Part shown: positions 1 through 64,000 of the stretch, in pieces | How the letters are laid out: each line of letters opens with the position of its first letter | Position numbering within the stretch: the stretch's first letter is position 1 | Assembly (NCBI GenBank): GCA_031265875.1 | Contig: JAISCA010000051.1 | Coordinates: forward strand, 62,001-126,000 | Reading direction: 5' to 3' | DNA: 64,000 nt | Source: Propionibacteriaceae bacterium | GTDB lineage: Bacteria; Actinomycetota; Actinomycetes; Propionibacteriales; Propionibacteriaceae | The notes under the pieces: model-generated | The model's input: only the letters and a program-made list of their open reading frames with translations | The model's database searches: none | Told to the model about the DNA's origin: nothing | Translations under genes and position numbers: made by a program

Positions 1-103
1 GCGGACGAGGCCGGCGGGCGCCGCTCACGGGGCAGGCCGGGACGGCCGGGACTACGGCCCGGCCCGCCCGGTGTCGAGTGAGGACGCCCGCCTGGCATGT
101 CGA

Positions 104-1718
<1,615 letters not shown>

Positions 1719-2936
1719 TCAGCGGTTCTTGAAGTAGCGGAAGAGGTGCCGCTCCTTAGTCCAGCCGGCCGTCAGCCCAGCCGCTAGGAGCAGGCCGGTG
1801 GCGGCCAGACCGACGCTACGAGCTCCCGCCCAAAAGGCCGTCCGTCTCAGAGAGGGATTGTCCCAACCGGCCGTCCCAGCGGACCAGGCCAATAGGAGCG
1901 CGACGGCCGGAAGCAGCCAACCGGCGGTCTCGATCAGGACTTGGCCGATCAGAGCGGCCCGGCTCTGGCCGGCGTGCAGAGCGGAGGCCAGTTCCAGCCG
2001 CCGGGTCCGGATCAGGACGAAACCCAGGCCGGCCCCGAAAGCCAAGCTGGCGGCGGCCAACGGGCGCAGGGGCAGACCGGCCAAACGGTCGGCCGCGCCG
2101 AAGCGCAGGCCCAGGCCAGTGTTGAGCTGCTGGGCCTGAGCCGGCGCGGACTGGGCGCCGACCGGCCCGGACAGCACCGGCCAGGTCAGCCAATCCGCCG
2201 CCAGATCGGTCTCCGGCCACAATTCGACCCAGCAGGCGTCGAAGACGCCCTGGGCCGGGACCGGCGCGACCAGGGCGAAGGACAGCGTCGGGGCCCGGCC
2301 ATCCGAGGGATAGGGGAAGACGCCGGCCACCGTCACTTGGTCGCCCGTCAGCAAGGTCATCTGGTCATTCGGGCCCAGAGTCGCGGCTAGGTCCTGTGCC
2401 AGCCAGACCCCGCCGGCCCGCCGGGAGTCGACCGCCGTGCCGGAGTCGCCCACCGTGGGATCGCCGCCTGGTGAACCGGTCGGCTGTGTGACCGCGCCCA
2501 AGGGCTGGACGCCCAAGACTTGGGCCAGACCCCAGGTGGCCTCGAAAGCCGCCACCGTGGTCGAGGGCAGGACGGCCAGTCTGAGATCAGCCGCCGGACG
2601 CAGGGCTCCGGCCGCCGCCACCGCCGGGTGGCTGGCCAAGGCGTCGCACTGGGCCCCGTCGATCCGGCCCGGCGCGGAGACCACTTGGATGGCCGCCCCG
2701 GCCCGCCGGAAGGCGTCGGCTTGGCGGGCCAGGTCGGCCAAGCCCGAGGTCTGCAACCAGACGAGCAGCCCCAGACCGACCGCCAAGACGACCAACCCGA
2801 TCAGCCCCCGGGTCGTGCCCGAGGCTAGATTGCGTCCAGCCTCGCGCCAGACTTCGCGCGACCGCATGACGATCCGGCTACGGCCGTCTCGGCCGACGTG
2901 ACCCGTTCGGGACCGGTCAGAAGTCGGGCCGCTCAC
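1719..2936 (-). CDS. FtsX/MacB-like ABC transporter permease
   Basis: Predicted membrane permease of the FtsX/MacB type. One hydrophobic segment lies near residues 40-62, followed by an extracytoplasmic domain of roughly 200 residues. A cluster of three hydrophobic segments fills the last third (about 285-395), ending in a basic tail. That topology (1 + large loop + 3) is the hallmark of this fold. It follows the peptidoglycan-binding adaptor gene by about 50 bp on the same strand, so the two probably form one unit. No ATP-binding subunit is encoded next to them. The start is uncertain: GTG at 2936 or ATG at 2867, neither with a clear ribosome site. Substrate unknown. Confidence 0.6.
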   Translation of the reverse strand: MSGPTSDRSRTGHVGRDGRSRIVMRSREVWREAGRNLASGTTRGLIGLVVLAVGLGLLVWLQTSGLADLARQADAFRRAGAAIQVVSAPGRIDGAQCDALASHPAVAAAGALRPAADLRLAVLPSTTVAAFEATWGLAQVLGVQPLGAVTQPTGSPGGDPTVGDSGTAVDSRRAGGVWLAQDLAATLGPNDQMTLLTGDQVTVAGVFPYPSDGRAPTLSFALVAPVPAQGVFDACWVELWPETDLAADWLTWPVLSGPVGAQSAPAQAQQLNTGLGLRFGAADRLAGLPLRPLAAASLAFGAGLGFVLIRTRRLELASALHAGQSRAALIGQVLIETAGWLLPAVALLLAWSAGTAGWDNPSLRRTAFWAGARSVGLAATGLLLAAGLTAGWTKERHLFRYFKNR

Positions 2937-2988
2937 GACCGGTCCGTTCTGGTCGACCTGGTGACCCGGTCGAGATGGCCGAATTCAG

Positions 2989-4014
2989 TCAGGCGCATGG
3001 CTCGGCCGTCGGTCCGGCCGGCGACCAGACCCGCTCCGGCAAGCGGTCGGCCCGAACCAAGGTCAGACCGAACTCGGAGGCCACCACTTCCACCCGGAGC
3101 GGGCCTTGATCGGTCGCCAGACAGGCTTGGCCGCCGGTCACGTCGTACAGTGCCGCAGCCGGCGCCGCCACCACCTCGATCGGCTCGGCCAAGCGGGTCT
3201 CGACGGTCAAGCTGGTGGCCGGATCAGTCAGATAGGACCGGAAGGACGGCGTTTGGGCGTAGGCGGACAGGAAAGCCGGGTCCGTGATGACCCCGTCCTC
3301 GGGCAAAGCCAGGCTGACGGCCCCATTCCCAGTCACGGCCAGCCGGGGGCCCGGCCAAGCCGTCGCCGCCGGTGGGCTGACGGTCAGAGCGATCAGGCCG
3401 CCGCCGGCTTGGAACAAGATGTCGTCCGGCGAGACCCGCTGCCCCACCGACCAGGGGCAGGCGGTCGGCGTGACCTCGGTCTGAGGCGACCACACCGCCT
3501 GGCTCAAGGGCAAGCTGGTCTGGCGCTTGTCACCGCCCAACTTGGTCCACAGTCTCTGCACGGCCCAGGCCGTGTCCGACCCGAACAGACCGGTCGTGGC
3601 GACCGGTCCGAAGCCCAAGCGGTTCAACTCGCCTTGCAGAGCCTGGACGTCGTCGCCCCGGTCGCCCTGGGCCAGGTCGCGCCAGAGCGGCGTGGCCAGA
3701 TTCAGAAGTACGACCGGGCGGTCGTCCAGGGTGAAGGGTGAAGTCCCCGAGGCCAGGGGTTGCCCGACCACGCAGTCGCTCCGCCGCAGCACGCCGGCGG
3801 CCGGGGCTAAGGCCTCCCATAAGGGCGCCGACTCGGCTTTGACGGGGGCCAAGCGGGCGTCTGTGAATTGACGCGGCACCACTTCAACCAACCCGGCCGT
3901 GACCGGTGCGATCAGCCCGTCCGTCGTCCGATCCGGGGCCAGCCACAGACCGGCCAGCAAACCGACGGCCCCAGCGGCGACCGCCGCCAGAACTATCACC
4001 CGCAACCTGTTCAT
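2989..4014 (-). CDS. Peptidoglycan-binding-domain membrane-fusion (adaptor-like) protein
   Basis: 341 residues with an N-terminal membrane anchor or signal (about 5-26, ending GLLAGLWLA). A PG_binding_1-type repeat lies around residues 115-150, recognisable by GDRGDDVQALQGELNRLGF and TGLFGSDTAWAVQ. The later beta-rich part resembles HlyD/MacA-type adaptors that accompany ABC exporters in Gram-positive bacteria. This fits the FtsX-like permease just downstream. Inference: the protein links the transporter to the cell wall. Translation appears leaderless: TATTCT sits 6 nt before the ATG. No catalytic motif is seen. Confidence 0.6.
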   Translation of the reverse strand: MNRLRVIVLAAVAAGAVGLLAGLWLAPDRTTDGLIAPVTAGLVEVVPRQFTDARLAPVKAESAPLWEALAPAAGVLRRSDCVVGQPLASGTSPFTLDDRPVVLLNLATPLWRDLAQGDRGDDVQALQGELNRLGFGPVATTGLFGSDTAWAVQRLWTKLGGDKRQTSLPLSQAVWSPQTEVTPTACPWSVGQRVSPDDILFQAGGGLIALTVSPPAATAWPGPRLAVTGNGAVSLALPEDGVITDPAFLSAYAQTPSFRSYLTDPATSLTVETRLAEPIEVVAAPAAALYDVTGGQACLATDQGPLRVEVVASEFGLTLVRADRLPERVWSPAGPTAEPCA

Positions 4015-4020
4015 GGGCTC

Positions 4021-4026
4021 AGAATA
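4021..4026 (-). promoter_or_regulatory. -10 box (leaderless) for the adaptor gene
   Basis: TATTCT on the minus strand, 6 nt before the ATG at 4014. There is no ribosome site in between, so transcription would begin at or very near the start codon. Confidence 0.45.
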
Positions 4027-4181
4027 GTGGCGAGACTATGAGACGGGTCGACCCCAACTACGTGGGCATTCAGCTACGAGGCATTCCTGCTCCCAGACCG
4101 GTCGACTCGCCAGCACCGCCAGCCGGAGAGCATCCTGTCCAACCCGCCCCGAAGAGTCGCCCGGAACAGCGGGCCAATCGG

Positions 4182-4832
4182 TCATAGCTGCGGATTAATC
4201 ATGCAGGAAGTCGCCTCCATACCGGCCAAGCTGACCCCACTAGAAGAGGTGGGCGGCGGGACCTCGGGGGCCTGGTAGGTGCCGGGCGGCAGTTCCTCGT
4301 CGGGACCGTGCGTGGTCGTGATCTGAGCCAGCAACTCGGCGTAGTCCCGGCCGCTGAAACCTGCCGGGGCCAAGTCATGGCGCACGAAACAGGCCGCCAC
4401 CAGAGAGTTCCAGTCCCGCTTGTCCGGGTTCGCGATCTGATCCCAATACAACGACTCGATATCCCCCACCCATAGATCATGGCAACGTATGTCGGCGTCG
4501 ATCTCCTCCTGAGTGTCCTCCTCGCCGTCGTACATTGTCAGGTTGCTCCACCCGTACCCATTGTCCGCGTACCAGGCTTGGATGCCGGCCTCGGCCAGAC
4601 AGTCGATGTAGTGGTCCTGAGCCTGCCTCAACTCCACCGCCTCAATCTTGTCGTCGGCCAGGACGGAAAGGATGAAGTCGCTGCCGGCCCGGGCCCTGGC
4701 CTCGGCGAAGTCCTGGGCGTAGGGCGAGGGCGGCGCCGGCGGGGACGAGCAAGCGGTCAACAAACCGGCCGCGACCAAGGCGGCGCCCAGAGCGCCCGCG
4801 ACTAACCGACCCGTCTTATCGACTATATTCAT
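4182..4832 (-). CDS. Cysteine-containing lipoprotein of unknown function
   Basis: 216 residues from the ATG at 4832, chosen because GGGGAGGGAG lies just upstream and the product then begins with a clean lipoprotein signal: a positive start, a hydrophobic stretch (VAGALGAALVAAGLL) and the lipobox LTAC. The mature part is acidic and has four further Cys residues (in DCLAEAG, IRCHDL, AACFVR, TSCMIN), which could form two disulfides outside the cell. The C terminus is Pro/Ser-rich. I do not recognise the family. It is transcribed divergently from the TM2 gene. Confidence 0.75.
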   Translation of the reverse strand: MNIVDKTGRLVAGALGAALVAAGLLTACSSPPAPPSPYAQDFAEARARAGSDFILSVLADDKIEAVELRQAQDHYIDCLAEAGIQAWYADNGYGWSNLTMYDGEEDTQEEIDADIRCHDLWVGDIESLYWDQIANPDKRDWNSLVAACFVRHDLAPAGFSGRDYAELLAQITTTHGPDEELPPGTYQAPEVPPPTSSSGVSLAGMEATSCMINPQL

Positions 4833-4955
4833 TGCCCAACTCCCTCCCCTGGTCGTCATCGCACCAGGTCCGGTCGACGACCCATCCGGATCGCCGCCGG
4901 CCGCCATTCTCAGATCATATCCACGGGCCTTAGCCTCGGCTGCCCGCTGACGGGC

Positions 4956-4961
4956 TACGCT
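4956..4961 (+). promoter_or_regulatory. -10 box (leaderless) for the TM2 gene
   Basis: TACGCT, 6 nt before the GTG at 4968, with no room for a separate ribosome site. No convincing -35. Confidence 0.35.
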
Positions 4962-4967
4962 GAGGCC

Positions 4968-5648
4968 GTGACGACTCCGGGACCGCTTGAGCCCCAACCC
5001 TCCGTGGCCAAGCCGGACTACCTGCCCTACCCGGCCCTGGCGGCCGAGACGCCGTCGCCGCTCCCGACCCCCGGCTACTACCCGCCCAATCTGGACTCAG
5101 TGGTCCGGCTCTGGCCCGACCAATCGGCCCTCCCCGCGCTCCCCCCGTCACCGCCGGCCGTCCCAGCCCCGATCCCCTCGATCCAGCCCAGCGCCCCCTA
5201 CCCGGCGTCAATCCCTTACGACCCGGAGGCTCCCTACGGCCGTGATCCTCTGACCGGGCAGCCCCTGTCGGACAAGGGCAAGGGCATGGCCGGTTTCCTC
5301 CAGTTCTGCTTCGGTTGGGCCGGCGGCGGGCGCTTCTACATCGGCGACCAACGCACCGGCTTCCTCAACATCGGCTTGGTCCTGGCCGCCATCTTCTTGA
5401 CCGCCACCACGATGTGGGGCTGGATGCTGTTCCCCGCCCTCGGCCTGTGGTGGCTGGCGGACTTCATTCTGATCCTGTCCGGGCATGTCCCCGACGCTCA
5501 GGGCCGTCAATTACGTTCGCACGGCGACGGTCGGCCCCGGTCCATCTTGAAGAAGCTCCCCCCGCCCGGCCGGCCAGCACAGGAGCCCTGGCCAACGGCG
5601 AGACCCTGGCCCCAGCCCGATCGGCCAGGGCTGGAGCCGCCACGCTAG
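4968..5648 (+). CDS. TM2-domain membrane protein
   Basis: 226 residues starting at GTG. The first 90 or so residues are very Pro-rich and probably cytoplasmic and disordered. Then comes a TM2 domain (about 105-180): GKGMAGFLQFCFGWAGGGRFYIGD, then two hydrophobic helices, then LGLWWLADFILILSG. The paired G/W-rich helices with GRFYIGD are characteristic of TM2 proteins, whose biochemical role is poorly defined. The C-terminal tail is Pro/Arg-rich. It converges on the chorismate mutase gene with a 37-bp gap. Confidence 0.8.
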   Translation: MTTPGPLEPQPSVAKPDYLPYPALAAETPSPLPTPGYYPPNLDSVVRLWPDQSALPALPPSPPAVPAPIPSIQPSAPYPASIPYDPEAPYGRDPLTGQPLSDKGKGMAGFLQFCFGWAGGGRFYIGDQRTGFLNIGLVLAAIFLTATTMWGWMLFPALGLWWLADFILILSGHVPDAQGRQLRSHGDGRPRSILKKLPPPGRPAQEPWPTARPWPQPDRPGLEPPR

Positions 5649-5685
5649 TGGCGACAGTCGTCCACCGATCGACCGGATGACAGCC

Positions 5686-5997
5686 TCAACCCGCCACCTC
5701 ACGCCAGTGGTCGTCCTCCCGCCACTGCTCGTGGTGGCGCACCACCTCGCGCACGATGAAGGTGAGGAACTTCTGGGCGAACTCCGGGTCGAGGTCGGAC
5801 TCGACCGCCAGGCGGCGCAAGCGGGCGATCTGCTCGGACTCCCGTTCCAGGTCGGCCGCCGGCAGGCCCAGGTCGGCCTTGAGCTGTCCGACCCGGCGGG
5901 TGATCTTGAAGCGCTCGGCCAAGAGATGGACCAAAGCCGAGTCCAAGTTGTCGATCGACTGGCGGGCCTGAGCCAGTTCGGGGGGTGTCTCAGTCAC
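5686..5997 (-). CDS. Chorismate mutase, AroQ type
   Basis: Rearranges chorismate to prephenate, the first committed step to Phe and Tyr. The 103-residue all-helical protein matches the single-domain AroQ fold: ARQSIDNLDSALVHLLAERF followed by RRVGQLKADLGLP, and a helix with FLTFIVREVVRHHE. The start is the GTG at 5997, with AGGAGG seven bases upstream; the longer upstream reading lacks a ribosome site and family similarity. It could also act in a menaquinone- or folate-linked branch, but no neighbouring aromatic genes argue for this. Confidence 0.88.
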   Translation of the reverse strand: MTETPPELAQARQSIDNLDSALVHLLAERFKITRRVGQLKADLGLPAADLERESEQIARLRRLAVESDLDPEFAQKFLTFIVREVVRHHEQWREDDHWREVAG

Positions 5998-6214
5998 GGC
6001 CGGACCTCCTCGCCTTAGATGAGGTTCCATCCTGTCATGACCGGACCGCTGAGGGTTCCGTCGGCCCGACCATTCTCCAGCCCGTCTGGGCCGGCACACG
6101 AGGGTCACGGACACGATCTAGGGGAACCCCACTGGATCGATATGACCACTACCCTCAGGCCCGGCCAGCATCCTCGCTCTTTGGCTTCCGTCGCCGACCA
6201 GGCCGACGCCGGGT

Positions 6215-7318
6215 CTAGACCAGAACCAACTCGGCCCGCTGGAAGGCCTTGACGTCGGTGTACCCGGTCGAGGCCAGGGTGCGGCGCAGGGCGCCGACCA
6301 GGTTCATGGTGCCGTCGGCGATGGCCGACGGGCCGACCATGATCTCCTCTAGGCTGCCGATCTGGTCGAACTTGACCCGCCAGCCCCTGGGCAAGCTGGC
6401 GTGCCAGGCCTCGGCCCCCCAGTGGTAGCCCCGGCCCGGCGCCTCGGCCGCCCGGGCCAACGGCGTGCCGACCATGGCGGCGTCGGCCCCGCAGGCCAAG
6501 GCCTTGGCGATGTCGCCGGAGCCACCCAAGGAGCCGTCGGCGATGACCTGGACGTAGCGTCCGCCCGACTCGTCCAAGTAGTCGCGCCTAGCCGCCGCCA
6601 CGTCGGAGACGGCCGTCGCCATCGGCACCTCGATGCCGAGCACACTGCTGGTGGCGTTACGGGCCCCGCCACCGAAGCCGACCAGGACGCCGGCCGCGCC
6701 GGTCCGCATCAGGTGCAGGGCGGTGTGATAGTTGGCGCAGCCGCCCACGATGACGGGCACGTCCAAGGTCCGGATGAACCGCTTCAGGTCGAGCGGGGTC
6801 TGCCCGGCCGAGACGTGCTCGGCCGAGACCAGGGCGCCTCGGATGACGAAGAAGTCCGGGGCCGAGCGCTCCACCACTTGGGCGAACTGCTCGACGTTCT
6901 TGGGCGACAAGGAGCCCGCCACCGGCTGCCCGGACCCGCGGATCTGGGCCAGGCGGGCCGTGATCAAGTCGGCTTTGATGGGCTCGGCGTAGACCTCTTG
7001 CAAGCGGCGGGTGGCGGCCATCGGGTCGTCCAACTGGCCCAACTCGGCGAAGATCGGCTCGGGCTCCTCGTAACGGGTCCACAACCCTTCCAGGTTGATC
7101 ACGCCGAGGCCGCCCAGCCGGCCCATCTCGATGGCGGTGGCCGGCGACATGACCGAGTCCATCGGGGCCGCGATCAGGGGGCAGGCCAATCTGAGGGCGT
7201 CGATCCGCCAGCTCAGGTCGACGTCCTCCAGGGCGCGGGTGCGCCGAGTCGGCACCACGGCCACATCGTCAAAAGAATACGCCTTGTCAGCTCGCTTGAA
7301 ACGACCGATGTCGCTCAT
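6215..7318 (-). CDS. guaB3: GuaB3-family IMP dehydrogenase-related protein
   Basis: 367 residues of the IMPDH/GMP reductase TIM-barrel family without CBS domains. It shows the N-terminal AYSFDDVAVVPTRR and later [32 protein letters not shown] (phosphate-binding and barrel signature). In the loop where IMPDH has its catalytic Cys it reads GFGGGARNATSS (214-225), with no Cys. True IMPDH chemistry therefore looks unlikely; from memory, actinobacterial GuaB3 proteins commonly have such a loop. The start is the ATG at 7318 after GGGAGGG. It lies downstream of guaB on the same strand, about 130 bp away. Confidence 0.88.
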   Translation of the reverse strand: MSDIGRFKRADKAYSFDDVAVVPTRRTRALEDVDLSWRIDALRLACPLIAAPMDSVMSPATAIEMGRLGGLGVINLEGLWTRYEEPEPIFAELGQLDDPMAATRRLQEVYAEPIKADLITARLAQIRGSGQPVAGSLSPKNVEQFAQVVERSAPDFFVIRGALVSAEHVSAGQTPLDLKRFIRTLDVPVIVGGCANYHTALHLMRTGAAGVLVGFGGGARNATSSVLGIEVPMATAVSDVAAARRDYLDESGGRYVQVIADGSLGGSGDIAKALACGADAAMVGTPLARAAEAPGRGYHWGAEAWHASLPRGWRVKFDQIGSLEEIMVGPSAIADGTMNLVGALRRTLASTGYTDVKAFQRAELVLV

Positions 7319-7447
7319 GGTCGACCCTCCCTGCTCGTCGGTCTCCAGACCCAAGACCTAACCTAGTGGTCTAGCAGGTCGAAAGGCGCGGATTCGCCGC
7401 CTCCGGCGCAGGGCTGGTCCGCCCCCTGGCCCCGACCAGGTCTGGCC

Positions 7448-9061
<1,614 letters not shown>

Positions 9062-9198
9062 TCAGGCCAGCGGTCGCCGGGACGGCCGGATTGACCGGGC
9101 TGAGGAAGGGGCGCGGAATCTCTGTGGCCCACCACCAGCCAGACGGACCTGGCTGGGTCAACCAGTGACACCGCCCGCCCCAGCCTCTCTGGCGACCG

Positions 9199-9362
9199 CT
9201 AGTGGGCCCAGCCCCTAAAGGTGGGGAGAAGGAGCGACGTCAGGGGTGGGGCTGGCGAGGCGGAGGAGGGAGGCGATGCGGGTCCATCGTCGACCGACGA
9301 CAACGCGGCCAGCGCCGTGTCTGGCGCCGCGAGTCCACAGCTTTAGGGGCTGGGCCCGCTAG
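9199..9362. repeat. 22-bp inverted repeat enclosing 120 bp
   Basis: The left arm is 9199-9220 and the right arm 9341-9362; the arms are complementary at 21 of 22 positions (one T/C difference). Each arm contains GGGCCC and a CCCCTAAAG/CTTTAGGGG part. The right arm ends inside the -10 box (TAGGCT, 9360-9365) of the aminotransferase gene. No transposase lies nearby, so a regulatory site pair or a small relic element are both possible. Confidence 0.7.
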
Positions 9363-9365
9363 GCT
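9360..9365 (+). promoter_or_regulatory. -10 box (leaderless) for the class IV aminotransferase
   Basis: TAGGCT, 6 nt before the ATG at 9372. It overlaps the end of the inverted-repeat arm. Confidence 0.45.
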
Positions 9366-9371
9366 CCGGTC

Positions 9372-10232
9372 ATGGGTTTTCATGACGACGAGGCCATGAT
9401 GTGGGTCGATGGCGACCTCTGCTTGGCCGGACAAGCTTCGATCCCCGCTCTGGACCACGCCATCACGGTGGGAGACGGCATCTTCGAGGCGCTCAAGATC
9501 ATCCACGGCGAGATCTTCGCCTTGGACCGGCACCTGCGCCGGATGGAGCGCTCGGCTAAAGGAGCCGGGGTGCCCTATCCGGGCCACGACGCCATCGCGG
9601 CAGCCGCCCGGGCGGTCGTCCAGGCCAACCGGACCCTGCTCACTGGCACCCATGACGTCTTGCGGCTGACCCTGACCGCCGGGCGGGGCCACATCGGCTC
9701 CAACCGTATCCCCGGCGTCAGGCCGACTCTGATCGCCGCCGTCACCCACCAGACGCCACGCGGGTTGGCCGGCTCCGCCATCACGACGGACTGGATCCGT
9801 AACGAACGCGGCGCCCTGTCCGGTTTGAAGACGACCAGCTACATGGAGAACGCCATGGCGGCCGACCTGGCTTCGGCGGCCGGCGTGGACGAGGTGATGT
9901 TCGCCAACACGGTCGGCCATCTCTGCGAGGGCTTCCGCTCCAACGTCTTCCTGGTCCTGGACGGGCAGTTGGTCACACCGCCCTTGAGCGACGGCCCCCT
10001 GGCCGGCATCACTCGCCAACTGGTGCTGGAGTGGGTGGAGGTCGAGGAGCGGTCGGTCCCCTTCGCCGCCCTGACCCAAGCCAGCGAGATCTTCATCACC
10101 TCGACCGTCAGCGACGTCATGGCCATCACCGCCCTCGACGGCCATCCGATCGCAGACGGCCAGATCGGCCCGTTCACCGCCGCCGCCCAAGCCGCCTTCG
10201 CCGCCGGCCAAGCCCTCGGCCTCAACCCCTAG
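9372..10232 (+). CDS. Class IV PLP aminotransferase / aminodeoxychorismate lyase-like
   Basis: PLP fold type IV enzyme, 286 residues. Lys153 in GLKTTSY is the expected Schiff-base lysine. Glu186 in the segment following MFANTVGHLCEG matches the Glu that contacts the pyridine nitrogen. WVDGDLCLAG at the N terminus and GDGIFEALKI (35-44) are family signatures. The family includes branched-chain aminotransferase, D-amino-acid aminotransferase and 4-amino-4-deoxychorismate lyase (PabC). The short length and single-gene context favour the PabC-like group, but substrate cannot be fixed from sequence. The 3' end overlaps the convergent regulator gene by 11 bp. Confidence 0.82.
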   Translation: MGFHDDEAMMWVDGDLCLAGQASIPALDHAITVGDGIFEALKIIHGEIFALDRHLRRMERSAKGAGVPYPGHDAIAAAARAVVQANRTLLTGTHDVLRLTLTAGRGHIGSNRIPGVRPTLIAAVTHQTPRGLAGSAITTDWIRNERGALSGLKTTSYMENAMAADLASAAGVDEVMFANTVGHLCEGFRSNVFLVLDGQLVTPPLSDGPLAGITRQLVLEWVEVEERSVPFAALTQASEIFITSTVSDVMAITALDGHPIADGQIGPFTAAAQAAFAAGQALGLNP

Positions 10233-11697
10233 CTACTTGGACCTTAGTCACGGGGAGGGAATAGGTGGTGTTACGGGATCCCCGGGCTCCGTTCATCGTG
10301 ACCCGGCCTTGCTTTATGAGCTTGTTCAAGGCGTAGCGGATTTGCGTCGGGGTCGAGTGGCAACGCTCGACCATGGTGCGTCGGTCGAGCGGGCCTTCGG
10401 TCAGGGCGACCAATATTCGGCGCGAGACATCCATCCAGTCACCTGGCTCAGTGGCGGCTGAGCGGACGGCGGCCGTCGCGGAGGGAGGGCGCATGAGGAC
10501 AGCGGTGAAGCTGACGGCTTTGTCGATGAAAATGGGCGGCTCGACCCGCCAATCGGCCAGGGCGCGCTGGGCTTCACCGATGCCGCCACCCTCGCCCTCG
10601 ATGACACGGGCTCCTTGCGAGGTCTGGGTGAGGGAGCAGATGTCGTACAGATACTCGTTGACGGCAGATTTGCCGCCGGGCAGGCCGAGTTGCTGACGGC
10701 TGACGCCCCATAGGCCGCCCGGGTTGGAGATGACCAAGCGGTCGTCGCGCAGCCGGATCTCCACCCGCTTGGACTGGGTATGGGGGCCGAGGTCGCGATG
10801 CACGAGCGCATTGGCGACTAGTTCCCGCAGAGCGGCCAAAGGCAGTTCGGGGTGGTCGTAATTCTGGCCGTCGGCGCCGACCCGCACCCCAGTCCGCAGG
10901 TTGCGGCGCAACCACTCCAGGCAGCCGTCAAGCAGGTCTGGGATCGGCCCGTCCAGATGGGCCAGGTCGACCAGCCGGTCGGCCGATCCTAAGCCGGGCA
11001 CGACGGCGGCGGTCACAGCCAGGTTGGGAGCGAATTGCTGCGGGTACTGGCCCAACGCGTACAGTCCCCCCAAGGTCAGCCGAGGACCTTCGGCTTCCAG
11101 CACTCCCTTGCGGCGCAACACTGTCTGGTCATCCACCAGCGCCAGCCGACGGGAAGCGGCGCGGGCGTTACGCAAGAAGGCCTGGACCAAGCCCTCGTCC
11201 AGGTCGACCGCGCCCGTGCCATCCACCACGACTGCGTCATAGCGGGGCCTATCACGCAGCGCGAGCATCTGCTGCTCCTCCTGAGGGCTCATCGCGTAGT
11301 CACCATCGGCCTGCCGCAAATAGCCTCGCCCGTTGACCCGGCCCGGTCTGTCGCTGGCCGGCATACCGGCCACCGTAGCCACCACTACCACCTCGCCCGC
11401 CACGGGAACCGTGTCGAAAGACACCGCCACCGGTGGCACGACAGCTGTCCGAGCTTGGGACGCGATGCCCTGCTCGATCGAGGCGGGATCAGCCACCCCG
11501 ACCGGCGCGAAGCCGTCATTCTCGTCTAGCCCGATTACGATCACCCCGCCGTCGGGCATGTTGCCGAAGGCGCACAGCGTCGTGGCCAGATCAGGGCAAC
11601 CCCCGCTGCCGCGCTTCACCTCCACCGAGGTGAAATCGCCGCCATGGACCCGCATGTCCTCAATCAGCGTCAATACCGTCGGAGAGTCCCACGTCAT
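10222..11697 (-). CDS. AlbA_2 / HATPase_c_4 predicted transcriptional regulator
   Basis: 491 residues of the COG2865 type. The N-terminal AlbA_2 (Schlafen-AlbA) domain is at about 10-130: SVEVKRG, TLCAFGNMPDGGVIVIGLDE and GRGYLRQADGDYAMSP. A middle ATPase-like domain carries LRELVANALVHRDL (290-303) and RLVISNPGGLWG (320-331). A C-terminal winged-helix-like part covers about 425-475. These proteins are usually annotated as RecG-like helicases or regulators; no helicase motifs are seen here. The upstream 100 bp hold four to five phased direct repeats, so autoregulation is a reasonable inference. Neighbours are housekeeping genes, not a defence island. Confidence 0.85.
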   Translation of the reverse strand: MTWDSPTVLTLIEDMRVHGGDFTSVEVKRGSGGCPDLATTLCAFGNMPDGGVIVIGLDENDGFAPVGVADPASIEQGIASQARTAVVPPVAVSFDTVPVAGEVVVVATVAGMPASDRPGRVNGRGYLRQADGDYAMSPQEEQQMLALRDRPRYDAVVVDGTGAVDLDEGLVQAFLRNARAASRRLALVDDQTVLRRKGVLEAEGPRLTLGGLYALGQYPQQFAPNLAVTAAVVPGLGSADRLVDLAHLDGPIPDLLDGCLEWLRRNLRTGVRVGADGQNYDHPELPLAALRELVANALVHRDLGPHTQSKRVEIRLRDDRLVISNPGGLWGVSRQQLGLPGGKSAVNEYLYDICSLTQTSQGARVIEGEGGGIGEAQRALADWRVEPPIFIDKAVSFTAVLMRPPSATAAVRSAATEPGDWMDVSRRILVALTEGPLDRRTMVERCHSTPTQIRYALNKLIKQGRVTMNGARGSRNTTYSLPVTKVQVARG

Positions 11698-11715
11698 AGA
11701 TACACCTTACCGCCC

Positions 11716-11807
11716 AGAATGCTAATTCGCACTCTAGAATGCTAATTCACCCGCTCAGAATGCTAAAAGTCCGACCAGATTGCTAAAATAACTAGTCAAA
11801 GCGTTAA
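11716..11807 (-). promoter_or_regulatory. Phased direct-repeat operator array upstream of the AlbA_2 regulator
   Basis: On the minus strand TTAGCATTCT occurs at 11716-11725, 11736-11745 and 11757-11766. TTAGCAATCT follows at 11777-11786, and a weak fifth copy sits in phase at 11798-11807. Starts are 20-21 bp apart, about two helical turns, so a protein could line up on one DNA face. The array begins about 20 bp before the ATG at 11697, and each unit contains TAGCAT, itself -10-like. The stretch is much more AT-rich than its surroundings. Confidence 0.75.
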
Positions 11808-11837
11808 TACACCGTTCTAGACAAGCCAAGATGACGC

Positions 11838-11876
11838 AGGACAGGGCCCGCCCCCTTGAAGGGCGGACCCTGTCCT
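11838..11876 (-). terminator. Hairpin terminator after groES-groEL
   Basis: A 16-bp stem (11838-11853 / 11861-11876) with one mismatch and a 7-nt loop, lying about 50 bp past the groEL stop on the minus strand. No strong T tract follows, but the stem is long and GC-rich. Confidence 0.65.
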
Positions 11877-11928
11877 CTTCGTCCATTCCCCGTTGGCTCA
11901 TCGCCGACTGACGACGAGCTAGCTGGGG

Positions 11929-13840
<1,912 letters not shown>

Positions 13841-13932
13841 GTCAAGACCCCTTTCGCGTGCGTGTGGCCCGTGGCCACAGAGTTTCGTCTGGAGAACACG
13901 GCCGCTCTGTCGTCGCGGTGCCATCGCAGCCG

Positions 13933-13959
13933 TTGGCACACTCAAGGTGAGAGTGCTAA
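13933..13959 (-). promoter_or_regulatory. CIRCE operator, promoter-proximal copy (HrcA site)
   Basis: TTGGCACAC-N9-GAGTGCTAA: one perfect and one degenerate arm (two mismatches) against the CIRCE consensus TTAGCACTC-N9-GAGTGCTAA. It lies just downstream of the -10 of groES-groEL, over the expected transcription start. Confidence 0.85.
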
Positions 13960-13964
13960 AGCAG

Positions 13965-13993
13965 AATCTATACCCCGTTTAGCACTCGATCAA
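13965..13993 (-). promoter_or_regulatory. groES-groEL promoter
   Basis: On the minus strand: TTGATC (13993-13988), a 17-nt spacer, then TAGATT (13970-13965). The -35 lies within the upstream CIRCE and the -10 lies between the two CIRCE copies, an arrangement that suits repression by HrcA. Confidence 0.65.
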
Positions 13994-14005
13994 GCCGAGT
14001 GCTAG
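13979..14005 (-). promoter_or_regulatory. CIRCE operator, upstream copy (HrcA site)
   Basis: TTAGCACTC-N9-GAGTGCTAG, matching the consensus except at the final base. It covers the -35 region of the groES-groEL promoter. Confidence 0.92.
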
Positions 14006-14012
14006 TAGCCCT

Positions 14013-14055
14013 GAAAAGTGCCCTCCCTCCGCTACGCTCCGGTCCGGTACTTTTC
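14013..14055. repeat. 43-bp hairpin repeat, copy 1
   Basis: Starts GAAAAGTGCC and ends GGTACTTTTC, so the two ends can pair; the core is CTCCGCTACGCTCCGG. A near-identical copy lies 65 bp away (14078-14120, two differences). It sits after the methyltransferase gene and upstream of groES and may act as a transcript end. Similar CGCTACGCTCCGG cores look like dispersed intergenic repeats, but that needs the whole genome. Confidence 0.75.
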
Positions 14056-14077
14056 TTAGGACCCCGAGACCCACCCC

Positions 14078-14120
14078 AAAAAGTGTCCTCCCTCCGCTAC
14101 GCTCCGGTCCGGTACTTTTC
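14078..14120. repeat. 43-bp hairpin repeat, copy 2
   Basis: Second copy of the repeat at 14013-14055, in the same orientation and with the same self-complementary ends. The similarity continues about 14 nt further (GGACCCCGAGA) after a one-base shift. Confidence 0.75.
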
Positions 14121-14221
14121 GGGGACCCCGAGAGAGAAACCGACATCCGGATCATGCGTCGAAGTCTCAGACGCCTAGAAGCCCTAAAGGGTCGACCCAC
14201 CGACTCGGCCCGCCGACGACC

Positions 14222-15403
14222 TCAGTCGCGCCGCGTCACCAGCGCCAGCGGACCGCTCGGGCTGGGAGCGCAGATCAGACTGGCTTGAGCCGACCCTTTC
14301 AACTTGAGTTGCTTACGCCACTGGGCTGGGTCGAGGTCGAGGCCGCGCTGCTTGATCTCCAGAGCGCCGACGCCGGCCGCCGCCGCCCAGGCCCGCACCT
14401 GCTTAGTCCGAGCCGGTAACACCTCCAGGATCTCGAAGCGGGTGGCGAAAGGGCTCCGGCGGTCGGCCGAGCCGGTCAAATAGGCGATCTGGTCGGCCAC
14501 CGGATGGGCCTCCAATGACTCGGCCACGGCCCCCAACGCCCCGGATCGGATGACGGCCGGGTCGGGCTCCCACAGCCAGCGGCCCAAGGGGCCGGCCGGC
14601 GGCGTCGGCGGCCCAGCGGCGACGGTCTCGCCCTGGGGCAGCCGGACGGCCAGACGCCGGTCGACCGGCCAGTCCGGCCCCCGCCACAACCCGGTCTCGA
14701 CCAGGTCGCCGTCGTGCGAGACCCAGACGGCCTGAACTCCGGCTGGCAAGAGCCGGTGAGGCAGGCCGGGGGCCAGCTTGTAGACGACCGGGCCGGTCGC
14801 CTGGTCGAGCCAGGCGGCCAGCTGGGCCCAGGACGGGGACAGGTCGGCCACCTCCCAGCTGCGGCCCCGGGCCGTCCGGCGGCTGGGGTCGCAGAACAGG
14901 GCCTGATCGGGCCGAGCGCATAGTTCGGCCGGATCGACCAGGGTCTCGGCCGAGCCGGTCAGCACCGTCGCCCCCGGCCCCAGGTTGGCTTGGGCCAGCA
15001 CGGCCGTGACCGGGTCCCGCTCGATGGCGCGCACGGTCAGACCGGCTTCGAGACCGGCCAGGGCGTCGATGCCCAGGCCGGCGGCGGCCTCGGTCAGTTC
15101 GACTGCTCCGGCCCGTCGCAGGCGGTCGGCCCGCCACCTAGCCACCGCCCAGCGGGTGGCCTGCTCCAGGCCATCGCGGGTGAAGAAGAGGCGCTCGGCC
15201 GACTCTCCCAGTTTGGCGTGGGCCCGGCTTCTCAGGGCGACCTGGTCGAGCACGGCCGCCGCCTGGTCGCCGCTCAGATCGCGGCGCAGCCGGGTGGCGG
15301 CGGCCAGCGACGAGGGATCGGCCTCCTGAGCGGCCCGCTCCAGATGGGGACGGGCGGCTTCAGAGACCAGCCAACGGGCCAAGGCGACATCCACGCCGTA
15401 CAC
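14222..15403 (-). CDS. Class I SAM-dependent methyltransferase with THUMP-like C-terminal domain
   Basis: 393 residues. The methyltransferase core shows the SAM-binding region (GLGIDALAGLEAGLTVRAIE then DP) and a catalytic-type FCDPSRR segment resembling the DPP(R)R motif of base methyltransferases. The C-terminal part (GVGALEIKQRGLDLDPAQWR) matches the Thump_like domain seen in this actinobacterial family. The substrate is probably RNA, but not established. The start is GTG at 15403 or 15394; the latter has TAGCGT seven bases upstream, a leaderless arrangement seen elsewhere in the window. Confidence 0.8.
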   Translation of the reverse strand: MYGVDVALARWLVSEAARPHLERAAQEADPSSLAAATRLRRDLSGDQAAAVLDQVALRSRAHAKLGESAERLFFTRDGLEQATRWAVARWRADRLRRAGAVELTEAAAGLGIDALAGLEAGLTVRAIERDPVTAVLAQANLGPGATVLTGSAETLVDPAELCARPDQALFCDPSRRTARGRSWEVADLSPSWAQLAAWLDQATGPVVYKLAPGLPHRLLPAGVQAVWVSHDGDLVETGLWRGPDWPVDRRLAVRLPQGETVAAGPPTPPAGPLGRWLWEPDPAVIRSGALGAVAESLEAHPVADQIAYLTGSADRRSPFATRFEILEVLPARTKQVRAWAAAAGVGALEIKQRGLDLDPAQWRKQLKLKGSAQASLICAPSPSGPLALVTRRD

Positions 15404-15475
15404 GCTAGTCGGACCAGAGAGGGTCCGGCTCCGGCCGGGCCCGAACGGACGCCCACCGGCGCCGTGGCCCCGCGC

Positions 15476-15979
15476 TCAGGCCGGGGTCAGATCGACCTCC
15501 CAGCCGACCGGTTGACCGTTGTCGTAGGGCAGCACGCCGTGGAAGCTGGACACCGTCGGGTCGAAGACCAAGGGCAGGAAATGGCGGTCGCCCGGCCACA
15601 TCGGCAGGTTCGAGCCGAGCAGCCGGTCCAATGCGATCCATTCCAAGCGGCCCTCGGCCGACTGCTCCAAGAGCTGTCCGGTCCAGGCGTCGACCCGGAA
15701 GACGAAGCCGAACCAGCTCTCTTGGTCGGAGCCGAAGCCGGGCCAGGAGACGGTGCCGCGCAGACTGTAGACGGTGGCGGTCAGGCCGGTCTCCTCGGTG
15801 AATTCGCGCCGCATCCCGGCCACCACGTTCTCGCCCGGCTCCAATTTACCGCCCACGCCGTTGTACTTCGACCGCGCGGTGGCGCCTGAGGCGGCGTCCT
15901 TGTAGATCGTCAAGACCCGCTGGCGGTCGGCGTCGAAGGCGTAGGCCAAGGTGGCCAGGACCGGTCGGTAGACGCTCAC
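15476..15979 (-). CDS. NUDIX hydrolase (MutT-like)
   Basis: 167 residues. The Nudix box reads [24 protein letters not shown], matching GX5EX7REUXEEXGU. It probably hydrolyses an oxidised or non-canonical nucleoside diphosphate derivative; substrate unknown. The start is the GTG at 15979, whose bases overlap the TGA of tsaD (GTGA), so translation is coupled. It is the last gene of the tsaE-tsaB-rimI-tsaD cluster. The longer upstream reading lies inside tsaD and is not credible. Confidence 0.9.
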
Positions 15980-17019
15980 AGCGACACCACCTCGACCGGC
16001 AAGCCCGGGTCGGCCGAGATGTCGAGGGCGGAGGGCGCGACGCCGGCCCGGACCAGTTCGACTCCGACCGCCGCGATCATGGCCCCGTTGTCGGTGCACA
16101 GATCCGGCCGGGGCCGGCGCAGATTCACCCCGACCTCCTGACAACGGCTGGCCAAGAGCTGGCGCAGCCTGGAGTTGGCCGCCACCCCACCGCCGAGCAG
16201 CAACTCGGTCAGGCCGAAAGTCTGGCAGGCGTCGATCGCCTTGGTCGACAGGACATCGGCCACGGCCTCCTGGAAGCTGGCCGCCACATCGTCCAGCGGC
16301 ACCGCCAGGCCGTCCCGCCGACGCAGCTCGACCCAGCGGGCCACGGCCGTCTTCAGCCCGGAGAAGGAGAAATCGAAACGGTGGCGTTCCAGGTCATGGC
16401 GGGCGGTCAGACCACGGGGGAAGCGGATGGCGGTGGGGTCGCCTAGCTGGGCTCGGGCGTCGATCACAGGACCGCCCGGATAGGGCAGGCCGAGCAGACG
16501 GGCCACTTTGTCGTAGGCCTCGCCGGCGGCGTCGTCGATGGTGCCGCCGATCTGGCGGACCGAACGGGCCAGGTCGTCGACCCTCAGAATCGAGCTGTGC
16601 CCGCCGGAGACCAGCAGGGCCAAAGCCGGCTGGGGCAAAGGCCCGTGGTCGAGCAGGTCGACGCCGACGTGCCCGATCAGGTGGTTGACGCCGTAGAGAG
16701 GCTTGTGCAGGGTCAGAGCCAAGGTCTTGGCGGCGGACAGGCCGACCACCAACGCCCCCATCAGACCAGGGCCGGCGGTGACGGCGATGGCGTCGATCTC
16801 GGACCAGTCCAACTCGGCCTTCTCGATGGCCCTGGCCAAGGTCGGAGCCAGGGCCTGGAGATGGGCCCGAGAGGCGACCTCGGGCACCACCCCGCCGAAG
16901 CGGACGTGCTCGGCCACCGAACTGGCCACCTCGTTGGCCAATAGCCGATGGCCCCGCACCAGCGCCACGCCGGTCTCGTCACAACTGGTCTCGATGCCTA
17001 GCACGACTGGCTCAGACAT
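15976..17019 (-). CDS. tsaD: tRNA N6-adenosine threonylcarbamoyltransferase TsaD
   Basis: Transfers threonylcarbamoyl from TC-AMP to A37 of ANN-decoding tRNAs, working with TsaB and TsaE. 347 residues, typical for the Kae1/YgjD family. Visible are [13 protein letters not shown] at the N terminus, the metal-binding region [12 protein letters not shown], a second His cluster GVNHLIGHV, the nucleotide-binding SGGHSS and [11 protein letters not shown] near the C-terminal third. It overlaps rimI by 8 bp and the NUDIX gene by 4 bp in one operon. Confidence 0.97.
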
Positions 17020-17527
17020 GGCCGTCCCCTAGTGCCCCGGGCACGGCCCGGCGCATGACGATGGCGTGCTGACCAGGGGTGTAGTAGTCGCGCCGCCGGT
17101 CGATGACGCTGAAATTTAAGTCCAGGTAGAGCCGGCTGGCCGGCTGATTGTCCTCGGCCACCTCCAGGAAAGCGACCTCGGCCCCGGCCTGGGCGGCCCA
17201 CTCCAGGCCGGCTTCGACCAGGCGGCGGCCCCAGCCTCGACGGCGCTGGGCCGGGTCGACCACCAGGCGTAACAACTCGGCCACCTCGGCCACCACCGAC
17301 CAAGCGGTCGCTCCGACCGGCTGGCCGGCGGCGTCCCGGCCCACCAAGACGATGTGCCCCAAGCGGCCGATCTCCTCCGCCCAAGCCGTCGGCGACCACA
17401 ATCGACCGCTGAAACCAGCCCGTTCCAAGGTCATGATCTGGGCTAAGTCGCCGGGTCTAGCCGGCTCCACCCGGACGGCCCCGAGCTCAGTCGGCGGCAT
17501 CAGGTCCGCCCCCACTCGGTCGGTCAT
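17012..17527 (-). CDS. rimI: Ribosomal-protein-alanine N-acetyltransferase RimI-like (GNAT)
   Basis: 171 residues with a GNAT fold. The acetyl-CoA-binding motif A is [23 protein letters not shown], and the following segment is [24 protein letters not shown]. Its place between tsaB and tsaD is the usual bacterial location of rimI, which acetylates ribosomal protein S18. It overlaps tsaB by 4 bp (ATGA) and tsaD by 8 bp. The target is inferred from context. Confidence 0.9.
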
Positions 17528-18360
17528 GGCGCTGGCCTCGCTCCCGGGGACGGACTGGTCCCCGGCTCAGTCTTGAGTCCGCTCGGGGTCGGCTGACGGG
17601 TCGAGCCGAGCCAGGGTTCCTGGGGCGGGCGACCAGTTTCAGGTCGGGGACCGGGCAGGGCCGACTTACGGGGACCCGGCACGGTGGCGTCCGGCCGCCG
17701 CAGGTAGAGCGGCTCCGGGCCGGCCTCGGGCAGGTCCAGCCGACAGGCCGCCATCAAGCCGGCGTCGACCCGCACCAGGTCGCCGACCGCAGCCAGGTCG
17801 AGATCCGTACCAGTGGTCGCGCCAACGGCCAGACGCCGGGCCCAGCCAGCTTCCAAACCGGCCCCGGCGGTGGGATAGAGCAAGGCGCCAGGACCGATCA
17901 GGGGCAAGTCGGGCAGGTCGGCCGGGGCCGACACCTGAGGATCGCCCAACCGGGCGCCGGCGGCGTCGTAAACGGCCCAGTAGAGCTCCCGCCGGCGGGC
18001 GTCCAAGGCGGCCACGAACCGGCTCGGGCCACCGCCCCGGCGGGACTGGGCCAGGGCCAAGACGTCCAGACTGCAGACCGATCGGACCGGCCGGCCGCTG
18101 ACCGCCGCCCAGGTCTGGGCCGCCGCCACGCCGACGCGCAGACCGGTGAAGGGACCCGGGCCCAGCCCGACCACCAACTCGTCCACCTGGGCCAGGCTGA
18201 GATCGGCACGTTCCAAGACTTGGGCCATCAGGGGGGCCAGGCTCTCGACGTGACGGCGCGAGTCGTCCAGCCAAGCCCGGCTCAGGACGTGACCGCCCCG
18301 GGCCAAACCGACGCTGACGCCCCAAGCGGTGTCCAGGCCCAATACGACCAGCTCAGCCAC
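17524..18360 (-). CDS. tsaB: t6A biosynthesis scaffold protein TsaB
   Basis: Partner of TsaD in tRNA t6A37 formation; same ASKHA-like fold but without catalytic residues. It starts VVLGLDTAWGVSVGLARGG and contains VVGLGPGPFTGLRVGVAAAQTWA, the conserved TsaB signature. At 278 residues it is longer than usual: the last 50 or so residues are a Pro-rich, probably disordered tail. It overlaps tsaE by 8 bp and rimI by 4 bp. Confidence 0.93.
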   Translation of the reverse strand: MAELVVLGLDTAWGVSVGLARGGHVLSRAWLDDSRRHVESLAPLMAQVLERADLSLAQVDELVVGLGPGPFTGLRVGVAAAQTWAAVSGRPVRSVCSLDVLALAQSRRGGGPSRFVAALDARRRELYWAVYDAAGARLGDPQVSAPADLPDLPLIGPGALLYPTAGAGLEAGWARRLAVGATTGTDLDLAAVGDLVRVDAGLMAACRLDLPEAGPEPLYLRRPDATVPGPRKSALPGPRPETGRPPQEPWLGSTRQPTPSGLKTEPGTSPSPGARPAP

Positions 18361-18913
18361 AGCTGGCCTCCCGGGCCGACACGGGATCGGTCAAAGCCGA
18401 CCAATCGACATCCCGCCAGCGGCGGCCGACCGGCCGTAACTGGACCAGGCGGGTGTCGTCCGTCGGATCGTCGGCCCGCTCGATCACCACTTCCAGGCGG
18501 TCATCGGACAATTGCTCGGCCAAGCCGGCCCCCCATTCGATCAGGGTGACCGAGTCGGCCAGAGCGCTGTCCAAGTCGAGATCGTCGATCTCGGCCGGAC
18601 CGCCCAGACGATAGGCGTCGACGTGGACCAAGGCTGGCCCGCCGATCAGAGAGGGATGGACCCGGACCAGCACGAAGGTGGGCGAGATGACTGGGCCCTG
18701 GACCTGAAGACCGGCTCCGACGCCCCGCGCCAGCACGGTCTTGCCCGCCCCCAAGGGTCCGCTCAAGATGACCAGGTCACCGGCCTGCAGCGGGCCGGCC
18801 AGGCGCTCCCCCAATATCTCCATGGCGGCGGCTGTGGGCACTTCGAGGACGCCGCCGACCGCCTCCGCGCCAGGTTCGACCAGGCGAGGGGCCGGGCCGG
18901 TTGGGCTGGGCAT
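18353..18913 (-). CDS. tsaE: t6A biosynthesis ATPase TsaE
   Basis: ATPase of the threonylcarbamoyl-transfer complex. 186 residues; Walker A GPLGAGKTVLARG, then the TsaE signature SPTFVLV and VHVDAYRLGGPAEIDDLDLD, and VTLIEWGAGL. The N-terminal 30 residues are a non-conserved extension. The ATG at 18913 has AAGGAG ten bases upstream. First gene of the five-gene t6A/rimI/NUDIX operon. Confidence 0.95.
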   Translation of the reverse strand: MPSPTGPAPRLVEPGAEAVGGVLEVPTAAAMEILGERLAGPLQAGDLVILSGPLGAGKTVLARGVGAGLQVQGPVISPTFVLVRVHPSLIGGPALVHVDAYRLGGPAEIDDLDLDSALADSVTLIEWGAGLAEQLSDDRLEVVIERADDPTDDTRLVQLRPVGRRWRDVDWSALTDPVSAREASCG

Positions 18914-19181
18914 GACGATCGGGCTCCTTCCGGCGGTCCCGGCCGACCGCCCAGGTCAGACTACACGGCCGATCCAGCGGGCCAAGCGCCTTTCCGACCC
19001 CGTCCAACCGGGTCGGAGAACGGCTCTGGAGCGCCGCCAGCGAATGTCCTCTGACGCGCGCGCCGCCCCGCTGGTGAGCGGCCCCTATGCGACCAGTCGG
19101 CCCGCTGGCGCCCTTCGACGCGCGCGTCGCCTAGCCCGGCCGGGTCGGGGAGCGGCCGGTGGAGCGATTCCGGTCCGGCCG

Positions 19182-19187
19182 TAGACT
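19182..19187 (+). promoter_or_regulatory. -10 box (leaderless) for the GT4 gene
   Basis: TAGACT, 6 nt before the GTG at 19194. No ribosome site fits between. Confidence 0.5.
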
Positions 19188-19193
19188 GGCCCG

Positions 19194-20333
19194 GTGCGCG
19201 TGGCCATCGTGACCGAGAGTTTCTTGCCCCAGGTCAACGGGGTCGTCAACTCAGTCCTGAGGCTGGCCCAGCATCTCAGCCAGCACGATCATGAGGCCAT
19301 CATCGTGGCCCCCGACGACGACCAGGTGCCGGCCCAGTACGCCGGTTTCGACGTCATCACACTCGGTTCGGTGGCCTTCCCCCTCTACACCGATGTCAAA
19401 TTAGGATTGACTCCCAGCTTCGTGATCGAGCGGCTGTTGGCTGACTGGGCCCCCGACGTGGTCCACGTCGCCGCGCCCTTCATCGTGGGCTACAACGCCC
19501 TGTTGGCGGCGGCCCGCCTGTCCTTGCCCACGGTCGCCATCTATCAAACCGACGTGCCCAGCTTCGCCGGCCGTTACGGGCTGGGTTTCTTGGAGGCCTT
19601 GGCCTGGCACCGGGTGCGCGACATCCACTCCCTGGCCACCTTGACCCTGGCCCCCTCGACCCAAGCCCGCGACCAGCTGATCGCCCACGGGGTGCCCCGG
19701 GTGGCGATCTGGGGCCGGGGCGTCGACACCGACCTCTTCGACCCGGCCCGCCGCCGCGACGACCGGCACGATGACTGGGCCCCCCAGGGCCAAAGTCTGA
19801 TCGGCTACATGGGCCGCCTGGCCCCGGAGAAACAGGTCTCAGATCTGACCGTCCTGGCCGACCTGCCCCACACCCGTCTGGTCGTGATCGGCGACGGCCC
19901 CTCCCAAGAGGCGCTAAGGGCCCAATTGCCCGACGCCGTCTTCCTGGGCAAATTGTCCGGCCTGGACCTGGCCGAGGCCGTCGCCAGCTTGGACCTATTC
20001 GTCCACCCGGGCGAGCTGGAGACCTTCGGCCAAGCCATCCAAGAGGCTCTGGCCTCGGGCCTGCCGGTGCTGGCCCCGGCCCGCGGCGGTCCACTCGACC
20101 TGATCCAGCCCGGCCGCAACGGCTACCTCTACCCACCCGGCGAACTCGACCAGCTCCGTCAGCGGGCGGCCGAACTGGTGGGGGACCCGGTCCGCCGCCA
20201 AGCCTTCGCCCAAGCCGCCCGGGCCAGCGTGACCCAACGCACCTGGCCCCACCTGTGCGACCAACTGCTGGAGCACTACCGCTCGGTCATGCGCCCCTGG
20301 GCCGACGGCGAACTGGTGCCCGACCCCCGCTGA
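19194..20333 (+). CDS. GT4 glycosyltransferase, MgtA/alpha-mannosyltransferase-like
   Basis: 379-residue GT-B enzyme. The N terminus MRVAIVTESFLPQVNGVVNS is typical of GDP-mannose-dependent alpha-mannosyltransferases of the MgtA/PimB group. The acceptor side includes YQTDVPSFAGRYGL, and the donor side has the EX7E motif in GELETFGQAIQEALASG (about 265-280). It probably mannosylates a glycolipid or lipomannan precursor at the cytoplasmic membrane; the exact acceptor cannot be told from sequence. It stands alone with its own leaderless promoter. Confidence 0.85.
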   Translation: MRVAIVTESFLPQVNGVVNSVLRLAQHLSQHDHEAIIVAPDDDQVPAQYAGFDVITLGSVAFPLYTDVKLGLTPSFVIERLLADWAPDVVHVAAPFIVGYNALLAAARLSLPTVAIYQTDVPSFAGRYGLGFLEALAWHRVRDIHSLATLTLAPSTQARDQLIAHGVPRVAIWGRGVDTDLFDPARRRDDRHDDWAPQGQSLIGYMGRLAPEKQVSDLTVLADLPHTRLVVIGDGPSQEALRAQLPDAVFLGKLSGLDLAEAVASLDLFVHPGELETFGQAIQEALASGLPVLAPARGGPLDLIQPGRNGYLYPPGELDQLRQRAAELVGDPVRRQAFAQAARASVTQRTWPHLCDQLLEHYRSVMRPWADGELVPDPR

Positions 20334-20345
20334 CCCCGTTCGCCC

Positions 20346-20362
20346 CCACGCTGAGAGCGTGG
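20346..20362 (+). terminator. Short hairpin after the GT4 gene
   Basis: A perfect 7-bp stem CCACGCT / AGCGTGG with a 3-nt loop, 13 nt after the stop. There is no T tract, so termination is tentative. Confidence 0.35.
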
Positions 20363-20498
20363 TCGGAACCCCGATCTCGTGTGATGCCCCTCGCCGAGCG
20401 ACCGGCGATAGGGGCGCGAACGAGCACTTACAACCACTTCCCCGGCGTGTCGGATGTCGTAAGCCCCCTGTCGGCGCCGGCGACGGCCGCGATCGCGC

Positions 20499-22517
20499 TC
20501 ACGTTACGGCGGAGCCGGCTTCGCCCTCGGCTTGGCGGGCCAGCAGGCGGGCGAAGACGCCAGCCTGAGCCGCCAGCTCGTCGAAACGGCCCTGCTCGAC
20601 CACTCGGCCGGCCTCCAGCACCACGATCCAATCGGCTTGCCGCAAGGTGCTGAGGCGGTGGGCGATGGCGATCACAGTCCGGCCCCGGGTGGCCTCGGCC
20701 ACCCCGGCTAGGACCCGCTCCTCACTGTCCCGGTCGAGTTGGGAGGTGATCTCGTCCAAGACCAGGATGTCCGGTTCGGCCAGCAGGCCGCGGGCCAGGG
20801 CCAGGCGCTGGCGCTGGCCGCCGGACAGCCGCTCGCCCATCTCCCCCACCGGGGTGTCCAGCCCCTGGGGGGAGTCCTCGACCAATCCGGTCAGATCGCT
20901 GAGGGCCAAGGCCGAGGCGATGGCCCGGTCGTCAGCTTCCGGCACGGCCAAGCGCAGATTGCCGACCACCGTGTCGTTGAAGAGATACGGCCGCTGCTCG
21001 ATCAAACCGACGCGGGCGCGCAGGAGTTCCAGGGGCCACTGCCTGAGATCGACCCCGTCGATCAGGATGGCGCCGGAATCGACGTCCCAAGCCCTGGTCA
21101 ACAGCCAGCCCAGAGTCGACTTGCCCGAGCCGGAAGCCCCCACCAAACCGGTCACGCCAGCGCCGGGGACGGTGAAGGAGACCTGACGCAAGACTGGCTC
21201 GGGTCGAGCCGAGCCGGCCTCGTCGCCCGGCGGATAGGCGAAGCTGACCTCCCGGAACTCGACCTGGCCTACGCCGATCGCCCGGCCAGTCGAAGCGGGC
21301 TGAACCAGGTCGATGCGAGACGAATCGGATTGGTCGGCTCGGGACGGGACGGATTGGACCGAGTCGGGTTGGCTGGGCGCGGGCAGCGACGAAGCGGGCT
21401 GGGGCAAGTCAGTCAGGGCCGGGTCGGGCCGGGCCGGGTCGAGCACCAGCGGTTCGGCGTCTGTCACCTCGAAGAGGCGGCGGGCGCTGGCGTAGGCCTG
21501 TTGCAGATCGGCCGCGAAGTCCTCCACCGCCAACACCGGCGTGAACCCGGCCAGGGTCAGGCCCAAGCCCAAGCCCAGGGCGGGCAACTGGCCGGGCAGG
21601 TCGAGCCGGGCGGCCAAGACAGCTAGCTGGGCCAGCGTCAGCCAAGCCATCAGCGCCACGTTGGCCCCACGCCGGAAGGCGATCCAGCGGCCCAGGCCGA
21701 TCAGACCGGCCTCGATATCGGACTCCAGCCGGCCCAGCTCGGCCAAGCGGCGGGGACCGTAACGGAAAGCCAAGACCTCGCGCACGCCCTGGACCGAGTC
21801 GGTCACATGCTGGGCCACCGCGCCCCGGCCCCGCCTCAGCCGGGCGGCGGCCCGGGCGCTCGAGCGAGAGCCGAGGGCGGGCGTCAGCAGACCGACCGCC
21901 AGCAGACCGACCGCCAGGACCAGGGCGGCCAGGGGATCGACCCAACGCGCGCAGACCGCCACGGTGGCGACCGGCACGACCACGGCCGTGACGACCGGAG
22001 CCAGAGTGTGGGCGAAGAAGACCTCGACCCGGTCGACGTCCTTGGTCACCCGGGCCAGCAGGTCACCGGTCGGCCGGCCCAAGACCCCGGCCGGGGCCTG
22101 AGGCTCCAGCCGGTCGTAGAAGTGGACCCTCAGTATGGCCAAGGCCTTGAAGGCGACGTAGTGACCGGCGAATTGCTCCAGATAACGCATCAGACCCTTG
22201 AGCAGGGCCAATCCGATCAGGCCGGCCAACAGCGGCCCCCAGGCCGGCGCCCGCCCGCTGGCCGCGCCGCCCAGGACCCAACCGCCCAGGCCGAACAAGG
22301 CGATGCCGGCGGCCAAGGCGATGGTCCGGCACAGGATCGACCAACCCAGTGGAGCCAGCACCGGCCGGGCCAGCCTGAGCAGGCGACGGCGCAGGACGGC
22401 GGGACGGTCGCCGTCGATCCCGGCGGTCGGTTGGGCTCCGAGCTGGTCCCGTGCGCCACCCGCAGGAGCGGCGGGACTACCGCCGTCCGCCCCAGCGGTC
22501 AGATAGTCGACAGACAC
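20499..22517 (-). CDS. cydC: ABC exporter subunit, CydC-like (fused membrane and ATPase domains)
   Basis: 672 residues: six-helix exporter domain (about 60-350) and a C-terminal ATPase with Walker A GASGSGKST, signature LSGGQRQRLALARG and Walker B ILVLDEITSQLD. The pairing with the upstream CydD-like gene matches CydDC, which exports cysteine/glutathione for cytochrome bd assembly. A Ser/Pro/Asp-rich linker of about 40 residues lies between the two domains and is unusual. No cydAB genes are nearby, so another heterodimeric exporter cannot be ruled out. GTG start after GGGAGG; overlaps cydD by 19 bp. Confidence 0.75.
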   Translation of the reverse strand: MSVDYLTAGADGGSPAAPAGGARDQLGAQPTAGIDGDRPAVLRRRLLRLARPVLAPLGWSILCRTIALAAGIALFGLGGWVLGGAASGRAPAWGPLLAGLIGLALLKGLMRYLEQFAGHYVAFKALAILRVHFYDRLEPQAPAGVLGRPTGDLLARVTKDVDRVEVFFAHTLAPVVTAVVVPVATVAVCARWVDPLAALVLAVGLLAVGLLTPALGSRSSARAAARLRRGRGAVAQHVTDSVQGVREVLAFRYGPRRLAELGRLESDIEAGLIGLGRWIAFRRGANVALMAWLTLAQLAVLAARLDLPGQLPALGLGLGLTLAGFTPVLAVEDFAADLQQAYASARRLFEVTDAEPLVLDPARPDPALTDLPQPASSLPAPSQPDSVQSVPSRADQSDSSRIDLVQPASTGRAIGVGQVEFREVSFAYPPGDEAGSARPEPVLRQVSFTVPGAGVTGLVGASGSGKSTLGWLLTRAWDVDSGAILIDGVDLRQWPLELLRARVGLIEQRPYLFNDTVVGNLRLAVPEADDRAIASALALSDLTGLVEDSPQGLDTPVGEMGERLSGGQRQRLALARGLLAEPDILVLDEITSQLDRDSEERVLAGVAEATRGRTVIAIAHRLSTLRQADWIVVLEAGRVVEQGRFDELAAQAGVFARLLARQAEGEAGSAVT

Positions 22518-24133
22518 GGCTCCACCTCCCCCTGGTCGAGTCTGAGCACTCGGTCGGCCCCGGCCACGGTCGAAGCCCGGTGCGAGATGGTCAGAACGGC
22601 CCGGCCCACGGTCAACCGGGCCAGGGCGGCCAAGATGACCGCCTCCGACTCCAAATCGACCTGCGAGGTCGGCTCGTCCAACAACAAGATGGGCGCGTCG
22701 GCTAAGAAAGCCCGGGCCACGCCGACCCGTTGGGCCTGCCCACCGGACAGAGCCAGACCCCGCTCCCCCACCGGGGTGTCCAAGCCCTGAGGCAGGCTGG
22801 CCACGAAGCGGTCCAAATCGGCGGCGGCCAAGGCTCGTGCCAGATCCTCTGGTCCAGCCTCCGGCCGAGCCACCAGCAGGTTGTCACGCAGGCTGCCTCG
22901 GAAGAGATAGGTGCGTTGGGCCACCACCGCCAGCCGGGAACGACGCCAGTCGGCCGTCAGAGCGGCCGCGTCCAGACCGTGGCAGCGGATCGTGCCGGCG
23001 TCCGGGCGGAGGTTGGCTTGGATCAACTCGGCGATGGTGGTCTTGCCGGCCCCGCTGGGGCCGATCAAGGCGACGTGTTCGCCTGGTCCGATCTGGAAGC
23101 TGACCTGACGCAAGATCGGCCGCTGGGGGTCGTAGGCGAAGTCGACCCGCTCGAACTCCAGAGCCGGAGCGGTGCGGTCGACGTCGGCCGGGGACTGGGC
23201 GCCGGGCCGGTCGGCCAGGGGGACGGCGGCTTGGACGAAAGACTTGACCTCGCGACTGGCGGCGGCCCCGGCCATGCCGATGTAGAAGAACTGGCCCAGA
23301 CGGTCCAGCGGATCGAGCAAGAGACTGGCGCAGAGCAGTAGGGCCAACCCCTGGCCGGCCGTGATGTGACCGCTCTGCCACCGCCACAGCCCCAGCCCGA
23401 CGGCTAAGACGACGAAGGCCAGAGAGAAGAGGGAATCGACGATCAACAAGACCAACTGATTGCCGGCCAGCAGCCCCATGACGTGACGGCGCAGTCGCTC
23501 GGCGGCCTCGGCCAGCCGTTGGCCCATCCGCCGCCCGGCCCCGATCAGACGCAGGGTGGGCAAGCCCTGGATGGCGTCCAGGAACTGGGCCGACAGCTTC
23601 TGGGCGTTGGCCCGGTAGCGCTGGGAGACGCTCCGGAAGACCCCTTGGAAGGCGCCCACCATGAGAGGCACGGCGGGGACGCCCAAAGCCAACCAAGCGG
23701 CCGCCACCGGGTCGATGGCGAGGGCCACGACGACTAAGACCAGCAGCGGGATGGTCATGGAGGCGGCCATCGGACCGATGAAGCCGCCCTTGAACCCGGC
23801 CACCCGCTCCACTCCGTCGGTGGCGGTGGAGACGATCCGGCCGGTCCGCTCACGCGACCGCTGGCCCGCCCCCAGGGCGAAGACCTGGGCCACCACGCGA
23901 TCACGTTCGGTCCGTTCGATCCGGCTCTGTTCCCCCGCCGCCAAGAGCGGACCGGCCCCCGCCGCCAGCCCGGCCAGCGCGCCCAACCCGGCCAATCCGA
24001 GCAGCGCCGCCGGGTCGAGCCCACGGCCGTCCAACAAACGGTCGAGGACTCGGCCCAAGCCGATGTAGAGGCCGGCCAGCGACCCCGCCGTCAACCAACT
24101 CGAAGCGATCTGGGCCGCCACCCGAGGGGTCAT
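22499..24133 (-). CDS. cydD: ABC exporter subunit, CydD-like (fused membrane and ATPase domains)
   Basis: 544 residues. The exporter domain contains AQFLDAIQGLPTLRLIGAGRR, close to the CydD signature (FLDxLQGLPTL). The ATPase has Walker A GPSGAGKTT, signature LSGGQAQRVGVAR and Walker B ILLLDEPTSQVD. It would pair with the CydC-like protein encoded next. The start is the ATG at 24133, overlapping the stop of nnr (ATGA); a TTG two codons earlier is possible. The gene is thus coupled to NAD(P)HX repair, a pairing I cannot explain functionally. Confidence 0.75.
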   Translation of the reverse strand: MTPRVAAQIASSWLTAGSLAGLYIGLGRVLDRLLDGRGLDPAALLGLAGLGALAGLAAGAGPLLAAGEQSRIERTERDRVVAQVFALGAGQRSRERTGRIVSTATDGVERVAGFKGGFIGPMAASMTIPLLVLVVVALAIDPVAAAWLALGVPAVPLMVGAFQGVFRSVSQRYRANAQKLSAQFLDAIQGLPTLRLIGAGRRMGQRLAEAAERLRRHVMGLLAGNQLVLLIVDSLFSLAFVVLAVGLGLWRWQSGHITAGQGLALLLCASLLLDPLDRLGQFFYIGMAGAAASREVKSFVQAAVPLADRPGAQSPADVDRTAPALEFERVDFAYDPQRPILRQVSFQIGPGEHVALIGPSGAGKTTIAELIQANLRPDAGTIRCHGLDAAALTADWRRSRLAVVAQRTYLFRGSLRDNLLVARPEAGPEDLARALAAADLDRFVASLPQGLDTPVGERGLALSGGQAQRVGVARAFLADAPILLLDEPTSQVDLESEAVILAALARLTVGRAVLTISHRASTVAGADRVLRLDQGEVEPCLSTI

Positions 24134-25725
24134 AGCCAAAGACCGTCCTCAGCCTCTGGGCCAGACCCGACCAGGCTCGGCCCGGCTGGGCCGAACTCGC
24201 CCAAGGAGGCGATGACGGCGGGCAGACGCCGGACCAGGGCCTGGGGCGGATAGGGACCCAGGTGGCGGACGGCGGCCAAGGCCTGGATCGAAGCGCCCGC
24301 CAACCCAGCCTGCCAAGCTGGCAGACCGGCCGCCAACAAAGCGCCGCAGATGCCGGCCAGGACGTCGCCGGAACCGGCCTGAGCGGTCCAGGCCGGGCCG
24401 GGGAAGGCCAGATGGACGGTGGCCTGACCGGGGCGGGCGACGTATTGCGTGGACCCCTTGAGCAGGACCGTGGCACCGGTCAGATCGCTCAGCCGACGCA
24501 CGGCGGTCACCGGATCGGCTTCGACCTGGCGCCGCTCCCAGCCCAGGCAGGCCGCCAACTCACCGGCGTGAGGCGTCAACAGGACCGACGGGTTGAGGGG
24601 ACCGACCACTTGATCCGGCTCCAAGCCGGCCGCGCCGGGCAGGCCGGCCAAACCGACGCGCAGACCGTCGGCGTCGACCACGACCGGCCGACCGCTGGCG
24701 ACCGCCTCGCTCAGGCGGGCGGCCAAACCGGACCGCTCGCCCCAACCGGAGCCGATCACCCAGGCCTGGACCCGCAGCTGGGCCAGACCGGACTGGTGGC
24801 GGGCCTGCTCGGTCGGCACCAGACCGGGCCAAGCCGGCGCGGGACTGTCCAGGGCCTGGCAGATGACGTTGGGGGCCGCCGCCAGCACGGCCGGACCGAC
24901 TGGCCCGACGTAACGCACCAAGCCGGCTCCGGCCCAGACCGCGCCCAAGACGCCCAGGACGGCGGCGCCAGGGTATCGCTCGGAGCCGGTGTCGAAGCCG
25001 ACCACCCCGCGCGAGTACTTGTCACTGGTCGGTTGGGGCCAGGGCCACCAAGCCGCCAAATCGGACAATTCGACCTCTAGCAGGTCGGCCTGGCTCGAGA
25101 CCAGGCCGATTTCGACCAAGCTCCGGGCCCCACAGCGATCACGGGCCGGCTGCAGGACGTGGCAGGGCTTCCAGGCCCCGAAGGCGACCGTCCGGGTGGC
25201 CCAGAAGCTGGCCGGTTGGTCGGCCGCGCAGGCGTCGGCGGCCAGACCCGAGGGCAGATCGGCCGACACCAGCGGCAGTCTTAGTTCACGGCAGGCTTGG
25301 GCCAGTTCAGCCAACTCCGGCGGCAGCCCGGGTCTCGCCCCCAACCCGAAGACGGCGTCCAGCACCAGGTCGATCCGGGCCAGGTCGGCTGGAGCGGGCG
25401 GGGCCTCCAAGGGTCGGGCGCCAGCCGCTAGGGCGGCCCGCCAAGCGGCCGGATGGACCTGTCCCAGTGGATTCCACAGCTTCACCTGGAGGCCGCGCCG
25501 GGCCAATTGGGCGGCGGCGTACAAACCATCGCCGCCGTTGTCGCCGGGACCGGCTAAGACCAGCAGCCGAGACCCGCGGGGCCGTAGTCCGACCGCCCTC
25601 AACTCGTCCAGGACGGCCCTAGCCAAGCCGGCCGCGGCCTGGGCCATCAGCCGGCCGCTGGTCAGAGCCGCGCCGGTGGCCTGTTCGGCGGCACGGACCC
25701 GGTCGGCCCGCCAGATCTGTCTCAT
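24130..25725 (-). CDS. nnr: Bifunctional NAD(P)HX epimerase/dehydratase
   Basis: Repairs hydrated NADH/NADPH. 531 residues: N-terminal YjeF_N epimerase (about 1-215) with AGPGDNGGDGLYAA and LDAVFGLGARPGLP, and a C-terminal ADP-dependent dehydratase (about 230-500) with LLTPHAGELAACLG and the QAGSGDVLAGICGALLAAG motif carrying the catalytic Asp. The start is the ATG at 25725 with GGGAGG upstream, overlapping the acpS stop. Longer upstream codons are low-complexity Arg/Pro and are not credible. Confidence 0.93.
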   Translation of the reverse strand: MRQIWRADRVRAAEQATGAALTSGRLMAQAAAGLARAVLDELRAVGLRPRGSRLLVLAGPGDNGGDGLYAAAQLARRGLQVKLWNPLGQVHPAAWRAALAAGARPLEAPPAPADLARIDLVLDAVFGLGARPGLPPELAELAQACRELRLPLVSADLPSGLAADACAADQPASFWATRTVAFGAWKPCHVLQPARDRCGARSLVEIGLVSSQADLLEVELSDLAAWWPWPQPTSDKYSRGVVGFDTGSERYPGAAVLGVLGAVWAGAGLVRYVGPVGPAVLAAAPNVICQALDSPAPAWPGLVPTEQARHQSGLAQLRVQAWVIGSGWGERSGLAARLSEAVASGRPVVVDADGLRVGLAGLPGAAGLEPDQVVGPLNPSVLLTPHAGELAACLGWERRQVEADPVTAVRRLSDLTGATVLLKGSTQYVARPGQATVHLAFPGPAWTAQAGSGDVLAGICGALLAAGLPAWQAGLAGASIQALAAVRHLGPYPPQALVRRLPAVIASLGEFGPAGPSLVGSGPEAEDGLWL

Positions 25726-26093
25726 ACCGGTGTCCTCCCGTGGGCGGCCTCGGCCACCACCATCGCCACCGCCAGGTCGCCGTCGTGGCTGATGGATAGA
25801 TGCAGGCGGCCCACTCCGGACTCGGCCAGCCGGCCGGCGGCGTTGCCCCGGACTTCGAGTTGGGGCCGACCGCCGCCGTCGGTCACGACCTCGACTTCGT
25901 GCCAAGAAGTCCGGCCCGGACCGCCCAGGGCCTTGGCCAGGGCTTCCTTGGCCGCGAAACGGGCGGCCTGGCTGGCTGGCGAGCCGACCGCCTCTCGGTC
26001 AGTCAATACTTTCTTGACTGCACCTGGGTGACGTTCGGCCATGGCTCGCCAACGCGAGATCTGGCAGATGTCGACTCCGACCCCGACGATCAT
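25722..26093 (-). CDS. acpS: Holo-[acyl-carrier-protein] synthase
   Basis: Attaches 4'-phosphopantetheine from CoA to the acyl carrier protein. 123 residues; N-terminal IVGVGVDICQISR with the metal-binding Asp, and RFAAKEALAKALGGPG with the Glu/Lys of the active site. LHLSISHDGDLAVAMVV is the conserved C-terminal strand. It overlaps nnr by 4 bp. glmS-acpS-nnr is a common neighbourhood in actinobacteria. Confidence 0.96.
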   Translation of the reverse strand: MIVGVGVDICQISRWRAMAERHPGAVKKVLTDREAVGSPASQAARFAAKEALAKALGGPGRTSWHEVEVVTDGGGRPQLEVRGNAAGRLAESGVGRLHLSISHDGDLAVAMVVAEAAHGRTPV

Positions 26094-26136
26094 GGACCCC
26101 TCCTGACCTATGCCACCGTCATTGCCGATGCGACCG

Positions 26137-27981
26137 TCACTCCACCGTCACCGACTTGGCCAGGTTGCGCGGCTGGTCGACGTCGTAGCCCTTCAAGGTG
26201 GCCAGCTCGCAGGCGAAGAACTGCAACGGGACGATGGCCACCAGGGGCTGGAACAAGGTCGGCACGATCGGCAATTCGATCAGACAGTCGGCCCAGCGAC
26301 TGGCTTCCTGGTCGCCCCGCTCGGCCAAGACGATGGTCCAAGCCCCCCGCGCCCGGACTTCTTGCAGATTGGAGATGACCTTGTCGTGCAAGGAATCACG
26401 GCCCTGCGGCGGCACCACCACGAAGATGGGCAGACCGGGCTCGATCAGTGCGATCGGCCCATGCTTCAGTTCACCGGCGGCGAAACCCTCGGCGTGCAGA
26501 TAACTGATCTCCTTCAGCTTGAGGGCCCCCTCCAGCGCCACCGGGTAGCCGACGTGGCGACCGATGAACAGGACCGAGCGGGCTTCGATCTGCCGCCGGG
26601 CCAGCTCCGCCACCTGGTCGAGGCCGTCCAAGACCTGCTGCATCTGGTCCGGCAGGGCGGCCAGCCGCCGCACCAGGGCCGCCACCTCGTCTCCGAACTT
26701 GATCCCGCGCTCTTGGGCCAGATAGAGGCCGAGCAGATAGCAGGCGACGATCTGAGTGGTGAAGCCCTTGGTCGAGGCGACACCGATCTCAGGGCCGGCG
26801 TGGGTGTAGATGACGGCGTCCGACTCCCGGGGGATGGTGGCGCCGTTGGTGTTGCAGATCGCCACCACCGGGGCGTGCTGTTCGCGGGCGTGCCGGATCG
26901 CCATCAGGGTGTCGGCCGTCTCGCCCGACTGCGAGATCGTCACCACCAAGGTGGAGGCGTTGACGATGGGGTCGCGGTAGCGGAACTCGGAGGCGATCTC
27001 GACCTCGCAGGGTATCCGGGTCCAGTGCTCGATGGCGTATTTGGCGATCAGACCGGCGTGGTACGCGGTGCCGCAGGCCACGATGATGATCTTGTCGACG
27101 CTGCGCAGCTTGGCCCGGTCGATCCGCATCTCGTCCAGGCAGAGCCGCCCGTCGGCGTCGATCCGGCCCAGCAGAGTGTCGGCCACGGCCCGGGGTTGCT
27201 CGTAGATCTCCTTGCGCATGAACCAGTCGTAGCCGCCCTTCTCGGCCGCCGACAGGTCCCAGTCGATGCGATACGGCCTAGTCGGCGCCACCTGGCCGGC
27301 GAAGGTCACGACCTTGACCGAGTCGGGGGTGATCTCGACCACCTGGTCTTGGCCCAACTCGATGGCGTCACGGGTGTGCTCGATGAAGCTGGCCACATCG
27401 GAGGCCAGGAAGTTCTCGCCCTGGCCGACCCCGACCACGAGAGGAGAGTTACGCCGCGCCGCCACGATCCGGTCGGGAGCCTGAGCGTCCAATGCCACCA
27501 GGGTGAAGGCGCCGTCCAATTGGAGGCAGACCTGGCGCAGGGCGGTCAACAGATCGAGACCGGTCGCCAAGCCCTGGCTCAGCAGATGGGCCACCGCTTC
27601 GGAGTCGGTCTGGGACTGGAAGACGACCCCGTCGGCTTCCAAACGGTGACGCAGAGCGGTGAAATTCTCGATGATGCCGTTGTGCACCACCGCCACCCGG
27701 CCGTCGGCCGAGTAGTGCGGATGGGCGTTGGCGTCGGTCGGGCCGCCATGGGTGGCCCAGCGGGTGTGACCGATGCCTTGGTGCGACCCGGGCAACGGAT
27801 CGACCTCCAACTCGGCCGCCAGATTGGTCAGCTTGCCGGCCTTCTTGCGCCCGGCCAAGCGACCGTCCGCCACCACCGCCAAGCCGGCCGAGTCATAGCC
27901 CCGGTACTCCATCCGTCGTAGCCCGTCCATGATGACCTGGACGGCCGAGCGCGGCCCGACGTAGCCGATGATCCCGCACAT
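26137..27981 (-). CDS. glmS: Glutamine-fructose-6-phosphate aminotransferase (isomerizing)
   Basis: Makes glucosamine-6-phosphate, entry to UDP-GlcNAc and peptidoglycan. 614 residues: class II glutaminase domain with the nucleophile Cys2 (MCGIIGYVG) to about 220, then two SIS domains (SQSGETADTL in the first). It ends with the canonical PRNLAKSVTVE. The start is fixed by Cys2 needing to be N-terminal. TAGGAT lies 7 nt before the ATG, so it is likely leaderless; no glmS ribozyme is seen. Confidence 0.97.
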   Translation of the reverse strand: MCGIIGYVGPRSAVQVIMDGLRRMEYRGYDSAGLAVVADGRLAGRKKAGKLTNLAAELEVDPLPGSHQGIGHTRWATHGGPTDANAHPHYSADGRVAVVHNGIIENFTALRHRLEADGVVFQSQTDSEAVAHLLSQGLATGLDLLTALRQVCLQLDGAFTLVALDAQAPDRIVAARRNSPLVVGVGQGENFLASDVASFIEHTRDAIELGQDQVVEITPDSVKVVTFAGQVAPTRPYRIDWDLSAAEKGGYDWFMRKEIYEQPRAVADTLLGRIDADGRLCLDEMRIDRAKLRSVDKIIIVACGTAYHAGLIAKYAIEHWTRIPCEVEIASEFRYRDPIVNASTLVVTISQSGETADTLMAIRHAREQHAPVVAICNTNGATIPRESDAVIYTHAGPEIGVASTKGFTTQIVACYLLGLYLAQERGIKFGDEVAALVRRLAALPDQMQQVLDGLDQVAELARRQIEARSVLFIGRHVGYPVALEGALKLKEISYLHAEGFAAGELKHGPIALIEPGLPIFVVVPPQGRDSLHDKVISNLQEVRARGAWTIVLAERGDQEASRWADCLIELPIVPTLFQPLVAIVPLQFFACELATLKGYDVDQPRNLAKSVTVE

Positions 27982-27988
27982 GGCACCG

Positions 27989-27994
27989 ATCCTA
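27989..27994 (-). promoter_or_regulatory. -10 box (leaderless) for glmS
   Basis: TAGGAT on the minus strand, 7 nt before the ATG at 27981. Confidence 0.45.
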
Positions 27995-28155
27995 CTTGTC
28001 GTGAGGCCGCTCCTCGGCCCGCCCGCGAGCCGGCCCGGCCCGAGCCGGTCCAGACTTCGCTCCTCCACCGTCCCAGGCTGGTCCGCCGGCCGTCCCTCCT
28101 CCGACGTCCGTTAGATTGTGCCAACGACAAGGATCGAGCGAGACCGAGGAAGACC

Positions 28156-29112
28156 ATGGCTGAACCGACCGGCCCCGAGAACGCCCCCTCCGGGACCTAC
28201 CTGACCTTGCGTCGGTCCCATTGGGCGGAGTTGGCCCGTACCCGGCGGCTGGAGCTGTCCGAGGCCACCCTGGATTCGATCCGGGCTCTGGGCGACCCGA
28301 TCGACCTCGATATCGTGCGCCAGGTCTATCTGCCCTTGACCGAGCTGATCAACCTCTACATCGACCACTCGACCTCGCTGTCACGCCAATCCGACTGGTT
28401 CCTCGGCCTCAACAATCCCCCCACCCCCTTCATCATCGGCGTGGCCGGGTCGGTCGCAGTCGGCAAGTCGACCACCTCACGTCTGCTGCGCGAGTTGCTG
28501 ACCGGTCCGCGCCGCCGGGTCGAGCTGGTCACCACCGACGGCTTCCTGCTGCCCAACCGAAAGCTGGAGCGCCTCTCCCTGATGGATCGCAAGGGCTTCC
28601 CCGAGTCCTACGACCAACAGGCCCTGTTACGCTTCGTGACCGACGTCAAGGCCGGCCGGCCCGAGGTCTTAGCCCCGGTCTACTCCCACCTGACTTACGA
28701 CATCGTGCCCGACCAACAGGTGACGGTGCGCCAACCCGACGTCCTGATCGTGGAGGGACTGAACGTGCTGCAACCGGCCCGGCCCCGCCCGGACGGCCGC
28801 ATCGGGCTGGCCGTGTCCGACTTCTTCGACTTCACGGTCTACGTCGACGCGCCCGACCAAGCGGTCAAGAGCTGGTTCCTGGACCGTTTCATGCGGTTGC
28901 GCCAGACCGCCTTCACCGACCCCAGCTCGTATTTCCGCCGCTTCGCCCAGGTGCCCGAGGCCGAAGCCAAGGCGATGGCCAACCGGACCTGGGACACCAT
29001 CAACGGGCCCAATCTGGCGACCAACATCAAGCCGACCCGGGGGCGCGCCACCGTCGTCATCGGCAAGGGGGCCAACCACACCATCGAGCGCATCCGGATC
29101 CGCAAGGTCTGA
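28156..29112 (+). CDS. coaA: Type I pantothenate kinase
   Basis: Phosphorylates pantothenate, first step of CoA synthesis. 318 residues, normal for type I. P-loop GVAGSVAVGKST (95-106), then VELVTTDGFLLPN, KGFPESYD and YSHLTYDIV, all family signatures, and LIVEGLNVLQ. A TAGATT -10-like box lies about 40 bp upstream. It is divergent from glmS across a 174-bp gap. Confidence 0.96.
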   Translation: MAEPTGPENAPSGTYLTLRRSHWAELARTRRLELSEATLDSIRALGDPIDLDIVRQVYLPLTELINLYIDHSTSLSRQSDWFLGLNNPPTPFIIGVAGSVAVGKSTTSRLLRELLTGPRRRVELVTTDGFLLPNRKLERLSLMDRKGFPESYDQQALLRFVTDVKAGRPEVLAPVYSHLTYDIVPDQQVTVRQPDVLIVEGLNVLQPARPRPDGRIGLAVSDFFDFTVYVDAPDQAVKSWFLDRFMRLRQTAFTDPSSYFRRFAQVPEAEAKAMANRTWDTINGPNLATNIKPTRGRATVVIGKGANHTIERIRIRKV

Positions 29113-29118
29113 AGGCCT

Positions 29119-29124
29119 TAGACT
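29119..29124 (+). promoter_or_regulatory. -10 box (leaderless) for the gene at 29131
   Basis: TAGACT, 6 nt before the ATG at 29131, lying in the 18-bp gap after coaA. It would let this gene be transcribed separately. Confidence 0.45.
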
Positions 29125-29130
29125 GGGGCG

Positions 29131-29910
29131 ATGGCGACTTGGCAGGACGGCCCGGCTTACGCCCCGTTGCAGCGGCCGCTGGCGTTCGCCCAACCAGCCT
29201 CCGGTGTCTCGTTGGAGCCGCCGCCAGCCCAGCCCGGCCCGCCGCCAGCGCCGCCGCAGCCGCCGACCGCCTTCACCCCGCCGACCGGGCCGGTCAAACC
29301 GCTGGATCAATTACGAGCGGTCCGGAGCGACCAGCGCGACCCCAATCAGCCCTTCGCGGTGGTGGAGGCGACCCTGACCAGCGCCTCGGCCTGGGGATCG
29401 GTCCACTCCACCGCCCCCGGCACGACTCCTGGGCAGGCTCCCGGCGGCTGGGTGGCCGACCAGCCCTGGCAGTCCTCTTACGCCCCGCCCGACGCCACCA
29501 GCCAGTTCCCCACCCCTGGCACGCCCCAGTGGTTCGGCCCCAGTTCGTACCAAACCCCGACCAAACTGGCCCAACCGGTGACCTTGAACAACTTGATCCA
29601 AGCCACCAGCGTGCCCTACCTGCTGACCTTGCTGCTGGGCCTGTTCATCCCGGCCCTCAGCCCGGCCTGTCTGCTGGTGGCGACCTTCTTCGTCGCCACG
29701 GCGGTCTACCGGCGCAAGCAGATGATGTTGATGATGGGGGTGCTGTGGGGCTTCATCATCATGGCCTTGATCTTCACCAGTCTGTCCACCACTGACTTCG
29801 ACCTGACCAACGCCGCCCTGGCCTGTTGTGGCTTGGCGGCGGTGGGCGGATTGGCCATCCAATTCTTCGCCTTACGGGCGGGTGATCGCCCCGCACGCAC
29901 GCGGGGTTGA
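29131..29910 (+). CDS. Pro-rich membrane protein of unknown function
   Basis: 259 residues. The first 145 are rich in Pro, Ala and Gln, probably disordered and cytoplasmic. Then come about four hydrophobic segments (LLTLLLGLFIPALSPACLLVA; MMLMMGVLWGFIIMALIFTSL; ALACCGLAAVGGLAIQFFAL). The layout resembles actinobacterial DUF4190/TM2-like small membrane proteins, but I recognise no specific domain. It converges on cutC with a 12-bp gap. Confidence 0.65.
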   Translation: MATWQDGPAYAPLQRPLAFAQPASGVSLEPPPAQPGPPPAPPQPPTAFTPPTGPVKPLDQLRAVRSDQRDPNQPFAVVEATLTSASAWGSVHSTAPGTTPGQAPGGWVADQPWQSSYAPPDATSQFPTPGTPQWFGPSSYQTPTKLAQPVTLNNLIQATSVPYLLTLLLGLFIPALSPACLLVATFFVATAVYRRKQMMLMMGVLWGFIIMALIFTSLSTTDFDLTNAALACCGLAAVGGLAIQFFALRAGDRPARTRG

Positions 29911-29922
29911 GCCGCCGGCCCT

Positions 29923-30621
29923 TCAGTGGCCCCGGCGGGAGCTGGCGCGGGCCACCTCGGCGTCGATCAGACGCCGCCAAGCCGCCACTTGATCGGCCTC
30001 CAGACTGGCTGAGGGCCGCCCCCCGTCACCGACGTGGAAGCGGCGCAGCCCGGCCCGGGCCAGCCAAGGCACCTGCTCGACGGTCAGCCCACCGGCCGCC
30101 ATCATGAGGTCGGCCCCCGGCCGACCGACCTCCTCGATCAAGCGGTCCAAACCGTGCTCCAAACCCCGGGCCGATCCAGCGGTCATGACGGTGTCGAGAC
30201 GGGGCAGGGCGGACAAAGCGGCCCAGGCCTGATCGCGGTCGAGGGCGCAGTCGAGCGCCTGGTCGAAGGACCAGGGCCAGTCGCCCTCGCCGATCAGAGC
30301 TCCCACCACTTCCAGATCGACCTGGCCGTGACCATTCAGGAAGCCCAGCCCGAAACCGTCCGCCCCCGCCTCTTGGAAGGCCCAGATCAGGCCGCGCAGG
30401 CGGGTGGCCTCGCCACCGTCGGTCGAATAGCCGTCGCGCAGACGCAACAGGACTCGTAACTCCACCGAGACGGCCTGACGCACTTGGGCGACGTCCTCGG
30501 GCCAGGGGCTGAGATCGCCGGCCGGGTCCGGCCGGGCCAGCCAGAGCCGGTCGGCCCCACCCTGAGCGGCCTCGACGGCGGCCCGGACCGACGTCACCCG
30601 GACCTCCAACAACCCTGTCAT
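29923..30621 (-). CDS. cutC: CutC-family protein
   Basis: 232 residues of a TIM-barrel fold. It starts LLEVRVTSVRAAVEAAQGGADRLWL (CutC proteins typically begin [24 protein letters not shown]). It also has RVLLRLRDG, AGADGFGLGFL, a TVMTAGSARG turn and LMMAAGGLTVEQV. CutC was first linked to copper homeostasis, but its enzymatic role is unclear. Some conserved positions differ (for example SARG where CutC proteins usually have a Ser-Gly-Gly), so it is a divergent member. Confidence 0.75.
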   Translation of the reverse strand: MTGLLEVRVTSVRAAVEAAQGGADRLWLARPDPAGDLSPWPEDVAQVRQAVSVELRVLLRLRDGYSTDGGEATRLRGLIWAFQEAGADGFGLGFLNGHGQVDLEVVGALIGEGDWPWSFDQALDCALDRDQAWAALSALPRLDTVMTAGSARGLEHGLDRLIEEVGRPGADLMMAAGGLTVEQVPWLARAGLRRFHVGDGGRPSASLEADQVAAWRRLIDAEVARASSRRGH

Positions 30622-30709
30622 GGCACCATGATGCCAAGTCGGCCCGTCCAGCCTGGGCCGCCACGCTCAGGCTTCAGCCCGACCGGGTCGAGGGGAAGAG
30701 ACGGCAAAA

Positions 30710-30745
30710 GACGGTGGGGGCGACCCTGAGATCGTCCCCACCGTC
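30710..30745 (-). terminator. Rho-independent terminator of groEL2
   Basis: A 14-bp stem (30710-30723 / 30732-30745, one mismatch) with an 8-nt loop, followed on the minus strand by TTTT. It lies about 65 bp after the groEL stop. A second hairpin (AAGTCG / CGACTT, 30781-30801) sits between it and the stop. Confidence 0.8.
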
Positions 30746-30809
30746 CTCGACCGGTCACGGCGCAGCCGCGACGGTCGTTCAAGTCGCGTTCGCTACGACT
30801 TAGTTTTGG

Positions 30810-32516
<1,707 letters not shown>

Positions 32517-32536
32517 CTATGGCCTCACAGCAAGAC

Positions 32537-32563
32537 GTAGCACTCACACTGGGCGAGTGCTAA
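32537..32563 (-). promoter_or_regulatory. CIRCE operator of groEL2, promoter-proximal copy
   Basis: GTAGCACTC-N9-GAGTGCTAA; one mismatch against consensus, at the first base. It lies downstream of the inferred -10. Confidence 0.92.
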
Positions 32564-32567
32564 TCCA

Positions 32568-32596
32568 TGTTTAGCACTCTCCAGGTGAGAGTGCAA
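32568..32596 (-). promoter_or_regulatory. groEL2 promoter
   Basis: On the minus strand: TTGCAC (32596-32591), a 17-nt spacer, then TAAACA (32573-32568). The -35 is inside the upstream CIRCE, mirroring the groES promoter. Confidence 0.45.
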
Positions 32597-32597
32597 A
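32571..32597 (-). promoter_or_regulatory. CIRCE operator of groEL2, upstream copy
   Basis: TTAGCACTC-N9-GAGTGCAAA; a perfect left arm and one mismatch in the right arm. Confidence 0.88.
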
Positions 32598-32734
32598 CAC
32601 CAAGCCGACGGGCGAGCGCCGCCCAGCCGTACTGACGCCCGTTTGGGCGCCCCGACGGGGTCCAGGACTGCCTGATCTAGGATCATTCTCAGCCGACCAG
32701 GCCAGGAACGGTCAGCCGAGGGGCGGCCCACCGT

Positions 32735-32740
32735 TAGACT
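32735..32740 (+). promoter_or_regulatory. -10 box (leaderless) for the GT2 gene at 32747
   Basis: TAGACT, 6 nt before the GTG at 32747. Confidence 0.5.
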
Positions 32741-32746
32741 GCCCTC

Positions 32747-33697
32747 GTGCCCTCATCTCAGGACCGACTAGCCATCGTCATCGTGACCTTCCGGCGTTCC
32801 GCCTTGCTGAAGGAACTGCTGCAGTCGATCCAACGGCTGCCCCGCTCCCCCTACCGGGTCGTCGTGGTCGACAACGCCAGCGGCGACGACACCCAGGCGG
32901 TCATCGAACAGGCCCGCCCCGGCTTCCCGCCCGACGTCCTGATCAACCACCTCAGCCCGGCCAACACCGGCGGGGCGGGCGGCTTCCACACCGGCGTCAA
33001 GCTGGCCTACGCCGCCGGCGCCGAGTGGCTCTGGGTGATGGACGACGACGTCGAGGTCCTGCCCGAGGCGATCGACCGCTTGAAGCCCTGGCTGGAGCGG
33101 TTCAAGTGCTTGCACGGGCGGCGCTACGACGTCGACGGCAGCCCCTTCTACTGGCAGGCCCGCTTCAACCAGTTCCTGGGCGTGCCGCTGCCGTACTCCT
33201 CCAATCACTTCAACCGTCAGGGTTACGCCCTGACCAACTCGGGCACCTTCGAGGGCATGTTGATCCACCGCGACGTGGTGGCGCGGATCGGCTACCCCGA
33301 CCCGCGCTTCTTCATCACCTGGGACGACGCCACCTACGCTTGGCTGGCCTCCCGCCACACCGAGGTGGCCTACGTCGACGCCTTCGTCCTGCGCCGCAAG
33401 CGGCCCCAGCGCAAGATCCAACTGGTCATCCGCCATCTCAACGACTCCAGTCCGATGGTGAAGTACCACACCATGCGCAACCGGGGCTACGTCGCCCGCT
33501 ACTTCCAGCTCTACGGCCAGCTCCACCCGGTCGGCTTCGCCATCGGCACGGCCATGACCCTGGCCAAGGAACTGGTCCGCCTGGCCTTGGTCGAACGTTC
33601 GCCCAAGGGCCTGGGCCAGCTCCTACGCGGCCTGCACGCCGCCGGCGTCCTGAGACGGGACGCCTCCTGGGAGCCCATGCCGGCCCTGACCGACTGA
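32747..33697 (+). CDS. GT2 glycosyltransferase, galactofuranosyl/rhamnosyltransferase-like
   Basis: 316-residue GT-A enzyme: VIVTFRRSALLKELLQSI, VVVDNASGDDT, TGGAGGF (74-80) and the metal-binding DDD (99-101) in WLWVMDDDVEV. A second acidic motif is ITWDDATYAW. TGGAGGF with a DDD pattern is shared by GlfT1-type galactofuranosyltransferases and WbbL-type rhamnosyltransferases. With UDP-galactopyranose mutase and dTDP-rhamnose genes 9-27 kb away, either donor is possible. It begins the surface-glycan region. Confidence 0.82.
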   Translation: MPSSQDRLAIVIVTFRRSALLKELLQSIQRLPRSPYRVVVVDNASGDDTQAVIEQARPGFPPDVLINHLSPANTGGAGGFHTGVKLAYAAGAEWLWVMDDDVEVLPEAIDRLKPWLERFKCLHGRRYDVDGSPFYWQARFNQFLGVPLPYSSNHFNRQGYALTNSGTFEGMLIHRDVVARIGYPDPRFFITWDDATYAWLASRHTEVAYVDAFVLRRKRPQRKIQLVIRHLNDSSPMVKYHTMRNRGYVARYFQLYGQLHPVGFAIGTAMTLAKELVRLALVERSPKGLGQLLRGLHAAGVLRRDASWEPMPALTD

Positions 33698-33803
33698 GGA
33701 CGGACCCAGCCTGAGCCGTCCGGCCTGGGCGCCGGGCACGAAGGACGCACCTACCCCAGGACCGCTGTGACCCGGCCCCGCAGAACGCCCGGACGGGTGA
33801 CCG

Positions 33804-36800
33804 TCAGGCGGCGTGAGCCCAGTGACCGGACAACAGCCGCCGGGACAGCGCCAGCGACGACACCGCGCCGGCGGCCAGCAGCCACACCATGACCCAACGG
33901 CCCAAGCCGGCCGGAGCGCCCGTGTCAGGCAGAGCGCCGGCCGCAGTCACCGAGAAAACGGTCTCGGCCGACCAACCGTTGGCGAAAGCCACTGTCAGGG
34001 TGTGCTGTCCAACGGACAGGCCCGCTAGGAAGCCGGGCTCCAGCTGGACCACGGTCGAACCGGCGAACACCCGGTAATCCGTTCCGGCCGTCAAAACCAC
34101 GCCGTCGACCGACACCAGACCAGTGTGCAAAGACAGATCCCGGACACTGACATGGGTCAAACCAACCGTCGAGCCCCGCACGAAGACCGCACCGCCGACG
34201 AAGCTGTGCTCCAGCGAGTCGGCTTTGAGAGAGGCCACCGCCGCTTCCAAGGCCCGGTAGGCGTCCGTCAGAGCGGCTCCGCTCAAGCCCTGGTCGACCG
34301 CGTCTTGGGCTCCGACCAAGGCGACGGCGACCGCTCGCGAGGCATCCGTCTGAGCCAGCACGGGCAGGTCGGCGGCCTGATCCACCAGTTCTTCCAAATC
34401 GGCCAGAGTGATCGGGACCACGACCGGTGCGGAGGTCAGGCTGGCGCTGGTGTGACCCGGAGCCGACGCCTGAACCTCGACCGTCAACGACTGATCCACG
34501 TCAGCCGCCACCACGGTGTAGGAGGCAGCCGTGCCGACCTCGGTCGAACCCCGCAACCAGCGATAGGACAACGAAGCCGTGCTGGGAGTCACCGACACCT
34601 GGGCGGTCAAGGTCTGCCCGGACTGCGCTGTGCCCGTGATCTGGACGGAAGTCAGATCGATCAGGCCCGGCGCCGGTGTCACCACCGCCGAGGTCTTGGT
34701 AGCCGTGGTGTGACCAGTGGCAGACGCCGTCACCTCGACCGTCAGGGATTGACCCACGTCAGCCACCGCCACGGTGTAAGTGGCAGCGGTCCCGACCTCG
34801 GTCGAGCCCCGCAACCAGCGATAGGACAGCGCAGCTGTGCTGGGCGCCACCGTCGTGCTCACCCCCAGAGCTTGGCCCAACTGCGGCGTGCCCGTGATCT
34901 GGACAGAACTCAGATCGATCACATTCAAAGCCGGCGTGACTGGAGCCGAGGTCGAACTGACCGTGGCGTAGCCAGGAGCGGCGGCCTGAACCTCGACCGT
35001 CAGCGGCTGACCCAGATCAGCCAGCACCACGGTGTAGGAAGAAGCCGTCCCGACCTCAGTCGAACCCCGCAACCAGCGATAAGACAACGAGACCGTGGTG
35101 GGATCCACCGACACCTGAGCGTCCAAGGTCTGCCCCTCCCGGGCCTGACCGATGATCTGAACGGAAGTCAGATCGATCACGCCCGGAGCCGGCGTCACCA
35201 CCGCCGAAGTCGAACTAGCGGAGGTGTAACCGGTGGCCGACGCCTGAACCTCGACCGTCAACGACTGGTCCAGATCGGCCGGCACCACGGTGTAAGTGGC
35301 AGCGGTCCCGACCACGGTCGAACCCCGCAACCAGCGATACGACAGAGCCGCCGTGCTGGGCGTCACCGACACCTGAGCGGTCAAAGTCTGCCCCGGCCGA
35401 GCCACGCCCGTGATCTGGACGGCACTCAGATCGATCGTGCCCGGATCCGGTGCGACCGCAGCCGAAGTCGAACTGACGGAGGTGTGACCGGGAGCTGACG
35501 CCTGAACCGCGACGGTCAAGGGCTGACCCACGTCAGCCGCCACCACGGTGTAAGTGGCAGCGGTCCCGACCTCGGTCGAACCCCGCAACCAGCGATAAGA
35601 CAGAGCCGCCGAGGTAGGCGACACGGTCACGTTCACGCCCAAGGCCTGACCCAGCTGCGCCGTGCCCGTGATAACGACAGAGCTCAAATCGATCAGGCCC
35701 GGAGCCGGCGTGACCGGATCGGAGGTCAGATTAGCGTTGGCGTAACCGGTGGCCGAGGCCTGAACCTGGACCGTCAAAGACTGCCCAACATCCTCCGCCA
35801 CCACGGTGTGAGTCGCACCAGTCCCGATCTGGGTCGAACCGCGCAACCAGCGATAGGCCAACGAAACCGTGCTGGGCGTCACCGTCGTGTCCACACTCAA
35901 GGTCTGGCCCAACTGCGCCGTGCCCGTGATCTGAACGGCACTCAGATCGATCAGACCCAAAGCCGGCGTGACCGGGGCCGAAGTCCTGGTCGCGTTGGCG
36001 TAACCAGTGGCACTGGCGGTCACCTCGACCGTCAAAGGCTGATCCAGATCAGCCTCCCCCACGGTGTAAGTCGAAGCGGTCCCGACCTGGGTCGACCCCC
36101 GCAACCAACGATAAGACAATGCAGCCGAGGTAGGCGTCACCGTCGTGTCCACGCTCAGTAGCTGGCCCGGCCGAGCCGTGCCAGTGATCTGGACCGCACT
36201 CAGGTCGATCGCATTCAAAGCCGGCGTGACAATCGCCGAAGTCGAACTGACCGTGGCGTAACCAGGAGCGCTGGCCTGAACCTCGACCGTCAGCGGCTGA
36301 CCCAGATCGGCCAGCACCACAGTGTAGGAAGAACCGGTCCCGACTTCGGTCGACCCCCGCAACCAGCGATACGACAGCGAGACCGTAGTCGGATCCACCG
36401 ACACCTGAGCCTGTAACGACTGCCCCTCCTGGGCCTGACCGACGATCTGGACTGAGATCAGATCGATCACGTTCAAAGCCGGTGTGACCTGAGCCGAGGT
36501 CGAACTGGCACTGTCATAACCCGGGGCCGACGCCTGAACCGCGACCGTCAAGGGCTGATCCACGTCAGCCGCCACCACGGTGTAAGTGGCAGCGGTCCCG
36601 ACCTCGGTCGAACCCCGCAACCAGCGATACGTCAACGCAGCCGTGCTGGGCGACACCGACACCTGGGCGGTCAAAGTCTGCCCCGGCCGAGCCACCCCAG
36701 CGATCTGGATGGAAGTCAGATCGATCACACCCGGCAGCGGCGTGACCGCCAACGAAGTCGAACTGGCGGGGTTGTAACCAGTGGCCGAAGCCTGAACCGC

Positions 36801-38762
36801 GACCGTCAAGGGCTGACCGACATCGGCCGCCACCACGGTGTACGAAGAACCGGTCCCGACCTCGGTCGCACCCCGCAACCAGCGATAGGACAGAGAGACC
36901 GCGTTAGGCTCCACCAATGTGCTCACGCCCAAGGTCTGGCCCAATTGCGCCGTGCCCGTGATCTGAACCAAACTCAAGGTGATCGTGCCCAGGGCCGGCG
37001 TGACCGGGTCCGAAGTCCTGGTCGCGTTGGCGTAACCGGTGGCTGATGCCTGAACCTGGACCGTCAACGACTGACCCAGATCGTCCGCCACCACGATGTA
37101 GGTGGACCCAGTCCCGACCTCGGTCGCACCCCGCAACCAGCGGTACGACAACGAAGCCGTGCTGGGAACCACTGTCATGTCCACACCCAGCACCTGGCCC
37201 GGCTGCGGCGTGCCCGTGATCTGAACCGAACTCAAATTTATCGTGCCCAGGGCCGGCGTGATCGGGTCCGAAGTCTTGGTCGCGCTGTTGTAGCCGGTGG
37301 CGGTGGCGGTCACCTCGACCGTCAGGGACTGACCCAGATCGGCCGACACCACGGTGTATGTGGCAGCGGTCCCGACTTGGGTCGAGCCCCGCAACCAGCG
37401 ATACGACAACGAGGCCGTGGCAGGGGCCACCGTGGTGTTCACGCTCAGCGTCTGGCCCAATTGCGGCGTGCCCGTGATCTGGACGGCACTCAGATCGATA
37501 GCGCCCAAAGCCGGCGTGACCTCAGCCGAGGTCAGGCTGGCGCCGTAGAAGCTGACCAGCGGACGGAAAACCGACAACTGGTAGGTGTGAGCCCCGTCCG
37601 CCACCTGGGCCGTGACCGTGATGGGCTTACCGGCGTCCGCTCCCACCAGGGTGTACGTGGCGGCGGTCGTGGCACCTTCGATGGGGGCGCCATCCCGCTG
37701 CCACTGGTAAGTCACCTTCGAGGCGGCGGCGCTGGGCGTGACCTGACCCAATTGGGCGGTCAGGGTCTGGCCGACCTCGGCCTGCCCGGTGACGGACAGC
37801 GAGTCGATCCAGACCTGGGCGGCGCTGAAGACCTCGACCTCGTAGGTGGGCTGTCCAGTGACCGAGATGCGATAAAGGTCGGACGCCCCGGCGGCCGGTC
37901 GGGTGGTGCTGGCCGCCGGCATCTCCCAAACCAAGGTAGCGTCAGGAGTGTAGCCGATGCCGTATTCGGTCTCCCGGTGAACGATGGTGATGGGAACGGA
38001 CTGACCGTTCTTGGTCACGCTGACCTGTTCGGTGTTGAAGTGGTAATTGGGCAAGCTATACGACCATCTACCACTACTGGGCAGATTCTCGTAAGGGAAG
38101 AAACCATCAGCCGGGGGCCAAGCCACCGCGCCACTGGTGCGGGTGTTATCTTGCATTCCGGCGTTACCATTGCTATTGCCCCAGACCAAGGAGTCTGTGT
38201 TATTAGTGTGACCGATGCCGAACTGGCTCTGGGGCGGGAACAGTATCCACTTCCGGTGGCCGACGCTGACGTTGTACTCCCCCTCGTCGCTCATATAGTT
38301 CTCGATCGCCTGACCACCGCCCAAGGCGCCCGATGACCAGCCCAGGTTAGATTTGGCGGCGCCTGCGGCGCCATCGGCCGTATAGCAGGCCCAAGTGGAG
38401 CCGGGAGTGTGGCTCAAAGTACCGGCCGCCGCCATCATCAGGGCTGTCTGCTGGGCCACAGCGGTGGCGGCGCTGTTCTCGGTCACAGGCGCCAGCCCAG
38501 CCAAGTCGCGGTAATAGTTGATGATGTCGATCTCGGACTGGCGGAATGCCGTCGTGGTGGTCCCGGCTTCGCATCCGGCCGTATTGCCGGTCCAACCGGT
38601 CGGCACGTTGAAATTGGCCAAGAAGCTGTTGATGTAGGCCTTGGAGACATCTTCCATCGAGGCGCGGTTAACAGCCGCCTGGGCCGGGGGCGTCGGCGCC
38701 AGCCAGACGCCGGCTCCGACGATGGAGACGATCAGGGCGGTGACGAAGGCGACCTTCTTCAC
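33804..38762 (-). CDS. Sortase-anchored CAP-domain surface protein with tandem Ig-like repeats
   Basis: 1652 residues from the GTG at 38762 (AGGAAGGA upstream). Signal peptide about 1-30 (KKVAFVTALIVSIVGAGVWL, cleavage near PAQAA). A CAP/SCP domain follows (about 35-200: IDIINYYRDLAGLAPVTEN, GHRKWILFPPQSQFGIGH). Next come one divergent Ig-like unit, then twelve near-identical 86-residue Ig-like units, each with SYRWLRGST and a GYxxAxxTSxxVTPA boundary. Near the C terminus lie a short helical FIVAR-like segment and an X2-type domain (SVDGVVLTAGTDYRVFAGST), then the sorting signal LPDTG, a hydrophobic helix and a basic tail. Role probably adhesion or wall interaction; no sortase gene is in the window. 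Confidence 0.88.
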   Translation of the reverse strand: MKKVAFVTALIVSIVGAGVWLAPTPPAQAAVNRASMEDVSKAYINSFLANFNVPTGWTGNTAGCEAGTTTTAFRQSEIDIINYYRDLAGLAPVTENSAATAVAQQTALMMAAAGTLSHTPGSTWACYTADGAAGAAKSNLGWSSGALGGGQAIENYMSDEGEYNVSVGHRKWILFPPQSQFGIGHTNNTDSLVWGNSNGNAGMQDNTRTSGAVAWPPADGFFPYENLPSSGRWSYSLPNYHFNTEQVSVTKNGQSVPITIVHRETEYGIGYTPDATLVWEMPAASTTRPAAGASDLYRISVTGQPTYEVEVFSAAQVWIDSLSVTGQAEVGQTLTAQLGQVTPSAAASKVTYQWQRDGAPIEGATTAATYTLVGADAGKPITVTAQVADGAHTYQLSVFRPLVSFYGASLTSAEVTPALGAIDLSAVQITGTPQLGQTLSVNTTVAPATASLSYRWLRGSTQVGTAATYTVVSADLGQSLTVEVTATATGYNSATKTSDPITPALGTINLSSVQITGTPQPGQVLGVDMTVVPSTASLSYRWLRGATEVGTGSTYIVVADDLGQSLTVQVQASATGYANATRTSDPVTPALGTITLSLVQITGTAQLGQTLGVSTLVEPNAVSLSYRWLRGATEVGTGSSYTVVAADVGQPLTVAVQASATGYNPASSTSLAVTPLPGVIDLTSIQIAGVARPGQTLTAQVSVSPSTAALTYRWLRGSTEVGTAATYTVVAADVDQPLTVAVQASAPGYDSASSTSAQVTPALNVIDLISVQIVGQAQEGQSLQAQVSVDPTTVSLSYRWLRGSTEVGTGSSYTVVLADLGQPLTVEVQASAPGYATVSSTSAIVTPALNAIDLSAVQITGTARPGQLLSVDTTVTPTSAALSYRWLRGSTQVGTASTYTVGEADLDQPLTVEVTASATGYANATRTSAPVTPALGLIDLSAVQITGTAQLGQTLSVDTTVTPSTVSLAYRWLRGSTQIGTGATHTVVAEDVGQSLTVQVQASATGYANANLTSDPVTPAPGLIDLSSVVITGTAQLGQALGVNVTVSPTSAALSYRWLRGSTEVGTAATYTVVAADVGQPLTVAVQASAPGHTSVSSTSAAVAPDPGTIDLSAVQITGVARPGQTLTAQVSVTPSTAALSYRWLRGSTVVGTAATYTVVPADLDQSLTVEVQASATGYTSASSTSAVVTPAPGVIDLTSVQIIGQAREGQTLDAQVSVDPTTVSLSYRWLRGSTEVGTASSYTVVLADLGQPLTVEVQAAAPGYATVSSTSAPVTPALNVIDLSSVQITGTPQLGQALGVSTTVAPSTAALSYRWLRGSTEVGTAATYTVAVADVGQSLTVEVTASATGHTTATKTSAVVTPAPGLIDLTSVQITGTAQSGQTLTAQVSVTPSTASLSYRWLRGSTEVGTAASYTVVAADVDQSLTVEVQASAPGHTSASLTSAPVVVPITLADLEELVDQAADLPVLAQTDASRAVAVALVGAQDAVDQGLSGAALTDAYRALEAAVASLKADSLEHSFVGGAVFVRGSTVGLTHVSVRDLSLHTGLVSVDGVVLTAGTDYRVFAGSTVVQLEPGFLAGLSVGQHTLTVAFANGWSAETVFSVTAAGALPDTGAPAGLGRWVMVWLLAAGAVSSLALSRRLLSGHWAHAA
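34420..37499 (-). repeat. Twelve tandem 258-bp coding repeats
   Basis: Internal repeats of the CAP surface protein, each encoding 86 residues with the YRWLRG core. They remain similar at DNA level (for example the stretch encoding YRWLRG recurs almost unchanged), so unequal recombination or assembly collapse could change the copy number. Confidence 0.9.
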
Positions 38763-38833
38763 GACATGTCCTTCCTGGGACGGCGGTGCGCTAGGGACGG
38801 AGATGGAGGAGGAACCCGGCACCGTTGAGGTAA

Positions 38834-38862
38834 GTACTAGACCTCGACCGCCGACTTGTCAA
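38834..38862 (-). promoter_or_regulatory. Promoter of the CAP surface protein
   Basis: On the minus strand: a perfect TTGACA (38862-38857), a 17-nt spacer, then TAGTAC (38839-38834). It gives a leader of roughly 65 nt with a good ribosome site before the GTG. Confidence 0.55.
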
Positions 38863-38990
38863 GGCGCACTCTCCAGACGCGCCCGGCTCCGCCTCAGGTC
38901 AACCATCGATCAGGTCGGCCATCGAGTCCATCGCCGGCCTCGGCCGAATCGGACTCAATTCGTCCAAGACAGCCGATCCGACCGAACCAA

Positions 38991-38996
38991 TAGACT
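38991..38996 (+). promoter_or_regulatory. -10 box (leaderless) for the gene at 39004
   Basis: TAGACT, 7 nt before the ATG at 39004; no ribosome site is present. Confidence 0.5.
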
Positions 38997-39003
38997 CGTT
39001 ATC

Positions 39004-40938
39004 ATGCCGGACACCTCGCAACGGATCGAACCCAGACTAAAGCCCACCGTCGTCGGCTTAGCCGTCGGCGCCGTCGTCCTAGCCCTTTGGATCTGGCATC
39101 CCCTGGCTTCCTACGCCACCGTCCCGTTCCTGATCCTGGCGGCGCTCTGGCTGCCCAGCGCGGCCGACCTGGCCGGGCGCGTCCTTCGGATCGGCGCTTG
39201 GGGGCTGGGCTTCTCGGTCACGCTCTGGCTGATTCCCCTGCCGACCTGGCTGCCTCGGGCCGGGCTGATCGTCGCTTTGGTGGCCGGGTCGTTGGCAGGA
39301 AATCTGGTACGGCGTTGGCGGGGCGGTTTGGCCCGCACCCTATGGTGCTTACGTCCGCCAGCGCCCGGCTACCAAGTCCTGGCCTTGGGCGGGGTGGCTT
39401 TGGCCGGCCTGGTGGCCTACCGCAAGTTCCTCCTGGCCACCCACCTGGAGACGGCGGTCGATCTGCTGATGCGCTATTGGGACCATTCGTCTCATTTCTT
39501 CATGGCCGACATCATGCGTGACCGTTCCCAGATGATCGCTCAGCTCGGTCCAGCCCCGGATGGCTCCGCTTATATGTTCGACGAGTACCCGGCGGCTTTC
39601 CAGGGCAATCTGGCCCTACTGATGGATCTCGTCAGAGGGTCGGCCCCGACCGGTCTGGCCGATGTGCCGGTCTTCATCCAAGGCCTCGGCCTGGTCATGA
39701 TCGGATTGGCCGTCTTGGCCACGGCCGCCGTCTTGACAGTTCTAGCCGGGCGCTTGCCGGCCTGGGGCAGCCTGCTGATCGCGACCATCGCCGGCATGAC
39801 CTTTGTGACCGGACCAGGCACGATCGCTGTGATGGAAGGGCATGACAATTTTCCCTTCGCCTTGGCTATGGTCGTGGTGGCTTGGGCAGGAGCCATGGGA
39901 CTGCGTCGACTATGGTCGCCGGACGCCCTGTCGATCGCCCTAGCCGGGGTGGTGGGAGCGACTTGTACCTGGACCCCGCTCGGAGTCTTGGCCGCCGGCC
40001 TGGTCCTGGCCGGCCTCTGCGGCGGTTGTCGCCTGTCCCCAGTCGGCGCCGGCGTCAGCCGAGTGGTGACGTCGATCGTTCTAGTCCTGGTCTCAGCCAT
40101 CACCTGTGGGATAGTGACCTGGCGGGTCGTCAGTCAGATCCAGGCCACCGAGCTGTTCTCAATCATGACCCGCGCCCACCGGGCGCCGACCCAGACCGTC
40201 GTGGCTGTGATAGCTCTCCTGACCGTCAGCCTGGCCGCTTGGGCCCTGACCGAACCAACCAACCCCTGGCGCCGCCGCCTGCTCTGGATCGACGGCACGC
40301 TGCTGGCCGCCGCCGGAGTCTGGGCCGTGGCCGCGACCATCCAATACCGCCGCGTCGGCGAGGTCTTGTACTACCTGGCCAAGTTCGGCAACGGTCTGAT
40401 CGCCATCGCCATTCCGGTGGCTCTGGCCAGTTGGGGCCTGTGGTTCGCCTCCCGTAAAGCCGCCCCAGCCGATCCGGTCGGTCAGCGGCCGGTCTGGAAC
40501 TGGCTGGCCTTGACCGTCGCCTTGCCCGTCTTCGGCTCACCGCTCAATCTGCCCATGCTCGGTTCCGGCGCGATCCCGGCCATCGAAGCCACTCGCGGCA
40601 GCGGAGCCGGCGCATCCGCTTTAGTGGCCGCCACCGAGTTGGCCCAGCTCCAACCGCCCCAGCGCGTGGTGATCTGGGCTCCAGACCCGACGCCCATCAC
40701 CATCACCATGCAAACCATGACTGTCAACTCGTTACGTCCGCTCTACACCGATCTGGGCCATGACCTGCTGGTGAGCCTGTTGGAAGCCGCTCCGACGACC
40801 TGGGACGAGACCGTCGAGACGGTCCACCCATGGTTGACGGACGGCACGGCCGTGTTGATCGTACCTCCGGACCAGTTGACTGCGGCGCGTCAGGCGGCCG
40901 ACCCGGCGGCACGGGACGCCATCATCAGTTGGGCCTGA
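39004..40938 (+). CDS. Polytopic membrane protein, possibly GT-C glycosyltransferase
   Basis: 644 residues with about 12 hydrophobic helices over residues 15-490 and a soluble C-terminal part of about 120 residues. A loop after the early helices reads RYWDHSSHFFMADIMRD, where acidic/His residues sit as in GT-C enzymes that use lipid-linked sugars, but I see no definite family motif. The start is the ATG at 39004; longer readings run into the divergent gene's promoter. It converges on rmlCD and lies in the glycan region. Confidence 0.65.
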   Translation: MPDTSQRIEPRLKPTVVGLAVGAVVLALWIWHPLASYATVPFLILAALWLPSAADLAGRVLRIGAWGLGFSVTLWLIPLPTWLPRAGLIVALVAGSLAGNLVRRWRGGLARTLWCLRPPAPGYQVLALGGVALAGLVAYRKFLLATHLETAVDLLMRYWDHSSHFFMADIMRDRSQMIAQLGPAPDGSAYMFDEYPAAFQGNLALLMDLVRGSAPTGLADVPVFIQGLGLVMIGLAVLATAAVLTVLAGRLPAWGSLLIATIAGMTFVTGPGTIAVMEGHDNFPFALAMVVVAWAGAMGLRRLWSPDALSIALAGVVGATCTWTPLGVLAAGLVLAGLCGGCRLSPVGAGVSRVVTSIVLVLVSAITCGIVTWRVVSQIQATELFSIMTRAHRAPTQTVVAVIALLTVSLAAWALTEPTNPWRRRLLWIDGTLLAAAGVWAVAATIQYRRVGEVLYYLAKFGNGLIAIAIPVALASWGLWFASRKAAPADPVGQRPVWNWLALTVALPVFGSPLNLPMLGSGAIPAIEATRGSGAGASALVAATELAQLQPPQRVVIWAPDPTPITITMQTMTVNSLRPLYTDLGHDLLVSLLEAAPTTWDETVETVHPWLTDGTAVLIVPPDQLTAARQAADPAARDAIISWA

Positions 40939-40975
40939 CCTGGTGGGCGGTCGCCCCTGAACCCGTGGCTTCGCG

Positions 40976-40993
40976 GCACCGAAAAGCCGGTGC
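40976..40993. terminator. Small hairpin between convergent genes
   Basis: GCACCG / CGGTGC with a 6-nt loop between the membrane-protein gene and rmlCD. It is short and without a T tract. Confidence 0.25.
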
Positions 40994-41007
40994 GACAAGC
41001 AGAGGCG

Positions 41008-42384
41008 TCAGAGCTGCCCCAACGGATAGACCGGCACGACGTATCCGGTGGCCTGCAGCTTGGACAAGTCGAGCAGGCTGTGCAGTGGTCGCGGCGCGAT
41101 CAGGGTCTGGCCGGCGTAGTACTCCTCGGTCGTGACGGCGCTGACCTGGTCGGCGGCGCGGCCCTGGGCCACGAAGACGGCCCGGGCGATGTCGGCCCAG
41201 CTGACCGGGTCTCCCCCGTCGGTGCAGTTATAGGTCCCGTAGGGGGCCTCGACCTCGAGCAGGTGTTTGACACAAGCGGCCAGATTGCTGGTGTGGGTTA
41301 GCCGGCCGATCTGGTCCCCCACCACCTTGGGCGCGATGCCGCAGGCGGCCAGGTCGGCCATGGTCTTGATGAAGTTCTTGCCGTCGCCCACCACCCAACT
41401 GGTGCGTACCAGATAATGCCGTGGGACCACACTGACGGCCAGGTCGCCGGCCGCCTTGGACTGTCCGTAGACACTCAATGGACAAAGCTCGTCTTGTTCA
41501 GTCCAGCGGTCATGGCTGCCGTCGAAGACGTAGTCGCTGGAGATGTGGACCAGCCTTTGCCGGTGTTCGATGGCCAACCGGGCCAGACGGCCCGGCACGG
41601 CGGCGTTGGCCCGCCAGGCCCCGACCCGTCCCTCGGGGGTCTCGGCCGCGTCCACCGCCGTCCAGGCGGCGGCGTTGATGACGGTCTCGAAATCGGCCCA
41701 GGGCCAAGCTTCGACCTGGGCCGGGTCGGTCAAGTCGAGCCGATCGATGTCGACCCTCACAGCCTCGGGGTAGAGCTGACCCAAGGCCCGGCCCAACTGC
41801 CCATTGCCGCCCAGGATCAAGGTCCCCCGGCCGGTCGCGGGCAGAGACTGGGCCAGACTGGGGTGGGCCCGGTCCTTGTCCGACAGCTCGGCTTGGCTCA
41901 AGGGGATGGGCCAGTCGATGGCCAGGGTCGGATCGCCCAGATTGACGTAGGCGTAGCCAGCGGTCCGGTCGGCTCGCCAGTGGTCGTTGACCAGATAGGA
42001 GTAGGTGACCCGGTCGTCCAAGGTTTGATAGGCGTTGCCGACGCCCCTAGGCACGAAGACCGCCACCGACTCGTCGACCTCGGTCGTCACCACCACGCCG
42101 TGAGTCGGCCCGGGCCTGAGATCGACCCAAGCGCCGAAGTAGCGACCCTGGGCGCTGGAGACGAACTTGTCCCAGGGCTCGGCGTGGATGCCCCTAGTCA
42201 CGCCCCGCTCAAGGTTGAAGCTCATATTGTTCTGGACCGGCTCGAAGTCGGGCAGTCCGGCCGCCGTCATGGTGGCCCGCTGCCAGTTCTCCTTGAACCA
42301 GCCCCGGGCGTCACGGTGGACGGGCAAGCGGCAGATCAAGAGACCGGGGATGGCCGTGGTCTCGAGGCTGAAGCGGCCGGTCAT
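41008..42384 (-). CDS. rmlCD: RmlC-RmlD fusion: dTDP-4-dehydrorhamnose 3,5-epimerase / reductase
   Basis: Catalyses the last two steps to dTDP-L-rhamnose. 458 residues. N-terminal RmlC cupin (1-175): [18 protein letters not shown] with the catalytic-type His67, and [17 protein letters not shown]-terminal RmlD (188-458): [11 protein letters not shown] (192-202) for [14 protein letters not shown] (281-289) and the catalytic YGQSK (306-310). RmlC and RmlD are usually separate; fusions occur in some actinobacteria. The start is the ATG at 42384; upstream codons are not RmlC-like. Divergent from rmlA across 210 bp. Confidence 0.93.
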
Positions 42385-42594
42385 AGCGACCGTCCTAGCT
42401 GGACGCCAGCGGGCCGGACAGCCGCTGAACGCCCTTCGGATGCGAGCCGCTGTCGCCACGGGGATGGTGTCGGAACCTTCGACCAGACCAGACCGGCTCC
42501 ACCGGTCACGAGCACAGTGTCCATAACGGCTTATGCTAGTGGGATTCCAGCCCAGGGGGCCTGTGCTCGCTCCCGTAGACTTGAGGAGGCGCCC

Positions 42595-43473
42595 ATGAAG
42601 GGGATCATCCTGGCCGGCGGAGCCGGCACCCGATTGCATCCGCTGACGCTCGCCTCCAGCAAGCAGATGCTGCCGGTGTACGACAAGCCGATGATCTACT
42701 ACCCCCTCTCCACCTTGATGCTGGCCGGCATCCGCGACATCCTCGTCATCTCCACCCCGCTCGACTGTCCCGCCTTCCAGCGTCTACTGGGCGACGGCTC
42801 GCAATTCGGCCTCGAATTGTCTTACGCTGTCCAGCCCTCGCCCGACGGGCTGGCCCAAGCTTTCATCATCGGGGCCGATCACGTCCGTGGCCAACGCTCG
42901 GCCCTGGTCCTGGGCGACAACCTGTTCTACGGCCCTGGCCTGGGCAACCAGCTATCCGCTCTGAACCAGATCGATGGCGCCGCCGTCTTCGGCTACTGGG
43001 TGGCCGATCCCACGGCCTACGGCGTGGTGGAGGTCGACGCCGACGGCCGGGCCTTGTCGATCGAGGAGAAGCCGGCTAGACCGAAGTCCAACTGGGCGGT
43101 GCCCGGGCTGTATTTCTATGACCAGCAGGTGGTCGACATCGCCGCCGACCTGAAGCCATCGGCCCGGGGCGAGTTGGAGATCACCGACCTCAACCGGATC
43201 TACCTTGAACAAGGGCAATTGAGGGTGTCCCTGTTGCCCCGGGGCACGGCCTGGCTCGACACCGGCACCTTCGACTCTCTCAATGAGGCCGGCGACTTCG
43301 TCCGCACGGTCCAAAAACGGCAAGGCCTCCTGGTCGGGTCGCCGGAAGAGGTGGCCTGGCGTCAGGGATTCATCACCACCGATCAGCTGTTGGCCCGAGC
43401 CGACGCCCTGGGCAAGTCGGGCTACGGGGCCTATCTACGCCAGGTAGTCCAGCAGGGCGTCTCCCCGGACTAA
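42595..43473 (+). CDS. rmlA: Glucose-1-phosphate thymidylyltransferase
   Basis: Forms dTDP-glucose from dTTP and glucose-1-phosphate, first step of dTDP-rhamnose. 292 residues, normal length. [18 protein letters not shown] carries the nucleotidyl-binding [26 protein letters not shown] and VLGDNLFYG are family signatures, and [11 protein letters not shown] is near the C terminus. GAGGAG lies seven bases before the ATG, which excludes the longer in-frame reading. rmlB lies 15 kb downstream at the other end of the cluster. Confidence 0.97.
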
Positions 43474-43582
43474 CCCGGATCTGGCTTCGCCGTCAGTGCC
43501 CCTGCCCTTGGAGGCTGAGCCGACCTCCGCCACTCGGATAGTAGCTCTGAGTCTGGTCGGCTGTCCCGTCGGACTGGACCTG

Positions 43583-43588
43583 TAGACT
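43583..43588 (+). promoter_or_regulatory. -10 box (leaderless) for the GT2 gene at 43596
   Basis: TAGACT, 7 nt before the GTG at 43596. Confidence 0.5.
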
Positions 43589-43595
43589 GCCCGAC

Positions 43596-44330
43596 GTGTC
43601 TGACGGGTCCTCTGGCCGCCTCCTGGTCATCATCCCGGCCTGGAACGAAGAAGAGACACTGCCCGACGTCCTGGCCGAGGTGCGACGGACCGACCCGAGC
43701 TGGGATGTGCTGGTGGTGAACGACTGCTCCCGTGATCGGACCTCTGCCCTAGCCCACCGAGCCGGGGTCATGGTCCTGGACCTGCCGATCAATCTGGGGG
43801 TGGGTGGCGCCATGCGGGCCGGGTACAAGTTCGCCCTGTGCCGAGGCTACGACCGCACCGTGCAACTGGACGCCGACGGCCAACACGACCCGGCCGCCAT
43901 CCCAGACCTGCTCGCCGTCGCCGATCAAGGGCCCGACATCGTCATCGGGGCCCGTTTCGCCGGCAAGGGCGACTACGCGGCCCGGGGGCCCAGACAGTGG
44001 TCGATGGCCTTCTTGTCCGCCGTCTTGAGCCGTATCACCGGCGTTAAACTGACCGACACGACCTCCGGGTTCAAGCTCTGCGGACGACGGGCGGTAGCCC
44101 TGTTCGCCTACGATTACCCGGCCGAATACTTAGGCGACACCATCGAAGCCCTCGTCATCGCCCATCGGGCCGGCCTCAAGATCAGCCAGGCCCCGGTGGC
44201 GATGCGGCCCCGGGCCGGCGGAGCCCCGTCGCACAGTCCCTTCAAATCGGCCATCTTCTTAGGGCGGGCCTTCTTCGCCCTCCTGATCGCCCTGTCGCGA
44301 CCGGCCCGGCGAGTCAGGCCGGTCTCATGA
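43596..44330 (+). CDS. GT2 glycosyltransferase, dolichyl-phosphate-sugar synthase-like
   Basis: 244 residues: LLVIIPAWNEEETLPDVLAE, VLVVNDCSRDRT, NLGVGGAMRAGY and the metal motif VQLDADGQHDP. This set is typical of polyprenyl-phosphate sugar synthases (DPM1/DPG type) that charge lipid carriers. It forms an operon with a DUF2304 protein (ATGA overlap) and a flippase-like protein, a trio often seen with lipid-linked sugar export. It might supply lipid-linked sugars to GT-C-like enzymes such as that at 39004. Confidence 0.87.
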   Translation: MSDGSSGRLLVIIPAWNEEETLPDVLAEVRRTDPSWDVLVVNDCSRDRTSALAHRAGVMVLDLPINLGVGGAMRAGYKFALCRGYDRTVQLDADGQHDPAAIPDLLAVADQGPDIVIGARFAGKGDYAARGPRQWSMAFLSAVLSRITGVKLTDTTSGFKLCGRRAVALFAYDYPAEYLGDTIEALVIAHRAGLKISQAPVAMRPRAGGAPSHSPFKSAIFLGRAFFALLIALSRPARRVRPVS

Positions 44331-44725
44331 ACAGCTACTGGTTCGTCTTAGCCCTCTGCTTGGCCTTAGTCGTCAGCCTGATCCAGTTGCTGAGGCGGCG
44401 GCGCATCCGGGAGAAGTACGTCGCTTTGTGGATCGTGGTCGCCATCGGGGTGATCGTGCTCGGCGCCTTCCCTGGCCTGACCTCGTCGCTGGCCCGCCTG
44501 GTGGGGATCCAGCTGCCGGCCAACCTGGTCTTCACGGTGGCTCTGTTCTTCCTCCTCATCGTCTGCGTCCAGTTGTCCGTGGCGGTGTCCTCCCTGGAGG
44601 AGCGCACGCGCCGATTGACCGAGGAGATCGCCTTGCTCCGGGCCGAGCGAGCGGACTCGATTCCCTCGACTGATCCGAATGGCCCGGCCGACCCGACTGA
44701 TCTGGTTGACCCGGCCGATGCCTGA
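44327..44725 (+). CDS. DUF2304 membrane protein
   Basis: 132 residues: an N-terminal helix (YWFVLALCLALVVSLIQLL), basic RRRRIREKY, two further helices (LWIVVAIGVIVLGAFPGL; LVFTVALFFLLIVCVQLSV) and a C-terminal coiled coil (SSLEERTRRLTEEIALL). This matches DUF2304, commonly encoded beside polyprenyl-phosphate sugar synthases. It overlaps its neighbours by 4 bp and 8 bp, so it is translated as part of the trio. Confidence 0.85.
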   Translation: MNSYWFVLALCLALVVSLIQLLRRRRIREKYVALWIVVAIGVIVLGAFPGLTSSLARLVGIQLPANLVFTVALFFLLIVCVQLSVAVSSLEERTRRLTEEIALLRAERADSIPSTDPNGPADPTDLVDPADA

Positions 44726-46058
44726 CGACCCACGCGCCACCATCGGTCGCCGGGACGGCGCTCTGGTGACGGCGGCTGGAATCTTCTCCGCTCTGGTCGG
44801 CTTCGTCGGCTTGACCTTCGCCGTCAACGCCTTGTCCGTGGTCGACAGCACCACCTTCCAACTCTTCTGGGCGGCCTTGTTCTTCTCCTTCGGCCTCCTC
44901 ACCGGTCTGGCCATGGAGACCACTCGGGCAGTGGCGGCGGCGCCAGAGTCACCCCCCACGACGACCGGCTCGATCGAAGCCGAGACTGTGACCGGCCGAC
45001 CGCGGCCCGAGTCCGGCCCACAAGCCGGCCATCGCCTAGTCGTGACCAAAATCGTCATCCCCGCCGTCCTGACCGTAGTCGTAGTCGGAGCCGTCAGCGC
45101 CCCGCTGTGGCGACGGGCCCTGTCGCCGGGGGCGGATCAGCCGACCTGGATCTTGGCCGGGGCAGTTTTGATCGGCGCCATAGGCTACTGCGTCCACGCC
45201 ATCTTGACCGGATCCCTGATGGGAGCCCGGCGCTGGCGGACCTACGCCGTGGCCAGCCTGGCCGAGTCGAGCCTGCGCCTGGTCGCCCTGGTGGTCTGTC
45301 TGGCCGTCCGAGGCGGTTTGATCGGTTATGTCTGCGCCACCGCCGTGGCGGAGTTCGCCTGGATCGGCGTCCTAGCCCTGTCCCGCCCGGCCCGGGGCGC
45401 TTTCCGCCTGGCCCTGGACGTCGACGCCCGTCGCTTCGCCCGTCGGGTCGCCAGCGCCGTGGCCGGGCAGGGGGCCAGCGCCCTGCTGGTGGTCGGCTTC
45501 CCCCTCTTGCTCAGTCTGACCACGCCGGCTGTGGTCATGACCACAGCCAGCCCCCTACTCTTCTCGCTCGCCCTCACCCGCACCCCTCTGATGGTGCCGC
45601 TTACCGCCCTCCAAGGCGTGGCGGTGTCCCACTTCACCCGCCGACGCGGCCACGGATTAGGGCAGGCGGGCCGCATCCTAGGCCTGGTCGGCCTGATCGG
45701 AACGCTCGGAGCTGGGTTGGCCTGGCTGATTGGACCTTGGCTACTGGATCTGATCGCCCCCGGTTACGTCCTCTCCGGCCTGACTCTGGCCGGCCTGACC
45801 ATGGGCGCGACCGCCATAGCCGAGTTGACCTTGACCGGAGTGCTGTGCCAATCAGACACCGCCTACCGAGGCTATCTGTTAGGTTGGTTAATTGCGGCTA
45901 TGGCGGTCATAGTAGTCCTGCTCTGCCCGCTCGACCTGGCCCCCCGTACCGTCACGGCCCTTATCGCCGGGCCGGTCCTGGGCTGCCTGGCGCACCTCAT
46001 AAGTTTACTTATGAAATCCAAACCACATGCCACCCTAGGAGCAAAGCCGCAAAGCTAA
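44718..46058 (+). CDS. Wzx-like polysaccharide flippase / membrane export protein
   Basis: 446 residues with about 12 hydrophobic segments in an MVF/MATE-like pattern: two N-terminal helices, a hydrophilic Pro/Thr-rich loop (about 80-115), then the rest. It probably flips lipid-linked glycan units across the membrane. No sequence motif proves this; the call rests on topology and the GT2/DUF2304 context. The start is the ATG at 44718, overlapping the previous stop (ATGCCTGA). It ends 29 bp from a convergent epimerase gene. Confidence 0.65.
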   Translation: MPDDPRATIGRRDGALVTAAGIFSALVGFVGLTFAVNALSVVDSTTFQLFWAALFFSFGLLTGLAMETTRAVAAAPESPPTTTGSIEAETVTGRPRPESGPQAGHRLVVTKIVIPAVLTVVVVGAVSAPLWRRALSPGADQPTWILAGAVLIGAIGYCVHAILTGSLMGARRWRTYAVASLAESSLRLVALVVCLAVRGGLIGYVCATAVAEFAWIGVLALSRPARGAFRLALDVDARRFARRVASAVAGQGASALLVVGFPLLLSLTTPAVVMTTASPLLFSLALTRTPLMVPLTALQGVAVSHFTRRRGHGLGQAGRILGLVGLIGTLGAGLAWLIGPWLLDLIAPGYVLSGLTLAGLTMGATAIAELTLTGVLCQSDTAYRGYLLGWLIAAMAVIVVLLCPLDLAPRTVTALIAGPVLGCLAHLISLLMKSKPHATLGAKPQS

Positions 46059-46087
46059 TTCGAGTGACTTGAAGGCTTGTCTTAGAC

Positions 46088-47158
46088 TCAAAGTTGCGAT
46101 TCAATCCACTTAGCCAAGCGAGCTACGCCTTCGTCCAGATCATACCCGGCCCGCCAGTTCAGTAGTTGACTGGCTTGTGTCGGATCAGCCCAAGCGTGAC
46201 GCACATCACCCAGTCGATACTGACCTGTCACCACCGGATACGGTGCCCCGTAATGGGTGGCTATAGCTTCGGCGGCGGTACGAATGGTCTGAATACGGCC
46301 GGAGCCGATATCGATCGTATGGCCGTTGGCGGCCGGACGGTCGATGACGGCCAGCAAAGCTTGAGCCACGTCGTCGATCAGAACGAAGTCCCGCCTAATC
46401 TCACCGTCCTCGTACAACGGTATGGCCTGACCAGAACGAGCCAACCGGCAGAACAAAGACATTATGCCGGTGTACGGATTGGACAAGGACTGGCCAGGAC
46501 CGTAAACGTTCTGCAGTCGCAGAACGGCCAAGTCAACCCCGAAGGCAGCCGCCCAGACACCTAGCAAATGTTCCTGAGTCAGTTTAGTGACGGCGTATAC
46601 GCTAACTGGTTGTGGTGTTGTAGTTGTCGCTGACATCGGCAGCGGCTGTGCATCGGGAAAATCCCACCGGCCAGCTTCGAGATCATCGATTTTACGTTGC
46701 CCGGGATAGAAGACCGACCCATCGCTCAGACTACGCCAAGCTCCTTCACCATAGACAGCCCGACTAGAGGTCAAGATGACGCGAGACGGCAAGGCGTCAT
46801 GACGCACGAAGGCGTCCAACATTTGCGACGTTCCAACCACATTTGCTGCAGTATGAAGGGTGGATTGACGCAGTGACTGCCCGGTGCCAGTCTCGGCCGC
46901 CAGATGTAGCACCACGTCTGGCCTGACCTCTGCTAGCAAGCCGTCCCAAACTTCAGGGTCGCACACGTCACCTTGCACTAAACGCACCGCCGGGTCTAAG
47001 TCCGCCGGTCGATGAGGTTGATTATGCACCTGAGGCAAAAGACAATCCAAAGCCACAACTGACCCGAAACGTCGAGCTAAACCACCTGAGGCGGCCACAC
47101 CAATGAACCCAGCCCCACCCGTCACCAGGCAAGTCTGTTGCGATAGGTCTTCACTCAT
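46088..47158 (-). CDS. NAD-dependent sugar epimerase/dehydratase (SDR)
   Basis: 356 residues of the extended SDR family: TGGAGFIGVAASGGLARRF (NAD binding), VLHLAAETGTGQS, LTSSRAVYGEG and the active-site YAVTK, with a catalytic-site region ILTSSRAV. Sugar specificity cannot be read. Base composition is visibly lower in GC than the flanks (28 of 60 in 46561-46620, versus 39 of 60 in 49681-49740). It is the last gene of a small minus-strand module with GT2 and acyltransferase genes. Confidence 0.85.
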   Translation of the reverse strand: MSEDLSQQTCLVTGGAGFIGVAASGGLARRFGSVVALDCLLPQVHNQPHRPADLDPAVRLVQGDVCDPEVWDGLLAEVRPDVVLHLAAETGTGQSLRQSTLHTAANVVGTSQMLDAFVRHDALPSRVILTSSRAVYGEGAWRSLSDGSVFYPGQRKIDDLEAGRWDFPDAQPLPMSATTTTPQPVSVYAVTKLTQEHLLGVWAAAFGVDLAVLRLQNVYGPGQSLSNPYTGIMSLFCRLARSGQAIPLYEDGEIRRDFVLIDDVAQALLAVIDRPAANGHTIDIGSGRIQTIRTAAEAIATHYGAPYPVVTGQYRLGDVRHAWADPTQASQLLNWRAGYDLDEGVARLAKWIESQL

Positions 47159-47195
47159 GCCGTCTCATCTTTCTCATCGTCTCGCTCATGCCCGT

Positions 47196-48113
47196 CTAAC
47201 CCCGCTCATCAGGCGAATGAAGGCTACCCGAACTGAAGCCTACGATGTGTCGCCCCAAGACGGCCAGGCCGTGCCACTGGCGGCCACAAAGGGTGCGGGG
47301 CACGATGGTCAAAGCGTCGAGCCGTGATAATAGACGCCAACGAGCATGGCGAGCCGCTCGCCGCCAGCCTTTGACCATTGTCAGCTTTTCAGCCAAAGCC
47401 AAGTAGCGCCTTTCCCCCTCGAAACGGCGGCCGTCAATCGACGAGGTGGCCGAGGCACTGGCTGAATGGCGGCGGTAGCGGAAACAGACCGTCGGCACGT
47501 AAAGCAGACTTCCGCCTGCCAAGATCAGATCCATAACCAGGGCGAGATCCTGAATTATAGGAAAAGCGTCCCGAAAGTCCTGCCGGGCCAAGTCCTGGCG
47601 CCTGAAAGCTAAGGACGGCCAATACAACCAATCTCCCCATAGGAGACTGCTGGCGGCTGCCTCGCCCGTCAGCAGGAGCGGCCTTTCGGAGCGAGGCCGC
47701 ACCAAGCGGGCTTTGACACAATCACGCAAGCTGTGGGTGGGGGTGCCAGTCTCATCAATCACCTCGACTCCAGGTTGGATGACTGTGGCCTGGGGATATG
47801 CCTTGGCGGTCGTACGAATAATGTCAACGTAGTTAGGAAGCATGAGGTCATCACAGCCGAGCAGAACGACTACATCTTCGGTAGCCAGCTCTATACACCG
47901 ACGATAGTTGTCAGTTATACCCAGGTTTTTCTGGTTGCGCACGTATCGCACTCGGGGATCGTCCAACTCTTCGATCCGGTCGGCTACCGACTCGGGATAG
48001 CAATCATCCACGATGGTCAAGCGCCAGCTCGGATCCGTCTGGGCTAAGACCGACTCGACTGCCTTCAGCAGTAGATCGGGGTCGCCCCAGAAAGGGATCA
48101 TGATGTCGATCAC
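47196..48113 (-). CDS. GT2 glycosyltransferase
   Basis: 305 residues: IDIMIPFWGDPDLLLKAVES, LTIVDDCYPES, NLGITDNYRRCI and the LLGCDDLMLPNYV motif carrying the DD metal site. It lies after the acyltransferase, with its GTG start (48113) overlapping that stop (GTGA); the longer upstream reading covers the acyltransferase gene and is not credible. A His-rich/basic C-terminal part follows the catalytic domain. Acceptor and donor unknown. Confidence 0.85.
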   Translation of the reverse strand: MIDIMIPFWGDPDLLLKAVESVLAQTDPSWRLTIVDDCYPESVADRIEELDDPRVRYVRNQKNLGITDNYRRCIELATEDVVVLLGCDDLMLPNYVDIIRTTAKAYPQATVIQPGVEVIDETGTPTHSLRDCVKARLVRPRSERPLLLTGEAAASSLLWGDWLYWPSLAFRRQDLARQDFRDAFPIIQDLALVMDLILAGGSLLYVPTVCFRYRRHSASASATSSIDGRRFEGERRYLALAEKLTMVKGWRRAARHARWRLLSRLDALTIVPRTLCGRQWHGLAVLGRHIVGFSSGSLHSPDERG

Positions 48114-49237
48114 GACGCACCTATCTGATCTTGGCCCCGCTGCCCCCGAAGCCGTATCCAAGGATAAGCCGATTGACCGCGAACCCGACGCATAGCCGGC
48201 TGCTCCACGATGACCCAGCTTAGGACGGCAAAAGGAATGGTGAGGAGGACGGATGCCACCGTGTACAGCACCATGCCCCAGCGTTGGAAACCCAGGATGG
48301 CTAAAATCTGCTCCGCCCAGAAACCATAGATGTAAACACCGTACGAAATGTCTTGACGCCGGATCACACCGGGACAAGGCAGCACCTGAGCCAACCAGAG
48401 CAGAAAGTACCCGAGTAAAGGCGAGACGGCCTGGATGCCCCATGTGGGCCAGGCCCAGACGACAACCCAGGAAACTACCAGGCAGACCACCACCCCAGGC
48501 AGGTTATATCTGATCTGGCGCCGCCAAACGTACAACACGGCGCCGCCCATGAAGCTAGCGCCTAATTTGATCAGGTATCTGACGTCGAAGTTCTGGCCGC
48601 TTAGAACCATGATTGGGTCAATCTGCCAATAGGCCACGACCAAGAGCACGAACAAAACGCTGACGACCGCCTTGGAGTGGCGACGCACCGCCGCCCAACA
48701 GAAGATGGCCCCGATCAGCAGGTAGCAGGCGAACTCGTAGTAGAGGGTCCACAAAGAACCGTCCCAAACCCCCGGATAAGGTATATTAGCCGGCGTTCCG
48801 GCCACGTTATAGTTATACATTTTCAACGTGATATTTTCGACCAAATAGTGCAGTGGTTGGTTCGGGGTCCTGATATAGCCGCGCCAAGTGCCGTGCTGAT
48901 GGATGTAAGCCCACGGCGCTATCACGGTCACGGTCACCACCAGACAGGCCAAGAAAGCCGGATAGATACGCGCCACGCGATGAGTCAGGTACTGGCCCAA
49001 CCTGTGGGAGAGACGTGAGCCAGTTATGAGATAACCAGAGATTATGAAGAAGCCGAACACTGCCCAGCTACCCAGGTTCTCACCGCCTGGTTCCGGGCCG
49101 ACACCGAAGCCACCGGTATAGAAGCAATGGGCCACAATGACAAAAGTAGCCAGCAACAGACGAATCAAGTTAAGACTATTTCGTCTAGGGTCAAGAACCA
49201 CCCCAGGGTAAATGACTGGTGGAATCTTCACCGCCAT
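48110..49237 (-). CDS. Acyltransferase family 3 (OafA-like O-acyltransferase)
   Basis: 375 residues, about ten helices. LIRLLLATFVIVAHCFYTGG holds the conserved His, and FGFFIISGYLITGSR (F-GFF-SGYLI) is the family motif. Probably O-acetylates the surface glycan at the membrane. The start is the ATG at 49237, with AGGAGG about twelve bases upstream. It lies in the lower-GC module and overlaps the GT2 gene by 4 bp. Confidence 0.9.
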   Translation of the reverse strand: MAVKIPPVIYPGVVLDPRRNSLNLIRLLLATFVIVAHCFYTGGFGVGPEPGGENLGSWAVFGFFIISGYLITGSRLSHRLGQYLTHRVARIYPAFLACLVVTVTVIAPWAYIHQHGTWRGYIRTPNQPLHYLVENITLKMYNYNVAGTPANIPYPGVWDGSLWTLYYEFACYLLIGAIFCWAAVRRHSKAVVSVLFVLLVVAYWQIDPIMVLSGQNFDVRYLIKLGASFMGGAVLYVWRRQIRYNLPGVVVCLVVSWVVVWAWPTWGIQAVSPLLGYFLLWLAQVLPCPGVIRRQDISYGVYIYGFWAEQILAILGFQRWGMVLYTVASVLLTIPFAVLSWVIVEQPAMRRVRGQSAYPWIRLRGQRGQDQIGAS

Positions 49238-49412
49238 AGGACTCGTCTCCTCCTGCTCGGGGTATAGGCCGGACACGACCTCACCCAATCACTCCTGGCC
49301 GCACAGTTACCTGACAACCTGGTCAATCTTACAGTCCATAGCTGCTCACATGATCTGGCTGCCCGCAACAGTCGCCCTCGCCCGACCGATTCGGTCGCCC
49401 CCGGGCTCCGCC

Positions 49413-50594
<1,182 letters not shown>

Positions 50595-50712
50595 CTAGCC
50601 GATCATCCGCGTCAGTCTATAGAGCAGTCAGCTGGTCTTAACCCAACGCAGTCAGGCACCGACCGTCCGACGGCCTGACCGCCGGCGCTAAAGACCTTGA
50701 TCTGGCCCTGGC

Positions 50713-52344
50713 CTAAGTCGCCGAAGCGACCTCTGGAGAAGCAGCCTCTGACAGGCTGACCGGAGCCGACGGGACAGCCTCTATCTCTATAAGGTTAGGC
50801 TGGTCTGTAGTGTCACCGTTGTCTGCAGCGACAATCACCTCTTCAGCAACTTGGGGCGGCGGACTGGGTCGGGCCGACCGCACTGCGAAGAAGAGCAGGC
50901 CGACCAAGGCGAAACCGACCGAGCCGATGACCCAGGTCAACATCGGACCGGGTCCGCCCGCTCGCCACCATTCCACAGCCCGGTCCAAGTTGAAGCCGGG
51001 CTGGTCGGATCCGGTGACGTAACGCCTGATCAGGCTGTGCAGAGCGGCGGCGTGGGCGACCACGAGGCCGAGATAACAGATCAGCGACTGGGCCCGGGAC
51101 AAGGAGTTGGCCCCACGGGCGTCGGGCCGCAGTAGCGCCAAGGCCACACCGACCACGATCAAGGGAGCCACATAGCGGATCTGAACCCCCTCGTAGTAAT
51201 AATTCAGACCGCGTTGGAGGACGAACATGGGCAGGCCGATGACGGCGCCCCAGACCCCGATCAGAGCCAGGTTCTTGCGCCCCGAGGTGCGTCCCAAGCC
51301 GATCATGATCAGACTGGTCGTGACCACCATGGCCGGGAAATAGGCCAAGGGCACCATGGGCACGTCGAACCAACCCAGTCCCCGTTCCGCGCCCCAGAAA
51401 CGACTCAACAACCAGGGGAAGTTCATGACATTGGTGGCCAGCACATTGATCGGATCACGGCCGGCAGACGGGTAAAGGCCACCCAGAGCCCCCAACTGGC
51501 CGCCGCTGAGGAAACCGGCCAAGCCGATCACCATGACGACCAGCAGCGCCGCCGCCCGTCGCCGGCGCTGGCGCCAGTCGGGCCAATGCATGATGGCCAA
51601 CGCCAGCGCCACCACGATCAGGTAGGCACCAGCGTCCGACCGGCCCGCCGAAGCCATCAAAGCGCCCGCGCAGCCCAGTCCCAGGGCCACCCGCCGCCGT
51701 AGCGGCGAGGGGCCGGCGAACCAGCCGTGCAGACCCAGGAAAGCCACCGTCACCCCAACGATGGCCCAGGCGCTCGGATTGATCGAGGTGACTAGATAGA
51801 GGACCAGCGGGATCGACGTGCCCAAGACGGTGTAGATCATCAGCCGTCGGGAAGCCAGCGGCAGGGCCCAGCCCAAGCCACCCAGCAGGACCAGAGCCAA
51901 GCCTAGGTTGACCCAGCGCATGACCAGGACGGAACGGTTGGAATCTGAGCTGACGAACAAATGCATGATGTCGTAGTAGTAGCCCGGATAAACACCATTG
52001 TCGATGCGGCTAGTGTATACCGTGACGGCGTCGTCATACCGCTCGACACAGGCCGCCGACTCGTCCGACTGGAAGGCATAACAGACTGAGGCCATGAGTG
52101 ACTGGGGTACCGCTACCAGACCGGGGTTGTCCCCATCGACATCGCCGATTGGACAATGGCTCCCGATGGGTGTCGGGCACCAGATGCTGGCTTGATGGAA
52201 ATCGTCGTCCGGTGACGCGCCGATGGGCGAAGAGACCACCCAGGCGTAGCCCACCAGGACACAACCGAGTATGGCCAATAATGTCAATACTGTATTGCCC
52301 CACCGGGTCAGAAACGGCTTGAGCGCCGCCGTCCAGAGACTCAC
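50713..52344 (-). CDS. Polytopic membrane protein, DUF2142-like
   Basis: 543 residues. The N terminus has a helix followed by an extracytoplasmic loop opening with SPDDDFHQASIWCP, resembling the PDEPFHQ motif of the DUF2142 family that accompanies surface-polysaccharide genes; then about ten helices. The C terminus is acidic. Function undefined; DUF2142 proteins resemble GT-C enzymes. It is coupled to the preceding GT gene by GTGA overlap (52341-52344). Confidence 0.75.
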   Translation of the reverse strand: MSLWTAALKPFLTRWGNTVLTLLAILGCVLVGYAWVVSSPIGASPDDDFHQASIWCPTPIGSHCPIGDVDGDNPGLVAVPQSLMASVCYAFQSDESAACVERYDDAVTVYTSRIDNGVYPGYYYDIMHLFVSSDSNRSVLVMRWVNLGLALVLLGGLGWALPLASRRLMIYTVLGTSIPLVLYLVTSINPSAWAIVGVTVAFLGLHGWFAGPSPLRRRVALGLGCAGALMASAGRSDAGAYLIVVALALAIMHWPDWRQRRRRAAALLVVMVIGLAGFLSGGQLGALGGLYPSAGRDPINVLATNVMNFPWLLSRFWGAERGLGWFDVPMVPLAYFPAMVVTTSLIMIGLGRTSGRKNLALIGVWGAVIGLPMFVLQRGLNYYYEGVQIRYVAPLIVVGVALALLRPDARGANSLSRAQSLICYLGLVVAHAAALHSLIRRYVTGSDQPGFNLDRAVEWWRAGGPGPMLTWVIGSVGFALVGLLFFAVRSARPSPPPQVAEEVIVAADNGDTTDQPNLIEIEAVPSAPVSLSEAASPEVASAT

Positions 52345-54857
52345 CGTCGTCGAGCCTTCCGGATCCGGCCCTTCATGCGCGACACCACCATACTCATCCC
52401 ACCAGCCTTGAAATAGTCCACGAACAACCCCAGGTCGCGCTTGACGTCGGTGACCAAGGGCGGCGCCAACATGACCTGGTCATCTAAGCGACGCAAGGCC
52501 AAATCAGCCGCCGGACGGGGCCGCCGGCAGAACTCGATCAGGGGCTCCAAGACCTTGGACCAGCGGAACTGCTTGGCGAAACGAGCCACGTTGGCCCGGG
52601 CCGCCGCGGCCGCCTCCGGATCGTAGAGCAAGGTCTCCAAGGCCTGGGCCAAGGCGTCGACGTCTTCGGGCGGGACGCCGATACCGATGCCCTCGCTGTC
52701 CAAGACGTTGCCGAAGGAGTCGCCCGTGGTGGCCACGATCGGCAGACCGGCCCAGAGGTAATCCAGGATGCGGGTACGGAAGCTGTAGGCCGTCTCCAGG
52801 TGTTCGTAATGGGTCGACACACCGACATCGGCGTCCAATAAGACGTCGGCCCGCCGCTCGTATGGCACCCAGCCGGAGTTGAAGAAGACGTGCTTGTCGG
52901 TCAGCCCCAGCTCATCGCTCAGCTGACGTAGCTGCCAAGCTTGCCGCATCTCGGGGACGGCCGGATTGGGATGCTTGAGGCCCATGAAGAAGAGCCGGAC
53001 GTCGTCATGGCGCTGGGCCAACTGGGCCACCGCCCGCACCAGGGTCAAGGTGTCGAACCAGTTGTAAACTCCGCCACCCCACAAGATGACCTTGTCCTGA
53101 GGTCCGATGCCGGGCACCGACCCGCGAATGCCGTGCCGACGCTGGACCGGCCGGGCGTCGCTCAAGCCGAAGGGCACGACTTTGATCATCTGCTCCAGGC
53201 CGCCGAATTGACGTGTCGTGGCCAGGTTCTGACGCCCCAGCAGGGAGGCTTGACCGAGCCAGAAGGCTCTCTGCTTGTCCGAAGCGCACAACATCAGGTC
53301 GGCCCGGCCGATCTGCTGGTTGAGCGATCTGTTGGCGCTGGCCACCCCGTCGATGCGCTTGATCGGTCCTAGGTCGCGGGCCTGTTCCAATTGCTCGAGG
53401 TGGAAGGGATCGTAGATGTCGGCCACGATGATGCGGTCGGTCTGGATGATCCAGGGCATCTTGGCCAGCAGGTTGCCCTGGAACACCAGCACCGAACCCC
53501 ATTCAATGTGCCGGCGAATGTCGTCACCGCGAGCGAACACGACATCGAAACCGGGGCCTTGCTTCAGCGAGGCGGCCGTCATCGAGACCAAGCGGACCTC
53601 GCAGACGCGAGACAGAGCGGTCGCTATCTCCCAAGCCCGGATGGCCGGACCAGCCATCTTGTCTGAGATGACGTCGTCCGTCACCACCACGACTCGGCCA
53701 TGGCCGGACATGGCCTGATCGACACCGAGGACCTGGACCAAGAAATCATGAGCCTGGCAGTAGCGGGGCAGATTGACCAGCGGGTTGGTGGGGTCACGGA
53801 ACAGTCCCACCACGACGGCGTCGTCGACCGTCCGCTCAGCTTGCAGCCGCTGTCGCTCGACCGCCAGCTCCGGCAGCAGTTGGACGAAATCGTCGATCGC
53901 GAAAGGACTGCTCAGACGCACCTTATGTTCACCTGGGCGATCGCTCGACGACGTCAGCGAACCGCCTTCGAGAACGCCTTGGGCCGGCCTCCGCTGACGT
54001 CCCTGCTCAATCGCGACCTGCTCGTCGGCCCGGGCGTTGGCCCGCCGCACGGCCAGGGCCACAGCGCCACCGAAGACCGTTCGTAAGAGGTCGTCGTCTA
54101 GGTTCTTGTACAGACAGAGCAGAGCGTTGCGCTCGAGCAGGAACATCTCCCGGAAGTCACCGAATTTACGCATCGCGCCGTGGTGGCGGTGATAAGCCAC
54201 CGAAGCCGGCGCATAGCGCACCCTATGCCCCAAGATATTGGTCCGCCAGCCGAAGTCGGCGTCCTCGTAGAACATGAAGAAGCGCTCGTCGAAGCCACCG
54301 GTCCGGCGGAAGAACTCGGTCCGCACGAACATGGCCGAACCGGTGGCGAAGAGGACGTCTTTGGCCGGCAGGGGATCGGACTCGTCGGACAATTCCGAGA
54401 CCGGCTTGGCCCCCATGCCGAACCAGGTCATCATGGCGTCGTCGTAGTCCACCTCGTCGCCGTCCCAGGACAGCACGCGCGAGGCCACGACCGCGATCAA
54501 GGGATCTTCGGCGAAGGCCTCCAAGGCGGCCGAGATCCAGGCCGGGTCGGGCTTGGCGTCGGAGTTGATGAAACCGACGAACTCGCCCTGGGCCTGGCGG
54601 ACACCGAAATTACAACCACCGGCAAAGCCCAGATTGTCACCGGATTGGTACACCTCGGCGAAGGGGGCGGCCTGTCTGATGGCCGCCTCGGAGCCGTCTT
54701 GGGAGTCGTTGTCGACCACGATCAACTGCAGGCTGGCCTGGGGCCAGTCGACTTCGCGCAGCCAGCGCAGAGCTTCGATGGTGTCATCGGCCCCCTTGTA
54801 ATTGACCAGGACGACCGACACCAGCGGCGCCTGGCCAGCCTCTCTCGCCGCCGTCAT
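52341..54857 (-). CDS. Bifunctional GT2-GT4 glycosyltransferase
   Basis: 838 residues with two glycosyltransferase modules. N-terminal GT2 (about 10-290): VSVVLVNYKGADDT, VVDNDSQDGSE, NLGFAGGCNFG, FINSDAKPDP (metal DxD-type) and GGFDERFFMFYEDADFGW. C-terminal GT4 (about 390-780): VVVVTDDVISDKMAGPAIRA, then HVFFNSGWVPYERRADVLLDADVGVSTHYEHLETAYSFRTRILDYLWAGLPIVAT, an EX7E-like region. The two activities probably add successive sugars to one acceptor. It overlaps both neighbours by 4 bp. The adjacent 520-residue protein resembles its two N-terminal parts. Confidence 0.88.
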   Translation of the reverse strand: MTAAREAGQAPLVSVVLVNYKGADDTIEALRWLREVDWPQASLQLIVVDNDSQDGSEAAIRQAAPFAEVYQSGDNLGFAGGCNFGVRQAQGEFVGFINSDAKPDPAWISAALEAFAEDPLIAVVASRVLSWDGDEVDYDDAMMTWFGMGAKPVSELSDESDPLPAKDVLFATGSAMFVRTEFFRRTGGFDERFFMFYEDADFGWRTNILGHRVRYAPASVAYHRHHGAMRKFGDFREMFLLERNALLCLYKNLDDDLLRTVFGGAVALAVRRANARADEQVAIEQGRQRRPAQGVLEGGSLTSSSDRPGEHKVRLSSPFAIDDFVQLLPELAVERQRLQAERTVDDAVVVGLFRDPTNPLVNLPRYCQAHDFLVQVLGVDQAMSGHGRVVVVTDDVISDKMAGPAIRAWEIATALSRVCEVRLVSMTAASLKQGPGFDVVFARGDDIRRHIEWGSVLVFQGNLLAKMPWIIQTDRIIVADIYDPFHLEQLEQARDLGPIKRIDGVASANRSLNQQIGRADLMLCASDKQRAFWLGQASLLGRQNLATTRQFGGLEQMIKVVPFGLSDARPVQRRHGIRGSVPGIGPQDKVILWGGGVYNWFDTLTLVRAVAQLAQRHDDVRLFFMGLKHPNPAVPEMRQAWQLRQLSDELGLTDKHVFFNSGWVPYERRADVLLDADVGVSTHYEHLETAYSFRTRILDYLWAGLPIVATTGDSFGNVLDSEGIGIGVPPEDVDALAQALETLLYDPEAAAAARANVARFAKQFRWSKVLEPLIEFCRRPRPAADLALRRLDDQVMLAPPLVTDVKRDLGLFVDYFKAGGMSMVVSRMKGRIRKARRR

Positions 54858-56416
54858 GGTCTCCCCTTCAGTCGAGCCGCCAGTCTGAGACGGCGCGATG
54901 GACTAGGCGCGACGGCACCGGCCTGAGGATAGGTTTGAACCAGGTCGGGCGCTCGCAAGGGACGCTGACACCAGCGCCAGAGCGCCTGAGCCGAATCCGG
55001 CGCCACCTCGACCAAGTTGTTGAGCGAATGGTCCTCGTCGTAGACCACCGGCGTGACCCGATCCCGACCGGCCAAGGCCCCCAGCAGCCAGTCCCGCTGT
55101 TCGACGTTCCCCGCCACCAGATGATCGGCCCGGTCCAATGTCTCCGACAGCAGTTGGACCGCGATGCCCCTCGGGTCGCTCCGCCCGACCCCGGGATACT
55201 CGCCGGCCAGGTCGGCTTGGAAAGGCCAGTCCGTGGCGTCGATCCAGACCGGCGCCTCGGAGTCGGCCAGCCAAGCCACACTCCGCACCAAGACGGCGTC
55301 TAGCGCCACCAGGTCGGGCCAATCCGGCAGTTGGCGCGGCTTGAGCGGGACCTCGGTCCAGGCCGTGCCGTCGCGTTGGCGCAGAGTCCCATTGGCGATG
55401 TCGAGCGCCCGGAAGTCGAAATCCGGGCTCAACGCGGCCGACCAAGCCTCCATCTTGGCCGCCGGCGCACTACGCGACGGGTCCACCACCGCCAGCAAGC
55501 GCAGGCGCGGCCGGGGCGAGAAGCCGCCGAAGAAGGCCTCTTCCAGGCGCTGCCGCTGACCGACCCCCGAGGAGTCGGCCTCCGAGTCGAGATCGAGCCA
55601 CAACTGATCGATCAATTGGGCGATCGGCTGGGCCAGACAGCGATCGCTCAGGCGCCGGGTGCACTGAGCCATCGGCCTAGTCCAGTTGACAGCCTCGAGT
55701 TGGTTCAGCCAGGCGTCGATCGCCCCCGCCCCATTGAGAGCTGCCTCGGGCACCGCCAAAGTGGCGCTGTCGTCCCCGCCGGGCGAACGCTTGAGGTCGA
55801 GGGCCGAGGTGTCTGTGCCCGTCGCCCGCAGGGGTTGGCTGACTAAGGCCAAGGACAGGGGGGCCAGAACCGCCTGCAGCGTCTTCAACTCCAGATTGCT
55901 GGCCGCCAGAGTCAACAGCTGAGACCGGGTCAACCGAGGGAGAGGACGGTCATGACATAAGTGACCGCTCAGGCATTCGACCCGGCCGCCGCGCAGGGTC
56001 AAGCGCCAGAGAGCGTCCGGCGCCATAAGGTCCGGTTCCAAACGCCCGAAGAAGCCGCGCACCTCACGTAAGGCACCGCCGTCGAAGACCGTCGCCGCGC
56101 CCACCGGGCAAGGCGTGCCGACCAGTGGCCCGTCGGGCTGGCCCAACACCACAGCGGCGGCCCCGTCGGCGATCATCTCGGCGGCGGCGGTCAGCCAACC
56201 CGGTCGCAAGTCGTCTGGTTCTGGGACCACCACCACCAAATCGGCGTCGACCGTGGCGGACTTGGACTGCATGATGCGACCGGCCGCGCCCGGTCTGACC
56301 CGTTCGGACAAGACCCGGTGTGTCTCCACCACAGGCCATCCCTTGGTGACAGGGGCCGGGTCCGAACCGCTGAAGACCAACAGACTGAGCCCACTCGCGC
56401 CCTGTCCTGATGCCAT
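54854..56416 (-). CDS. Degenerate glycosyltransferase-like protein
   Basis: 520 residues from the ATG at 56416. I know no named family. The first half has LVVVVPEPDDLRPGWLTAAA and LREVRGFFGRLEPDLMAPDALWRLTLRG, the layout of a GT2 domain but without a clear DxD. The second half contains RLRLLAVVDPSRSAP, an APVWIDATDWPF segment and RADHLVAGNVEQRDWLLG, which lines up with RADLMLCASDKQRAFWLG in the neighbouring GT2-GT4 protein. The C-terminal GT4 donor domain is absent. It looks like a shortened, probably inactive relative and perhaps a partner. ATGA-coupled to it. Confidence 0.6.
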   Translation of the reverse strand: MASGQGASGLSLLVFSGSDPAPVTKGWPVVETHRVLSERVRPGAAGRIMQSKSATVDADLVVVVPEPDDLRPGWLTAAAEMIADGAAAVVLGQPDGPLVGTPCPVGAATVFDGGALREVRGFFGRLEPDLMAPDALWRLTLRGGRVECLSGHLCHDRPLPRLTRSQLLTLAASNLELKTLQAVLAPLSLALVSQPLRATGTDTSALDLKRSPGGDDSATLAVPEAALNGAGAIDAWLNQLEAVNWTRPMAQCTRRLSDRCLAQPIAQLIDQLWLDLDSEADSSGVGQRQRLEEAFFGGFSPRPRLRLLAVVDPSRSAPAAKMEAWSAALSPDFDFRALDIANGTLRQRDGTAWTEVPLKPRQLPDWPDLVALDAVLVRSVAWLADSEAPVWIDATDWPFQADLAGEYPGVGRSDPRGIAVQLLSETLDRADHLVAGNVEQRDWLLGALAGRDRVTPVVYDEDHSLNNLVEVAPDSAQALWRWCQRPLRAPDLVQTYPQAGAVAPSPSRRLRLAARLKGRP

Positions 56417-56653
56417 CGGCCGCCGTCTCCTCTCCGACCGCTGGGGGCGGTCCAATCCGAAGCGACCACCGTCATCTGAGGCAGCCACGTGAAGGCCAAC
56501 TCTAGTCCCTGCCCAGGCGGAGCGCCTCATAATCAAGTGCCCGACTAGCCAGCCTGGCTGGACCGTCCGGCCAGCTAAGATGTGGTCGCAGCAGCGCTAA
56601 TGTAACGTCGGCTCTCATCACCAGACGGCGTCAGGCATGGCGCCAACCAGAGA

Positions 56654-57565
56654 GTGGAGACCCCGTTGAGCTTAGCCTCGGAGCGGATGGAACGGCTAGC
56701 CGCCGAACCGTTGCGGGACACCAACCTCCCGCTCGGCTTCATCTCCGGCACCGCCCGTTCCTTGGGCGTCATCTGGTCCCGGCGCGAGTTGGTCTTGCTG
56801 TTGGTCAAGCGTGAGATCAAATCCCGCTACAAGGACTCCGTGCTGGGCCTGGTCTGGTCGATGGTCCGACCCCTGGTGATGCTGTTGATCTACTACCTGG
56901 TCATCGGGCAGTTCCTCGGCGCCGTGCGCATGATCCCCAGCTTCGCGGTCTATGTCTTCACCGGCTTGACCGTTTGGACGCTGTTCAACGAGATCATCCT
57001 GATGGGCACCCGCTCCATCTTGGACAACGCCGGCATCATCAAGAAGATCAATCTACCGCGCGAGATCTTCCCCTTGGCCACCGTCGGCTCGGCCGGCTTC
57101 AACTTCGTCATCCAATTGGTCATCCTGGTGGCGGCGGCCCTCATCGTCGGCGGCGGCGTCAACCCGGCTCAGCTGCACTACTCTCTGCTCGGCGTCCTAG
57201 TGGCGATCATCTGGGGCACCGCCTTGGCCTTGGTCCTGTCGGCCGCCAATGTCTACTTGCGTGATGTCCAGCACCTGGTCGAAGTCCTCCTCCTGATCGG
57301 CTTCTGGGTCTCGCCGGTGGTCTACTCCTGGCCCATGGTGGCGTCCCAGGTCGGCTCCACTCTGCAAGAGATCTACATGGCCAATCCGATCACCGTGGCC
57401 GTCTTCGGCATGCAACAAGGTCTATGGTCGGGCGGAGACGCGACCTTCTTCCCGGACCACCTGTTGGCCCGTCTGCTCATCGCTTTCGGCCTCGGGCTGG
57501 TAGCCCTCTTCCTCTGTCAGCGTGTCTTCGACCTCTTGCAGCGCAACTTCGCTCAGGAGATCTGA
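56654..57565 (+). CDS. ABC-2 polysaccharide export permease (Wzm/TagG-like)
   Basis: 303 residues of the ABC2_membrane family: VLLLVKREIKSRYKDSVLGLVWSMVRPLVMLLIYYLVI at the N terminus, then the EIILMGTRSILDNAGIIKKINLPREIFPL loop, characteristic of Wzm/TagG permeases. It exports a completed lipid-linked polymer with the ATPase encoded immediately downstream (1-bp TGATG overlap). Start GTG at 56654; TTG at 56666 or ATG at 56687 also possible. Confidence 0.93.
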   Translation: METPLSLASERMERLAAEPLRDTNLPLGFISGTARSLGVIWSRRELVLLLVKREIKSRYKDSVLGLVWSMVRPLVMLLIYYLVIGQFLGAVRMIPSFAVYVFTGLTVWTLFNEIILMGTRSILDNAGIIKKINLPREIFPLATVGSAGFNFVIQLVILVAAALIVGGGVNPAQLHYSLLGVLVAIIWGTALALVLSAANVYLRDVQHLVEVLLLIGFWVSPVVYSWPMVASQVGSTLQEIYMANPITVAVFGMQQGLWSGGDATFFPDHLLARLLIAFGLGLVALFLCQRVFDLLQRNFAQEI

Positions 57566-58767
57566 TGGGCGTCGAAGTCGTTCGAGTCGAACACCTGGTC
57601 AAGTCCTTCACCCTGCGCAAACAGAAGTCAGTCAAAGAGAGCTTGCTCAACGCCAGCCGGGCCCGGACCAAGAATGAGACCTTCAACGCCCTCGACGACG
57701 TCTCCTTCTCAATCGATGCCGGCGAGTCGATCGGCTTGGTCGGACCCAACGGCTCCGGTAAGTCAACCTTGCTCAAGATCATCGGTGGCATCCTGACACC
57801 GAACCAGGGACGCGTCCAGGTGCGCGGCCGGGTGGCCGCCCTGCTAGAGCTGGGGGCTGGCTTCCACCCCGATCTGTCCGGTCGCGAGAACATCTACTTG
57901 AACGCTTCCGTGCTGGGCATCTCACGGGCGGAGACGGAACGTTACTTCAATGACATCGTCGAGTTCTCCGGCATCGAAGACTTCATCGATACCCAGGTCA
58001 AGTTCTACTCCTCCGGCATGTACGTCCGCCTGGCCTTCTCCGTGGCCGTCCACGTCGACCCGGACATCCTCCTAGTCGACGAGGTTCTGGCCGTCGGCGA
58101 CGAGCCCTTCCAGCAGAAATGCATGGACAAAATTCGCCAGTTCCAACAAGAGGGCCGCACCATCGTCTTCGTCAGCCACGCTCCCGGTCAGGTGGCGGAC
58201 CTGTGCGATCGGGCCATCCTGTTGGAGAAGGGCCGTGTCGTGGTCGACGACACCCCGCTGATCGCCTTGGGCCGCCTGCGGCGGAACTACCAGCAGGTCA
58301 TCGAAGCCGACATCGAATCGAACGAGACCGAGCACTCGACTTATCAAGCCAGCATCGACAGCATCTACCTGACCAGTGAGCAGCCGTCGTACCACCACTA
58401 CGAGTTCCAGGTCGTGTCGCCGCCTGGGTTGACCCTGTGCGCCAACATCGAGCTGAGCTTCGACCGCCCGACCCCCGACTGGAGCCTGCGGGCCTCGATC
58501 GAGACCATGCTGGGCAACCACTGCCTGAGCGTCGACACGCGCGACTTCCGGGACGAGGCGCTGCCGGTCGGCCAGGGCCAGCAGAAATGCGTCCTGCGTT
58601 TCCCCGACCTCCAACTGGGCGAGGGCGACTACGTCATCAACCTGTCGATCCACGACCAGCGCGGTATCCGACTCGACACCATCACCCGGGCCGGGCTCTT
58701 CGCCATCCGGACCAACGGGCACTCGATGGGCCAGGTCTACTCCGATCCCACCATCGACTTCAGCTAG
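57565..58767 (+). CDS. ABC polysaccharide export ATPase with Wzt-type C-terminal domain
   Basis: 400 residues. N-terminal ATPase: Walker A GPNGSGKSTLLK, signature YSSGMYVRLAFSVA (TagH/Wzt type) and Walker B ILLVDEVLAVGD. The last 150 residues form a beta-rich domain (YEFQVVSPPGLTLCANIELS to GEGDYVINLSIHDQRG) like the Wzt glycan-binding module, which recognises the finished chain end. It should therefore export a chain with a specific terminal group. The start is the ATG overlapping the permease stop. Confidence 0.93.
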   Translation: MGVEVVRVEHLVKSFTLRKQKSVKESLLNASRARTKNETFNALDDVSFSIDAGESIGLVGPNGSGKSTLLKIIGGILTPNQGRVQVRGRVAALLELGAGFHPDLSGRENIYLNASVLGISRAETERYFNDIVEFSGIEDFIDTQVKFYSSGMYVRLAFSVAVHVDPDILLVDEVLAVGDEPFQQKCMDKIRQFQQEGRTIVFVSHAPGQVADLCDRAILLEKGRVVVDDTPLIALGRLRRNYQQVIEADIESNETEHSTYQASIDSIYLTSEQPSYHHYEFQVVSPPGLTLCANIELSFDRPTPDWSLRASIETMLGNHCLSVDTRDFRDEALPVGQGQQKCVLRFPDLQLGEGDYVINLSIHDQRGIRLDTITRAGLFAIRTNGHSMGQVYSDPTIDFS

Positions 58768-58773
58768 ACCTAG

Positions 58774-60731
<1,958 letters not shown>

Positions 60732-60794
60732 TCTGTCCGAGCAGCCACCGCCGACTGCCACGTCCAGCCGCAAGAGTCCCTACGGTGGAAGGAG

Positions 60795-61850
60795 TCAGCC
60801 CGTCTCGGCTTCGTCGCCACCACCGGACCGGTCTGGCAGCCGGACGGGCACCCGTCGTCGACCGAACGGCAACTGGGCCAGGAGCACGGCCACCAGCATG
60901 ATCAAACAGCCGACCATCTCCCGGTGAGTCAGAGTCTCGCCCAGCACCACGGCGCCGCCGATGACGGCGAAGACCGACTCCAAGGACATGATCAGCGAGG
61001 CCACGGCCGGGGCGACGTAGCGTTGACTGAAGGCTTGCAGGCTGAAAGCCACGCCGGAGGACAGGATGCCGGTGAAGGCGATGGCGGGCAGGGCCGACCA
61101 GATGGCCGCCCCGCTGGCCGCCTGGTCGGTCAAGCGACTGTCCAGCAGCCAGGCCAGGGGCAGGGACAGCGCTCCGGCGGTCAAGAACTGGATGCAGCAC
61201 AGGCGCAGCACGTCGGCCCAGCGCACGAAATGGTCGGTCACCAAGATGTGCCCGGCCCAGAACAGGGCCCCGCCCAACACCACTAAATTGCCGGGCTCGA
61301 TGCTGAGGTCTTCGGTCAGGCAGAGCAGATAGAGGCCGACTAGGGCCAATCCGCCCGCCAGCCAGGTGTTCCAGCGCGTCCGCCGCCCGATCAGGAGTCC
61401 GATCACCGGCACTAGCACGATATACAAGGCCGTCAGAAAACCGGCTTTGCCAGCCGGTGTCGTGATGACGCCGATCTGCTGCAGGACCGAGGCGCAGAAC
61501 AAGGCCAGGCCGCACAGCAGCCCGCCTTTGATAGTCGGATTGGACCAATCGATCGGCTGCCGACCGTCACGTCGGGTCAGCCCGAAGTCCGGCCGCAGCC
61601 CTCGCTGGCGCCAGCAGATCACGACGTAGAGGCTGAAGGCGCCGAGCAGATAGCGCAGACCGTTGAAGAGGAAGGGGCCGATGTGGTCCATGCCGGCCCT
61701 CTGGGCCACGAAGGAGAAGCCCCAGATCAGGGAGGTCAAGGTCAGCAGGGCGCTGCCTTGGAGGGTGCGCCGATTGGAGGCCGGGGCGGATCCAGCGGGC
61801 GATGGGGGCGACGAGGCCTCCTGGCCCTCTCCCGACGGCGTCTCATTCAC
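60795..61850 (-). CDS. EamA/DMT-family transporter
   Basis: 351 residues with about ten hydrophobic helices in two EamA halves: LTLTSLIWGFSFVAQRAGMDHIGPFLFNGLRYLLGAF and the second half PALAFTGILSSGVAFSLQAFSQRYVAPAVASLIMSLESVFAVIGGAVVLGE (YVAP...SLES is the family signature). Exports or imports small metabolites; substrate unknown. GTG start with GGGAG upstream. Borders the glycan cluster convergently but looks unrelated to it. Confidence 0.93.
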   Translation of the reverse strand: MNETPSGEGQEASSPPSPAGSAPASNRRTLQGSALLTLTSLIWGFSFVAQRAGMDHIGPFLFNGLRYLLGAFSLYVVICWRQRGLRPDFGLTRRDGRQPIDWSNPTIKGGLLCGLALFCASVLQQIGVITTPAGKAGFLTALYIVLVPVIGLLIGRRTRWNTWLAGGLALVGLYLLCLTEDLSIEPGNLVVLGGALFWAGHILVTDHFVRWADVLRLCCIQFLTAGALSLPLAWLLDSRLTDQAASGAAIWSALPAIAFTGILSSGVAFSLQAFSQRYVAPAVASLIMSLESVFAVIGGAVVLGETLTHREMVGCLIMLVAVLLAQLPFGRRRVPVRLPDRSGGGDEAETG

Positions 61851-61970
61851 CGGTTCCGCTCCCTTTCGCGCCTCGAGCGGCCCCGATCGGCGATCGCTTC
61901 GGCACCAGGCTAGTGGACAGCCCAGCTCGACCGGCCCGGACTCTCAGACGGACGTCCGGACCGATCCGAC

Positions 61971-62669
61971 TCAGCCCTGGCTGAACCGCGCCACCTGGTC
62001 CAAGAAGCCTTCGGCCACGGCCTCGACCAAACTGGTCAGAGCGTCGGCCCAGCGCTCGAAGCCGGTCAGATCCACGGTCGCCGAGTTGGCCTCGGCCCAA
62101 CTGGCCATCAGCTCCAGACCGGCCTCAGGATGGAATTGGAGGCCGAGGGCGCTGCCCAGACGGAAGGCGTGATACGGGCAGTGGGCTGAGGCGGCCAGCC
62201 AACTCGCCCCCGCCGGTAGTCGGGTGATGGCGTCGGAGTGGAAGCTGGGAGCCCAGAGAGTCGACCCCAGACGCCGCCAGACCAGACCCAGAACGGGGTC
62301 GAGCCGTGCCGCCGGGCGTAGAGACAACTCGATCAGACCGCGTTCGGGGCCGGCTGCCGCTGGCACCGCGACCGTTCCCCCACTCACTTTGGCCAAGAGT
62401 TGCGCGCCTAGACAGATGGCCAAGACCGGCCGTCCGGCCTCGGCGCAGCGCAGCATCAGCTGGCCTTGGCGGGCTAACCAGTCGGCTTGGGCCACGTCTT
62501 CGACCGAGTGGGGCCCACCCAGCACGACCAAACCGTCGAAGTCGTCCCAGCCTGGCAGACCGGAGCCGACCGAGTGCCAGGCGGCCTGGCCCAGCCAGGG
62601 CTCCAGACGGCCCAAGGGCACCGCTGGATCGTTCGCGATGACGGCGACACGGGCGTTCACGGCGGACAT
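61971..62669 (-). CDS. Class I glutamine amidotransferase-domain protein
   Basis: 232 residues of the GATase1 fold. The triad is visible: Cys86 in AICLGAQLLA, His180 and Glu182 in LQFHPEAG. It resembles GMP-synthase-like stand-alone amidotransferases (YfeJ-like, often linked to gamma-glutamyl hydrolysis or GMP synthase), but the partner domain is absent. The ATG at 62669 has GACACT six bases before it, a weak leaderless match. Confidence 0.85.
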   Translation of the reverse strand: MSAVNARVAVIANDPAVPLGRLEPWLGQAAWHSVGSGLPGWDDFDGLVVLGGPHSVEDVAQADWLARQGQLMLRCAEAGRPVLAICLGAQLLAKVSGGTVAVPAAAGPERGLIELSLRPAARLDPVLGLVWRRLGSTLWAPSFHSDAITRLPAGASWLAASAHCPYHAFRLGSALGLQFHPEAGLELMASWAEANSATVDLTGFERWADALTSLVEAVAEGFLDQVARFSQG

Positions 62670-62755
62670 TTTGCCAGTGTCAGGTCACAGCTTGATTTCA
62701 CTGCCCTTCACCCAGCTGGGCCAACCTCCGATTTGGCGTCTACGGCCCCTCAAAC

Positions 62756-62774
62756 TTAGGCTAGGCTTACCTTC
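62756..62774 (+). promoter_or_regulatory. DtxR/IdeR-type iron box 1
   Basis: TTAGGCTAGGCTTACCTTC matches 15 of 19 positions of the DtxR/IdeR consensus TTAGGTTAGGCTAACCTAA. It lies about 100 bp before the iron permease start and would repress it when iron is plentiful. Confidence 0.75.
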
Positions 62775-62780
62775 AGCCAA

Positions 62781-62799
62781 TTAGGCAAGGCTTATCTAA
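62781..62799 (+). promoter_or_regulatory. DtxR/IdeR-type iron box 2
   Basis: TTAGGCAAGGCTTATCTAA, also 15 of 19 positions of the consensus, starting 25 bp after box 1. Paired boxes suit cooperative binding. Confidence 0.7.
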
Positions 62800-62873
62800 C
62801 GTAATTCGATCGGCCACTGGCCTAGTTCACCGTCTTTCCGACCGCCCCGACTTCAAGCCCAAGGAGACCGATT

Positions 62874-64000
62874 GTGAGACGACTAGCTCGGGCTGGGGTC
62901 AGAGCGCTGGCCGGTTTGGCTCTGGCCGTCGCCGTGGTCGGCCTGTGGTCGGCCGCCGCCCCACCGGCCGCCGCCGACGACACCGAACCGGCCGCGACCT
63001 GGAGCGGCATCGCCTCGACCATGACCGACTTGCTGGAACAGTCTTGGCAGACCTACCAAGCCGGCCAGTTGGAAGCCGCCCGCGACGTCGTCAACGACGC
63101 CTACTACGGCTACTACGAGGCCAAGGGCTTCGAGCGCAACGTCATGGCTTACATCTCCGGCCAAGCCGCCACCGACGCCGAGTACGAGTTCACCCTGATC
63201 AAACGGGCCATCCTGGCCGGCGGGCCGGACCCAGAGGTGCGGCAGCACATCGACGCCCTGGCCGCGATGCTGGTCGACCAAGCCCATCAGTTGGACGGTT
63301 CGGAGCCGGACCCGACCGGCTTGTTCGTGAAGTCCCTCATCATCATCTTGCGCGAGGGTTTCGAGGCCATCATCGTCCTGGGCGCCATCATCGCCTACCT
63401 GGTCAAGTCTGGCGCGGGGGCCAAGCTGCCGATCATCTACCTGGGCGCGGCGGCGGCGGTGGGAGCCTCGGTCCTGCTGGCGGTGGCCTTGAACGCTCTG
63501 ACCGCCCTGGCCGGCGCGCCCCAAGAGATCATCGAGGGCGTCACCATCCTGGTCGCCATGGTGATGCTGATCTGGGTCTCCAACTGGATCGCGGCCAAGT
63601 CGCACACCGGAGCTTGGAACGCCTACATCAAAGCTCAGGCGGACCAGTCCCTGAGCCGTCGCTCGGTCTGGTCACTGGCCTTCGTGGCCTTCTTGGCCGT
63701 CTTCCGGGAAGGGGCCGAGGTCATCTTGCTCTACCAGGCCCTGCGGGCCGGGGCGGACGGAGCCACCGGCGGCATCTGGCTCGGCCTGGGCGTCGGCCTG
63801 GTCGGGCTGGTCGGCGTCTACCTGGCCATGCGCTATCTCTCCGTCCGCTTGCCACTGCGGCCCTTCTTCCTCGCCACCTCGCTGCTGCTGGCCCTGCTGG
63901 CCCTCAGCTTCGCCGGTTCCGGCGTCAAGGAATTGCAGGAGGGCGACGTCATCCCCATGACTCCGTTGCCGGGTTTCCCCTCGATCGATCTACTCGGCCT
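62874..64000 (+). CDS. FTR1-family iron permease (EfeU-like), cut by window end
   Basis: At least 375 residues; the end lies outside. Start GTG at 62874 with AAGGAG seven bases upstream. Signal peptide about 1-34 (hydrophobic LAGLALAVAVVGLW). A soluble N-terminal segment (about 40-145) resembles the extension found in FTR1 proteins. Then the transmembrane part has two REXXE iron motifs, REGFE (160-164) and REGAE (278-282). Predicted to import iron, usually with EfeO/EfeB partners, which may follow. Two DtxR/IdeR-like boxes upstream support iron repression. Confidence 0.93.
   Translation, partial: MRRLARAGVRALAGLALAVAVVGLWSAAAPPAAADDTEPAATWSGIASTMTDLLEQSWQTYQAGQLEAARDVVNDAYYGYYEAKGFERNVMAYISGQAATDAEYEFTLIKRAILAGGPDPEVRQHIDALAAMLVDQAHQLDGSEPDPTGLFVKSLIIILREGFEAIIVLGAIIAYLVKSGAGAKLPIIYLGAAAAVGASVLLAVALNALTALAGAPQEIIEGVTILVAMVMLIWVSNWIAAKSHTGAWNAYIKAQADQSLSRRSVWSLAFVAFLAVFREGAEVILLYQALRAGADGATGGIWLGLGVGLVGLVGVYLAMRYLSVRLPLRPFFLATSLLLALLALSFAGSGVKELQEGDVIPMTPLPGFPSIDLLG

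Follow-up and report, generated by a model that had tools for sequence, protein, structure and literature searches.

A phased array of four direct repeats lies just upstream of a gene for a SLFN_AlbA_2 / HATPase_c_4 / winged-helix protein in a 64,000-nucleotide stretch of a Propionibacteriaceae genome (the whole stretch that was analysed is called "the window" below). We consider it likely that the array serves as operator for the gene directly downstream of it, and that the protein belongs to a self-repressing, single-target module made of one gene. The array itself is genuine. The gene occupies positions 10222..11697 on the minus strand (491 aa, ATG at 11697) and was assigned by Pfam and by a family profile. 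A word search placed four units on the same strand: the distal unit 1, TTAGCAATCT, at 11777..11786, and three copies of TTAGCATTCT, which are unit 2 at 11757..11766, unit 3 at 11736..11745 and the proximal unit 4 at 11716..11725, the last of these within the -35/-10 spacer. From distal to proximal the spacings are 20, 21 and 20 bp, and the units extend up to 89 bp upstream of the start.

A sequence-only reading of this DNA had proposed phased direct repeats in front of an AlbA_2/ATPase gene, and the analysis bore this out: the array is single in the window, where a search for a second array of three to four 10-mers (<=1 mismatch, 20-22 bp apart) found none elsewhere, and none of 60 Markov-1 sequences with the composition of the window yielded such an array. 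The word TTAGCAWTCT has four matches in the genome (a 3.12-Mb draft in 70 contigs, 99% complete), all four of them inside the array, and the paired-unit pattern is likewise unique to the array within its own genome. The G+C content of 11698-11830 is 43%, versus 67% for the window. The same reading had included a weak fifth copy in phase; this copy, TTAACGCTTT at 11798..11807 (minus strand), 21 bp above unit 1, agrees at 6 of 10 bases, is unsupported by itself and was left uncounted. A half-site facing the opposite way lies between units 3 and 4 at 11726..11735 on the plus strand (AGAGTGCGAA / TTCGCACTCT; two mismatches, an imperfect dyad), and the inverted-repeat listing includes an inverted repeat at 11724-11747 that overlaps the same interval. 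The presence of this opposite half-site in one interval suggests that the unit is related to a dyad, a form that is plain in the orthologues L048 and L049.

The candidate -10 box of the gene is TAAGGT at 11704..11709 (minus strand), 6 nt before the ATG, and the proximal unit ends 6 bp ahead of it. A -10 box about 6 nt before the ATG is the geometry of a leaderless actinobacterial promoter, and because the candidate box is so close to the start the mRNA of the gene is probably leaderless. The geometry is repeated in the orthologues L009, L048 and L049, where the order is unit, 5-6 bp, TAGGCT or TAGCAT, 6-7 nt and ATG. A TAnnnT motif occurs 5-8 nt before the start in 17/46 homologues of a first set and 9/28 of a second set, versus 5/63 controls, and the end of the proximal copy lies a median of 18 bp from the start (36 homologue loci with p<=0.01). 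The TAGCAT of the three TTAGCATTCT units and the TAGCAA of the fourth fit the loose TAnnnT form, but the suggestion that every unit carries a -10 element (TAGCAT) is unsupported, TAAGGT being the better placed. The geometry seen in the gene and in the family therefore makes the units resemble operators on a promoter more than promoters, and it is unlikely that they are promoters themselves.

Residues 24-136 of the protein match PF04326 (SLFN_AlbA_2) in Pfam with 42.3 bits against a curated cut-off of 25.3, and residues 310-401 match PF13749 (HATPase_c_4) with 49.9 bits against a cut-off of 26; both families match all 41 aligned family members (E<=0.01). GHKL ATPases are marked by the Glu and Asn of the N-box and by glycine boxes. 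The protein bears these marks, with E292, N296, G327 and G372 invariant in 41/41 members, and ATP binding is predicted. The C-terminal winged helix foreseen from the single sequence was recovered through the family profile, which matches MarR/ArsR-type winged-helix structures at profile positions of about 415-490, and MarR_2 matches 25/41 members; the window protein searched alone in Pfam has no winged-helix family match, and the assignment of this domain is made via the profile. The activity of SLFN13 is described as needing E205, E210 and D248 (PMC5862951). In the window protein D21, E26 and D58/E59 align with rSLFN13 E205/E210/D248, and either 58 or 59 may pair with D248. Position 21 is acidic in 40/41 members, E26 is present in 41/41, D58 is Asp in 30/41, and E59 is Glu in 40/41 and Asp in 1/41. 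The family profile also puts the active-site segment on several Schlafen structures. The acidic residues of a Schlafen RNase are thus present, and the domain is a putative RNase.

The alignment with PDB 3lmm takes in the ATPase, the C-terminal winged helix and part of the N-terminal half, and that with PDB 2kyy the AlbA_2 domain. Proteins with SLFN_AlbA_2 and HATPase_c_4 domains (COG2865 or "RecG-related") have related domains in common with the window protein. A search of NCBIfam with the window protein gave no match, and a PADLOC search gave weak partial argonaute-associated matches only. The PHROGs label for the family, "DNA helicase", was not followed. What SLFN_AlbA_2/ATPase/winged-helix proteins do is poorly defined, and Pfam and PHROGs still class them as helicases.

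Homologues were drawn from 57 relatives (14 matches at E<=1e-30), from 396 genomes of the phylum (12 at E<=1e-40), from 345 genomes of the class (31 at E<=1e-60, by profile), own genome counted in each, and from a named genome collection (10 loci). A second set was taken from 47 class-level matches, of which 30 had loci and 28 were used. In the 160 bp ahead of each start, every 9-mer was counted in non-overlapping copies (<=1 mismatch); the highest count was the array score, and it was compared with dinucleotide shuffles. The direct-copy test was fixed on the first set before the second was fetched, and the two sets were scored jointly with the both-strand version. The counts of 46 and 28 exclude the duplicates L003, L007, L008, L047, L062 and L070, together with L021 and L027 (N-terminus absent), L028 (cut off), L005 (short upstream region) and L052 and L056 (short frame). 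L006, which is the leading part of a split paralogue, was retained; in this paralogue (L003/L006, contig 43 of the same genome as the window) the AlbA_2 piece is 134 aa long and the ATPase/winged-helix piece is in another frame. A diagonal-score repeat test proved too permissive (10/63 controls at p<=0.01), and the copy-count test was used instead.

Arrays stand at the same place in half of the homologues tested. With direct copies only, 17/46 upstream regions of the first set and 7/28 of the second were significant at p<=0.01, versus 0/63 control genes; with both strands the counts were 25/46, 11/28 and 1/63, the controls being ordinary genes and not other autoregulated regulators. In a comparison of regions within the 74 loci, with copies on both strands counted, 37/74 homologue upstream regions have a significant array at p<=0.01 and 41/74 at p<=0.05. 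At the same loci and p<=0.01, regions further upstream gave 1/71, the first 160 coding bases 0/73, mid-coding segments 1/73 and regions after the stop codon 5/74. When the homologues were grouped by single linkage at 50% identity, 12 of the 20 clusters held a significant member, and drawing one random member from each gave a mean of 9.3/20. No significant array was detected in 33/74 upstream regions even at p<=0.05, among them those of L010 and L050 (50-53% identity). The expectation that the repeats would recur upstream of homologues in related genomes held for the arrays and their position in the family, but the exact word is confined to close orthologues.

The spacing of repeated words follows the helix. 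In 49 regions that were not chosen for arrays, the lags between 7-mer matches peak at 11-12, 20-21, 31-33, 40-42 and 63 bp, near multiples of 10.5 bp, with lesser excesses at 8, 13 and 30; lag 20 was found 94 times versus 12.2 expected, and lag 11 99 times versus 14.8 expected. The control spectrum shows mainly the 3-bp coding period. In the second set, lags of 10-13, 17-24 and 30-32 and a few others exceed twice the expectation, a pattern broader than the first. Rayleigh values were not used as probabilities, since all 212 spacings were drawn from 36 loci selected for significance, and spacings within one locus depend on each other.

The words themselves differ between lineages. Close orthologues (66-76% identity) have CACTCT/AGAGTG units in common, while CTATGAGATAG is found in L053 and L054, TTGTACTTT in L036 and L046, GAGAGATA in L041, L042 and L044, GTGACAGGA in L018, CCTACAACC in L019, and CGACAACTT in L063, L065 and L069. 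Words are shared most between close homologues, commonly those more than about 50% identical, although some pairs below 35% also score; more distant relatives mostly have other words. Pairwise word sharing correlates with identity in five domain segments at Spearman values of 0.12-0.15 throughout, and these values are so weak and so nearly equal that the pairwise test does not single out the domain that reads the word. By eye, the recognition helix has [ST]Q.R in the CACTCT group and RQV in L050, L051 and L010, which is suggestive only. The pattern of the L009 array has two matches in its own genome, G008, both in the array, and none in G000 or G006. The own array accounts for 2/2 places that match a GTACTTT pattern in G110 and 3/4 in G198, with one match each for the reversed-pattern control. 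We regard the operator reading as supported by comparison, because arrays occur at the same place in half of the tested homologues, are helically phased, have clade-specific words, and in the window genome use a word confined to the array; this favours the earlier proposal of a self-regulating AlbA_2/ATPase/winged-helix protein.

Relatives are few in collections of phages (5 records) and plasmids (7 records), and 3/12 of them were fetched. Arrays are plain by eye in L106 (a gut phage contig), L107 (an Acetoanaerobium plasmid record) and the viral contigs L093 and L094. Among 13 viral-contig loci, the more distant L095-L103 display no array by eye, L098 having too little upstream DNA, as does L092; no clear array was seen by eye in L105, a fairly close relative. 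The distant loci without an array suggest that the trait may belong to a closer subfamily. In L104, a distant family member on a viral contig, TTCGAACA words are repeated within about 120 bp before the start.

The gene sits between groEL and an aminotransferase gene, and its downstream neighbour is convergent. An inverted repeat at 11838..11876, likely the groEL terminator, marks the right edge of the cassette, and similarity to a relative without the gene resumes about here. In that relative, G006, an Unstab_antitox and ParE_toxin pair occupies the same spot between aminotransferase and groEL, and the flanking DNA is 85-94% identical to the window. Identity between the two ends at about the aminotransferase stop codon and returns at about the groEL terminator, and these break points delimit a window cassette that consists of the gene and its array. 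Gene and array may have been transferred as a unit. No empty site was seen at the aminotransferase/groEL spot. In G006 the ParE-type toxin-antitoxin pair (L059, 2359-3190) is accompanied at 3084-3115 by a repeat of some 32 bp from the 3' end of the aminotransferase gene, and this repeat looks like a trace of insertion or duplication. The orthologue L009 and the aminotransferase are on separate contigs in G008, and the nearest Pfam-scanned neighbour of L047, the twin of L009 in a named assembly, is an AMP-binding enzyme. The third-position G+C content of the window gene is 0.79, versus 0.88-0.89 in three neighbours. Genes for tRNA and tmRNA are frequent integration places for mobile DNA, and tRNA-Val and tmRNA genes precede L052 and L056 by about 90 bp.

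Six homologues (L010, L019, L043, L046, L049 and L053) have a same-strand ORF <=40 bp downstream. L010 and a downstream Wadjet JetA gene read in the same direction and overlap by 4 bp (JetA at L010 2-1225), and 2 bp separate L049 from a type I restriction HsdR gene behind it, also co-directional (HsdR at L049 4455-7391); the upstream region of L049 has a significant array and that of L010 does not. The L010 and L049 proteins may control the adjoining JetA and HsdR genes. The downstream ORFs of L019, L046 and L053 gave no match, and that of L043 is a DUF1177 protein.

CIRCE, the element recognized by the heat-shock repressor HrcA, is an inverted pair, TTAGCACTC-N9-GAGTGCTAA, with a 9-bp spacer. 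TTAGCATTCT is one base off the half-site TTAGCACTC over its nine letters, the orthologue L009 has TTAGCACTC exactly and twice, the gene lies directly behind groEL, an HrcA gene is present in the genome, and CIRCE-like half-sites precede groES at 13950-13988 and recur at 32554-32597. The window array is nevertheless direct, and its single inverted pair has a 2-bp spacer; L048 and L049 retain an array without TTAGCA, and distant homologues retain array and phasing with unrelated words. Because of this array geometry and these orthologues, we think it very unlikely that the repeats are HrcA sites. Another factor might read the array, or the array might serve partition, segregation, recombination or a nucleoid protein, as iteron origins and partition sites also bear direct phased repeats and as the positions of L052 and L056 behind RNA genes might suggest. 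The word, however, tends to track the protein lineage and overlies the candidate promoter of the gene, and no replication or partition protein was found among 11 Pfam-scanned neighbour proteins, so that another reader or a job of this kind is unlikely. That the array arose by chance tandem duplication and has no function was already disfavoured: tandem repeats arise easily, and 5/74 regions after the stop codon also score, but the failure of random sequences to yield an array and the recurrence in the family with helical phase make this explanation scarcely credible.

Other readings concern the action of the protein. Phased sites upstream can activate promoters, and the 89-bp reach of the units would allow the protein to activate its own promoter, or to activate and repress it by degree of occupancy. 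Here and in L009, L048 and L049 the proximal unit is within the -35/-10 spacer, a position that suits repression, and we hold activation to be improbable. Alternatively the protein could chiefly regulate neighbouring defence operons, the solitary window copy being a stranded remnant or variant. The close co-directional junctions with JetA and HsdR speak for this, yet the downstream neighbour of the window gene is convergent, a known defence gene lies behind only two of the six homologues that have a close same-strand ORF, and the acidic triad is conserved throughout the family, which speaks for more than a regulator. We regard a chiefly defence-regulatory role as somewhat unlikely.

We infer from the combined sequence comparisons that the protein binds the array and represses its own gene. 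The C-terminal winged helix would most likely read the repeat unit, several molecules or dimers would align along one helix face two turns apart, and the bound protein would repress the leaderless promoter by lying over it. Each lineage of the family would have its own word, with its own promoter as the main target of the protein, and paralogues within one cell need not cross-talk if their words are private to the lineage. The ATP-binding domain may act as the sensor and the N-terminal Schlafen-like domain, a possible RNase, as the effector; both control by ATP and RNase activity are putative. A signal such as invasion or nucleotide state could free the protein from the operator, so that its level rises and its activity is unleashed. 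Both steps, release by ATP or by an invader signal and subsequent action of the Schlafen domain, are speculative; the domain make-up and the two neighbouring defence genes of homologues are consistent with them. Gene and array would form one compact cassette. More tentatively, such one-gene, self-addressed modules may be widespread, each joining a Schlafen-type nuclease, an ATP sensor and an autorepressor to a private phased operator that diverges with the winged helix; copies would coexist without cross-talk at spots that toxin-antitoxin pairs also use, and some would now be the first gene of Wadjet or restriction operons.

For half of the tested homologues the operator can be read from sequence, which provides a ready DNA ligand for each protein, so that binding and the effects of ATP and of a trigger become testable at once. 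Dozens of natural protein-operator pairs would reveal joint change of winged helix and site, and they are a possible source of orthogonal repressors.

Other features of the window were noted in passing. Three CIRCE-like half-sites at 32554-32597 lie upstream of a minus-strand gene that apparently starts near 32433 and that, judged from its first codons, may be a second groEL. Positions 34441-37533 hold 12 tandem copies of a 258-bp unit, perhaps, at a guess, a repeat-rich surface protein. Two adjacent genes on the minus strand, at 6215-7354 and 7448-9016, appear IMP-dehydrogenase-like from their translation.

Among the publications listed as matches, none concerned operators or repeats of the SLFN_AlbA_2/HATPase_c_4 family, and the upstream arrays are a new element for these proteins. 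Compared with HrcA/CIRCE, the window unit resembles a half-site, but the array is direct and has no inverted pair spaced by 9 bp. Plasmid iterons and phased plasmid operators have helically phased repeats of about 20 bp beside the gene for a winged-helix protein. The likeness to the window locus is in these repeats and their adjoining gene; the difference is that nothing seen at the window locus points to replication. Near BREX loci, a fusion of a Schlafen RNase with a minimal histidine kinase and a wHTH has been described (PMC12839542, 2026), and this three-part architecture is common to the window protein. Two homologues studied here adjoin other defence genes (JetA at L010, HsdR at L049), whereas the window gene is solitary behind groEL, and the available part of that report names no operator array for the BREX-associated fusion. 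Type II toxin-antitoxin operons may work alike, as an autorepressor and a possible toxin in a compact cassette. They differ in being adjacent gene pairs: the window gene has groEL and the aminotransferase gene as neighbours, with no toxin-antitoxin partner beside it among ORFs of at least 80 aa, and its module would be a single gene, with effector and DNA reader in one chain.
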